This document shows, piece after piece, positions 1 to 42,462 of a stretch of 42,462 nt of DNA. The notes under the pieces are model-generated. The model was not told where the DNA came from. It saw only the letters and a program-made list of their open reading frames with translations, and did no database searches. The DNA lies in NCBI GenBank assembly GCA_013373595.1, contig JABXHO010000147.1:1-42462 (forward strand), read 5' to 3'. Positions within the stretch are counted from its first letter, which is position 1. Every line of letters begins with the position of its first letter. A program made the position numbers and the translations under genes. This DNA comes from Flavobacteriales bacterium (GTDB lineage Bacteria > Bacteroidota > Bacteroidia > Flavobacteriales_D > Crocinitomicaceae).

Positions 1-1
1 A

Positions 2-448
2 GCTGATCTATTATCGCAAAATTTAGATAAAGAATACGATAAATCATCATTAACGACTATTTGTCGCTTGATGAAGGAGCGCGCCACTTTCATCGAAGAC
101 ATTCGTACAGAAGGCTCTTTCCTTTTTGAAGCGCCTACCGAATACGACGCGAAAACTACCCGTAAGAAATGGAAAGGTCAAGCGGCCGAATTGATGACAG
201 AATGGAAATCTGAGCTCTCCTCAATTGAGACATTTGATGCTCCTACCATCGAGGCGTCATTTAAGGCATTTATTACTTCCAAAGAATTAGGAATTGGCGC
301 TGTTCTTCCACTTTTCCGCCTACTTGTAACAGGAAAAGGAATGGGTCCAAGTATGTTTGAAATAGCTGAATTTCTAGGAAAAGAAGCATGTGTTTCACGT
401 ATCGATGCTGGTTTGGAAGCAATGAAAACACTCGCATCAAACGATTAA
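2..448 (+). CDS. gltX: Glutamate--tRNA ligase, C-terminal part (5' end outside window)
   Basis: The reading frame is open from base 2 and ends at TAA 446-448, so only the last ~148 residues are present. They resemble the C-terminal anticodon-binding helical domain of class I glutamyl-tRNA synthetase: the end of this enzyme characteristically reads like GIGAVLPLFRLLVTG, followed by an EIAEFLGKE segment and a closing helix with an arginine (SRID). The catalytic HIGH and KMSKS motifs would lie upstream of the window. The enzyme charges tRNA-Glu with glutamate in the cytoplasm. folB starts two bases after its stop, so the two are probably co-transcribed. The call rests on the C-terminal domain only. 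Confidence 0.88.
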   Translation, partial: ADLLSQNLDKEYDKSSLTTICRLMKERATFIEDIRTEGSFLFEAPTEYDAKTTRKKWKGQAAELMTEWKSELSSIETFDAPTIEASFKAFITSKELGIGAVLPLFRLLVTGKGMGPSMFEIAEFLGKEACVSRIDAGLEAMKTLASND

Positions 449-449
449 T

Positions 450-803
450 ATGCGTCACACCATTGAAGTTAACGGAATAAAATCTTTTGCACACCATGGT
501 TGTTTACCAGAGGAAACGGCCATTGGTGGGCATTATCTGATCGATGTTCAGATGGAGACGAACTTCTCTGTGGCAGCTATTGACGACGATCTATCCAAGA
601 CAATTGATTACGTTGCAGTTAATAAAATTGTGGAAGAAGAGATGGATATTCCGTCTAAACTTATTGAGCATGTTGGCCAGCGTATTGTAAATCGCTTAAA
701 ATCTGAATTAAACGGTATTGACTTCGTACGTGTGAAAGTTACGAAGCTGTCTCCTCCTATCAATGGGGACGTAAATAACGTTGCAATTATTATCGAGGAG
801 TAG
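450..803 (+). CDS. folB: Dihydroneopterin aldolase
   Basis: A complete 117-residue protein of the usual FolB length. It catalyses the retro-aldol cleavage of 7,8-dihydroneopterin to 6-hydroxymethyl-dihydropterin in folate synthesis. The family signature is clear: FAHHGCLPEE near the N-terminus with the pterin-binding Glu22, an IDYVAV strand with Tyr54, and the late VTKLSPPINGD segment with the catalytic Lys99; these match the well-known positions of the Staphylococcus enzyme. The ATG at 450 overlaps nothing and sits one base after the gltX stop, indicating an operon. tRNA-Cys follows 40 bases downstream with its own promoter-like element. Confidence 0.93.
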   Translation: MRHTIEVNGIKSFAHHGCLPEETAIGGHYLIDVQMETNFSVAAIDDDLSKTIDYVAVNKIVEEEMDIPSKLIEHVGQRIVNRLKSELNGIDFVRVKVTKLSPPINGDVNNVAIIIEE

Positions 804-824
804 CGCTAGGAATCAAATTTTTCT

Positions 825-832
825 TACATTTG
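825..832 (+). promoter_or_regulatory. Bacteroidota -7 element upstream of tRNA-Cys
   Basis: TACATTTG matches the Bacteroidota -7 consensus TAnnTTTG. It ends 12 bases before the first base of tRNA-Cys, a fitting distance for a transcription start just ahead of the mature tRNA. No convincing -33 TTG element was found. Confidence 0.6.
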
Positions 833-843
833 CGCTCCCATCT

Positions 844-914
844 GGTTCCGTGGCCGAGTGGTTAGGCAGCGGTCTGCAAAACCGTCTACAGCGGTTCGAA
901 TCCGCTCGGAACCT
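844..914 (+). tRNA. tRNA-Cys: tRNA-Cys (anticodon GCA)
   Basis: A 71-base cloverleaf with acceptor stem GGTTCCG (844-850) pairing with CGGAACC (907-913). The anticodon loop CTGCAAA contains GCA for cysteine, and the T arm carries the canonical GGTTCGAATCC. The discriminator base is T914, as expected for a cysteine tRNA. The 3' CCA is not encoded. It lies between folB and a rho-independent terminator. Confidence 0.96.
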
Positions 915-915
915 C

Positions 916-946
916 AAAACCCTTGTCAAATTGATGAGGGTTTTTT
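916..946 (+). terminator. Rho-independent terminator after tRNA-Cys
   Basis: AAAACCC (916-922) can pair with GGGTTTT (938-944) across a 15-base loop, followed directly by more T residues. The position two bases after the tRNA suggests that it ends the tRNA transcript. It may also act for the minus-strand operon arriving from the right. Confidence 0.75.
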
Positions 947-980
947 CTTTTCCTTAATTATTCTTCTACTTCGTAACCAA

Positions 981-1388
981 TTATTTACGGTCTCCGAAAT
1001 ACCGCTCCATGAGGTCCTTCACTTTATTCTCGTTCAAAGGTTTATCCAGATAATCGGCGAGCAAATCATAGTCTTTCGCCTTGTCAAGATCCTCCTTTGC
1101 CAAAGACGTTGTTAGCATGCAAACTACCACAGATGATTTCACCTCTTCGTCTAGTTTATTATAGCGATCTAAAAACTCGAATCCATTCATGATGGGCATG
1201 TTGATATCTAACAAAATCATGTCAGGCGTACATCCCTTTTTAAATAGTTCATCGACCTTTTCCAGTGCAATTTGCCCATTTGCGGCTTCATGAATGTTTT
1301 CGAAATATCCGAGCTTACCTATCAAATGACGATTAAAAAAATTCGTTGTTGGATCGTCGTCGACAAGTAGGAGATGTTTCAGTTTCAT
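981..1388 (-). CDS. Single-domain response regulator (CheY-like)
   Basis: A 135-residue protein that is only a receiver domain. The acidic pocket is Asp10-Asp12, the phospho-acceptor is Asp61 in LLDINMP, the switch residue is Thr93/Thr94 in LTTS, and the conserved lysine is Lys116 in DKPL. No DNA-binding or enzymatic output domain is attached, so it must act by protein contact or as a phosphate relay. Its ATG overlaps the stop of the upstream histidine kinase by four bases (ATGA), so translation is coupled and the kinase is almost certainly its partner. It is the last gene of the receptor-kinase-regulator operon. Confidence 0.9.
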   Translation of the reverse strand: MKLKHLLLVDDDPTTNFFNRHLIGKLGYFENIHEAANGQIALEKVDELFKKGCTPDMILLDINMPIMNGFEFLDRYNKLDEEVKSSVVVCMLTTSLAKEDLDKAKDYDLLADYLDKPLNENKVKDLMERYFGDRK

Positions 1389-3199
1389 GATAAGCTGTTC
1401 TTTGCAGGTAAAGTTATCAAATATCTCAAACCTTTGTCTGGTTCGCTCTCCAAACTTATCGATCCATTATTCTTATCTATCAGTCTTTTAATAATATACA
1501 TTCCGACCCCTGTCCCCGAAATGGATTGATCAGAAGTGAAACGCTGAAACATTGAAAAGAGTTTTCCCTCGAACTTTTTTAGGTCGATTCCTTGGCCATT
1601 GTCTTTGTAATCGAGAACGGTAACACCTTCTCTATTCCTTGTAGATAACACGATTTCCAGTGGACGATTCTTGGATCTGTACTTTATGCTATTGGTCAAC
1701 AAATTTTGAAATACACTCGATAATTCAGCCGAAGATGAATACGTGCCACTATCCTGGAAAGACGTCTTCACGATAGCACCTATTTCCTTTAGCTCCCGCT
1801 CATATTCCTTCAGAATTGTATTAAATACTTCCTGAATATTCACCTTTTCCCGCTCTTCTTCTACTTTTTCAATTCTGCTCAACTCCAAGAGGTCCGTAAT
1901 GGTCAAATCCAGCCTGTTTGACGATAGTTCGAGGTTCTCAATAATCTTCGTGGTGAGCGTGTTGTTTTCTTGCTCTTCTGTGTTCTCTTTGAGCATCGAC
2001 ACCATGTTCTTTACATTGATCACCGGTGCTTTTAGATCATGTGAAACGCGATAAACAAAACTATCCAAGCTTTCATTTAAGGCCATTAACTTCTTGTTTT
2101 GAATACGAACCTCCGCCTCACTACGTTTCTTGCGTTTGTACTGTCGCCATGCAAGTATAATAAGCGCCAAAATGATCACAATGATTATCGAAAAGACATA
2201 AATCAACAGGCCTTGTGAACGCAATCGCCCCAATTGATTGTCGAGTTCCTTTTCTTGATTATTGATAGCCTGCACCTGACTTAAAATACGCTGTTCTTGC
2301 TCCAACGCTTTGTGTTTTTGGCGCATCAATAAACGCTTTCTGTATTCAATCGTATCTTCTTGCTGGTTGAGCGTATTGGTTAAGCGCGTAGTTTCCTCGC
2401 TCTTCTCCCCTACTTGTCGCTTTAGACGTGCTAATTCGCGCTGCTGAACGTTAATTTCTTCTAACTTATTCTCAAGTTCCTCTTTTCGAATCCTGATCTC
2501 CTCCAGTTGCTCAACCAAACTCCGCTGTTGAAGTCTAATTTGCTCGCGCTGCGCATCCAATTGCAGCTGCTGATGTTCGATTTCACGATTCAGTTCTTTG
2601 AGTTCATTGGTTTGCTCCTCGATTACTTCTTGCTCCAACTCAAGTTTCTCAAAGATCTCTTCCCAGTCTTTTTGCTGTTGAATAGAAAAGGTTAGCAGTT
2701 GTGGTGACACCAACAGACCAGCATTATTGATGTTCTTAACGTTTACATCGAAATGGAATTCGTTCTCAAACTCCATAAAGTTGATCATTGACACCCGAAA
2801 CGGATAGTTTTCACTTACCAGCAACACTTCTTCCATTGTAAGTTGTGGCAAAATATCCTCCATTTTCAGCTTATCCCGCTTGTGGATATAGACAATTTCT
2901 AGGTCCTTTATCTCGGAAACATTCGTGATCTTAACAACCCGTACAGGCAAATTCTTGATTCTCTTTTTCGCTGCAACTTTCTTGAATTCTTCAATAAGCG
3001 ACTCTTGATCTTTACCAAAAACACCGATCCGAAAAGCCGTATTGTTGTCTAAATGGGACCATGTGATGTAATCTGTGATATTGTAGATGTAATTAACGCG
3101 CTGTTTGTTTCTGATACTTTTATTCGTTTCCAACCCGCTCTGAGAAAAGCTGAGTTGTATACTCAAGAAGAGAAACGCTATTAACTGTAGTGATCGCAT
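1385..3199 (-). CDS. Sensor histidine kinase with periplasmic YfiR-like (DUF4154) domain and long coiled coil
   Basis: 604 residues. In order: signal peptide (1-20); a YfiR/DUF4154-like domain (~30-172), recognised from the FRIGVFGKD strand, the EIVYIHK strand and the NINNAGLLVSPQLL end; an almost unbroken heptad coiled coil (~180-330); one membrane helix (~331-352, IYVFSIIIVIILALIIL); a HisKA domain with His387 in VSHDLKAP; and HATPase_c with LLTNSIKY (N box), DNGQGID (G1) and GTGVGMYII (G2). YfiR domains are periplasmic ligand or redox sensors elsewhere. The stop of the TonB receptor lies four bases upstream and the start of the response regulator overlaps its end, so all three are one operon. 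The coil would place the sensor far from the inner membrane. Confidence 0.88.
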   Translation of the reverse strand: MRSLQLIAFLFLSIQLSFSQSGLETNKSIRNKQRVNYIYNITDYITWSHLDNNTAFRIGVFGKDQESLIEEFKKVAAKKRIKNLPVRVVKITNVSEIKDLEIVYIHKRDKLKMEDILPQLTMEEVLLVSENYPFRVSMINFMEFENEFHFDVNVKNINNAGLLVSPQLLTFSIQQQKDWEEIFEKLELEQEVIEEQTNELKELNREIEHQQLQLDAQREQIRLQQRSLVEQLEEIRIRKEELENKLEEINVQQRELARLKRQVGEKSEETTRLTNTLNQQEDTIEYRKRLLMRQKHKALEQEQRILSQVQAINNQEKELDNQLGRLRSQGLLIYVFSIIIVIILALIILAWRQYKRKKRSEAEVRIQNKKLMALNESLDSFVYRVSHDLKAPVINVKNMVSMLKENTEEQENNTLTTKIIENLELSSNRLDLTITDLLELSRIEKVEEEREKVNIQEVFNTILKEYERELKEIGAIVKTSFQDSGTYSSSAELSSVFQNLLTNSIKYRSKNRPLEIVLSTRNREGVTVLDYKDNGQGIDLKKFEGKLFSMFQRFTSDQSISGTGVGMYIIKRLIDKNNGSISLESEPDKGLRYLITLPAKNSLS

Positions 3200-3203
3200 C
3201 CAA

Positions 3204-5897
3204 CTATAGATTCATCCTCATTCGTACGTAAAAAGCAGCTCCTCTTACCCCGAACTGTTGAACTCTTCGGCTGTATTGAATCGAACCATCATTCGTATTG
3301 GCTGAATGCGTGTGTTTGTCTGGATAGATATTGAAGATATTGGTTCCTCCCACCGATAGATTCAGGTTTTTATTGACACGGAAATTCACATTTACATCCG
3401 TCAACACTTTCGGTTTGAAGGTTTGATCTCTCGACTCCACTTTACCCGTATATTCATTTAAAACCCAGTTTTGTGGATCTCCATCATCTGGATGAATGTA
3501 AGTTACGCTTCCAAAGTACGTGTTTCGAAGTGAGAAATTCCATTTTTTCATGGAATAGTCCATCAATAAGATCGCTTTATTACGCGGTTGTGCTACTTCT
3601 AATCTCGACACCTCTTCCCTATTGAAAAGCGTCTCTGCATTTCCTTGTAGTACTCCTGAAACATTCACACTATCCGACATACTTGTAACTGAGTGGTTGT
3701 ACTTTAAAGAGATACGAATAATTCCTGACTTGATCACAATGTTATACGAAGTTGACACATCGACACCAGCCGTTTCGGTATTTGCGGCATTTGTAAAGAA
3801 TTGAGCCGCTCCGACATTAATAGGATTCAACAACGATTCAAAACCAGTGCTAAACAGTCCAGATAGCACAATTCTATCCTTTATTTTCATGTAATATCCG
3901 TCTGCATTAAAGGTGAAACCACCTTTTGGTTTTAGCGTGAAACCTACACTTGTATTCGTAGAGGTTTCTGCTTTCAAACGTTCAATTCCAAATTGATTTG
4001 CCGCTGCACTTTCATTGTTGAATGTTCCCACTTGGAAGGCTTCATCATTAATAAATTGCGTACTGATGTTATTGAAATAGCGTTGCTGAAGCGAAGGTGC
4101 ACGGAAACTTGTTCCCACAGCTCCACGAATGGAGAGCATATCGCCAATTTTGTATCTGGATGCTACCTTCCAGTTCACATTCGATCCGAAATCGCTGTAG
4201 TTCTCATAACGAATGGCTGTTTCGAGCAATAAATCTTCTAAAATATGCCAGTCGATGTCACCATAAACTGCTGCGTTTGTTCGTCGTTTATCGAGTTCAT
4301 TTTCTGGTTGAAAACCAATAAAACCTTGCGATCCAGCTACTCGAGCCGTACCATCAACTAAGGTATCGCCACCATCTATCCACGATTCCGCATCACCGGC
4401 AACGATGGAATAATTCTCTACACGAAACTCCGATCCAAACGCTAAATCGATGCGCTCCAGGCCCAAAACGGATCCCAATGATTTCGAGAAATCAAGGTTT
4501 GTGATATTCTGTCCATACACGAAGCCTCCTGCATAAAAATCTGTTGGCGATGCAATTCCCATTGACGCGTTGTTGCTATTTCGCACCGAATAGTCGAAAC
4601 TATTATCCCCAAGCGTTGTGCTCAAATCAATCAACCAACCTTGGTTTTTTCCACGCAAACCGAATGTAATTGATCTATCGAGAATATCTGTGTGTATTTC
4701 TGGTGAAAATCCATCAGGGTGTAATTCCAATACGACTTTGTCCTCTTCCTTTGGAAAACGATAAAACGCATGGGCCATACCTTGTCTGTAATTGAACCCT
4801 CCGTTCATATAAACTTCCGCTTTATCCCCTGCATCAATGGCTCCATTCAAGAAAATTCCACCATCAAAAGTCGATGCTCCTCCTACTTCCATCGTTCGTT
4901 TGCCTTCAAAACCCGTTTGGTTGTAGAAATCATTTTGTTGTATCAACTGTTGATCTTGCACAGTATCTAATGTATATACCGTACCCGTGTATTCTCCTGC
5001 TCGATTAATCGATTCTCTGTTTCGAAATTCCGTTGAAAAGTTGAGGTATCCCGATCCACTTCCTACTCCATAATTCACTCCAATTGCGAGTTCGTCACCA
5101 TCTCCTGCAATGGTTGGCTGATAAGCTGTAAGTAATGAAAATGACGTCGTATGATCCTTTAGGATAATGTTGATTACTCCGGCAATAGCATCCGATCCAT
5201 ATTGCGCTCCTGCTCCATCACGCATGATTTCAATGTGATCAATTGCTGTGATCGGAATTGCATCTAAATCAGTGCTTACCGAACCCCTTCCTATCGTCCC
5301 GTTCACATTTACGAGTGAGCTTGAGTGTCTTCTTTTTCCATCGATTAAAACCAAAAACTGGTCGGAGCCTAAACCTCGAACGGTTGATGGAGCAATGTGA
5401 TCTGTACCGTCTGCAATCGTTTGTCTATTACTATTGAAGGAAGGAACTAAATACATCAGCACCTCACTCAAACTCAGATAGCCGCTATTGATGATTTCTT
5501 CACTACTCACCAGTTCCAAGGCAACCGGCGATTCAATTTGTGATTTAGGAGCGAAACGTGAACCTAACTCTACGTCTTCATCCGCAGTGCTTCCCGGAAC
5601 GAGAATGATTTGTAACTCTGGATTGAGGTTATTAAAATCCACTCGTACCCCTAATTCATGGGATTTATACATCAAATAACTGACTTTTAAGGTGTAAAGT
5701 CCTGGTTTAACTTCTAATTGAAAGCTTCCGTTGATATCACAATATGTACTTTGGTTCGTTCCTACTAGTTCCACTTTTGCCCCAGATAACTCCCCAAATT
5801 CATCGGAAACAACACCAGATATTGTTCCATTCTGAGCCCATGCTGAATTCAGCGAAATGATCATAATGGTAAGAGGGAGTAGAAGAATTGCCTTCAT
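3204..5897 (-). CDS. TonB-dependent outer-membrane receptor
   Basis: 897 residues, a normal length. Signal peptide 1-21; a carboxypeptidase-regulatory-like beta domain (~24-105, starting GTISGVVSDEFGELSGAKV); a plug domain (~118-245) with the STVRGLGSDQFLVLIDGKR and RDGAGAQYGSDAIAGVINI signatures; then a beta-barrel with alternating aromatic/polar strands up to the C-terminus, which ends RMRMNL. It would import a scarce ligand (chelate, vitamin or oligomer) using TonB energy; the substrate cannot be named from sequence. It is the first gene of the operon with the YfiR-domain kinase four bases downstream, suggesting that receptor occupancy is sensed by that kinase. A promoter-like element lies ~39 bases upstream. 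Confidence 0.9.
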   Translation of the reverse strand: MKAILLLPLTIMIISLNSAWAQNGTISGVVSDEFGELSGAKVELVGTNQSTYCDINGSFQLEVKPGLYTLKVSYLMYKSHELGVRVDFNNLNPELQIILVPGSTADEDVELGSRFAPKSQIESPVALELVSSEEIINSGYLSLSEVLMYLVPSFNSNRQTIADGTDHIAPSTVRGLGSDQFLVLIDGKRRHSSSLVNVNGTIGRGSVSTDLDAIPITAIDHIEIMRDGAGAQYGSDAIAGVINIILKDHTTSFSLLTAYQPTIAGDGDELAIGVNYGVGSGSGYLNFSTEFRNRESINRAGEYTGTVYTLDTVQDQQLIQQNDFYNQTGFEGKRTMEVGGASTFDGGIFLNGAIDAGDKAEVYMNGGFNYRQGMAHAFYRFPKEEDKVVLELHPDGFSPEIHTDILDRSITFGLRGKNQGWLIDLSTTLGDNSFDYSVRNSNNASMGIASPTDFYAGGFVYGQNITNLDFSKSLGSVLGLERIDLAFGSEFRVENYSIVAGDAESWIDGGDTLVDGTARVAGSQGFIGFQPENELDKRRTNAAVYGDIDWHILEDLLLETAIRYENYSDFGSNVNWKVASRYKIGDMLSIRGAVGTSFRAPSLQQRYFNNISTQFINDEAFQVGTFNNESAAANQFGIERLKAETSTNTSVGFTLKPKGGFTFNADGYYMKIKDRIVLSGLFSTGFESLLNPINVGAAQFFTNAANTETAGVDVSTSYNIVIKSGIIRISLKYNHSVTSMSDSVNVSGVLQGNAETLFNREEVSRLEVAQPRNKAILLMDYSMKKWNFSLRNTYFGSVTYIHPDDGDPQNWVLNEYTGKVESRDQTFKPKVLTDVNVNFRVNKNLNLSVGGTNIFNIYPDKHTHSANTNDGSIQYSRRVQQFGVRGAAFYVRMRMNL

Positions 5898-5935
5898 AAA
5901 AATCTAAGTTGCAATCGTTAAGATATCGAAATTAC

Positions 5936-5943
5936 CAAAAATA
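5936..5943 (-). promoter_or_regulatory. Bacteroidota -7 element upstream of the TonB receptor operon
   Basis: On the minus strand TATTTTTG matches TAnnTTTG and lies 38 bases before the receptor ATG. This suggests that the receptor operon is transcribed on its own and not as a continuation of the small lipoprotein gene upstream. No clear -33 element was found. Confidence 0.45.
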
Positions 5944-5963
5944 GGCTGTTTTCCACGGTGGAT

Positions 5964-6293
5964 TCAGTCCTTTCTAATCAGTGTGTGCTGTTTACCGTTA
6001 CAATTCGTTAATTGAAGTTCTTTTTCTGAATGATTTCCGATCAAATAATTGATTCCTGAAATAATCAGTGTATCTCCCGAAACGCGATACCAATGGGTAA
6101 ACCCTTTCCATTTGACTTCATCCAGTTCAAACTTCCATCTGGTAGACAAGCTATCATCCTGTTGCCAATCTCCCAATAAGGCAGCATGTTGTTCCGTAAT
6201 TGTGCGTTCTTTTTCCTCCTCAGGCTGATTGGTATCCTTGCACGATCCCAGCATCAATCCTAGTCCAAATAACACTATGTAGCACTTCTTCAT
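5964..6293 (-). CDS. Small hypothetical lipoprotein (lipocalin-like)
   Basis: 109 residues with a lipoprotein signal peptide ending in the lipobox LMLGSC, so it is expected to be lipidated at Cys17 and exported. The remainder has an acidic linker followed by GDWQQDDS, WKFELDE and later short beta strands, a pattern seen in small lipocalin-like proteins of Bacteroidota (GxW motif). The function is unknown. It lies on the same strand as, and 66 bases upstream of, the TonB receptor gene, and is divergent from the oxidoreductase operon. Confidence 0.7.
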   Translation of the reverse strand: MKKCYIVLFGLGLMLGSCKDTNQPEEEKERTITEQHAALLGDWQQDDSLSTRWKFELDEVKWKGFTHWYRVSGDTLIISGINYLIGNHSEKELQLTNCNGKQHTLIRKD

Positions 6294-6338
6294 ATTATCT
6301 TCTCAAAAACGCAAATAAATTCACCTTGGTAAAAAGCT

Positions 6339-6346
6339 TATCTTTG
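6339..6346 (+). promoter_or_regulatory. Bacteroidota -7 element of the oxidoreductase operon
   Basis: TATCTTTG fits TAnnTTTG and ends 24 bases before the ATG at 6371. This supports choosing that ATG over in-frame upstream starts, which would fall on the promoter or inside the divergent lipoprotein gene. Confidence 0.6.
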
Positions 6347-6370
6347 CAAAATTACAAGGAAAATCAAAGT

Positions 6371-7366
6371 ATGAGGATATTAGTAACAGGACCCGACGGT
6401 GTATTGGGAAGTAATGTTGTTCGAGAACTACTTACGCGCGATTACGAAGTAAGTGTGATGCTCTTAGACGCTTCGGCTAAAACGCCAACACTAGACGGAC
6501 TGAACATTCATCGTTTTTACGGAAATATCCTCGATCCATCAGCATTGGACGCAGCTTTTGAGCATCATGATGTAGTTATTCATTGTGCGGCTTCTACTTC
6601 TGTTTATCCAGCAAGAGATCCTTTTGTGAATAAAGTGAATATTGAAGGAAGTCAAAATGTGATTGATGCAGCTCTTCGTCATGATATCAAGCGTTTAATT
6701 TACGTTGGAACAGCAAATTCTTTTGGTTATGGCGATGCGGAAAATCCTGGAAAAGAAGGAAATCCTTACGTTTCTGGAAAGTATGGCTTGGATTACATGG
6801 ATTCGAAGCGAAAAGCACAAGAATTGGTGTTGGATGCTGTGAAAAACAAAAACTTGCCTGCGCTCGTTGTTAACCCAACATTTATGATTGGTCCATACGA
6901 TTCGAAACCAAGTTCTGGAGCAATGATTGTAGCTGTTCATCAAGGAAAAGTGCCGGGATACACCAGTGGAGGAAAAAACTACGTAGCCGTAAAAGACGCA
7001 GCAGTTGCAATTGCAAACGCCGTAACTATGGGACGAATTGGTGAAGCCTACATCCTCGGAAATGAAAACCTTCGTTTCAAAGAAGCCTTTGAAATGATTG
7101 CCGAAACAATCGGTGCTAAGAAAATAAAGCGTCAACTTCCTGATTTCATTGTGAAGTTCTACGGAAGTATGTCCTCTTTCTTCGCGAAGCTCTTTAAAAC
7201 AACTCCTGCGGTGACCAAAGAACTTGCGCGCATTTCCTGTGATATCCACTATTATTCACCTGAAAAAGCACGAAAAGAATTAGGATTGCCCTCTACACCT
7301 GTTAAAGAAGCTGTAGCTGAATGCTACGCATGGTTTGTAGAAAATGGGTATTTAGCAAAGAAATAA
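6371..7366 (+). CDS. NAD(P)-dependent epimerase/dehydratase (extended SDR)
   Basis: 331 residues. The N-terminus MRILVTGPDGVLGSNVV is a Rossmann strand with a GxxGxxG dinucleotide loop (Gly7, Gly10, Gly13). It is followed by a GNILD segment, VVIHCAA, the GTANSFGYG strand and the catalytic YMDSK (YxxxK). The C-terminal half resembles dihydroflavonol-reductase/3-beta-HSD-like extended SDRs. It uses NAD(P) to oxidise or reduce an unidentified alcohol or sugar. The frame extends upstream to 6200, but the ATG at 6371 gives the canonical start and lies just after a promoter-like element. One base separates its stop from the next SDR gene, so they form an operon. The substrate is not predictable with confidence. 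Confidence 0.85.
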   Translation: MRILVTGPDGVLGSNVVRELLTRDYEVSVMLLDASAKTPTLDGLNIHRFYGNILDPSALDAAFEHHDVVIHCAASTSVYPARDPFVNKVNIEGSQNVIDAALRHDIKRLIYVGTANSFGYGDAENPGKEGNPYVSGKYGLDYMDSKRKAQELVLDAVKNKNLPALVVNPTFMIGPYDSKPSSGAMIVAVHQGKVPGYTSGGKNYVAVKDAAVAIANAVTMGRIGEAYILGNENLRFKEAFEMIAETIGAKKIKRQLPDFIVKFYGSMSSFFAKLFKTTPAVTKELARISCDIHYYSPEKARKELGLPSTPVKEAVAECYAWFVENGYLAKK

Positions 7367-7367
7367 G

Positions 7368-8171
7368 ATGTTTAAAGATAAAGTTGTCGTTGTTACTGGA
7401 TCGGTTCAAGGAATCGGAAAGCGCACTGCTGAAATGCTTGCTGAAAAAGGAGCGAAAGTAGTTGTGAATTCCAGAACGAAGACGAAAGTAGATGCTACGG
7501 TAGAAGAGTTCTCTCAAAAGGGATTCGATGTGTTAGGATTAACAGGAGATGTGTCTAATTATGATTTCTGTGAGGAATTGAAAACACAAACCGTTGCGAA
7601 GTTCGGACGTATTGATTATCTCATCAATAATGCGGGTTTAGCAGCAAAAGGAAGCATTTCTGACTCGGAAGCGAACGTTTTCGAAAAGATGTATGCTGTC
7701 AATGTGTTGGGAAGTCTCTATCCAACCATGGCACTTCTTCCTGAAATCAAGCAGACAAAAGGAGGAATTTTGTTCATTTCTTCAATGGCAGGAATTATAG
7801 GTTTGCCTAGTTATGCCGCTTATTCTGGAACGAAACGATCCATTGTCAGTTTAGCTGAAAGCATCAAAAATGAATTGGTAGACGATGAAGTATATGTGGG
7901 AGTAAACTATCCTGGATTTACCGAAAATGATGCCCAAAAAGAAATATTATCGCCTTCTGGTGAAGCCAATGTAATGGTGAAACGAGAAGATGTAAAAGTA
8001 GAACCGTTGGATAAAACGGTGAATAAGATTATTCGACAAATCGAAAAACGAAAATTCCGATCGTATTCTTCATATAAAGGACGTGCGTTGCAAACCATGT
8101 ATCGCCTGTTCCCTACTCTATCACTCTCTATTCTGAAGATGAATCGTCGGAAAATAATGGACATGCAGTAA
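7368..8171 (+). CDS. Short-chain dehydrogenase/reductase (classical SDR)
   Basis: 267 residues with the full classical SDR set: VVVVTGSVQGIG cofactor loop, a GDVSNYD acidic strand, NNAG, the FISSMAG serine, and YAAYSGTK with the catalytic Tyr and Lys. The segment after the active site (NYPGFTEND) and the basic C-terminal tail with a hydrophobic stretch resemble SDRs acting on lipid substrates, including 3-ketosphinganine reductase-like proteins, but this is only suggestive. It lies one base after an extended SDR and overlaps by one base the start of a polytopic membrane protein, so the three are translated as a unit. A lipid-modifying pathway is a reasonable but unproven guess. Confidence 0.85.
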   Translation: MFKDKVVVVTGSVQGIGKRTAEMLAEKGAKVVVNSRTKTKVDATVEEFSQKGFDVLGLTGDVSNYDFCEELKTQTVAKFGRIDYLINNAGLAAKGSISDSEANVFEKMYAVNVLGSLYPTMALLPEIKQTKGGILFISSMAGIIGLPSYAAYSGTKRSIVSLAESIKNELVDDEVYVGVNYPGFTENDAQKEILSPSGEANVMVKREDVKVEPLDKTVNKIIRQIEKRKFRSYSSYKGRALQTMYRLFPTLSLSILKMNRRKIMDMQ

Positions 8172-8929
8172 TGTTAATTGGACAAGATTTTGAAAAGATA
8201 GAGTTTCCACTCTTTGGATTTGACTTTGTAGAACCTAATGCCATGTATGGTGATACGATTATCACCATTTTCGCATTGTTCTTCGCTTATTATTCTTCGC
8301 GCTATTACCGCGAAACAAAATTGGTGTTTTTCAACTATTGGAAGTATTTCTTCCTTGTTTTTGGCGTTGGTTTTTTCCTCGGTGGGTTGGGACACTTTTG
8401 CTACAACTATTGGGGAATCCCCGGAAAAGTTCCTGCGTGGTACATCTCAGGAATTACCAGTCCCATGTTGATTGAATTAGCGATGGCTTCCCTCCTTCCA
8501 AAGCAGCGTTTTGAACGATTGAAACGTTTCTTTTTGATTAAAACAGCCTTCTTTTGGGTGCTTCAAGCTTTGTTAATTGCCTTTATTGATTTGGAAAAAG
8601 AGCCTGGTTTGGGATTAATTGGTCCTACACTCGCCATGATTACCGCTTTGCCTTCTTCTCTAGGTATTTTGGGATATCGCTTTTCAAAAACCATTACAGA
8701 AGATTTTAAATACGCCTGGTGGAGTTTGATCATTTTCTCTCCTTCACTGATTTTTCAAGTCATGAAAATCAATATTCATCCTTGGTTCGATCGAAATGAT
8801 GCAAGTCATTTACTGATGTTGGTCAATATTACCTTGTATTTTATGGCTGCGAGAGGTTACTTCCGCTTTCAAACAAAAAACGGTAGCGAAGGGAAAAAGT
8901 CGATAGAAGCCCGAGGATCTATTTCTTAA
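8171..8929 (+). CDS. Polytopic (about 7 TM) membrane protein, possibly CREST/alkaline-ceramidase-like
   Basis: 252 residues with about seven hydrophobic helices and no signal peptide. I do not recognise it with certainty. Scattered polar residues are conserved-looking: His75 in the helix GGLGHFCYNYWG, and a late HPWFDRNDASHLLML segment with His203, Asp207, Asp210 and His213. A few His/Asp residues inside a 7-TM fold are the hallmark of the CREST hydrolase superfamily (alkaline ceramidases, PAQR receptors), which includes uncharacterised bacterial members. The ATG overlaps the previous SDR stop (TAATG), so it belongs to the oxidoreductase operon. Its end overlaps the convergent anti-sigma-like gene by 11 bases. 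Confidence 0.7.
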   Translation: MLIGQDFEKIEFPLFGFDFVEPNAMYGDTIITIFALFFAYYSSRYYRETKLVFFNYWKYFFLVFGVGFFLGGLGHFCYNYWGIPGKVPAWYISGITSPMLIELAMASLLPKQRFERLKRFFLIKTAFFWVLQALLIAFIDLEKEPGLGLIGPTLAMITALPSSLGILGYRFSKTITEDFKYAWWSLIIFSPSLIFQVMKINIHPWFDRNDASHLLMLVNITLYFMAARGYFRFQTKNGSEGKKSIEARGSIS

Positions 8930-9821
8930 TCTTAAGTCTTTCGTAAATCGGATATGGATTTCCTTCCGCGTCGTAGGCAGTAACCATGTACATGTAGTTT
9001 CCTTCTGGAACAATTTCATTGGTTCGAATGTCTCGACCGTCCCAGCGGAAGTTTGGATCATCTGATTTGTACACAATATCACCTTCTGGATTGAATACAA
9101 CCACAGAAAAATCTGTCAATCCTTCACTTTCTAAGAAGAATTCATCGTTTTCTTTGTCACCATTTGGTGTAAATACGTTGACAAATCGTTTGATTGGCGC
9201 CTCCTTCGGTGCACTCGGAGTTTCATCTAGCTGATAATCTTCGCTATTTTCAGGTTCTGCACCGTAGTTTGTCTCATTCGCGTAGGTTACGCCTTGAATA
9301 ATTTGAGGTTCATCCTCCGTAGTTTCAATTTCTTGAATTCTTTTGGTACTCATGTTGTTGATATCCATGGGAGTATTGGATATCATTGGATCAGGTTCGT
9401 TTAGCTGTGTAGGGGTCTCTAATTGTTGTGATTCAGTCGAAGGTTCAAGCTCCTGTTGATTTATTCTGGTATCAGCAGTAAGAGCAGATTCTTGCGAAAC
9501 ACCATTTTCTGCAGGCGCTTCTGTTTCCGATCTTGTCGATTCTGTGTTACTTTCTTGAAGTTCTGTTTTTGGAAGTTCAGCTGATTTTTTCTCTTTTTCA
9601 GACGAAGTTGATAACACAACAACCGTTGCAATAGCAGCTGTAGATACACCGATTCCGATGGCCACTTTCGCCAACATGGAAAGACCCGTACTTGCAGCTG
9701 TTGTAGTTCCAGCCGCGGCAACTTGCGACGAAATACTCGCCCACAAATCAGGATTTACAGGTGCTTCGTAGTTTCCCAGTTTCTGAGAAAAAAGCTCTTT
9801 TATGTTGTCTTTACCTTCCAA
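8919..9821 (-). CDS. Membrane anti-sigma-like protein with gliding-motility/T9SS-type C-terminal domain
   Basis: 300 residues. The N-terminal ~45 residues (KELFSQKLGNYEAPVNPDLW) look like the short cytoplasmic end of Bacteroidota anti-sigma factors; no zinc HxxxCxxC motif is present. A membrane helix follows (~48-72, MLAKVAIGIGVSTAAIATVVVL), then an acidic Glu/Thr/Ser/Pro-rich linker (~75-205), and finally a domain (~210-300) with VFTPNGDKENDEFF, FSVVVFNPEGDIVY, FRWDGRD and VPEGNYMYMVTAYD, the pattern of the gliding-motility-associated/T9SS type B C-terminal domain. There is no cleavable signal, so the end domain would be held in the periplasm. It overlaps the sigma factor gene by 11 bases and is its likely regulator. 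Confidence 0.8.
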   Translation of the reverse strand: MEGKDNIKELFSQKLGNYEAPVNPDLWASISSQVAAAGTTTAASTGLSMLAKVAIGIGVSTAAIATVVVLSTSSEKEKKSAELPKTELQESNTESTRSETEAPAENGVSQESALTADTRINQQELEPSTESQQLETPTQLNEPDPMISNTPMDINNMSTKRIQEIETTEDEPQIIQGVTYANETNYGAEPENSEDYQLDETPSAPKEAPIKRFVNVFTPNGDKENDEFFLESEGLTDFSVVVFNPEGDIVYKSDDPNFRWDGRDIRTNEIVPEGNYMYMVTAYDAEGNPYPIYERLKIKK

Positions 9822-10347
9822 TTTCTAACTCTTCTAATTTTGTTCTTAAGTATGATTTAGCGCGCGAATATTGTGATTTTGAGGTGTTTTCAGAAATTCC
9901 AAGTTTATCACCTATCTCTTTATGAGAATAACCTTCAATTGCGAACATGTTGAATACCGTTTTGTAACCATCTGGCATTTCCTGAATCAATTTCAATAGA
10001 TCTTCTTCTATCAAATCTTCCAACGCATCGGAATCAGATCCTACCTTATAACTCACGTCATCCATGGAAACATTCGCATTGAATTTGCTCGTTTTCCGTA
10101 AATGATCCAATGATGTATTTACCATAATTCGTCGCACCCATCCTTCTAATGATCCGTTTCCTGTGTACTTATCGAGTTTCGTAAATACCTTCACAAAACC
10201 GTCTTGTAACACGTCTTCTGCCTGCGCCTGATCTTTCATGTAACGCAAGCAAACACCCATCATTTTAGGGGCATACATTTCAAACAACTCACGCTGAGCT
10301 CGAGGGTCTCCTTCAATACACTTATTTGCTAAAGTAATTTCATCCAT
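9811..10347 (-). CDS. ECF-type RNA polymerase sigma factor
   Basis: 178 residues, typical of ECF sigma-70 proteins. Region 2 is seen as RELFEMYAPKMMGVCLRYM and AEDVLQDGFVKVF (core binding and -10 recognition), and region 4 as a helix-turn-helix YSHKEIGDKLGISENTSKSQ followed by SRAKSYLRTKL. It would redirect RNA polymerase in response to an envelope signal. The downstream overlapping gene encodes a membrane protein with the layout of an anti-sigma factor. A near-match to the -7 consensus (TATCTTTC on the minus strand at 10425-10432) lies upstream, but the promoter is not certain. No target promoters can be assigned from the window. Confidence 0.92.
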   Translation of the reverse strand: MDEITLANKCIEGDPRAQRELFEMYAPKMMGVCLRYMKDQAQAEDVLQDGFVKVFTKLDKYTGNGSLEGWVRRIMVNTSLDHLRKTSKFNANVSMDDVSYKVGSDSDALEDLIEEDLLKLIQEMPDGYKTVFNMFAIEGYSHKEIGDKLGISENTSKSQYSRAKSYLRTKLEELEIGR

Positions 10348-10564
10348 CGCTCGCGCTTGTTATCAAGACTCAACTTACTAAAAAAAGGTTGCACGTTCTT
10401 TTTCTATTCATTTCTTTTCGGCTGGAAAGATATATATACGAACGCGTAGAAAACCTGATTAGTCCTTCTTTTTGAGATAAATCAAAATAAATGCATCCGA
10501 TTTTTTTCTTCTTCTAAAGAACAATCTTGTAAAGCTAACACCAAGAAATGGTATGCATGCATTC

Positions 10565-10572
10565 TATATTTG
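10565..10572 (+). promoter_or_regulatory. Bacteroidota -7 element upstream of the thioredoxin gene
   Basis: TATATTTG fits TAnnTTTG exactly and ends 62 bases before the ATG at 10635. The 287-base divergent region between the sigma factor gene and this gene holds little else that is recognisable. Confidence 0.5.
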
Positions 10573-10634
10573 CGCATAGATTCCGTGGGAATATCCTCTC
10601 AAAACGCGTACTTTAGCATTACCAAAAACAATAA

Positions 10635-11873
10635 ATGAAAATTTTCTCCCTATGGGTACTTGTGCTTCTTAGCACATGTGCTGACGCTCAAGAATTACCA
10701 AAAATTAAACTTAAGAAGGGTAACTGGATTGCTGAATTAGCTCTCAATGACCATGATGTTCTTCCTTTCAATTTAGTGGTATCACAAACAATTGATGGTT
10801 ATTCTTTTATGGTAGAAAATGGTGAGGAGATGATTCAACTCAATCAACCGGAACAAAAAGGTGATAGCTTATATGTTCGCTTTCCTTTCTTTAATTCCAT
10901 GCTTGTTTTTACAGCAGATTCTAAACGATCTATTAATGGTTATTGGGTGAATTTCAACAAAGGAAAGGATTACAAAATTCCTTTTTCATCCCGCAAAAAA
11001 CGATCACAACGCTTTTCTCTTGCTAAGAAAAAAGTAATGGATACACACCTTGATGGCAAATGGGAAGTTACATTCGAACCAAACACTAACTCTTCGTATC
11101 CTGCAGTAGGAGTTTTTTCTCAAACCAAAGGAAAAAGTGAAGTATCAGGGACATTCCTAACAGAAACAGGCGATTACCGCTTTTTAGATGGGAATATTGT
11201 GGGAGATAGTTTATTTCTTTCGTGCTTTGACGGTTCTCACGCATTTCTATTCAAAGCTGGAATCAACCAGGATGGAACGCTTGATGGGAAGTTCTTCAGC
11301 GGAAAACACTGGTCGTCGGAATGGATTGGAAAACGAAATGAAAATGTTGAGTTAAAGAATCCTGAAGAATTAACCTATTTAATTGATGGAAAAGATGTTG
11401 CCTTCCAACTTAAAGATATGGAAGGTCAAGATTTTACTTTTCCAAATGAAAACTATGAAGGTAAAGTAACCATCATTCAAATTATGGGAACTTGGTGTCC
11501 GAATTGTTTGGATGAAACGAAGTACTTTAAAGAATTGTACGATAAATATCACAAAGACGGACTTGAAATCATTTCAATTGCCTACGAAACTGGAAATACA
11601 ACAGAAGACTATATTAAAAGTGTTACGCGTCTTCGCAACAAGTTAAATTTAAACTTCACATTCCTTATTGGTGGTCCAGCAAGAAAAAACTTGGCCTCAG
11701 AGCATTTCGATATGCTGAATGAGATCATTTCCTTTCCTACAACGATCTTTATTGATCGAAATGGTGAGGTAAAACGAATTCACACAGGGTTTAATGGTCC
11801 TGGAACAGGTGAATATTATACGGAATACGTTCGAAGCACGAACTCATTGATCGAAAACTTACTCGCTCAATAA
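10635..11873 (+). CDS. Exported TlpA-like thioredoxin-fold protein
   Basis: 412 residues. A signal peptide (1-18, ending CADAQ) is followed by ~230 residues rich in beta strands that I do not recognise as a named domain, and then a TlpA/ResA-like thioredoxin fold (~255-405). The redox motif is WCPNC with Cys288 and Cys291, preceded by the strand VTIIQIMGT; the cis-proline loop is visible as SFPTTIFIDRNGE. Such proteins act in the periplasm as thiol reductants, for example in cytochrome maturation or in keeping receptor thiols reduced. The gene stands alone on the plus strand and converges with rpiB, their stops 10 bases apart. Its partner is not apparent from the context. Confidence 0.85.
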   Translation: MKIFSLWVLVLLSTCADAQELPKIKLKKGNWIAELALNDHDVLPFNLVVSQTIDGYSFMVENGEEMIQLNQPEQKGDSLYVRFPFFNSMLVFTADSKRSINGYWVNFNKGKDYKIPFSSRKKRSQRFSLAKKKVMDTHLDGKWEVTFEPNTNSSYPAVGVFSQTKGKSEVSGTFLTETGDYRFLDGNIVGDSLFLSCFDGSHAFLFKAGINQDGTLDGKFFSGKHWSSEWIGKRNENVELKNPEELTYLIDGKDVAFQLKDMEGQDFTFPNENYEGKVTIIQIMGTWCPNCLDETKYFKELYDKYHKDGLEIISIAYETGNTTEDYIKSVTRLRNKLNLNFTFLIGGPARKNLASEHFDMLNEIISFPTTIFIDRNGEVKRIHTGFNGPGTGEYYTEYVRSTNSLIENLLAQ

Positions 11874-11883
11874 GGACTGTTAA

Positions 11884-12321
11884 TTAAGCGCAAGCAATTT
11901 TATTGACACGTCTTTCGTGACGTCCTCCTTCAAACTCTGTTGATAAGAAAGCATCAACCATTTCCAATCCTTCTGATTCAGAAATAAAACGAGCTGGTAA
12001 GGCTAAGATATTTGCATTGTTGTGAGAACGCGCTAATTCAGCCAATTCTTTTTTCCAACACAAGGCACTGCGTACACCTTGATGTTTATTTGCCGTCATG
12101 TTGATTCCGTTTCCAGATCCACAAATTACGATACCAAGCATTCCTTCATTTTCTTCTACCATAGAAGCCACAGGATGACCGTAATCAGGGTAATCGATGC
12201 TATCCTCAGAATAACAACCAAAATCTTTTACTTCGTAACCGGCTGCTTCTAAGTGTTTAATAACCGAAGCTTTTAATTGAAATCCTGCGTGATCGGCACC
12301 GATAGGAATAACTTTTTTCAT
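11884..12321 (-). CDS. rpiB: Ribose-5-phosphate isomerase B
   Basis: 145 residues, the normal RpiB length. It interconverts ribose-5-phosphate and ribulose-5-phosphate in the pentose phosphate pathway. The family signatures are plain: IGADHAGFQLK near the N-terminus, DYPDYGHPVA, the catalytic-cysteine loop VICGSGNGINMTANK, RSALCW, and SHNNANILALPAR. The ATG at 12319-12321 begins the canonical MKKVIPIGADHAG. Upstream of it lies the 720-base gene-free region discussed as a possible origin; downstream it converges with the thioredoxin gene. Confidence 0.94.
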   Translation of the reverse strand: MKKVIPIGADHAGFQLKASVIKHLEAAGYEVKDFGCYSEDSIDYPDYGHPVASMVEENEGMLGIVICGSGNGINMTANKHQGVRSALCWKKELAELARSHNNANILALPARFISESEGLEMVDAFLSTEFEGGRHERRVNKIACA

Positions 12322-13041
12322 GGTATCAAGGTGTTTTTTTAACTGCTTTCGACAAAGCTACTCCTTATTAACAATTGATCAAAGTTTTAAACATCGTAAA
12401 AAATGAACCCCTGAAAACAGGGCTGCAAGAATCAATAGTTATTCACCGTTATTCACTTTAGATTGTTCATAGATGTTTAGAACTATCAACATCTTTTCTT
12501 AGGAAATGTTATAAACTTGTATATACTCCACCGCTTTTCATTAATCCTAGGAAAGTTTTGTCCATTTCTTCAGAACTTATCATTCCGTAGTTCACATAAA
12601 ATCATGAAAAACTAGGCATCCTTTTCTCCACACACAGTCTTTTTTGATAAATGTGAATAACCTCGATAATCCTTTGCCCAGTAATCTTTTAACTACTGTA
12701 AAAGATGTTGATAACCGTTCTCATTTTCTTGAAAAGATCAAAAGCAAAAAGTTTCAATATATTTTTCGAACATATGAACATCCTTAATAAGGAATAATAG
12801 TTTCTCTTTTTTAAAAGAAATTTAAATTACTTTATTCTCTTATGTCTTAAAAAGATGAAACTAGCATTTTTGAAAAAGAGTTGCTATCTTAGAGAAGGTT
12901 TGAATATATTATATTGATTATCAATAAGTTATTAGTAGTCTATATTTAGAGAATAAATAAAAAAATATTCATTCCGCTGCGAAGCTGAACGATTCAAAAA
13001 AGAAGCTTTAATTTAACACCTCCATTCCTTGCGCACAAAAC
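12322..13041. other. 720-base gene-free AT-rich region with DnaA-box-like sites (candidate oriC)
   Basis: No protein or RNA gene is visible here. Nine-base sites close to the DnaA box TTATCCACA occur as TTATTCACC (12439-12447), TTATTCACT (12449-12457), TTCTCCACA (12624-12632), TTATTCACA on the minus strand (12652-12660) and TTATCAACA on the minus strand (12706-12714); a weaker TTATTAACA lies at 12365-12373. To their right, about 12775-12965 is extremely AT-rich, as a DNA-unwinding element would be. Genes diverge from the region. A small hairpin CCCTG-AAAA-CAGGG lies at 12409-12422. An origin is inferred, not shown. Confidence 0.42.
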
Positions 13042-16000
13042 ATGGATAAACTAAAATTTTGGAAGTTAATACAGCGACGTCAACCTGAATTTCATTCCTA
13101 TTATGAGAATGAAAATAAGCTAAGCAGGTTAGCAAGAATTCAATTGATTGCCGCCATTTTTATCGCTCCGATTTACTCCTTTTTAATTTACACCACCGAT
13201 ATTCCCATTATTTATTTCTGGTTAGGTGTATTCTATTCGATAGGGGTTATTCTCTATCTTATCATTTGTGCGCTGATTCCGTTTTTCAACGATAAATTCA
13301 TCTATTTCTTTTTTGGGCACTTGTTCGGAACAACATTGGTTGCGTTCATTAGCTTGTTTCAAAGTGGAATAACGCAGTTTGATTATCTCTGCTTTTTTGG
13401 CTTGTACAGTTTAACGGTGTTTGTGATCCAACGATGGTACCCAGCTGTTCTTTACAACATCTTCGTGTTCGTTCTGCTTATCTATGGTTTTCATCATCAT
13501 CCAAGCGCTGAGATGAATAATTCGTTGGCTTTTGGACTCTTTGCAACCTTAGGGATGAGTTCAACCTTGGTGCTTTATTCGCGCGATAAGATGATTAATG
13601 AGATTGAAGATTATTCGGATTATCTCAAGAAAATCATCAACAATCCTGGATCAGGATATATTCTCTTCGATTTCGACAAACACACGCCAATCATTCTTGA
13701 TTACAACACCGAAGCACTCAAAGAATTTGGGATTAAATCTCAAACCAAGCACGCGCTTCAAACACAGTTCTTTTCGTATTTCAAAACATACGATCGTGAT
13801 AAAATGCGTCAACTGAAGTTTGGAAGTAAATACGTTAAAACGATCCGATCAAAAGCAGTTGAGAACAATGTGCTGGAAGTTCACGTAATTGTTCTTCAAC
13901 TCAAAAATGGGGCGTATTGGCTAGCCAAAATTAATAATGTTACTGAGGAGATTGAGAAGCGTCAGGAGCTCGAATTAAGTGAAAAGAAATACCGAAACCT
14001 CTATTACCGAAACAAAGCGGGAGTTTTCACCATGGATAAAGAATCGGTGATCATTAACGGAAATACTTCGTTCTTTTCCATGCTTGAAAACACGGTAAGT
14101 ATTGGAGAACGATTGTTTAATGAGCATCAAACGGAAGATTGGCAATTAGTACTCAATACGCTCGATAAAAAAGAAAGTGTACAGAATTATCAAACGCAAA
14201 TCGAACTTAGTAATAACAACCATAAAACACTGATTTTTAGTTGGTACCTCGATAGTCAAACAGGATATATTGAAGGATCTGTAATTGATTTAACGCACAT
14301 CCAAAGAGCGTCTCAGGCCTTGCGCCAAAGTGAGCAAAAATACCGATCCATTTACGAAGAATCGAATGATGCCATCTTGATTTTGGACGGAGATACCATC
14401 GTAGATGTGAACAGACGAGCGGTTCAACTTTTCGGTAAAGTAGAAAAGGAATTGCTCAAGACGAATTTGTTTGATTTGAGTCTCGATAAATCCGAAGAGA
14501 GTAGAGATATTTACACAGACGAGCGTAAGAAATTAAACAATGTTCGAAGCATAAAGTTTGATTGGCAATTCGATGGGAAAAACCGAATTGTGGAAGCTGA
14601 AGTTTCTTTCATTGAAATATTATTGGAGAACAAATTGTTTTACCAATGTGTGATTCACGATCAAACGGAACTGAACCGCACGATGCGTTCCATCGAACAA
14701 AACAGAAAGAACCTGGAGAATATTCTGGAAAATAATCCGGAGGGAATTCTCATTGTACATCAAAGTGAAATTCTGTATCGAAACACAGAAATCAATCGTG
14801 TGTTGGGAGAAAATATCTCCATTAATTCCTTATTCACAGGAGAAGGTCAACGCTTTTTCAGTAGGTGTTTGGAACTGCATACGACCTCTGGAAATTATCA
14901 AAACATCCAATTGGATATGATTGATAAGAATGGAGAGTTGCTTCAGGTAGATGTGAGTTTGGTATCGACCAATTTTGAAGGGAAAGACGCCACATTGATT
15001 ATCATTAAGGACATTTCGGTACAAAATACTTTAGCCAAGGAAAAACTAAGAGCTGAGCTCGCTGAGGAAACCAACAAACACCTGGAAAATGAGATCCAGG
15101 AACGAATAAAAGCAGAACGATTGGTGCAAGAACAGTTCCTTCGAACCAAAGCCATCTTGGACAGTTCTTCGAATACTTTCTTGTTAACGCTCACACTCGA
15201 TGCTAGAATTTCTTCCTTCAACACGCACTTCGAAAACTATATTTATCAACTCAATAAATTAAAAATTCAGGAAGGGGAGTTGTTCGGAGAATTCTTCAAG
15301 GAAATTTTTACACCCGTTCAAATGCGTTTCTTCCGAATGTCTTTTCGAAAGATAAAAGAAGGAAAATCGCACCAATACGAAGTATTGATTAACATTGACG
15401 ATCGAAGTTCGTGGTTGGAAATCTTTATGAACCCGATTTTCGATACACGTGGAAACGTTGCCGAAATTTCTATTGTGGCGCACGACATTAGTGAGAAAAA
15501 GAAAACAAGTGATGAAATCGTGGCTTCTTTGAAAGAAAAAGAAGTGATGTTGAAGGAAATTCATCACCGCGTAAAAAACAACTTGCAAATCATTTCGAGT
15601 ATTCTGAATCTGCAATCTTCGTTTGTACACGACGAGAATACCTTGGAAATATTGCAAGAAAGTCGAAACAGAATCCGTTCAATGGCAATCATTCACGAAA
15701 ATTTATATCGAACGGAAGATTTCTCAAGTATCAATTTTGCTGATTATTTGTACAATCTTGTCACAAATTTGATAGCTTCGTATCGCATCCAGCAAGTGAT
15801 TCACCTCGAATCAGATATTGAAGAAATAGACCTTGTTCTGGATCAGGCAATTCCATGTGGACTTCTTGTTAACGAATTGATCACAAACTCACTAAAATAC
15901 GCATGGCCTGAGAAAAAAGAAGGAACCATTCGAATAGAATTGAAACAGGAAGAATCTCGTGTGAAGTTGATTATTGCTGATGATGGACAAGGATTACCGA

Positions 16001-16161
16001 ATAGTTTCGACGATATGAGTTCTGATACACTCGGTTTACAATTAGTTGCCACACTTGTGGAGCAATTGGATGGAGAACTCAACGTAAATGTGAACCAAGG
16101 AACCGAATATTTAATTAAATTTGATAATATCAAAACCCTCTCATCAAATGGCAAAAATTAA
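13042..16161 (+). CDS. Membrane multi-PAS sensor histidine kinase (HisKA_2 family)
   Basis: 1039 residues. About six membrane helices fill residues 30-180. They are followed by several PAS-type domains (from ~195 to ~820; recognisable starts include YRNLYYRNKAGVF and YRSIYEESNDAIL) with a coiled linker near 670-700. The end is a HisKA_2 domain with EIHHRVKNNLQ (phospho-acceptor His841/842) and HATPase_c with NELITNSLKYAW and ADDGQGLPN. HisKA_2 kinases commonly pair with LytTR or PAS-type regulators, and the next gene is exactly such a regulator, overlapping this one by 14 bases. The signal is probably intracellular (redox, light or a small ligand via PAS); no cofactor-binding motif could be assigned. 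Confidence 0.9.
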   Translation: MDKLKFWKLIQRRQPEFHSYYENENKLSRLARIQLIAAIFIAPIYSFLIYTTDIPIIYFWLGVFYSIGVILYLIICALIPFFNDKFIYFFFGHLFGTTLVAFISLFQSGITQFDYLCFFGLYSLTVFVIQRWYPAVLYNIFVFVLLIYGFHHHPSAEMNNSLAFGLFATLGMSSTLVLYSRDKMINEIEDYSDYLKKIINNPGSGYILFDFDKHTPIILDYNTEALKEFGIKSQTKHALQTQFFSYFKTYDRDKMRQLKFGSKYVKTIRSKAVENNVLEVHVIVLQLKNGAYWLAKINNVTEEIEKRQELELSEKKYRNLYYRNKAGVFTMDKESVIINGNTSFFSMLENTVSIGERLFNEHQTEDWQLVLNTLDKKESVQNYQTQIELSNNNHKTLIFSWYLDSQTGYIEGSVIDLTHIQRASQALRQSEQKYRSIYEESNDAILILDGDTIVDVNRRAVQLFGKVEKELLKTNLFDLSLDKSEESRDIYTDERKKLNNVRSIKFDWQFDGKNRIVEAEVSFIEILLENKLFYQCVIHDQTELNRTMRSIEQNRKNLENILENNPEGILIVHQSEILYRNTEINRVLGENISINSLFTGEGQRFFSRCLELHTTSGNYQNIQLDMIDKNGELLQVDVSLVSTNFEGKDATLIIIKDISVQNTLAKEKLRAELAEETNKHLENEIQERIKAERLVQEQFLRTKAILDSSSNTFLLTLTLDARISSFNTHFENYIYQLNKLKIQEGELFGEFFKEIFTPVQMRFFRMSFRKIKEGKSHQYEVLINIDDRSSWLEIFMNPIFDTRGNVAEISIVAHDISEKKKTSDEIVASLKEKEVMLKEIHHRVKNNLQIISSILNLQSSFVHDENTLEILQESRNRIRSMAIIHENLYRTEDFSSINFADYLYNLVTNLIASYRIQQVIHLESDIEEIDLVLDQAIPCGLLVNELITNSLKYAWPEKKEGTIRIELKQEESRVKLIIADDGQGLPNSFDDMSSDTLGLQLVATLVEQLDGELNVNVNQGTEYLIKFDNIKTLSSNGKN

Positions 16162-16909
16162 TGTTCTAGTTGTAGAAGACGAATCTATTGTGTCAAAAGA
16201 TATCCAACACAGTCTGAAGAAATTGGGCTATAACGTGGTGGGTTCAGCATCAACCGGTGAAAAAGCGATTGAGTTGGCTTCGAGTACGAATCCAGATGTC
16301 ATTCTAATGGATATTATGTTGAAAGGGGATTTGAGTGGAATCGATGCTTCTGAAGAAATCAATAAAATGCATGCTATTCCGATTATCTTTCTTACAGCCT
16401 ATGCAGATGAGTCTACGTTGTCGAAAGCCAAAATAACGGAGCCTTACGGCTATATTTTGAAGCCTTTTAAGGAGATTGATCTTCACACAACAATCGAAAT
16501 GGCGATTTACAAGCATAGTCGAGAGCAAGAGGTGGTGAAAGAGCGCGATTTGTTGTACACTTTGGTAAGCAATAAAGATGCTAAGCAGGGTGGAGGATAT
16601 GTTTTCGTGAAATCGAACAGTAAGTTGGTAAAACTGAAAGATGAAGAGATTTACTACATCGAAGCCTTGAAAGATTACGTAGTAATTCATACAGCAGATA
16701 CACGCTACACGATTCACTCAACAATGAAAGATATCGAACGAAAGCTCGGAAAAGAAGCGTTTATTCGTATTCACAGATCGTTCATCGTTCGACTGGATAA
16801 AATCGCTACCATCGAATATCCAAACTTAACGTTGGAAGATATCGATAAACACATTCCAATTGGTGGCTCGTACAAAGACGAATTGAATAATCGAATCAAC
16901 CTCGTTTAA
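16148..16909 (+). CDS. LytTR-family response regulator
   Basis: 253 residues from the ATG at 16148. A TTG start at 16121 is possible, but MAKINVLVVEDES is the classical receiver start. The receiver domain has Glu/Asp at VVEDE, the phospho-acceptor Asp55 in LMDIML, TAYAD and Lys105 in ILKPF. The C-terminal ~100 residues are a LytTR DNA-binding domain: VFVKSNSKLVKL, EIYYIEALKDYVVIHT, FIRIHRSFIV and the closing PIGGSYKDEL. It would be phosphorylated by the PAS kinase whose gene it overlaps and then bind direct-repeat promoter sites. A terminator-like structure follows the stop. Target genes are not evident. Confidence 0.93.
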   Translation: MAKINVLVVEDESIVSKDIQHSLKKLGYNVVGSASTGEKAIELASSTNPDVILMDIMLKGDLSGIDASEEINKMHAIPIIFLTAYADESTLSKAKITEPYGYILKPFKEIDLHTTIEMAIYKHSREQEVVKERDLLYTLVSNKDAKQGGGYVFVKSNSKLVKLKDEEIYYIEALKDYVVIHTADTRYTIHSTMKDIERKLGKEAFIRIHRSFIVRLDKIATIEYPNLTLEDIDKHIPIGGSYKDELNNRINLV

Positions 16910-16915
16910 TTCATT

Positions 16916-16962
16916 AAACCACTAAATCTTTGTGTGCTTTGTGCCTTTGTGGTTTGTTTTTT
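16916..16962 (+). terminator. Terminator-like hairpin built from a CTTTGTG-repeat element
   Basis: AAACCAC (16916-16922) can pair with GTGGTTT (16949-16955), followed by GTTTTTT. The 26-base loop carries three CTTTGTG units (CTTTGTG, CTTTGTG, CTTTGTG with short spacers). It lies just after the LytTR gene, between convergent genes, and fits a transcription terminator. Confidence 0.55.
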
Positions 16963-16999
16963 CACCACATAGATACATAGGGTTGTATACTTAATTTAT

Positions 17000-19126
17000 T
17001 TATTCCACCAACTCCAAGTCGATTCTACGGCGTTTCGTCGATACTTCGTAAATACGGACGCGTACCTTATCGCCAAAGTTGAATGTTTTCTCTGTTTTGG
17101 AGCCAATAATCATGTATTGATCCGCATCGAAATAATAGCGATCACCTGGTAAATCTTGCAATGGAATCATTCCTTCACACTGATTTTCGTCCATTTTCAC
17201 AAACATTCCAAATTCAGCTACACCTGAAACAACACCATCGAACTCCTGTCCGATTTTATCCGACACAAACAACGTTTGGAAGAATTTCGTGCTTTCTCGT
17301 TCCGCTTCAACAGCTTTGCGTTCCATGCGTGAAATACGCTTACAAATATCATCCAGTTCGTTGTTGTACTGGTGCTTTTTCGATGTTAACGTTTCCTGCA
17401 GAATACGGTGTACAATCAAATCGGCGTAACGACGAATCGGAGAAGTGAAGTGCGTGTAAAAATCGAAAGCTAATCCGTAGTGACCAATGTTTTTCGTTTC
17501 ATACGACGCTTTTGCCATCGAACGAATCGCCATGGATTGAATCAATGAGTATTCATTTTTGTAACGAATATCGTTTAATAAAGCATTGATGTTTTTCGAA
17601 ATCGCATTCGGATTATCAGTATTGATTTCATATCCAAACTTGTTGATAAACATGTTGAACATCTCAATTTTGGCCGTATCTGGTTTATCGTGACATCGGT
17701 ACACAAAAGGAATTTTAGCTTCGCCTTTTCCTCGTTTTGAAATAAATGTGGCTACCGAACGATTGGCCAACAACATGAATTCCTCAATCAGCTTATTTGC
17801 GTCTTTTGAGCGTTTAATCATGATCGATTCAGGGTATCCTTCTTCATCCAAACGGAAACGAACTTCTTCCGATTCAATGTTCATGGCACCCGCTTTTAAA
17901 CGCTTTTTCCGCAAAATTTTAGCGATTTTATCTAAAAGAAGGATTTCTTCTTTCATATCGCCATCGGCACCTTCAATGATTTCTTGTGCTTCTTCGTAGG
18001 TAAATCGTCGGTCCGAATGTATTACTGTTTTACCAAACCATTGGTTGTAGACTTTTCCATTTTCGTCCATTTCAACAACCGCTGAAAAACTAAATTTATC
18101 TTCATGTGGACGAAGGGAACAGGCCAAGTTAGATAACTGTTCCGGTAACATGGGAACAACGCGATCAACTAAATAAACAGAATTCGATCGTTTCAAGGCT
18201 TCTGTATCCATGGCAGAACCAGGTCTTACGTAGTGTGAAACATCAGCAATGTGAATTCCTACCTCGATGTGTCCATTTTCCAATCGTTGAAATGACAAGG
18301 CATCATCAAAATCCTTTGCGTCTTGTGGATCGATGGTAAATGTGGTAATATCACGAAAATCGCGTCGCTTCGCGACTTCTTTTGGATCCAAATCAATGGT
18401 AACCGTTTCCGCTTCAGATAACACATCGTTTTCAAAACGAAAATCAAGTCCCTGATTCACCAAAATACTGATCATCTCATTATCATTACTCGAATTTTTA
18501 CCGAGCAATTCTATGACTTCACCGTATGGATTATCTGCTGATTTTGGCCATTTTGTGATACGAACCAATGCTTTTTCTCCATCTTTTGCTTTTTTCAGCT
18601 TCTCTTTTGGAATGAAGATATCGGTTCCAACACGCGAATTATCGGGAACTAAGAACCCATAATCTTTCGACAATTTTATTGTACCGACAAACTGCGTTCG
18701 TTCCCGTTCAATGATTTCAACAATTCGACCTTCTTTTCTCGATTTTCCGTGCTTCGTAATTTGCACTTTAACTTGATCTCCATCCAACCCTTGATTGGTT
18801 TGTGATGGAGGAATAAAAATATCCGAATCATCACCATCTACAACCACGTAACCTGCGCCACGCTGCGTCATATCTAGTGTTCCAGTAACATAATTCGTAG
18901 AACCACTCAACTTATACGTTCCATGACTCATCGATGAAATAAACTTTTCACGCTTGAGATCTTCCAGAATGGTATAGACGAGTTTACGTAGCGCTTTTTC
19001 TTTTACATCTATAAGGCTACAAACTTGTCGGTGATTTAACGTTGACTCAGGGTTTTCGGTGAAAACCTTTCGGATGATGTGAGAAAGGCTTCGACGAAGT
19101 TTCTCATTCCGCTTTTTTTTTGACAT
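17000..19126 (-). CDS. rnr: Ribonuclease R
   Basis: 708 residues from the ATG at 19126 (MSKKKRNEKL); an in-frame ATG at 19144 would add six residues. RNase R is a processive 3'-5' exoribonuclease acting on structured RNA. Domain order: basic N-terminus with a winged helix (~20-75); two cold-shock-type OB folds, the second with VGTIKLSKDYGFLVPDN; the RNB catalytic domain with TIDPQDAKDFDDA, which carries the Mg-binding aspartates; a FTSPIRRYADLIVHR segment near its end; and a C-terminal S1 domain (FDGVVSGVAEFGMFVKM). Short basic ends suit RNA binding. It is divergent from the ferritin gene, 95 bases apart. Confidence 0.95.
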   Translation of the reverse strand: MSKKKRNEKLRRSLSHIIRKVFTENPESTLNHRQVCSLIDVKEKALRKLVYTILEDLKREKFISSMSHGTYKLSGSTNYVTGTLDMTQRGAGYVVVDGDDSDIFIPPSQTNQGLDGDQVKVQITKHGKSRKEGRIVEIIERERTQFVGTIKLSKDYGFLVPDNSRVGTDIFIPKEKLKKAKDGEKALVRITKWPKSADNPYGEVIELLGKNSSNDNEMISILVNQGLDFRFENDVLSEAETVTIDLDPKEVAKRRDFRDITTFTIDPQDAKDFDDALSFQRLENGHIEVGIHIADVSHYVRPGSAMDTEALKRSNSVYLVDRVVPMLPEQLSNLACSLRPHEDKFSFSAVVEMDENGKVYNQWFGKTVIHSDRRFTYEEAQEIIEGADGDMKEEILLLDKIAKILRKKRLKAGAMNIESEEVRFRLDEEGYPESIMIKRSKDANKLIEEFMLLANRSVATFISKRGKGEAKIPFVYRCHDKPDTAKIEMFNMFINKFGYEINTDNPNAISKNINALLNDIRYKNEYSLIQSMAIRSMAKASYETKNIGHYGLAFDFYTHFTSPIRRYADLIVHRILQETLTSKKHQYNNELDDICKRISRMERKAVEAERESTKFFQTLFVSDKIGQEFDGVVSGVAEFGMFVKMDENQCEGMIPLQDLPGDRYYFDADQYMIIGSKTEKTFNFGDKVRVRIYEVSTKRRRIDLELVE

Positions 19127-19198
19127 ATTACTACGAAGGTACATTTAATTTAGAATAAATATAAAGCAGAGTTGAAAACAATTGATATTGTTTATTGA

Positions 19199-19206
19199 TA
19201 ACTTTG
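19199..19206 (+). promoter_or_regulatory. Bacteroidota -7 element of the ferritin gene
   Basis: TAACTTTG matches TAnnTTTG and ends 15 bases before the ATG at 19222. An alternative in-frame TTG at 19195 would start upstream of this element, so the element helps decide the start. A possible -33 TTG lies at 19172-19174, 24 bases upstream of it, a little far. Confidence 0.55.
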
Positions 19207-19221
19207 TTTAAAACCATAAAC

Positions 19222-19746
19222 ATGAAAGCAAGAGTAGAAAAAGCGCTCAATGAGCAAATAGAGAAAGAAGGACAATCGTCACAATTTTATTTAGCGATGG
19301 CTTCTTGGGCTGAGGTAGAAGGATTGAATGGAATTTCTCAGTTCATGTACAAGCAATCAGATGAAGAACGGTTTCACATGTTGAAATTGGTAAAGTTTGT
19401 GAATGAACGTGGAGGAAAAGCAATTATTCCTGGTTTCGAGACACCACCAGCGGAATTTGAATCGGTACTCAACGTATTTGAATTGTTGTTGAGCCATGAA
19501 ATAAAAATTACAGAAAGCATCAACGAATTGGTAGAAGTTTGTTTGGAAGAGAAAGATTATCCAACGCACAACTTCATCCAATGGTACTTGTCGGAACAAC
19601 TCGAAGAAGAAGCTTCTGCACGCACTATTTTAGATAAAGTAAAGCTGATTGGTGAAGACAAAGCAGGACTTTATTTATTCGATAGAGATTTAGAAAACGC
19701 AACAATTCAAGTTACTCCCGCAAATACAGTAGCTCCGGGAGCCTAA
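19222..19746 (+). CDS. Ferritin (bacterial non-haem)
   Basis: 174 residues. Ferritins oxidise Fe(II) and store it as a mineral inside a 24-subunit shell. Aligned by eye with E. coli FtnA, the ferroxidase ligands are present: Glu16, Glu49 and His52 (DEERFHM), Glu93 (SHEIKI), Gln126 and Glu129 (SEQLEEE). The DYPTHNFIQWY helix start is also typical. The start at 19222 gives MKARVEKALNEQ and follows a promoter element. The C-terminal ~15 residues (QVTPANTVAPGA) form a short unstructured tail. The large cyclase gene follows 41 bases later on the same strand and could be partly co-transcribed. Confidence 0.94.
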   Translation: MKARVEKALNEQIEKEGQSSQFYLAMASWAEVEGLNGISQFMYKQSDEERFHMLKLVKFVNERGGKAIIPGFETPPAEFESVLNVFELLLSHEIKITESINELVEVCLEEKDYPTHNFIQWYLSEQLEEEASARTILDKVKLIGEDKAGLYLFDRDLENATIQVTPANTVAPGA

Positions 19747-19787
19747 GAAGTCTTTGGTTTTTGGTATTTTAAACGTTCGATAACGAA

Positions 19788-22700
19788 ATGAAAAAATACC
19801 TTATTTATATTGTCTGTGCGCTTGCCTCATATACGAGTGTAGCGCAAAAGGAGTTTCGTTTCCGAAATTTCAGCATCAATGATGGACTTTCTCAGAGTTC
19901 TGTAACTGCTATTGTTCAAGACGAAAGCAATACCCTGTGGGTGGGAACACAAGATGGACTCAACCGTTTTGATGGTAGAACTTTCGAGGTGATTTCGGCA
20001 GATGGAACGGATGGACTTGAAAGTTCTTACATCAAGTGTGCGCTTGTTGATCAGAAAGGAAACTTGTGGTTTGGAACAAATAACGGTCTTACGTACTACG
20101 ATCGACAAACCGAACAATTTCAAACCTTCTTTGTAAAGAAAGGAGAAGTCATTCAAATTGAAGACTTAGCGCTTTGCATGGACGGAAATTTATGGGTGGC
20201 ATCAAGTGAAAATGGTCTTTACCGTTTTAATACGCGTTCGTTTCAGTTTACAAGCTTTCGTTCGCAAATACCGTCGAGAAAAACAACGCACGTAAAAGTT
20301 ACCGATAAAGGAATTGTTATCGTAGCGATGGCAGGCGGAGGTTTGTACTTTTACAATTCCGAAAAAGATACAGGCGTTGAAATTAGCGCTTATCAAACGC
20401 CATTTTCTTCGGTAAATCGGCTCATTTTACGAGGTGATAACGAACTACTTGTTGCTACAAACAGTGGTGTTTTTCGAGTTGACATTCAAAAAAAGTCCAT
20501 TCACGATCAATTTCCGAATCTTTTCAAGGAAATAGGAAAAATGGCGATCGCTGATGTGTACAAATATCCCGATCTCGGTTGGGTAATTGCCACAAAAAAT
20601 CAGGGAATGTACCTTCTGAATAAAGATGGAAATATTCATCACAGTACGGAAGACATCTTTCAAAAAACATCCATTCTAACCAACGCGATTAACTTCATTT
20701 ATCGTGATAATTCCGGTTACGTTTGGCTTGCCTCGCAAAGAGGATTGTCCGTGTTTGATCCGAATAAAGAGGAGTTCATGGGCGTAGGACCAAGCGGAAA
20801 TGAGGAAACAGGAATTCCCGCGCCAAGTGTGTGGAGTTTTGCTGAAAGTCCTTCTGCTCGTTACATGTACATCGGAACAGATGAGGGAATTTCTCGCTAT
20901 GATTCAAAAACACGAAAATTCCATCAGTTTTATCGAACTGAAAGAGCGGCTACCAACAATAATGAGATTTCTGTACTCGGTATTTTGCCAGTGAGCGATC
21001 GCAAAATTTTGGTAGCATGTACAGATGGTGCCTTTGAGTTGAATATATCAACGGAGGGATATGCCTACCAAAAGATCAAATATCCGTCAAAAGAGGTGGA
21101 GCAAATGCACCAGCGGTCGTATTCGCTGCTTCATTTGGAGGGGACATCATACCTGATCACCACCAAAGAGGGTGCACTTGTGTATGACATTGAGTCGAAA
21201 AAAATGGAGGTGTTTACGCACAACTCGCGCAAACCAAAAACAACGATTTCTGCAGGAATTTGTCGTTTGGCATTTAAAGATAACAAGGGAAAAATTTGGC
21301 TCACCACCAGTACAGGTGGATTGAATGTGATGGAAAAGAAGGCGGAAAGCTGGGTCATTCATCCGTATGCGTACAACAAACAAATAAAGGCGGCTTCAAG
21401 AGATTACGTTACGTGTATGTATCATACAAACGACGGACATTATTGGTTAGGAACCTTTGGATCTGGTTTACTTCATTGGAATGAGAAAACAAAGAAAGTA
21501 GTTGTCTACAACCAAAAAGACGGCTTACCCAATGATGTTATTTATGGTTTGCTTGCCGATAAAAAAGGAAATTTTTGGTTGAGTACGAACAAAGGATTGT
21601 GTCAATTCAATGCAAAAACAAAGAGGGTCCGAAATTATACGGAAACGCATGGTTTATTAAGCAATGAATTCAATAGTGGTGCGTATTTGTTGTCGTCAAC
21701 GGGAAAAATGTATTTCGGTGGAATCTTTGGGTATACGTATTTCCATCCAGATGAAATTTCTAAGCCGAAACAGGCAATTAGCGTAACGTTCACGAAATTT
21801 AAATTGGAAAATGACTGGCTCAAACCGAAAGCAAACAGTATCCTTACACAACCCATTTCGGAAACATCAGAAATAGAATTATCGTACGAAAAAAGAAGTT
21901 TTACCCTTCGTTTTCAGCCTTCAGATTTAGCTCATCCAGAATTGGTGAATTACAAATATGAACTGGAAGGATCGGATGAAGGTGAAATTTTGTTGGGAGC
22001 AGATAATGAAATTCATTTTAATGCCTTGGCACCAGGAAAATATGTGCTCAAAGTATATGCGCGATTGAATGACGGTCCGTGGAGCATTTATCCCGCGACG
22101 CTTACCATTCACGTTGGTGCCCCATTTTGGCAAACCTTGTGGTTTTGGTTGATTGTGGCTGTTATTGCATTAATCATTATTCGTTGGTTTGTGCGCAGAA
22201 GAATTGATTCAGCGCGACGTGAACAAGTTCGCTTGGAAATGAAAATTCACGATCGAACACGCGAAATTCAAGAACAAAACATCAAAATTGACGAGCAGAG
22301 AAAGAAAATCGAAGAAGAGAAAAACAAGGTTGTTCGTCAGCAAAAATTGCTACAGATCGAGAAAGATAAAACAGAAAAGCTCCTCCAAAATGTGATTCCT
22401 GCCTCTACGGCGGAAGAGTTGAAAAAACGTGGAAAAGCGAGGGCCCGTGCCTACACGAAAGTATCGGTATTGTTCACAGACTTTGTTGGGTTTACCAAGA
22501 TTTCGGACCGAATGAAACCAACGGAACTCGTTAAGAAGTTGGACGTTTACTTTACCAAGTTTGATGAAATCATCGTAAATAACAACCTCGAGAAAATCAA
22601 AACGATTGGTGATGCGTACATGTGTGCCGGAGGTGTTCCTGTGCGTAACAATACCAACCCAATTGATACGTGTTTGGCGGCACTTGAAATTCAAGCCTAC

Positions 22701-23678
22701 ATGGAAAAACGCAAAAATGATGCGATTGCCAACGGTAGAGAATATTGGGAGTTGCGTTTGGGCATCAATACAGGAGAAGTAACGGCAGGAGTGATCGGTA
22801 GTGAGCGTTTGGCGTACGATATCTGGGGAGCAACGGTTAATCAAGCACAGCGAATGGAAATGCTGGGTGAGCCCGGAAAAATTACCATTTCAGGATCTAC
22901 CTTCCAATTGATTGAACCGTATTTTGAATGTACATTCAAGGGAAAAGCACAGTCGAAAAGCCGTGGGTTGATCGATATGTATACCGTCGATCGTATTAAA
23001 CCTGAACTTTCGATTGGAGGAGAAGGAATTCGTCCCAACGAGCGCTTCAACCAGATTGTGAACCTGCACTTGTACAGTTCGATCAATTACTACAAAGCAG
23101 AGAGACACATTATTCAGTTGCTCGAAAAACGCTTATCGAAGAACTTGCATTATCACAGTATCGCACACACGAAAGATGTTGTTTCAGCTGTTGAACGTAT
23201 CGCCTTATTAGAAGGAGTAACCGATGAGGGATTGTTTTTATTGAAATCGGCAGCAACGTATCACGATGCAGGGTTTATCGAACAGTATGATAAAAACGAG
23301 CCCATTGGTGTGCGCTTAGCAGGTGAAATTCTACCGAAATACGGTTATACAGATGTTCATATCGACCGAATCAAAGAGTTGATCTATGTGACGGAGATTC
23401 CCCATAAGCCGAAAAACCTTCTCGAAGAAATCATTTGTGATGCCGATTTGGATTATCTCGGGCGCGATGACTTCCATGAAATTGCAGACAAGCTCCGACG
23501 TGAGCTCAAAGAGCATGGAAAGATTGAAAGCGATCGCCAATGGGACGAGATTCAAGTGGTGTTCCTCAAAAAGCATAAATACTTCACCAAAACGGCCATT
23601 AAAACGCGTAAGAAGAAGAAAAAACAAAACTTGAAGGAAGTACAAGAGCGTTTGGCAAAGAATGAATACAATGATTAA
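19788..23678 (+). CDS. Fusion sensor: periplasmic propeller - Y_Y_Y - TM - class III adenylyl cyclase - HD phosphohydrolase
   Basis: 1296 residues. Signal peptide 1-19; a two-component-regulator-type beta-propeller (~25-640) with repeated units such as SNTLWVGTQDGLNRFDG; a Y_Y_Y domain (~690-775); one membrane helix (~783-803, LWFWLIVAVIALIII); a signalling coiled coil (~805-875); a cyclase domain (~885-1075); and an HD domain (~1115-1260). Cyclase catalytic residues are complete: metal Asp898 (LFTDFVGFT) and Asp942 (IGDAYM), adenine-specifying Lys938 and Asp1011 (YDIWG), Asn1018 and Arg1022. HD residues are His1121/1123/1127, His1159-Asp1160 (YHDAG) and Asp1218 (CDAD). In this propeller family the output is usually a histidine kinase; here it is a cyclase plus a possible phosphodiesterase. 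The ligand is unknown. Confidence 0.92.
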   Translation: MKKYLIYIVCALASYTSVAQKEFRFRNFSINDGLSQSSVTAIVQDESNTLWVGTQDGLNRFDGRTFEVISADGTDGLESSYIKCALVDQKGNLWFGTNNGLTYYDRQTEQFQTFFVKKGEVIQIEDLALCMDGNLWVASSENGLYRFNTRSFQFTSFRSQIPSRKTTHVKVTDKGIVIVAMAGGGLYFYNSEKDTGVEISAYQTPFSSVNRLILRGDNELLVATNSGVFRVDIQKKSIHDQFPNLFKEIGKMAIADVYKYPDLGWVIATKNQGMYLLNKDGNIHHSTEDIFQKTSILTNAINFIYRDNSGYVWLASQRGLSVFDPNKEEFMGVGPSGNEETGIPAPSVWSFAESPSARYMYIGTDEGISRYDSKTRKFHQFYRTERAATNNNEISVLGILPVSDRKILVACTDGAFELNISTEGYAYQKIKYPSKEVEQMHQRSYSLLHLEGTSYLITTKEGALVYDIESKKMEVFTHNSRKPKTTISAGICRLAFKDNKGKIWLTTSTGGLNVMEKKAESWVIHPYAYNKQIKAASRDYVTCMYHTNDGHYWLGTFGSGLLHWNEKTKKVVVYNQKDGLPNDVIYGLLADKKGNFWLSTNKGLCQFNAKTKRVRNYTETHGLLSNEFNSGAYLLSSTGKMYFGGIFGYTYFHPDEISKPKQAISVTFTKFKLENDWLKPKANSILTQPISETSEIELSYEKRSFTLRFQPSDLAHPELVNYKYELEGSDEGEILLGADNEIHFNALAPGKYVLKVYARLNDGPWSIYPATLTIHVGAPFWQTLWFWLIVAVIALIIIRWFVRRRIDSARREQVRLEMKIHDRTREIQEQNIKIDEQRKKIEEEKNKVVRQQKLLQIEKDKTEKLLQNVIPASTAEELKKRGKARARAYTKVSVLFTDFVGFTKISDRMKPTELVKKLDVYFTKFDEIIVNNNLEKIKTIGDAYMCAGGVPVRNNTNPIDTCLAALEIQAYMEKRKNDAIANGREYWELRLGINTGEVTAGVIGSERLAYDIWGATVNQAQRMEMLGEPGKITISGSTFQLIEPYFECTFKGKAQSKSRGLIDMYTVDRIKPELSIGGEGIRPNERFNQIVNLHLYSSINYYKAERHIIQLLEKRLSKNLHYHSIAHTKDVVSAVERIALLEGVTDEGLFLLKSAATYHDAGFIEQYDKNEPIGVRLAGEILPKYGYTDVHIDRIKELIYVTEIPHKPKNLLEEIICDADLDYLGRDDFHEIADKLRRELKEHGKIESDRQWDEIQVVFLKKHKYFTKTAIKTRKKKKKQNLKEVQERLAKNEYND

Positions 23679-23891
23679 AATCATCGTCTAATTTGAGAGG
23701 CTGTTTTCTTTTTTCAATGGGTATGATGGCAGTAGCTACAGGATGTAATTAAACATCAGATGTCATAACAGGTAAGGGTGAATTTTGATCATCAAGAACG
23801 GTTCCAACCGAAGAAGATGGAAGGTGTTGTCCAACGATTCCTGTCGTAATAGAAATGAAAATTTTAGCGGGCAAAATTCAAGCAAAAAAGA

Positions 23892-23926
23892 AACCCTATC
23901 AATCCAAAGACTGACAGGGTTTTTAG
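23892..23926. terminator. Bidirectional terminator between the cyclase-HD gene and the stress-protein gene
   Basis: AAACCCT (23892-23898) pairs with AGGGTTT (23917-23923) and is followed by T residues on the plus strand and by a run of A on the left (T on the minus strand). It lies between two convergent genes and can serve both. Confidence 0.7.
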
Positions 23927-23945
23927 TATTCTTAAAGTAATACGC

Positions 23946-24767
23946 TTATCCGTTGAAATCAACAGCTAATGTATTCAATCCTTCAATTGGGTTCACAATC
24001 AATGCAGGAATTTGAGCATCGTTTGTAATGATGTATTCTTCATGACTTGCTGTCAAAACACCCAAAACGTTGTTTTTATTTAAGTTCATGATAGCGATCA
24101 AATCAGCGTCGATGCTTACAGCGTGCTTCACAACAGCTTTATCGAAGCCTCCACTTGAAACAATTGTTGCAGTTACTTCAATATCGCGCTCAGAGAAATA
24201 TTTCTTCGCAAATTGAATGTTTGCTTTCACTTGATGATTCAAGAACTCGTCACTTTCCTCAGGAGTAATTACGTGTACTTTCGACTTGAAGTACGTTGCG
24301 ATATTGGCAACAATCGCCAATTTTTGCTTTGTTTCTTTGTTTAAATCCAATGGAACTACGATATCATCGTAACCAGTTTCCTTTGGTGTTTTTTCTTGTA
24401 CCACAACAAAGGGAGTAGTAGAGTGTGTGATCACTTTTAAGGCATTCATTCCTGTTAAGTGCTGCCATCCATGTGTTCCATGTGTTCCCATGAAAATCAA
24501 TTCAGCATGGTGCTCAGCAGCGAAATCACCGATATCTTCAAAAATATTTCCTACACGAACAGATGCAACTAATCGCACATCATCAGATCGTTTAGCAATA
24601 AGTTCCTTCAACTTTGTTTCAGCAGAACTGATATCCTTATTCTTACTTACAACGTGGAGTAAGTAAATGTCTGCTCCAAGGGGTTTAGCCGTAGCTATTG
24701 CATGTTCCAAAGCGACATTAGCAACTTCGGTAAAATCGTGAGGAACAATAAAATTTTTAGGTTTCAT
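23946..24767 (-). CDS. Tandem universal stress protein (UspA family)
   Basis: 273 residues from the ATG at 24767 (MKPKNFIVPHDFTEVANVAL); the frame extends to a TTG at 24809, but the ATG gives the canonical Usp start. Two Usp folds are joined in tandem: residues ~1-145 with IFMGTHGTHGWQHLTGMNALKVI, and ~150-273 with DIVVPLDLNKETKQKL. The nucleotide-binding loop of the first domain is close to GxxGx9G but has Met where Ser/Thr is usual, so ATP binding is uncertain. Such proteins support survival under stress by unclear means. It stands alone; a -7 promoter-like element lies 40 bases upstream. Confidence 0.88.
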   Translation of the reverse strand: MKPKNFIVPHDFTEVANVALEHAIATAKPLGADIYLLHVVSKNKDISSAETKLKELIAKRSDDVRLVASVRVGNIFEDIGDFAAEHHAELIFMGTHGTHGWQHLTGMNALKVITHSTTPFVVVQEKTPKETGYDDIVVPLDLNKETKQKLAIVANIATYFKSKVHVITPEESDEFLNHQVKANIQFAKKYFSERDIEVTATIVSSGGFDKAVVKHAVSIDADLIAIMNLNKNNVLGVLTASHEEYIITNDAQIPALIVNPIEGLNTLAVDFNG

Positions 24768-24806
24768 AAAATCGGGTTCTAATTTTCGGTTTTGCAGTCT
24801 AAGTAG

Positions 24807-24814
24807 CAAATATA
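24807..24814 (-). promoter_or_regulatory. Bacteroidota -7 element of the universal stress protein gene
   Basis: On the minus strand TATATTTG matches TAnnTTTG, 39 bases before the ATG at 24767. It overlaps the alternative TTG start at 24809, which argues against that start. Confidence 0.55.
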
Positions 24815-24954
24815 ATAATAAGCAAAATTAACGAACTTAAAAACCTGAAATATCGAGAGATTTAAACAATAAAAAGAGTAAAAACCTCAGATTATAGGTA
24901 AAAGGCTGACTTTCTTAACAGTTTTATTATCACTATGAAAGGGAAGAAATTACC

Positions 24955-25869
24955 TTATTCAGCATTCAAGTGCGTATTCTTTAGGAGTTTTCTGCGCATA
25001 TAACGCTTAATAATGGCATTGGCTAAAACAACAGCTACAATAATGAAAGAACCAATATAGAACTGCGTTCCCATAATTTTGTTTTCATTCAAGATGACAA
25101 TCGCGAGCAGAATTGTGTAAACGGGTTCCATGTTGATGCTCAAGGAAACAGTAAATGCACCGAGTCGCTTTGTGAGTTCAACCGTTACCAAAAAGGCAAA
25201 AGAGGTACACAGTAACCCTAAAAAGAGTAGCCAAAGAATATCTTCTGTTGAGAGTTGAAATAATTCTGGATTCAATTCTCCTCGAAATAAGAGAATGATC
25301 GTTAGAAAGACTCCACCGATCACCATTTCATAGAAGGTAATTTTTGAAGGAGCCATTGTTTGTGCCATCTTTCCATTCATTACGGAAAAAATGGCTGCCA
25401 TTAGCGCAGAAACCAAGCCATACGCTAATGCGATATAGTCTTGAGCGCTAAAATCTTCTGAAACGAAATAGATTCCGTAAATAACAACAAGTCCCATCAC
25501 GACTTCCGTCCACGAAAGGCGGCGTTTCATTACTAAGGGTTCCAGCCAAGAAACGTGAATGGTGGTGGTAGATAAACAGAGAATGCCGAGCGAAGCAGTG
25601 GAGAGGTCAATGGCCATGTAAAAGGTGACCCAGTGCAGCATAACCACAATTCCAACTAACGCAAGCATAAAAAACTCTCGTGGAGATTTGAGCTTCAATG
25701 AGCGTTCCATTAACGGCAAAACAATGCCCAAAGATGCCGCGGCAATTAGCACGCGATACCATACAATGGGAAGCGGGGGAAGGTTAATGAGTTTACCCAA
25801 AATGCCGGTGAATCCCCACATAAGAATGATGAGGTGGAGCAAAATATGGTATTTAAACTTCCTAAACAT
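24955..25869 (-). CDS. EamA-family (drug/metabolite superfamily) transporter
   Basis: 304 residues with about ten membrane helices arranged as two five-helix EamA repeats (first ~8-140, second ~150-290). The first begins with HILLHLIILMWGFTGILGKL, and the second-half end motif SLSINMEPVYTILLAI (NxEPV) is typical of EamA. These are inner-membrane exporters or permeases of amino acids, nucleobases or other metabolites; the substrate cannot be assigned. The C-terminus is short and basic (RRKLLKNTHLNAE). The gene lies between the stress-protein gene and the coiled-coil protein gene, all on the minus strand but separated by 187 and 106 bases, so an operon is not obvious. Confidence 0.9.
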   Translation of the reverse strand: MFRKFKYHILLHLIILMWGFTGILGKLINLPPLPIVWYRVLIAAASLGIVLPLMERSLKLKSPREFFMLALVGIVVMLHWVTFYMAIDLSTASLGILCLSTTTIHVSWLEPLVMKRRLSWTEVVMGLVVIYGIYFVSEDFSAQDYIALAYGLVSALMAAIFSVMNGKMAQTMAPSKITFYEMVIGGVFLTIILLFRGELNPELFQLSTEDILWLLFLGLLCTSFAFLVTVELTKRLGAFTVSLSINMEPVYTILLAIVILNENKIMGTQFYIGSFIIVAVVLANAIIKRYMRRKLLKNTHLNAE

Positions 25870-25911
25870 TGCGCGAATTTACGAAAAAGGGTATTCCAAG
25901 GTTTCCAAAAA

Positions 25912-25952
25912 AAGAAACAAAAAAACGCCCTCAAACAATCGTTCGAGGGCGC
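25912..25952 (-). terminator. Terminator downstream of the coiled-coil protein gene
   Basis: CGCCCTC (25925-25931) and GAGGGCG (25944-25950) form a GC-rich 7-bp stem with a 12-base loop. On the minus strand it is followed by a run of T (the A tract 25917-25924 on the plus strand), placed 25 bases after the stop of the gene at 25976. Confidence 0.8.
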
Positions 25953-25975
25953 TTCAATCAAGTACGGTGAAGGTC

Positions 25976-27262
25976 TTACTTCATCAATTTTTTCCGCTTC
26001 GCATCCAATTTATTCTGTTTTTCATCCAGTTTTGAATGTTCCACTTGCAATTTTTCCTGCTCCGTTTTTAGTTTATCCAGATTTTTTCCCTTTGCAATTT
26101 TCTTGTCAAGCTTCTTTTGCTTGCTGTCCAATTTCGCTCGGGCATCATCAATCTTTTTCTGCTCAGCATCTAGCTTATCGATTTTCTTTTGAAGTGCTTC
26201 TGCTTTCTTCGCTTCCTTTTCGATGGCTTTTTGCTCTTTTTCCGCCTCCTTTTGTGCCTTTTCGGCTTCTTTTTGCGCTTTCTCAGCTTCTTTCTGAGCT
26301 TTTTCCGCCTCTTTTTTAGCTTCTTCTTCCGCTTTTTGTGCCTTTTCTTCGGCCTTAGCTTGTTCCTTCGCTTCTTTCGCTTCTTCTGCAGCGCGATCTT
26401 TCTCTTCTTTCAAGGCTTTTTCCTTTTCCTTGGCTGCTTTTTCCGCTTCTTTCGCTGCTTCCTTTTGCGCTTTCTGTGCCTTTTCCGCTTCTTTTTCTGC
26501 GGCAGAAGCATCTATTTCCTCCATCTTCTTCGCTTCCTCTTCTTCGAGTGCTTTCAAGCGTGCTTCTTGCTCTTCTTGACGTTTACGCATTTCAGCTTCA
26601 CGGTCTGCCTGACCTTCGTTGAGTTGTGCTTCCTGCTCTGCTTTGCGCTTTTCGATTTCCTGGCGTTGCGCTTCCATTTCTTTTTCCTTTGCTTCGGTTT
26701 CAGCACGCGTAGCTTCCGTTTCCTTTTGCTGCTCTTCTGTTACGGTTTTAACTTCACTTGTTTCCTGCTGAAGTTGCTCTTGACGCTCTTTCGCTTCAGC
26801 CATACGCTTCTCATACTCCTCTTTCGATTCGTTTTCACCTTGGATTTTCTCGTTGAGCTTTTCTTCAGTTGCTTCGGCATCAGCTTGTATTTCCGTTAAG
26901 GCTGCCGACTTGCTTTTCAAAGCAAACCCAACATTTCCTCCGTCCGATAAAACAACCGCTTCTTTCTTATCTGTCTTGTAGAGTCGGTGGTAGACTTCAA
27001 TATTAACAGCCTCACCATTGTAGGTAGGTAGTTTAATGGCAACAACGCCCATCTCGTTTGTGGTTCCAGCCGCAACTACTGTTTTATCGTTCACAACTTT
27101 AACAAGTGCGCCCGCAACAGGATTTCCTTCGCTAGTTACTGTAATGGTTACAGAAACCGCATCTTTCTCTACCTTCTCAACAAGCGTTGATTTTTCAATT
27201 GTTGCTGCCATACTTCCAAAAGAAGCCATGAACAACGAAACAAGAATGTATACTTTTTTCAT
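25976..27262 (-). CDS. Exported Lys/Glu/Ala-rich coiled-coil protein with N-terminal carboxypeptidase-regulatory-like domain
   Basis: 428 residues. A signal peptide (1-19, ending GSMAA) is followed by a ~90-residue beta domain (VSVTITVTSEGNPVAGALVKV, GTTNEMGVVAIKLPT) of the carboxypeptidase-regulatory/Ig type. Residues ~135-428 are one very long charged helix made of heptads, with four near-identical seven-residue units AQKEAEK around residue 320 and a different repeat at the end (LDEKQNKLDAKRKKL). The composition resembles the TolA stalk or other periplasm-spanning rods, but there is no TolA C-terminal domain or inner-membrane anchor. The function is not known. Low-complexity coding makes the opposite strand look open; that is a shadow. 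Confidence 0.8.
   Translation of the reverse strand: MKKVYILVSLFMASFGSMAATIEKSTLVEKVEKDAVSVTITVTSEGNPVAGALVKVVNDKTVVAAGTTNEMGVVAIKLPTYNGEAVNIEVYHRLYKTDKKEAVVLSDGGNVGFALKSKSAALTEIQADAEATEEKLNEKIQGENESKEEYEKRMAEAKERQEQLQQETSEVKTVTEEQQKETEATRAETEAKEKEMEAQRQEIEKRKAEQEAQLNEGQADREAEMRKRQEEQEARLKALEEEEAKKMEEIDASAAEKEAEKAQKAQKEAAKEAEKAAKEKEKALKEEKDRAAEEAKEAKEQAKAEEKAQKAEEEAKKEAEKAQKEAEKAQKEAEKAQKEAEKEQKAIEKEAKKAEALQKKIDKLDAEQKKIDDARAKLDSKQKKLDKKIAKGKNLDKLKTEQEKLQVEHSKLDEKQNKLDAKRKKLMK
26236..26320 (-). repeat. 21-base tandem repeats encoding AQKEAEK heptads
   Basis: About four imperfect 21-base units (pattern GCTTCTTTTTGCGCTTTTTC and variants on the plus strand) encode consecutive AQKEAEK heptads in the coiled-coil protein. 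Unit-to-unit differences are mostly synonymous third-position changes, suggesting older duplication kept in frame by selection. Confidence 0.7.
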
Positions 27263-27536
27263 TTGTTTTTGTTTATCGGTACCTTATACCTAAGTTCAAT
27301 TTTAACATGCGTTCAGAATGCAGACTTAAAGTAAGTAGCATACAACGGATATTCCATGGAAAAACGCCTTTTTTCGTCAAACCGCATAAAAAAGCGGTTA
27401 TTATTTCTAAACTTTTTCCAAAAAGCCTCTCTTCCGTTAAATGAAAGAGTTGCCGAAATATCGGTCTGAGGTTAAAAATAAGGAAAACCGAGTTCGTTCG
27501 CTGAAAGGAAGCCAAAAATTATTCCAAATTTTCCAC

Positions 27537-27544
27537 TACTTTTG
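27537..27544 (+). promoter_or_regulatory. Possible -7 element immediately before the DNA polymerase III delta' gene
   Basis: TACTTTTG fits TAnnTTTG but ends only four bases before the ATG at 27549. If real, transcription would begin at or next to the start codon, giving a leaderless message. No -33 element was identified. Confidence 0.35.
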
Positions 27545-27548
27545 AATT

Positions 27549-28667
27549 ATGCGCTTTTCAGAGGTTGTTGGACATGGAGAATTGAAGGCTGATTTGATCA
27601 AAGAAGTCAATCAGGATCACATCAGTCATGCACAACTTTTCATAGGAAAACCCGGTTATGGCACACTTCCACTAGCGCTCGCGTTCGTTCAGTACATGTT
27701 CTGCGAAAACAAGCAGGAAAACGATAGTTGTGGTGAATGTCAATCGTGTAAAAAAGTCGCCAAGTTACAGCATCCAGATTTACACTTTTCGTTTCCAACG
27801 GTTCAAACGGTAAGCAAGATTGCTGATGGGGTGATTTCAGAATGGCGCGAACTGATTTCAGAGTCTCCTTATTTCGATTTGAACGACTGGATCAAGCGAA
27901 TGGATCCAAAAGAACGAAAACCGATTATTGGTAAAGACGAAAGTCAGGAAATTATCAAAAAACTGAACCTCCGTTCCTACGAGGGAGGGTACAAGGTGAT
28001 GATGATTTGGATGGCGGAAGAAATGAACCAGTCGAGTGCGAATAAACTCCTAAAAATATTGGAGGAACCGCCAGGAAACACGCTTTTTCTGTTGATTTCC
28101 GAGAATGAAGAAACAATGCTTCAAACCATTTTATCGCGAACGCAAAAGGTGCGAGTACCGCGTATCAAAATGGAAGATTTGAGCGTGTATTTGCGACAAC
28201 ATAAAAATCAATCGGCTGGAAATGCAGACAGTATTGCATCCCGAGCAGATGGCGATTTGATTGAAGCAATGGAGTTTTTGGGTGATCATGCCGAGCAAGA
28301 TGAAAATCGCGAGCAGTTCATTCAACTCATGCGGGTGTGTTACAAAAAGAATGTGCTCGAAATGATGGATTGGTCGGAAGAAATAAGTCACAAAAGCCGC
28401 GAATTTCAAAAGGTGTTCTTGAAATATGCACTTCACATGTTCCGACAAAGCTTGTTGAAGAACTATACGGAAGATACACTCACACGTGTTTCGGATGAAG
28501 AAGATGCTTTTTTGAGCAAATTTGCTCGTTTCATTACGGGAAATAACATTGCGAGTTTTCTGGAAACCTTCAGTGATGCCCATTACCACATTGAGCGAAA
28601 TGCCAATCCGAAAATTTTGTTCACACAGTTGTGCTTCGAAGTGATGCGCTACATCCATAAAGCGTAA
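27549..28667 (+). CDS. holB: DNA polymerase III subunit delta'
   Basis: 372 residues. This is a clamp-loader AAA+ subunit that helps load the sliding clamp. The typical start MRFSEVVGHGELK is followed by a degenerate P-loop GKPGYGTL (residues 33-40, no Lys/Ser-Thr pair, as is usual for non-hydrolysing delta'). A zinc module follows with Cys52, Cys61, Cys64 and Cys67 in the spacing Cx8Cx2Cx2C. Then come IIKKLNLRSYEGGYKVMMI, SSANKLLKILEEPP and LSRTQ; the last replaces the SRC motif of many homologues. ricT follows 114 bases downstream, then gldH. The presence of a full Zn module makes delta' more likely than an unrelated AAA+ protein. Confidence 0.88.
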   Translation: MRFSEVVGHGELKADLIKEVNQDHISHAQLFIGKPGYGTLPLALAFVQYMFCENKQENDSCGECQSCKKVAKLQHPDLHFSFPTVQTVSKIADGVISEWRELISESPYFDLNDWIKRMDPKERKPIIGKDESQEIIKKLNLRSYEGGYKVMMIWMAEEMNQSSANKLLKILEEPPGNTLFLLISENEETMLQTILSRTQKVRVPRIKMEDLSVYLRQHKNQSAGNADSIASRADGDLIEAMEFLGDHAEQDENREQFIQLMRVCYKKNVLEMMDWSEEISHKSREFQKVFLKYALHMFRQSLLKNYTEDTLTRVSDEEDAFLSKFARFITGNNIASFLETFSDAHYHIERNANPKILFTQLCFEVMRYIHKA

Positions 28668-28781
28668 GCAACAGCGTCACATTCATCCTCATCTATTCAC
28701 AACACACCTTTCAAATCTTCACCAAGGGGATGAATTCAATGAATAATTAATTGAGTACCTTTATACCAAAGTAAAAGAACT

Positions 28782-30197
28782 ATGGGTTGTACCAGTTGCG
28801 GCAGTGGAGGTGGAACTCCAGGCGGATGTAAGAATAACGGTACTTGTAGTTCTGGCGGATGTAACAAATTAGAGGTGTACGATTGGTTGGCCAATATGGA
28901 ACAACCAAACGGACAAACACCTTTTGATATAGTAGAAGTTCGGTTCAAAAATAGCCGAAAAGGATTTTACCGAAATACAAAGAACCTGTCTCTGCACGTT
29001 GGAGATGTTCTAATTGTTGAGGGAAGTCCAGGAAAAGACATTGGTGTCGTATCAGTTGTTGGTGAACTCGCCAGAATTCAAGTGAGGAAGAAAGCTCCAG
29101 GCTTTAAGCCGATGGAGGCAAAACGAATCTTGCGCATTGCAGAGCAAGAAGATATTGATCGTTGGATCAAAGCGCGAACACTCGAGAAAGAAGCCATTTA
29201 CAAGGCGCGAACGCTTGCAGTGAATCTAAAGTTGGAAATGAAAATTTCTGATGTAGAATACCAAGGAGATCTAACGAAAGCAGTTTTCTATTATACGGCA
29301 GACGGCAGAGTCGATTTCCGTCAGTTGATCAAAGACATGGCAGAGGTGTTCAAAGTGCGTATTGAAATGCGTCAGATTGGTGCTCGTCAAGAAGCTGCTC
29401 GTTTGGGTGGAATTGGCTCGTGTGGAAGAGAATTGTGTTGTTCGACATGGTTAACAGACTTCCGATCGGTTTCAACTTCAGCGGCGCGTTATCAGCAGTT
29501 ATCGTTGAATCCGCAAAAGCTTGCAGGACAATGTGGAAAGCTCAAATGTTGTTTGAACTATGAGTTGGACATGTACCTCGATGCAATCAAAGCATTTCCG
29601 AAAGGAGACGTGAAGCTGCGCACCGAAAAAGGAACAGCCATTCACATCAAAACGGATGTATTTAAGCAGCAAATGTGGTATGCATACGAAGGTGAATTTG
29701 GCGGAGGATTGATTCCTCTTCACCCAGATCGTGTAAGGGAAATCCTTCGAATCAATCGCGATGGTAAAAAACCTGCTGACCTTACGGAATATGTGGATGT
29801 AGTTGAGGTAGAAGTAGAGCCAGATTACGAAAATGCAATGGGTCAAGACAGCCTTAACCGCTTTGAACATATCTTCAAAAAGAAGCGTAAAAAAGGAAAC
29901 AGGTCGAAATCCAATAATAGAAATCGAAGCCGTAACAACAACCAAGCGGACGATAAGTCAGGTAATGCAAAACCGCAAAATAATGCGAAGCAAAAGCCGC
30001 AATCGAACGAAGGGAAACCAGCATCGACAAAAAATAAGCGTAGACGCCCACCAAAAAAGCAAGGTCAAAAACCGGCTGGAGAAAAGCAGAATACGCCCAA
30101 AGCGGAAACAGGAGCAAAACCAAAACCGCGAAACAGAAATAATAACAGACGAAGAAAACCGAAGAATAACAACGGTGAAAATGCAACTAAGAAATAG
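28782..30197 (+). CDS. ricT: RicT/YaaT-like PSP1-domain protein
   Basis: 471 residues. A short Cys/Gly-rich N-terminus (eight cysteines within the first ~30 residues) precedes a PSP1 domain (~40-300). It contains the conserved cysteine stretches GIGSCGRELCCSTWL and GQCGKLKCCLNYE plus VRIEMRQIGARQEA. In Bacillus, RicT forms an Fe-S complex with RicA and RicF that acts on RNase Y and mRNA maturation; the role in Bacteroidota is not established. Residues ~365-471 are a lysine/asparagine/arginine-rich, RNA-binding-like tail absent from the Bacillus protein. The gldH start lies inside its last codons (17-base overlap), an arrangement typical of Bacteroidota. Confidence 0.9.
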   Translation: MGCTSCGSGGGTPGGCKNNGTCSSGGCNKLEVYDWLANMEQPNGQTPFDIVEVRFKNSRKGFYRNTKNLSLHVGDVLIVEGSPGKDIGVVSVVGELARIQVRKKAPGFKPMEAKRILRIAEQEDIDRWIKARTLEKEAIYKARTLAVNLKLEMKISDVEYQGDLTKAVFYYTADGRVDFRQLIKDMAEVFKVRIEMRQIGARQEAARLGGIGSCGRELCCSTWLTDFRSVSTSAARYQQLSLNPQKLAGQCGKLKCCLNYELDMYLDAIKAFPKGDVKLRTEKGTAIHIKTDVFKQQMWYAYEGEFGGGLIPLHPDRVREILRINRDGKKPADLTEYVDVVEVEVEPDYENAMGQDSLNRFEHIFKKKRKKGNRSKSNNRNRSRNNNQADDKSGNAKPQNNAKQKPQSNEGKPASTKNKRRRPPKKQGQKPAGEKQNTPKAETGAKPKPRNRNNNRRRKPKNNNGENATKK

Positions 30198-30654
30198 CAT
30201 ATGGATTTTCGTATTGGGGCTGCTACTCTTCTCGTGTAGCGAACAACCCCTATACGAAGAGGTCGTTTCATTTGATAACCGCGAATGGAAGCAGGATGTG
30301 AAGCCAACGTATACCTTCGAAGTGGAAGACGCTTCAAAAGTGTACGATTTTACGCTTTCTCTGCGCACAAGCACGGATTATCAGTATAGCAACTTGTGGA
30401 TTTTCATGAAAACCATTACACCAGATGGAACAGTTGCGCGCGAACCTTTCGAAATTATCATCACAAATGATGATGGTTCTTGGGTGGGTGAGAAGTCTGG
30501 TTCCGTTGTTACAACTCCGTTGTATTTCAGAAGTCGGAAGTTGCCCAAAAAAGGAAAATATACCTTTACGATTGAACAAGGAATCACTCAATCAACCGTT
30601 GATGAAGTTCTTGATCTAGGTTTTCGCGTAGAGGAGAGCAAAGGTGAGCAATAA
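30181..30654 (+). CDS. gldH: Gliding-motility lipoprotein GldH
   Basis: 157 residues from the ATG at 30181, which overlaps the ricT end by 17 bases; the longer frame to 29833 lies inside ricT and is rejected. The lipobox LLLFSC directs lipidation at Cys19. The rest matches GldH in its order of features: EEVVSFDNREW, a beta sandwich with YDFTLSLRTSTDYQYSNLW, and late KGKYTFTIEQGI. GldH is required for gliding motility in Flavobacterium; it is a lipoprotein of the envelope, and its exact role in the T9SS/motility machinery is unresolved. Together with the PorP/SprF and type B cargo genes, it supports a functional T9SS in this organism. Confidence 0.9.
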   Translation: MQLRNSIWIFVLGLLLFSCSEQPLYEEVVSFDNREWKQDVKPTYTFEVEDASKVYDFTLSLRTSTDYQYSNLWIFMKTITPDGTVAREPFEIIITNDDGSWVGEKSGSVVTTPLYFRSRKLPKKGKYTFTIEQGITQSTVDEVLDLGFRVEESKGEQ

Positions 30655-30823
30655 TTCTTCCCTTCGAAAACCACAATTTTTTCCTTTTACCACTTCCTAG
30701 CTTGACGTCGTCAGGCAAATAGGCTTGTTAATTGAACCACGGAGCTTTATGTGAGCACGTGACATATAGATAAAAACAATGATTCAATAATAATATTCAA
30801 TAATATTTATAATAGGTTCCGTT

Positions 30824-30831
30824 TACTTTTG
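30824..30831 (+). promoter_or_regulatory. Bacteroidota -7 element of katG
   Basis: TACTTTTG fits TAnnTTTG and ends 34 bases before the ATG at 30866, leaving a leader of ~28 bases. This placement favours the start with the signal peptide. AT-rich DNA upstream (30785-30816) contains half of a PerR-like TTATAAT box, too weak to call. Confidence 0.55.
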
Positions 30832-30835
30832 CTGA

Positions 30836-33154
<2,319 letters not shown>

Positions 33155-33175
33155 ACAATAAGGTAAAAACGAAGG

Positions 33176-33204
33176 AGCCGATCTGTTCGCAGGTCGGCTT
33201 TTTT
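33176..33204 (+). terminator. Strong rho-independent terminator of katG
   Basis: A 10-bp stem (33176-33185 with 33190-33199; one T-G wobble) closed by a TTCG tetraloop and followed by six T residues. It lies 22 bases after the katG stop and is the clearest terminator in the window. Confidence 0.92.
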
Positions 33205-33260
33205 ATTGAACCATTAATTCGCTCCATTCAAAGAGAATAAGTAGCCTGTAGAAAGAAGTT

Positions 33261-33917
33261 TTAGAGCTTGTATCCGTAGGATAGAGAAATCACATGGCGC
33301 AAATCACGACCGTATTCGAATCGCTTGTCCAACTGGTATTTTGCCGAAAACTTGTGAGGGCCATCCAATTCGAGAGATGTACCCATTGCAATTCGAATTT
33401 TTGAAAAGCCACGGTCTGGCCCGTATTCGGGAGCATAGAACAACTCTGCAGAAAACAAAGGAGTAAACAGGCTATTGTTGATGTCGTATTTCACACTTCC
33501 CTTTAAACGAAATGCTTGATCTAAATCGGGATCGAAATCAGTCGAATTTCCTAAGCGATTAAACGCATACTGATAGCGCAAACGACCATCAATCTCAAAA
33601 CGATCAACAGACTCTTCAACATTCGCATTAAAGTTGATTCGGTGCCCACTAATCATGTTCCCGTAATCATCTTTATCCAAAATAAAACGATAGTCAATCG
33701 ATGGGCGAAACCACTTTTTCACTTTGTACTCTACACCAAATTGAGGGAAAAACGTTTCCAGACCATTATTGCCAAACCGAGAGTTGATGTCGACAGACCA
33801 TTTTGTTCTTTTTACCAACTTTCCAGACGTCCCAAGCTCAGTCCACACTTGAAATTCGTGTTGAGAATAGGCCGAAAGTCCGACAAAAATGAATGCTAAG
33901 AGTGCAAGGTGTTTCAT
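33261..33917 (-). CDS. DUF2490 family outer-membrane beta-barrel protein
   Basis: 218 residues. A signal peptide (1-18, ending LSAYSQ) precedes a series of amphipathic strands: FQVWTELGTSGKL, KWSVDINSRFG, WFRPSIDYRFILD, FEIDGRLRYQYAFNR, SLFTPLFSAELFYAPEYG and a C-terminal HVISLSYGYKL strand typical of outer-membrane barrels. The pattern fits DUF2490, a barrel family of unknown function widespread in Bacteroidota. It lies eight bases downstream of a small lipoprotein gene on the same strand, so the two are probably co-expressed and may act together in the outer membrane. Confidence 0.82.
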   Translation of the reverse strand: MKHLALLAFIFVGLSAYSQHEFQVWTELGTSGKLVKRTKWSVDINSRFGNNGLETFFPQFGVEYKVKKWFRPSIDYRFILDKDDYGNMISGHRINFNANVEESVDRFEIDGRLRYQYAFNRLGNSTDFDPDLDQAFRLKGSVKYDINNSLFTPLFSAELFYAPEYGPDRGFSKIRIAMGTSLELDGPHKFSAKYQLDKRFEYGRDLRHVISLSYGYKL

Positions 33918-33925
33918 AAGATCTG

Positions 33926-34330
33926 TTAGTCGATAATGTCAATAACCCCTACATCTACCGTTGATTTGTTATCTGTAATTTCTACCGTTTTAATAACAGC
34001 TTCTTTTCCGCTAGGACAAGAATTACAATCCTGATAAACAAAGACTTGATACGTTCCTTTTTGAAGGTATTTGAATTCAAAACTACCGTCATATGATGTT
34101 TTCAAATCATCATCATAAAACGTCCCTTCATCCCCGTATATAAGGAAAACATCTTCATCTGGGGCATCGTACTCGTTGATAATATTACCGCCAACATCAT
34201 ACTTTTTGACATGGACTGTTCCCTTGATTGTTGAAGAACCTCCGGGGCCCTCAACTTTTGCACAAGAGAATAAAACAAATGCGCTCATTGCGATAAGCGA
34301 AATAGGGAAGGCTCGTTGAATTAATTTCAT
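33926..34330 (-). CDS. Lipoprotein with carboxypeptidase-regulatory/SdrB-like beta domain
   Basis: 134 residues. The lipobox VLFSC directs lipidation at Cys23. The mature part is a single beta domain: STIKGTVHVKKYD, DEDVFLIYGDE, then TSYDGSFEFKYLQKGTYQVFVYQ, the last being the typical strand pair of carboxypeptidase-regulatory/Cna-B-like domains. A CNSC pair late in the domain could form a disulfide. No enzymatic motif is seen. It precedes the DUF2490 gene by eight bases, forming a two-gene operon of an outer-membrane barrel and a surface or periplasmic lipoprotein. Confidence 0.8.
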   Translation of the reverse strand: MKLIQRAFPISLIAMSAFVLFSCAKVEGPGGSSTIKGTVHVKKYDVGGNIINEYDAPDEDVFLIYGDEGTFYDDDLKTSYDGSFEFKYLQKGTYQVFVYQDCNSCPSGKEAVIKTVEITDNKSTVDVGVIDIID

Positions 34331-34481
34331 AGGTCATTCAATTAAAAGTACTTGGGCTTACAACTATAAGCTCCAAAATTTCGTCATAAATATAGTAAAA
34401 CACCAATATATTTAGTAACATTGGTTTAACGGTTTATTAACAAACTGGCTTCAAACTTATGTAAACCTTCTTAACTTAGCT

Positions 34482-36992
34482 ATGCGAGTAACTATAACAT
34501 TGAAAATAGCAATTGCTTGTGCAGTGCTGTTTCTTTCTAATAACACCAGCGCTCAAATTGTCATTAATGAATATTCTTGTTCCAACATGAACGGAATAAC
34601 AGATGCCTTTGGTGAGCGAGAAGACTGGGTGGAATTGTACAATGCCACAGCCAGTCCGGTTGATATCTCTGGATTCTTTCTTTCTGATAAATCAGGAAAC
34701 ATGTTGAAATGGGAAGTTCCTGCAGGAGTTTCTGTTCCAGCAAATGGATATACAATGGTTTTCGGATCGAAGCGAAATACAGTGTCTGGAGCAGAATTAC
34801 ACCCTGATTTTTCATGGGCTCAAACAAAAGGTGAGTGGATCATCCTCTCGAATGACCTCGGAAATGTGGTAGATTCCATCCGAATTGTACACATGACCAA
34901 AGAGGATCACTCGGTTGGTCGGTCAACAGACGGCGCTTCAGATTGGAAATTGTTCACAACACCAACGCCAAACGCGGCAAACGTTGGAGCACAACCATTC
35001 TATACACCAAAACCTGTAATGGACCTCGCTCCAGGGTTTTATACTGGAGCGCAAACGGTTTCTATTTCATGTGCTGAGCCAGGAGCAACAATTCGATATA
35101 CACTCGATGGCTCAACGCCGACCGCTGGATCTACAGCTTATTCGGGCCCAATAAATATTACAACAACAACAGTTGTTCGAGCGAAAGCATTTGGTGCAAA
35201 CGAACCAAGTTTCAATGAAACAAATACGTATTTCATCGATGTTACTCACCCCATTCCAGTAATGTCGATTTGTTCGGATGATGTCTACGACTTACTTGCC
35301 AATGGAAATCAATTTGGAGGAAATGACGTCGTAGGAAGCTCTGAAATTTTTGAACAAGACGGAACCTTTATCGATGAAGGAGAAGGAGACTTCAACGAGC
35401 ACGGAAATGATTCATGGGCATACGATCAACGTGGATTTGATTTGATTTTACGCGATCAATTTGGGTACAACGGGGATTTCGAACACCAAATCTTTCCAGA
35501 AAAAACACGTGATGAATTCCAACGACTCATCATGAAGCCTGCAGCAAATGATAACTATCCATTCGAAAACGGTGCGCACATCCGTGATGCCTTCGTACAT
35601 ACGCTTTCGGATCGTGCCGATATGAAACTCAACGAGCGAACTTGGCGTCCTTGTGTATTGTACCTAAACGGCGAGTATTGGGGAGTGTATGAGTTTAGAG
35701 AAAAAGTGGATGATCACGATTTTACAAGTTATTACTACGATCAAGGAAAATACGACCTACAATACCTAAAAACGTGGGGAGGAACTTGGTCTGAATATGG
35801 AGGAGCACAAGCGCAAACAGATTGGGATGATTTGGTTGCATACATTCTTTCCAATGATTTATCCGTTCCTGCGAATTTCGATTACGTAGACAGCCAATTG
35901 AACTGGAAATCGTTGTGTGATTACTTCATGTTGAACTCTTACATCGTTTCACAAGACTGGTTGAACTGGAACACGGCTTGGTGGCGCGGAATGAACCCAA
36001 ATGGAGATAAGAAGAAATGGCGCTATACACTTTGGGATATGGACGCATCTTTTGGTCACTACGTGAATTACACAGGGATTCCCGACCCATCGGCAAATGC
36101 AGACCCTTGTAACGCAGAAGGGCTGCCGAACCCAGGAGGGCAAGGTCATACGGATATTTTGGTAAAATTGATGGCGGATACGGCTATCGTAGAGCAATAC
36201 TATATCACTCGTTACATCGATTTGATCAATACCGATTTCTCATGTGTGGAGATGAATACATTGCTCGATAGCATGATCAACGAAATTCAGCCTGAAATGA
36301 ACGCTCAGGTGGCAACCTGGGGAGGAACGTATGCCGGTTGGGAAACAGCCGTTCAAACGCTACGTGATTTTATCGATGAGCGCTGCTTAGCCTTAGAACA
36401 AGGGTTAATTGGCTGCTACGATCTAACAGGACCTTACGATGTGACATTCGATGTTGACCCTCCAGGTGCTGGAGAAATCAAAGTCAATTCTATTTGGCAA
36501 AACTCGTTCCCATGGACTGCGAGTTACTTTGGAGGAATTCAAACGAACACTATCGCCCGTGCATATTCTGGTTATGTGTTTGATTATTGGTCTTACACGA
36601 CAGGCCCAATGTTGAGTCCTGATGTGAAAGATACCAATGGAATTATGATTGCAGGTCCAGAAAACATTACGGCTCACTTCCGTCCAATTGGAACTCCTCC
36701 AGGAGCATCAGAGGATGGAATTCATGTTCCAACAGGATTCAGCCCGAATGGCGATGGAAAAAATGAAATGTTCTCAATTATCGTCGGTCCCGATGTGGAA
36801 AGCTTTACATTCTTTGTATACGACCGTTGGGGAAATAGAATTGTACACGCAAAAGATGACGCCTACTTTACATGGGATGGAACATTCAATGGGGAACCTG
36901 TTAACGCGGGAGTTTACCCATACATGTACGAAGTAGAATTTACCGATGGAACGCATGAATGGCATTCTGGTAACATCACTGTAATCCGATAA
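34482..36992 (+). CDS. Secreted multidomain protein: lamin-tail, CHB_HEX-like, CotH kinase, T9SS type B sorting domain
   Basis: 836 residues. Signal peptide 1-24; lamin-tail domain (~25-150, IVINEYSCSNMNG, EDWVELYNATASPVDISGFFLSD); a chitobiase/beta-hexosaminidase C-terminal-type domain (~195-255, GATIRYTLDGSTPT); a CotH-type kinase domain (~265-610) with RLIMKPAANDNYPFENG, LNGEYWGVYEFREKVD and the metal-binding LWDMDASFGH; a small beta domain; and a T9SS type B C-terminal domain (~740-836) starting VPTGFSPNGDGKNEMF and ending GVYPYMYEVEF...TVIR. It should be exported across the outer membrane by T9SS, with the PorP/SprF gene two bases downstream as likely partner. CotH kinases phosphorylate proteins; the target here is unknown. 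Confidence 0.88.
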   Translation: MRVTITLKIAIACAVLFLSNNTSAQIVINEYSCSNMNGITDAFGEREDWVELYNATASPVDISGFFLSDKSGNMLKWEVPAGVSVPANGYTMVFGSKRNTVSGAELHPDFSWAQTKGEWIILSNDLGNVVDSIRIVHMTKEDHSVGRSTDGASDWKLFTTPTPNAANVGAQPFYTPKPVMDLAPGFYTGAQTVSISCAEPGATIRYTLDGSTPTAGSTAYSGPINITTTTVVRAKAFGANEPSFNETNTYFIDVTHPIPVMSICSDDVYDLLANGNQFGGNDVVGSSEIFEQDGTFIDEGEGDFNEHGNDSWAYDQRGFDLILRDQFGYNGDFEHQIFPEKTRDEFQRLIMKPAANDNYPFENGAHIRDAFVHTLSDRADMKLNERTWRPCVLYLNGEYWGVYEFREKVDDHDFTSYYYDQGKYDLQYLKTWGGTWSEYGGAQAQTDWDDLVAYILSNDLSVPANFDYVDSQLNWKSLCDYFMLNSYIVSQDWLNWNTAWWRGMNPNGDKKKWRYTLWDMDASFGHYVNYTGIPDPSANADPCNAEGLPNPGGQGHTDILVKLMADTAIVEQYYITRYIDLINTDFSCVEMNTLLDSMINEIQPEMNAQVATWGGTYAGWETAVQTLRDFIDERCLALEQGLIGCYDLTGPYDVTFDVDPPGAGEIKVNSIWQNSFPWTASYFGGIQTNTIARAYSGYVFDYWSYTTGPMLSPDVKDTNGIMIAGPENITAHFRPIGTPPGASEDGIHVPTGFSPNGDGKNEMFSIIVGPDVESFTFFVYDRWGNRIVHAKDDAYFTWDGTFNGEPVNAGVYPYMYEVEFTDGTHEWHSGNITVIR

Positions 36993-36994
36993 AG

Positions 36995-38038
36995 ATGAAA
37001 AAAGCACTCATACTCACACTTGCGTTTTTCGCTTACCAGCCATTAAACGCACAAGATTTACACTTTTCGCAAACGGCACAAACACCGTTGCTGATTAACC
37101 CAGGAGCTGCCGGAGTATTCGATGGTTGGGAACGTGTCAACATTAATCACAGAAACCAGTGGTTGGGCGCAGGAACGCAGTTCATGACAACATCAATTGC
37201 GGCAGATGTTAACTTATGGAAGTCTGACTTCAACGATCGTGCACATGCAGGACTGGGAGTGATGTTCTACAATGATATCGGAGGAGATTCTCGTTTTGGA
37301 AGCCAAGTGGGATCGCTTACCTTGAGTGGTATTGTTCCGATGGGAAGATCAGGACACATTTTATCTGCCGGCGTTCAAGGTGGGTTTGGACAGCGCAAAG
37401 CAGATTTGTCGAATGTAACGTTTATGAATCAGTGGGATGGATCATCGTTTGACCCGAACATTTTAAGCGGAGAAGCAAACACAGTAACATCCTTTGCGTA
37501 CATGGATGCATCAGCAGGATTGTACTATGTGTACGATGGAGGTCAAAACACCTTTGCTCGAAATGAAGACTTCAAATTCCAATTAGGCGTAGCGGGTTAT
37601 CACTTAAACCGACCAGAGTTGAAGTATACCAATGGCGTTTCAACAGATCGCTTACACCGCAAATTTGTGGCGAATGCTGGAGTTGTTGCAGATATTCCCG
37701 CGACAGTTTTCGCAATTGATGGTTCTGTGGTTCAATTTGTACAAGGAGGACATTACGAAACACTTTTGGGGATGATGCTTCGTTACCGCTTCGAAAACGC
37801 CACAAAGATCACCGGAAATAGCCACGATGCCTTTGTTGGACTGGGTTGCTACGCACGCATCAGAGATGGAATAATTCCATCTATTATGGTCGATTGGAGA
37901 GGCTTCCAGTTTGGAATGTCATACGATATCACTTTGTCTGCATTGAGAAATGCATACCGCGGAGGATCTTTAGAATTCTCTTTATCGTACGTGAATAGAA
38001 ATGATGCGTTGTTCAAAACGCGCGGACGAAGATTGTAA
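36995..38038 (+). CDS. PorP/SprF-family T9SS membrane protein
   Basis: 347 residues. A signal peptide (1-19) is followed by the family-specific start QDLHFSQTAQTPLLINPGAAG, then a barrel with RVNINHRNQW, GLGVMFYNDIGGDSRFG, VGLGCYARIRDGIIPSIMVDW and a closing LEFSLSYVNR strand. SprF-like proteins pair with type B C-terminal-domain cargos and are needed for their secretion and attachment; the cargo gene is immediately upstream (2-base gap). The protein is expected in the outer membrane. A small lipoprotein gene follows 17 bases downstream and may be part of the same transcript. Confidence 0.93.
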   Translation: MKKALILTLAFFAYQPLNAQDLHFSQTAQTPLLINPGAAGVFDGWERVNINHRNQWLGAGTQFMTTSIAADVNLWKSDFNDRAHAGLGVMFYNDIGGDSRFGSQVGSLTLSGIVPMGRSGHILSAGVQGGFGQRKADLSNVTFMNQWDGSSFDPNILSGEANTVTSFAYMDASAGLYYVYDGGQNTFARNEDFKFQLGVAGYHLNRPELKYTNGVSTDRLHRKFVANAGVVADIPATVFAIDGSVVQFVQGGHYETLLGMMLRYRFENATKITGNSHDAFVGLGCYARIRDGIIPSIMVDWRGFQFGMSYDITLSALRNAYRGGSLEFSLSYVNRNDALFKTRGRRL

Positions 38039-38055
38039 GATAGATTAGATTTTTG

Positions 38056-38514
38056 ATGGTTCGATTTCAATTTGTTCTACTAACACTTTTTCTAATCGGA
38101 CAAAGCTGCTCTGGAGAAGATAAATCTGTTACTCCTTCCACGGACCTAAATGAGTTGAAGAAGTTTGTCAACCTTGAAAAGTATATGCCCAATAAGGCTA
38201 AGTGGATCTACTCTAAAATAGGCAATGCTTCAGACCGTGTTCCTGGCCCAACAGATTATGTTTTTAAAGCAGAAATGCAATTTTCACCGAAGACAATAGA
38301 ACAAATTAGACAAGACTATCTTTTATTTTCAGTAGCTCCAAAACCCTTTTTTAAAGAAGATTTTCAGTTTGAATGGTTAAGCAAAACTCAAATGAAAAAA
38401 CTCGATTCAGACAAGTTTTTCGTGTATGTACCAGTACTTTTCGGAGTAAAGGAAAGAGGAAGTTTTATTATTCTTGACAACAAAACGGTTTTGCTTCGTT
38501 ATTCGACCAGTTAG
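38056..38514 (+). CDS. Small hypothetical lipoprotein
   Basis: 152 residues from the ATG at 38056 (a TTG three bases earlier is an alternative). The lipobox is LIGQSC, lipidated at about Cys17. The mature part has an acidic start, then WIYSKIGNASDRVPGPTDYVFKAEMQF and two beta-like segments, ending in a strand TVLLRYST. I recognise no domain. It lies 17 bases after the PorP/SprF gene, so it could be a minor component of the type B cargo system, but it could equally be unrelated. Base composition is like that of its neighbours. Confidence 0.65.
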   Translation: MVRFQFVLLTLFLIGQSCSGEDKSVTPSTDLNELKKFVNLEKYMPNKAKWIYSKIGNASDRVPGPTDYVFKAEMQFSPKTIEQIRQDYLLFSVAPKPFFKEDFQFEWLSKTQMKKLDSDKFFVYVPVLFGVKERGSFIILDNKTVLLRYSTS

Positions 38515-38572
38515 ATGTTGTCAAAAGCAAAGACGTGCGAACTCAACTTCGCTCTATAGTTCAGAATTGTCA

Positions 38573-38815
38573 CTATCCTCTCTTCAACGAGCGGAAGAAA
38601 GCAAAAATGCGCTTGTGAAAGAAAGCGAAAAGCAAAACGTACGGGATTAACATCAAAATGATAATACCGTAATTGATGTTACTTCCGAATGCATTTTCAT
38701 CCAATTCACTGCCTTGCTCAGTAAGAAGCTTACACTGTGAACATCCCTGTCCAAAAGCAAAATCCACTATAAAAAGTGCGATGATAACGAGTGTGATTAA
38801 TTTCAACTGTTTCAT
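38573..38815 (-). CDS. Small two-helix membrane protein with CxxC motif
   Basis: 80 residues. A first hydrophobic segment ends FAFGQGCSQCK, with a CSQC pair right after a signal-like helix, then the conserved-looking LDENAFGSNINYGIIILM leading into a second membrane helix and a basic C-terminal tail (KRIFAFFRSLKRG). I recall similar short proteins from other Bacteroidota, but no function is established. The CxxC would face the periplasm and might bind a metal or form a disulfide. It is a lone minus-strand gene between two plus-strand genes. Confidence 0.65.
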   Translation of the reverse strand: MKQLKLITLVIIALFIVDFAFGQGCSQCKLLTEQGSELDENAFGSNINYGIIILMLIPYVLLFAFFHKRIFAFFRSLKRG

Positions 38816-38910
38816 ACTACAAAATTACGGTTTTTCTCAGATATATGAATCTTCGAATAAACGGATTGTGTCAATACCTGAACGGCACTATTCACCTTAA
38901 AAAAATCATG

Positions 38911-38918
38911 TAAATTTG
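38911..38918 (+). promoter_or_regulatory. Possible -7 element directly before the TPR lipoprotein gene
   Basis: TAAATTTG fits TAnnTTTG and ends five bases before the ATG at 38924, which would give an almost leaderless transcript. No -33 element is evident. Confidence 0.35.
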
Positions 38919-38923
38919 TTGTT

Positions 38924-39919
38924 ATGAAAATAGCTGTAGTTGGTGTAGCATTGGTGTTCGCGTTCGTTTCGTGTAACACAGAAGAAAAGAAAACAGAAAC
39001 CCTCTCATTGGAGAAGGCCATTGAAAAATACCCAGATAGTGTTGAGTTGATTGTGAAACGTGGACGCGACCGTTTGGATAATTTCGATTTCAAATGGGCA
39101 ATGTCTGATGCAGCCATGGCATTTCGACTCGATAGCAATAACGTGGTTGTGAAGAAATTTTACGCTGATGTACTCAATAATCGACCAGATCGAAACAGTG
39201 AGGATATTTACATTGCACAGCGGCATTACCATGAATTACTCAAGAAAGATCCAAAAAATCAAGAGTTATTGGTGAGCTTAGCTTCAACCTACAGCATGCT
39301 TCAAGATTTTGAAAAAGCATTTGAGTACATCAACAACGCATTGAAAATTGACCCACGTTACCGTGAAGCGTATCAGCTAAAAGGGTCAATTTACCGAGCA
39401 TTAGGGCAAACAGATTTGATGAAATCTTCCTACGAAACGGCGATCCAACAAGATCCTGATTTTTATGAAGGTTATTTGATGCTTGGAGCAATATACCAAG
39501 AAGAGAAAAACCCTGTGTGCATTGAATACTTCACAACAGCTGCGAAGTTGCGCCCGAAAGAGATGGAAGCGAAATACTCGCTGGCGTATGCAAAACAACA
39601 CTTTGGAAAAGAAGAGGATGCAGCACAAATGTATCGAAAGATGGCCCGCGACACGTCCGATTATTATTCGTCTCAAGCCTATTTTCAGTTGGGACATATG
39701 AAGCAGATGTTATATGGCGACTTGGACAGTGCAAAGTACTTTTACACGAAGGCAATCACAGTTGAGCCAAGGCTGTATCAAGCATATCACAACATGGGAG
39801 TTTGCTACGATTTGGAAGGAGACAAAACAAATGCCTTGCGCTCGTTCAGTAAAGCGTTGAAGTACAATCCTGAATTCGAATTGTCGCGAGAATACGCCGA
39901 CAGTATCCGTTTTCTGTGA
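38924..39919 (+). CDS. TPR-repeat lipoprotein
   Basis: 331 residues. The lipobox AFVSC predicts lipidation at Cys17. It is followed by a helical series of tetratricopeptide repeats (~25-325); clear units are seen at ASTYSMLQDFEKAFEYINNALKIDP, YQLKGSIYRALGQTDLMKSSYETAIQQDP and YHNMGVCYDLEGDKTNALRSFSKALKYNP. TPR lipoproteins act as protein-protein scaffolds in the envelope; the partners are unknown. The next gene starts with a GTG that overlaps this stop by four bases (GTGA), so the two are translationally coupled. Confidence 0.85.
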   Translation: MKIAVVGVALVFAFVSCNTEEKKTETLSLEKAIEKYPDSVELIVKRGRDRLDNFDFKWAMSDAAMAFRLDSNNVVVKKFYADVLNNRPDRNSEDIYIAQRHYHELLKKDPKNQELLVSLASTYSMLQDFEKAFEYINNALKIDPRYREAYQLKGSIYRALGQTDLMKSSYETAIQQDPDFYEGYLMLGAIYQEEKNPVCIEYFTTAAKLRPKEMEAKYSLAYAKQHFGKEEDAAQMYRKMARDTSDYYSSQAYFQLGHMKQMLYGDLDSAKYFYTKAITVEPRLYQAYHNMGVCYDLEGDKTNALRSFSKALKYNPEFELSREYADSIRFL

Positions 39920-40521
39920 ATACCAAGCAAGCATATATTCAACTTGTAGGAGACGCCCTTATTCCACTTTTGGGTGCGTTCTATTTTGATTGGAGTTTGT
40001 ATTTCATCCTCCTGTTTTATTGTTTGGATTTAGTCGCTAATGAGGTTGTAGCACACTTAAAATCGAGAAAAACAGTTGAATTTAGCGGAATAGGAACTAA
40101 TCAATGGTTGAAGAAGGGCGTAAAAAGTGCCTTCTTGCTGCTTGCATCGTTGGTAGCGATTCATGTGGCTGTTTACTTTATTCATCCGGATATCAACTTC
40201 CAGAAAGAGCTGATCGACTTCATGGCGTATGAAGAAATGGGGATTGCTCAGGGATATGTTTTGGTTCCGTTTGTGGCTTTGTCCGCATACCAGCTATACC
40301 GAATGGATTTTCTAATTCCAGCGAAGTATCGAAAGATAGATATAACGCAAATCTGGAAACCACACATGACGTCGCTCATTATAATTACTCTGTTCGCTGG
40401 TCTCACTATTGGTTTGTCTCAAATCATCGTATTTAACGATTTGGTTTATGTTTTATCCATTGTTGGAGTGAGTTCCATTTACCAACTTTGGCTCATTCGT
40501 AGAAAAAACGCGGAAGGGTAA
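39916..40521 (+). CDS. DUF6498-like integral membrane protein
   Basis: 201 residues starting at GTG 39916, which overlaps the preceding TPR gene's stop; no suitable ATG lies near. About five or six membrane helices. The N-terminal LVGDALIPLLGAFYFDWSLYFILLFYCLDLVANEVV resembles the opening of DUF6498 proteins, a membrane family of unknown function, though I am not certain of this family. A charged loop follows (HLKSRKTVEF). The overlap indicates coupled expression with the TPR lipoprotein, suggesting a physical or functional pair. Confidence 0.65.
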   Translation: MNTKQAYIQLVGDALIPLLGAFYFDWSLYFILLFYCLDLVANEVVAHLKSRKTVEFSGIGTNQWLKKGVKSAFLLLASLVAIHVAVYFIHPDINFQKELIDFMAYEEMGIAQGYVLVPFVALSAYQLYRMDFLIPAKYRKIDITQIWKPHMTSLIIITLFAGLTIGLSQIIVFNDLVYVLSIVGVSSIYQLWLIRRKNAEG

Positions 40522-40610
40522 ATATCGTATTTTCCGCATCTGTAAACGGCACAAATCCGCAAGGAGAACACGCTAAAAATCACTATTTTGCACCTCAAAC
40601 AAAATTACTT

Positions 40611-40901
40611 ATGAAAAAGATATTGATGGTAGTTGCTACAGGAATGCTTTTGGCTTCATGCAGTTCTACACAAGACAAGGAAGCAGCAGCAGGATTTTGC
40701 GAGTGCTATTCTATGAATGAAGGAGCTGAGGCAACTAGCTTTACAGAAATTATGGAGAGTGCTGAAAAAATGACAAAATGTATCACATCGTGGCAAGAGA
40801 AATTCGATGGAAAAATCTCTAAAGATGGTTTCAGCGCCGAATTAAAAGAACAATGCCCAGATGCACACTCGAAAGCAGAAGAAATGGGAGTGTTCAAATA
40901 A
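40611..40901 (+). CDS. Small hypothetical lipoprotein
   Basis: 96 residues. The lipobox LLASC predicts lipidation at Cys17 (MKKILMVVATGMLLASCSS). The short mature part contains three more cysteines (CECYS, TKCITSW and EQCPD), spaced so that disulfides are possible in the periplasm. No family is recognised. The likely promoter has a near-consensus TATTTTGC about 20 bases upstream. A hairpin terminator follows the stop, so the gene appears monocistronic. Confidence 0.7.
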   Translation: MKKILMVVATGMLLASCSSTQDKEAAAGFCECYSMNEGAEATSFTEIMESAEKMTKCITSWQEKFDGKISKDGFSAELKEQCPDAHSKAEEMGVFK

Positions 40902-40925
40902 GAACAACACGTTTTTACATAAATG

Positions 40926-40955
40926 GGGGCGGCCAATTTGGTTGCCCCTTGTTTG
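40926..40955 (+). terminator. Terminator after the small lipoprotein gene
   Basis: GGGGCGGCCA (40926-40935) pairs with TGGTTGCCCC (40939-40948) including two G-T wobbles, loop ATT, followed by TTGTTTG. It lies 24 bases after the stop. Confidence 0.75.
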
Positions 40956-41013
40956 TTTTAAATGGATGTGCTTGCGGAAAAAATCAAAGGAGAGTGATTT
41001 GCGAACATGGCAG

Positions 41014-41021
41014 TATTTTTG
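41014..41021 (+). promoter_or_regulatory. Bacteroidota -7 element upstream of the DUF4294 gene
   Basis: TATTTTTG fits TAnnTTTG and lies 37 bases before the ATG at 41059. A TTTG sits 12 bases farther upstream, too close to be a standard -33 element. Confidence 0.45.
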
Positions 41022-41058
41022 CAGATAGTACGGAAGATTAGTAAATTAATGATTGAAT

Positions 41059-41712
41059 ATGTTCCGAGTTGTCATCACCATATTATTGTTGTCTTCCTTT
41101 GATTCAATGGCTCAAGACTCTACTGCATTTGTTCAAGATGTGGATGAGGTTAAAATAATGCGGAACTTCAAAGGCCGATACCAACGTCGCCTAGACTTGA
41201 TGCGCAGAGTGTATCCGTTAGCCTTGGATGCGAAAGTGATTTTGCAGCAACACCAAGAAGAAATAGATGGGGTTTCAAAAAAGCGAAAGAAGAAGAAACT
41301 GGGAAAGGAAGCCCACAAAACCCTCAAGGACGAATTTGGATACAACATTCGCGACTTATACATCAGCGAAGGGAAATTATTAATTCGCTTGATTCATCGG
41401 GAAACGGGAATGACCGTTGCCGAAATCATTGAGGCGTTTGAAGGTAAAACCCGAAGTAAGTGGTACATCGGACTCGCCAAATTGGGAGGACAGGATCTTG
41501 AGGCGGAATACGACCCAGAAGGAGAAGATTACCTCACGGAGTTGATTATCGAAGAAATAGATGCCGGAACCATTCCTTTTTCCTTTGAAACGAAATATGT
41601 AGACAAAGAAGTATTCAAGGAAGGAATGAAAGATTACCGTAAGCGCAGAAGAGAAACGCACAAACGAATGCGCGAATTAAAAAAGAGCAAACGGAAAAAA
41701 GGAAAAAGCTAA
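41059..41712 (+). CDS. DUF4294 family exported protein
   Basis: 217 residues from the ATG at 41059; a TTG at 41053 is also in frame. Signal peptide 1-19 (ending DSMAQ). The mature part matches DUF4294: a RRVYPLALDAKVIL helix, LKDEFGYNIRDLYISEGKLLIRLIHRETG, then AEIIEAFEGKTRSKWYIGLAKLGGQDL, with a basic tail rich in Arg/Lys (~190-217). DUF4294 is a Bacteroidota family of unknown function. The tail resembles nucleic-acid- or membrane-surface-binding segments, but no role is known. It converges with the next minus-strand gene, the stops being four bases apart. Confidence 0.78.
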   Translation: MFRVVITILLLSSFDSMAQDSTAFVQDVDEVKIMRNFKGRYQRRLDLMRRVYPLALDAKVILQQHQEEIDGVSKKRKKKKLGKEAHKTLKDEFGYNIRDLYISEGKLLIRLIHRETGMTVAEIIEAFEGKTRSKWYIGLAKLGGQDLEAEYDPEGEDYLTELIIEEIDAGTIPFSFETKYVDKEVFKEGMKDYRKRRRETHKRMRELKKSKRKKGKS

Positions 41713-41716
41713 GCGA

Positions 41717-42139
41717 TTAGTGAAGAATCATCGTTCGTTCAGACACTTTTTCATCATACTTGCTAATGAAATTATCGATTTTGGAAGCATCAAGTTTTCC
41801 ATCGGTAGTAAGAATACCTTGTTCTAAGAGCCATGTAATTAGCGACTTATTCCAGTAGGCACGAGTATATTCCATTGATTTATCATCTCCAGTAAAAACC
41901 AAGCGATAATAATTATCATCTCTTGTTTCATTATCTCCAGGATAGAAAATAGCGGTAAACAACTCGTCTTTTGTGTTCAAGGTATATACCACGATTTCTG
42001 TTCCATGCGTACGCTTAGCGAAACTAAAAGTGGCTTGCCCATCTACATAAATGACTTCTTTTTTGAGCTTCACCTTTTGTGCATAAGCGGAAGGAAGGGT
42101 AAAAAGAAGTAAAAGGGTAAATAGGATTTTGGTATTCAT
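41717..42139 (-). CDS. Hypothetical exported protein
   Basis: 140 residues from the ATG at 42139 (MNTKILFTLLLLFTLPSAYAQ); the frame extends to a TTG at 42169, but the ATG gives a clean signal peptide (1-21). The mature part starts with KVKLKKEVIYVDGQATFSF, beta-rich, continues with GDNETRDDNYYRLVFTG and ends in an alpha-helical region (LLEQGILTTDGKLDASKIDNFISKYDEKV). I do not recognise the family. It has no lipobox and no catalytic motif that I can see. It is convergent with the DUF4294 gene. Confidence 0.7.
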   Translation of the reverse strand: MNTKILFTLLLLFTLPSAYAQKVKLKKEVIYVDGQATFSFAKRTHGTEIVVYTLNTKDELFTAIFYPGDNETRDDNYYRLVFTGDDKSMEYTRAYWNKSLITWLLEQGILTTDGKLDASKIDNFISKYDEKVSERTMILH

Positions 42140-42178
42140 GATGTTTTTGAGATAAAGATAAGATTTCAAATTAGCTTA

Positions 42179-42454
42179 CTACAACCGAAACTCTGTTTCA
42201 TCATCACCGCGATCGAAAATGTGCGGATAATGTTCTTTGATGTTTTGTTTCATGAACTCCAGAGGAACATCTTCAAAATGACCGTAGTCATCTGTATATT
42301 CCATAAATTGATTGCCTTCACCGTCAAACTGTTGTAAAAAGGAATCGTTTTCACCGTCAAAATCCACAGGAGGAACGCGCAAGAGCTCGCACAAGGATGC
42401 ATTGAACGCTGGTGAAGCTTTCAACCACTTCCCATTCACCTTCAGGTTGATCAT
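42179..42454 (-). CDS. Small hypothetical protein at the window edge (start uncertain)
   Basis: 91 residues from the ATG at 42454, but only eight bases remain upstream and no stop precedes it in frame, so it may be longer. The sequence is acidic (VPPVDFDGENDSFLQQFDGEGN) with an odd mix of aromatic and acidic residues and no signal peptide or membrane helix. I do not recognise it. It lies on the same strand as the exported protein gene, 39 bases upstream of that gene's ATG, and may share its transcript. Confidence 0.5.
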   Translation of the reverse strand: MINLKVNGKWLKASPAFNASLCELLRVPPVDFDGENDSFLQQFDGEGNQFMEYTDDYGHFEDVPLEFMKQNIKEHYPHIFDRGDDETEFRL

Positions 42455-42462
42455 GCCGTGCG

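Follow-up and report, generated by a model that had tools for sequence, protein, structure and literature searches.

A conserved sensor–cyclase–HD protein of Flavobacteriales and its HD family, associated with class III cyclases and the PycTM effector domain

The window, the whole 42,462-nucleotide stretch of DNA analysed here, carries on its forward strand, along with every feature given below, an open reading frame with an ATG start (19788..23678) for a protein of 1296 residues that combines a sensor, a class III cyclase and an HD-type domain. A probable signal peptide read by eye (residues 1–20, 19788..19847, MKKYLIYIVCALASYTSVAQ) is followed by a predicted periplasmic β-propeller (about residues 25–700, 19860..21887), which matches the Reg_prop repeats of Pfam (1.5e-25) and, in the same search, a PorZ-type propeller (1.2e-08). 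Next come a Y_Y_Y domain (residues 716–776, 21933..22115, Pfam 2.8e-13) and a transmembrane helix placed at the hydropathy maximum (about residues 780–804, 22125..22199; the most hydrophobic 19-residue segment begins at residue 784). A putative coiled-coil signalling helix (about residues 808–870, 22209..22397), the end of which is helix 2–34 of the AlphaFold model of the cyclase–HD part and the remainder of which was assigned by eye, leads into the cyclase domain (residues 886–1067, 22443..22988, Pfam Guanylate_cyc 1.6e-44), and the HD-type domain (about residues 1101–1291, 23088..23660), delimited by alignments, AlphaFold and Foldseek, ends the chain. No histidine kinase, receiver or DNA-binding domain has a Pfam match in this protein, and the first-pass annotation, in which a propeller and Y_Y_Y sensor drives a class III cyclase rather than a kinase, is borne out by the domains matched.

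The cyclase domain scores 152.1 bits against the Guanylate_cyc profile (PF00211, cut-off 21.9), its top structural match is the bacterial adenylyl cyclase 5o5l (E 8.4e-20), and the AlphaFold model of the cyclase–HD part has a pLDDT of 88.3. The six residues named at first pass are all in place: the two metal aspartates Asp898 and Asp942, the adenine-type couple Lys938/Asp1011 and the transition-state pair Asn1018 and Arg1022. Among the best 80 of 169 related loci, K938, D942, D1011 and N1018 are kept in all 80, D898 in 79 (with one gap) and R1022 in 77. The enzyme would probably work as a dimer that converts ATP to cAMP.

Sensor, cyclase and HD domain form a conserved architecture. The survey of related genomes proposed at first pass recovered the full arrangement in 76 of these 80 loci, the remaining four stopping at contig ends, and the cyclase and HD domain share a single frame in all 80; because the sample is the best 80 of 169, these are figures for close relatives. 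A chance or truncated frame is thereby ruled out, and so is a rare oddity, since an HD relative is present in 209 of 299 genomes of the order (E ≤0.001), a count of HD relatives, not every one of which is a fusion. Over the 80 loci the median identity is 0.81 for the cyclase, 0.75 for the HD domain, which is conserved to a similar degree, and 0.43 for the sensor, the least conserved part of the protein. The extracellular glycan-type signal suggested earlier is not supported. In the retrieved flanks, an RNase R homologue lies near the gene in 54 of the 80 loci and a ferritin homologue in 61.

The HD domain has an all-helical fold with H...HD...D residues, as judged from alignment, AlphaFold (pLDDT 95.1 for the domain alone) and Foldseek. 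Its HxxxH motif (His1123 and His1127, 23154..23168), the HD pair His1159–Asp1160 (23262..23267), Glu1171 and the aspartates of a DAD motif (Asp1218 and Asp1220, 23439..23447) are kept in 80/80 loci. The signature Tyr/Phe-His-x3-His, which resembles the phosphodiesterase (PDE) motif, is present in 36/36 distinct HD frames. Residue 1170 (23295..23297) is an asparagine where unfused relatives have histidine. The domain search envisaged at first pass matched Reg_prop, Y_Y_Y and Guanylate_cyc, but the HD profile (PF01966) has no match on the window protein among Pfam and NCBIfam, nor does PDEase_I (PF00233). PF01966 does match seven of the ten members of HD alignment A1 (E up to 10, best 2.5e-8), and the HD domain of a paralogue (L002), 38% identical to that of the window, passes the Pfam HD cut-off (32.4 vs 22 bits).

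When the HD domain was searched with Foldseek, the first 50 rows contained 47 class I cyclic-nucleotide phosphodiesterases and three HD hydrolases, a ratio on which the over-representation of PDE4D in the Protein Data Bank bears, and the PDE matches are weak (E >1e-3, TM 0.50–0.64, rmsd 5–8 Å). The complex of YpgQ with ADP (5dqw) stands at rank 20 with a target-normalised TM-score of 0.67, above every PDE listed. By sequence profile the nearest solved structures are 2pq7 (1.4e-8), YedJ (3.5e-7) and Lin1889 (range to 3.6e-7), followed by YpgQ (5dqv, 1.5e-3); class I PDEs come at 0.043 and weaker, so YedJ/YpgQ-like hydrolases are nearer. The predicted fold is similar to that of HD hydrolases and has a weak resemblance to class I phosphodiesterases.

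Matches to the HD domain occur in 138 of 395 genomes, some only near the E limit. Fusion to a cyclase arose in two separate HD lineages (two changes on the tree), one of them represented by L151, which stands apart from the other fused HDs on what is a quick tree with support below 80 at 48 of its 121 inner branches. The clade that includes the HD domain of the window has a support of 100 and comprises eight fused and 11 cyclase-adjacent members among 30 rows. The paralogue L002, from the same genome as the window, is a receiver–cyclase–HD protein. That genome also has a third HD match. The first-pass annotation had missed this paralogue, the conservation of the architecture and Asn1170.

Among 60 HD loci without a PycTM fusion, 15 have a class III cyclase encoded separately no more than about 3 kb away, and all 15 of these frames also match Pfam Guanylate_cyc. 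If cyclase genes were placed at random, 0.375 such loci would be expected, and the maximum of 200,000 simulations was five. Since congeneric genomes are not independent observations, the count is also given by genus: cyclase-adjacent loci span 11 of 38 genera. No cyclase frame lies that close in the other 45 unfused loci, and just two of 56 HD–PycTM loci have such a frame, so an adjacent partner cyclase is not the rule. PycTM forms the end of 66 of 118 classified HD frames, an uneven sample because the 118 frames, like the 60 loci, are part of the matches listed and several frames of about 400 residues were omitted; Pfam confirmed PycTM in 7/7 HD–PycTM frames tested. At two loci of one genus (L270 and L272) cyclase, PycTM and HD are consecutive, and at L246 the HD lies next to two cyclases. 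A TIR domain suspected in L152 and L153 has no Pfam match at E up to 0.001. Members of the HD family are thus associated both with class III cyclases and with PycTM, the effector domain of Pycsar, and their neighbours and fusions hint that they form a family of cyclic-nucleotide enzymes about which little is known.

Searched with the class I PDE model, 247 Bacteroidota genomes gave a single match, at E 1.9e-4 and below the profile cut-off, and this match is itself an HD–PycTM protein. With no class I PDE above the cut-off in any of the 247 sampled genomes and a class III cyclase in 47 of the 53 HD-bearing Bacteroidota genomes checked, the route by which cyclic mononucleotides are removed comes into question. 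In the window's genome there is no PF00233 match, and a class II PDE (PF02112), also considered, is absent as well. There is no PycTM in this genome, and nine scanned neighbour genes include no PycTM- or PycTIR-type effectors. A nearby CRP-type receptor, which the first pass proposed to look for, is not supported: none of the genome's 16 cNMP-binding matches is on the contig of the window. In the eight of these 16 proteins that were read, no convincing cAMP receptor was seen; a crude pattern of the cAMP phosphate-binding cassette occurs in one (L010) and is unconvincing.

The best reading of the protein, to which we give an even chance, is a sensor-controlled adenylyl cyclase that carries its own cyclic-nucleotide hydrolase. 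The periplasmic propeller and Y_Y_Y part would sense a cue, and the signal would cross the membrane through a single transmembrane helix and the coiled coil and thereby control a class III adenylyl cyclase that acts as a homodimer. At the C-terminus, the HD domain would be a metal-dependent hydrolase of a cyclic mononucleotide, most likely cAMP. If it hydrolyses the product of the cyclase, one protein would set both synthesis and removal and could shape a local or pulsed signal. The first-pass proposal that the protein could both make and destroy cAMP is independently supported by the neighbourhoods and fusions, and both activities, like the coupling between the parts, are predictions. More tentatively, somewhat short of an even chance, the HD domain could be the founder of an unnamed class of bacterial cyclic-mononucleotide hydrolases that serves ordinary cAMP signalling in Bacteroidota when it shares a chain with a class III cyclase or is encoded next to one, and that acts as a brake or timer at the N-terminus of Pycsar-type PycTM membrane effectors; the receptor-cyclase fusions would then carry a retuned version with His replaced by Asn at 1170.

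This same residue argues for a non-hydrolytic HD domain that binds a cyclic (or other) nucleotide and exerts feedback control on the cyclase. Asparagine occupies position 1170 in 80/80 propeller–cyclase–HD loci and in nine of ten aligned fused HDs (the exception is L151), and histidine does so in 115 of 116 unfused HDs; the loss of a near-invariant histidine could mean that catalysis by the fused domain is altered or lost. The earlier view of an HD domain with intact ligands accordingly holds for the His and Asp residues kept in every locus but not for this position. Retention in all 80 loci of H1123, H1127, H1159, D1160, E1171 and D1218, to which metal-binding or catalytic roles are putatively assigned, would nevertheless be unusual for a dead enzyme, and we regard feedback control as unlikely. 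A hydrolase whose substrates are NTPs, dNTPs or some other nucleotide, and whose role is to control pools or clean up products instead of removing cAMP, is what the sequence-profile ranking and the TM-score of 5dqw would favour; such an activity does not explain why the family is repeatedly linked with cyclases and with an effector domain for cyclic pyrimidines, and the PDE-like Tyr/Phe-His-x3-His also speaks against it, which makes it rather improbable. A Pycsar-like defence or stress system based on cUMP, cCMP or cGMP is very improbable despite the match of the cyclase to the PADLOC PycC model (2.1e-11), which may reflect mere class III cyclase kinship, and the PycTM fusions elsewhere in the HD family, given the presumed adenine specificity, the lack of PycTM in the window's genome and a kept RNase R and ferritin neighbourhood unlike a mobile defence island.

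The sensor-controlled cyclase–hydrolase would offer a model in which synthesis and breakdown oppose each other within one protein, under a periplasmic sensor. The HD family holds more interest than this protein alone: connected with cyclases as well as with an antiviral effector domain, it could explain the removal of cyclic mononucleotides in Bacteroidota, and a role in cyclic-nucleotide metabolism would give HD–PycTM proteins a testable function.

Neither a propeller–cyclase–HD protein nor an HD–PycTM enzyme was found among the open-access titles and abstract openings listed, which leaves absence from the literature unproven. Bacteroidota hybrid two-component systems use propeller–Y_Y_Y sensors, and the window protein has the same sensor type and topology, but its output is a cyclase–HD module with no kinase, receiver or DNA-binding match. 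The link to Pycsar is that, across Bacteroidota, PycTM proteins are found that begin with an HD domain of this family, whereas the window protein and its genome have no PycTM. Hydrolases of the YedJ/YpgQ type (2pq7, 3gw7, 5dqw) are the nearest solved sequences and have a similar fold; YpgQ is a nucleotide pyrophosphohydrolase acting on NTPs and dNTPs, and we know of no cyclase fusion or linkage for this type. Class I PDEs (PDE4, PDE5) share the HxxxH...HD...D order and, weakly, the fold, but the HD domain of the window is shorter and has Phe1163 at the second histidine of their HDxxH motif. A parallel in layout is CAPE of basal plants (PMC5159850; PMC8115329), an adenylyl cyclase with a phosphodiesterase domain, which is reported to be a class I PDE at the N-terminus. 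Both proteins carry a class III cyclase and a PDE or HD domain on one chain, and the HxxxH spacing is that of the essential His199 and His203 of CAPE (PMC5159850). Compared with CAPE as described there, the window protein has its HD domain at the C-terminus, draws it from a different, bacterial family and adds a periplasmic sensor.

The frame at 19788–23678 codes for 1296 residues, in which Pfam recognizes propeller repeats, a Y_Y_Y domain (residues 716–776) and a class III cyclase (residues 886–1067, E 1.6e-44). A single hydrophobic stretch, starting at residue 784, lies between the periplasmic part and the coiled coil, cyclase and tail. The six cyclase residues named in the first-pass annotation are all at the positions it gave, and the domain search recovered its propeller, Y_Y_Y and cyclase domains. 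Its HD domain was not recovered on this protein, the tail having no HD match in the Pfam or NCBIfam scan, and is supported through relatives. Judged by these homologous sequences, the tail is assigned as an HD domain because PF01966 matches seven of the ten members of A1, an alignment of such domains (E up to 10, best 2.5e-8), and because the HD of a paralogue, 38% identical to that of the window protein, lies above the Pfam HD cut-off. This paralogue (L002, 829–2520, minus strand), encoded in the same genome, is a receiver–cyclase–HD protein of 562 residues in which the usual phosphoacceptor Asp of the receiver, judged by eye, is apparently replaced. A shorter form, a frame of 529 residues in a genome of genus g2 of the same family (L122, 580–2166, plus strand), has a transmembrane helix, cyclase and HD, with no propeller in the frame.

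An HD relative (E up to 0.001) is present in 209 of 299 genomes from the order. Scanning genome contigs for the cyclase–HD part yielded 169 relatives, and the architecture counts rest on the best 80 of these, titled mostly as Fluviicola, Crocinitomicaceae and Flavobacteriales bins. The survey suggested by the first-pass annotation found the same architecture: cyclase and HD share one frame in 80/80 of these best relatives, and the sensor is present too in 76, the other four running to a contig end. The 70 complete frames among them measure 1248–1418 residues from stop to stop. Homologues of RNase R (54/80), ferritin (61/80) and Usp (51/80) lie within the fetched stretches of the same best 80 of 169, and the gene therefore seems to be inherited vertically. 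Within this set, the cyclase and HD are conserved far more than the sensor (median identities of 0.81 and 0.75, 76 loci each, versus 0.43, 72 loci).

The favoured reading, at about even odds, is that the window protein is a sensor-controlled adenylyl cyclase carrying its own cyclic-nucleotide hydrolase; the sensor would then control the cyclase, and the HD of the same protein would hydrolyse the cyclic nucleotide. Across the best 80 of 169 fused loci, seven putative active-site residues are invariant. Among 36 distinct diverse HD frames (doubles removed), Tyr/Phe-His-x3-His and HDxG occur in all 36 and [CA]D[AS]D in 33. Class I PDEs make up 47 of the first 50 structural matches to the HD model (pLDDT 95.1) at E 1.7e-3 and weaker, a count that the many PDE4D entries inflate. 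In 247 Bacteroidota genomes the profile for class I PDEs has one match, a protein with the HD at the N-terminus of a Pycsar effector (HD–PycTM), below cut-off both in the genome search (1.9e-4) and in the protein scan (7.3e-4). The window's genome has no class II PDE. Position 1170, by contrast, stands against a simple active enzyme: it is Asn in all of the best 80 of 169 fused loci and in nine of ten aligned fused HDs (His in L151), while 115 of the 116 unfused HDs carry His there (Ala in L227). Residue 1170 may be a second metal ligand, and the fused HD could therefore be retuned or regulatory. That the HD is a feedback-binding domain is unlikely. A YpgQ-like nucleotidase is marginally less probable still. 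The best structural match of the HD model is 2pq7 (E 1.1e-4), and a sequence-profile comparison puts HD hydrolases of the 2pq7/YedJ type nearest among solved proteins, class I PDEs following no earlier than 0.043. A Pycsar-like product is very improbable, PycTM being absent from the window's genome. A nearby CRP-type receptor, also raised in the first-pass annotation, did not materialize: the genome's 16 cNMP-binding matches all lie off the window's contig, and a crude pattern found no convincing cAMP cassette in the eight examined.

The HD profile matches 138 of 395 Bacteroidota genomes. The 118 different frames sorted, an uneven sample drawn from part of the matches listed, with some frames of ~400 residues left out, comprise 66 HD–PycTM (L139, L144, L146, L150 and 62 more, across Bacteroidota), 41 HD alone, four cyclase–HD and seven others, namely four of YitT type (L127 confirmed by Pfam), two with TPR repeats and one (L184) with nothing found besides the HD. 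Pfam confirmed PycTM in 7/7 HD–PycTM proteins tested, where the HD may serve as a timer of the effector or a check on it; in L219, HD and PycTM are two overlapping frames. The TPR proteins (L152, 875–3463, plus strand; L153, 602–3241, minus strand) are ~870 residues long and carry the same HD at the C-terminus; their N-termini look TIR-like by eye, with no Pfam TIR at E up to 0.001. L153 (also L268) adjoins a cyclase frame.

Within ~3 kb either side of the HD at 116 loci, a separate class III cyclase frame lies near 9/50 lone HDs, 6/10 others and 2/56 HD–PycTM genes. Among loci without the PycTM fusion, 15/60 thus have a cyclase neighbour, in 11 of 38 genera, versus an expectation of 0.375 based on per-genome cyclase numbers and a maximum of five in 200,000 simulations; Pfam also calls all 15 cyclases. 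The other 45/60, and the rarity of cyclases near HD–PycTM genes, count against the cyclase link. L246 has two cyclases followed by the HD at a distance of 37 bases. Cyclase, PycTM and HD are consecutive on one strand in two genomes that share a genus (L270, 229–3600, plus; L272, 3027–6364, minus), cyclase and PycTM being Pfam-confirmed in both. A quick tree of 124 HDs places the window HD in a 30-member clade (support 100) with eight cyclase-fused and 11 cyclase-adjacent members. Cyclase fusion accounts for two changes on this tree, and PycTM fusion for 15 by parsimony and at least five by supported branches.

A distant HD relative occurs in large phages of Erwinia, Dickeya and Pseudomonas (21 phage records, some phages twice; e.g. 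L284, 1438–2382 of NC_061444.1), with 29–33% identity among the 15 matches listed and annotated as phosphohydrolase, hydrolase or hypothetical. Speculatively, it perhaps counters cyclic-nucleotide defence.

PycTM is described as a receptor forming a membrane pore (excerpts of PMC11224242). Titles and abstract openings from a literature search contained no mention of an HD on PycTM, nor is such a protein described in excerpts of PMC1183210 and PMC12265719. CAPE of basal plants combines a class III cyclase with a PDE (excerpts of PMC5159850) of class I (abstract of PMC8115329). Unlike in CAPE, the HD of the window protein belongs to a different family and sits at the opposite end, with a periplasmic sensor above. 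The sensor–cyclase–HD protein is therefore a new variation on an established type, and its HD may belong to a new hydrolase family.
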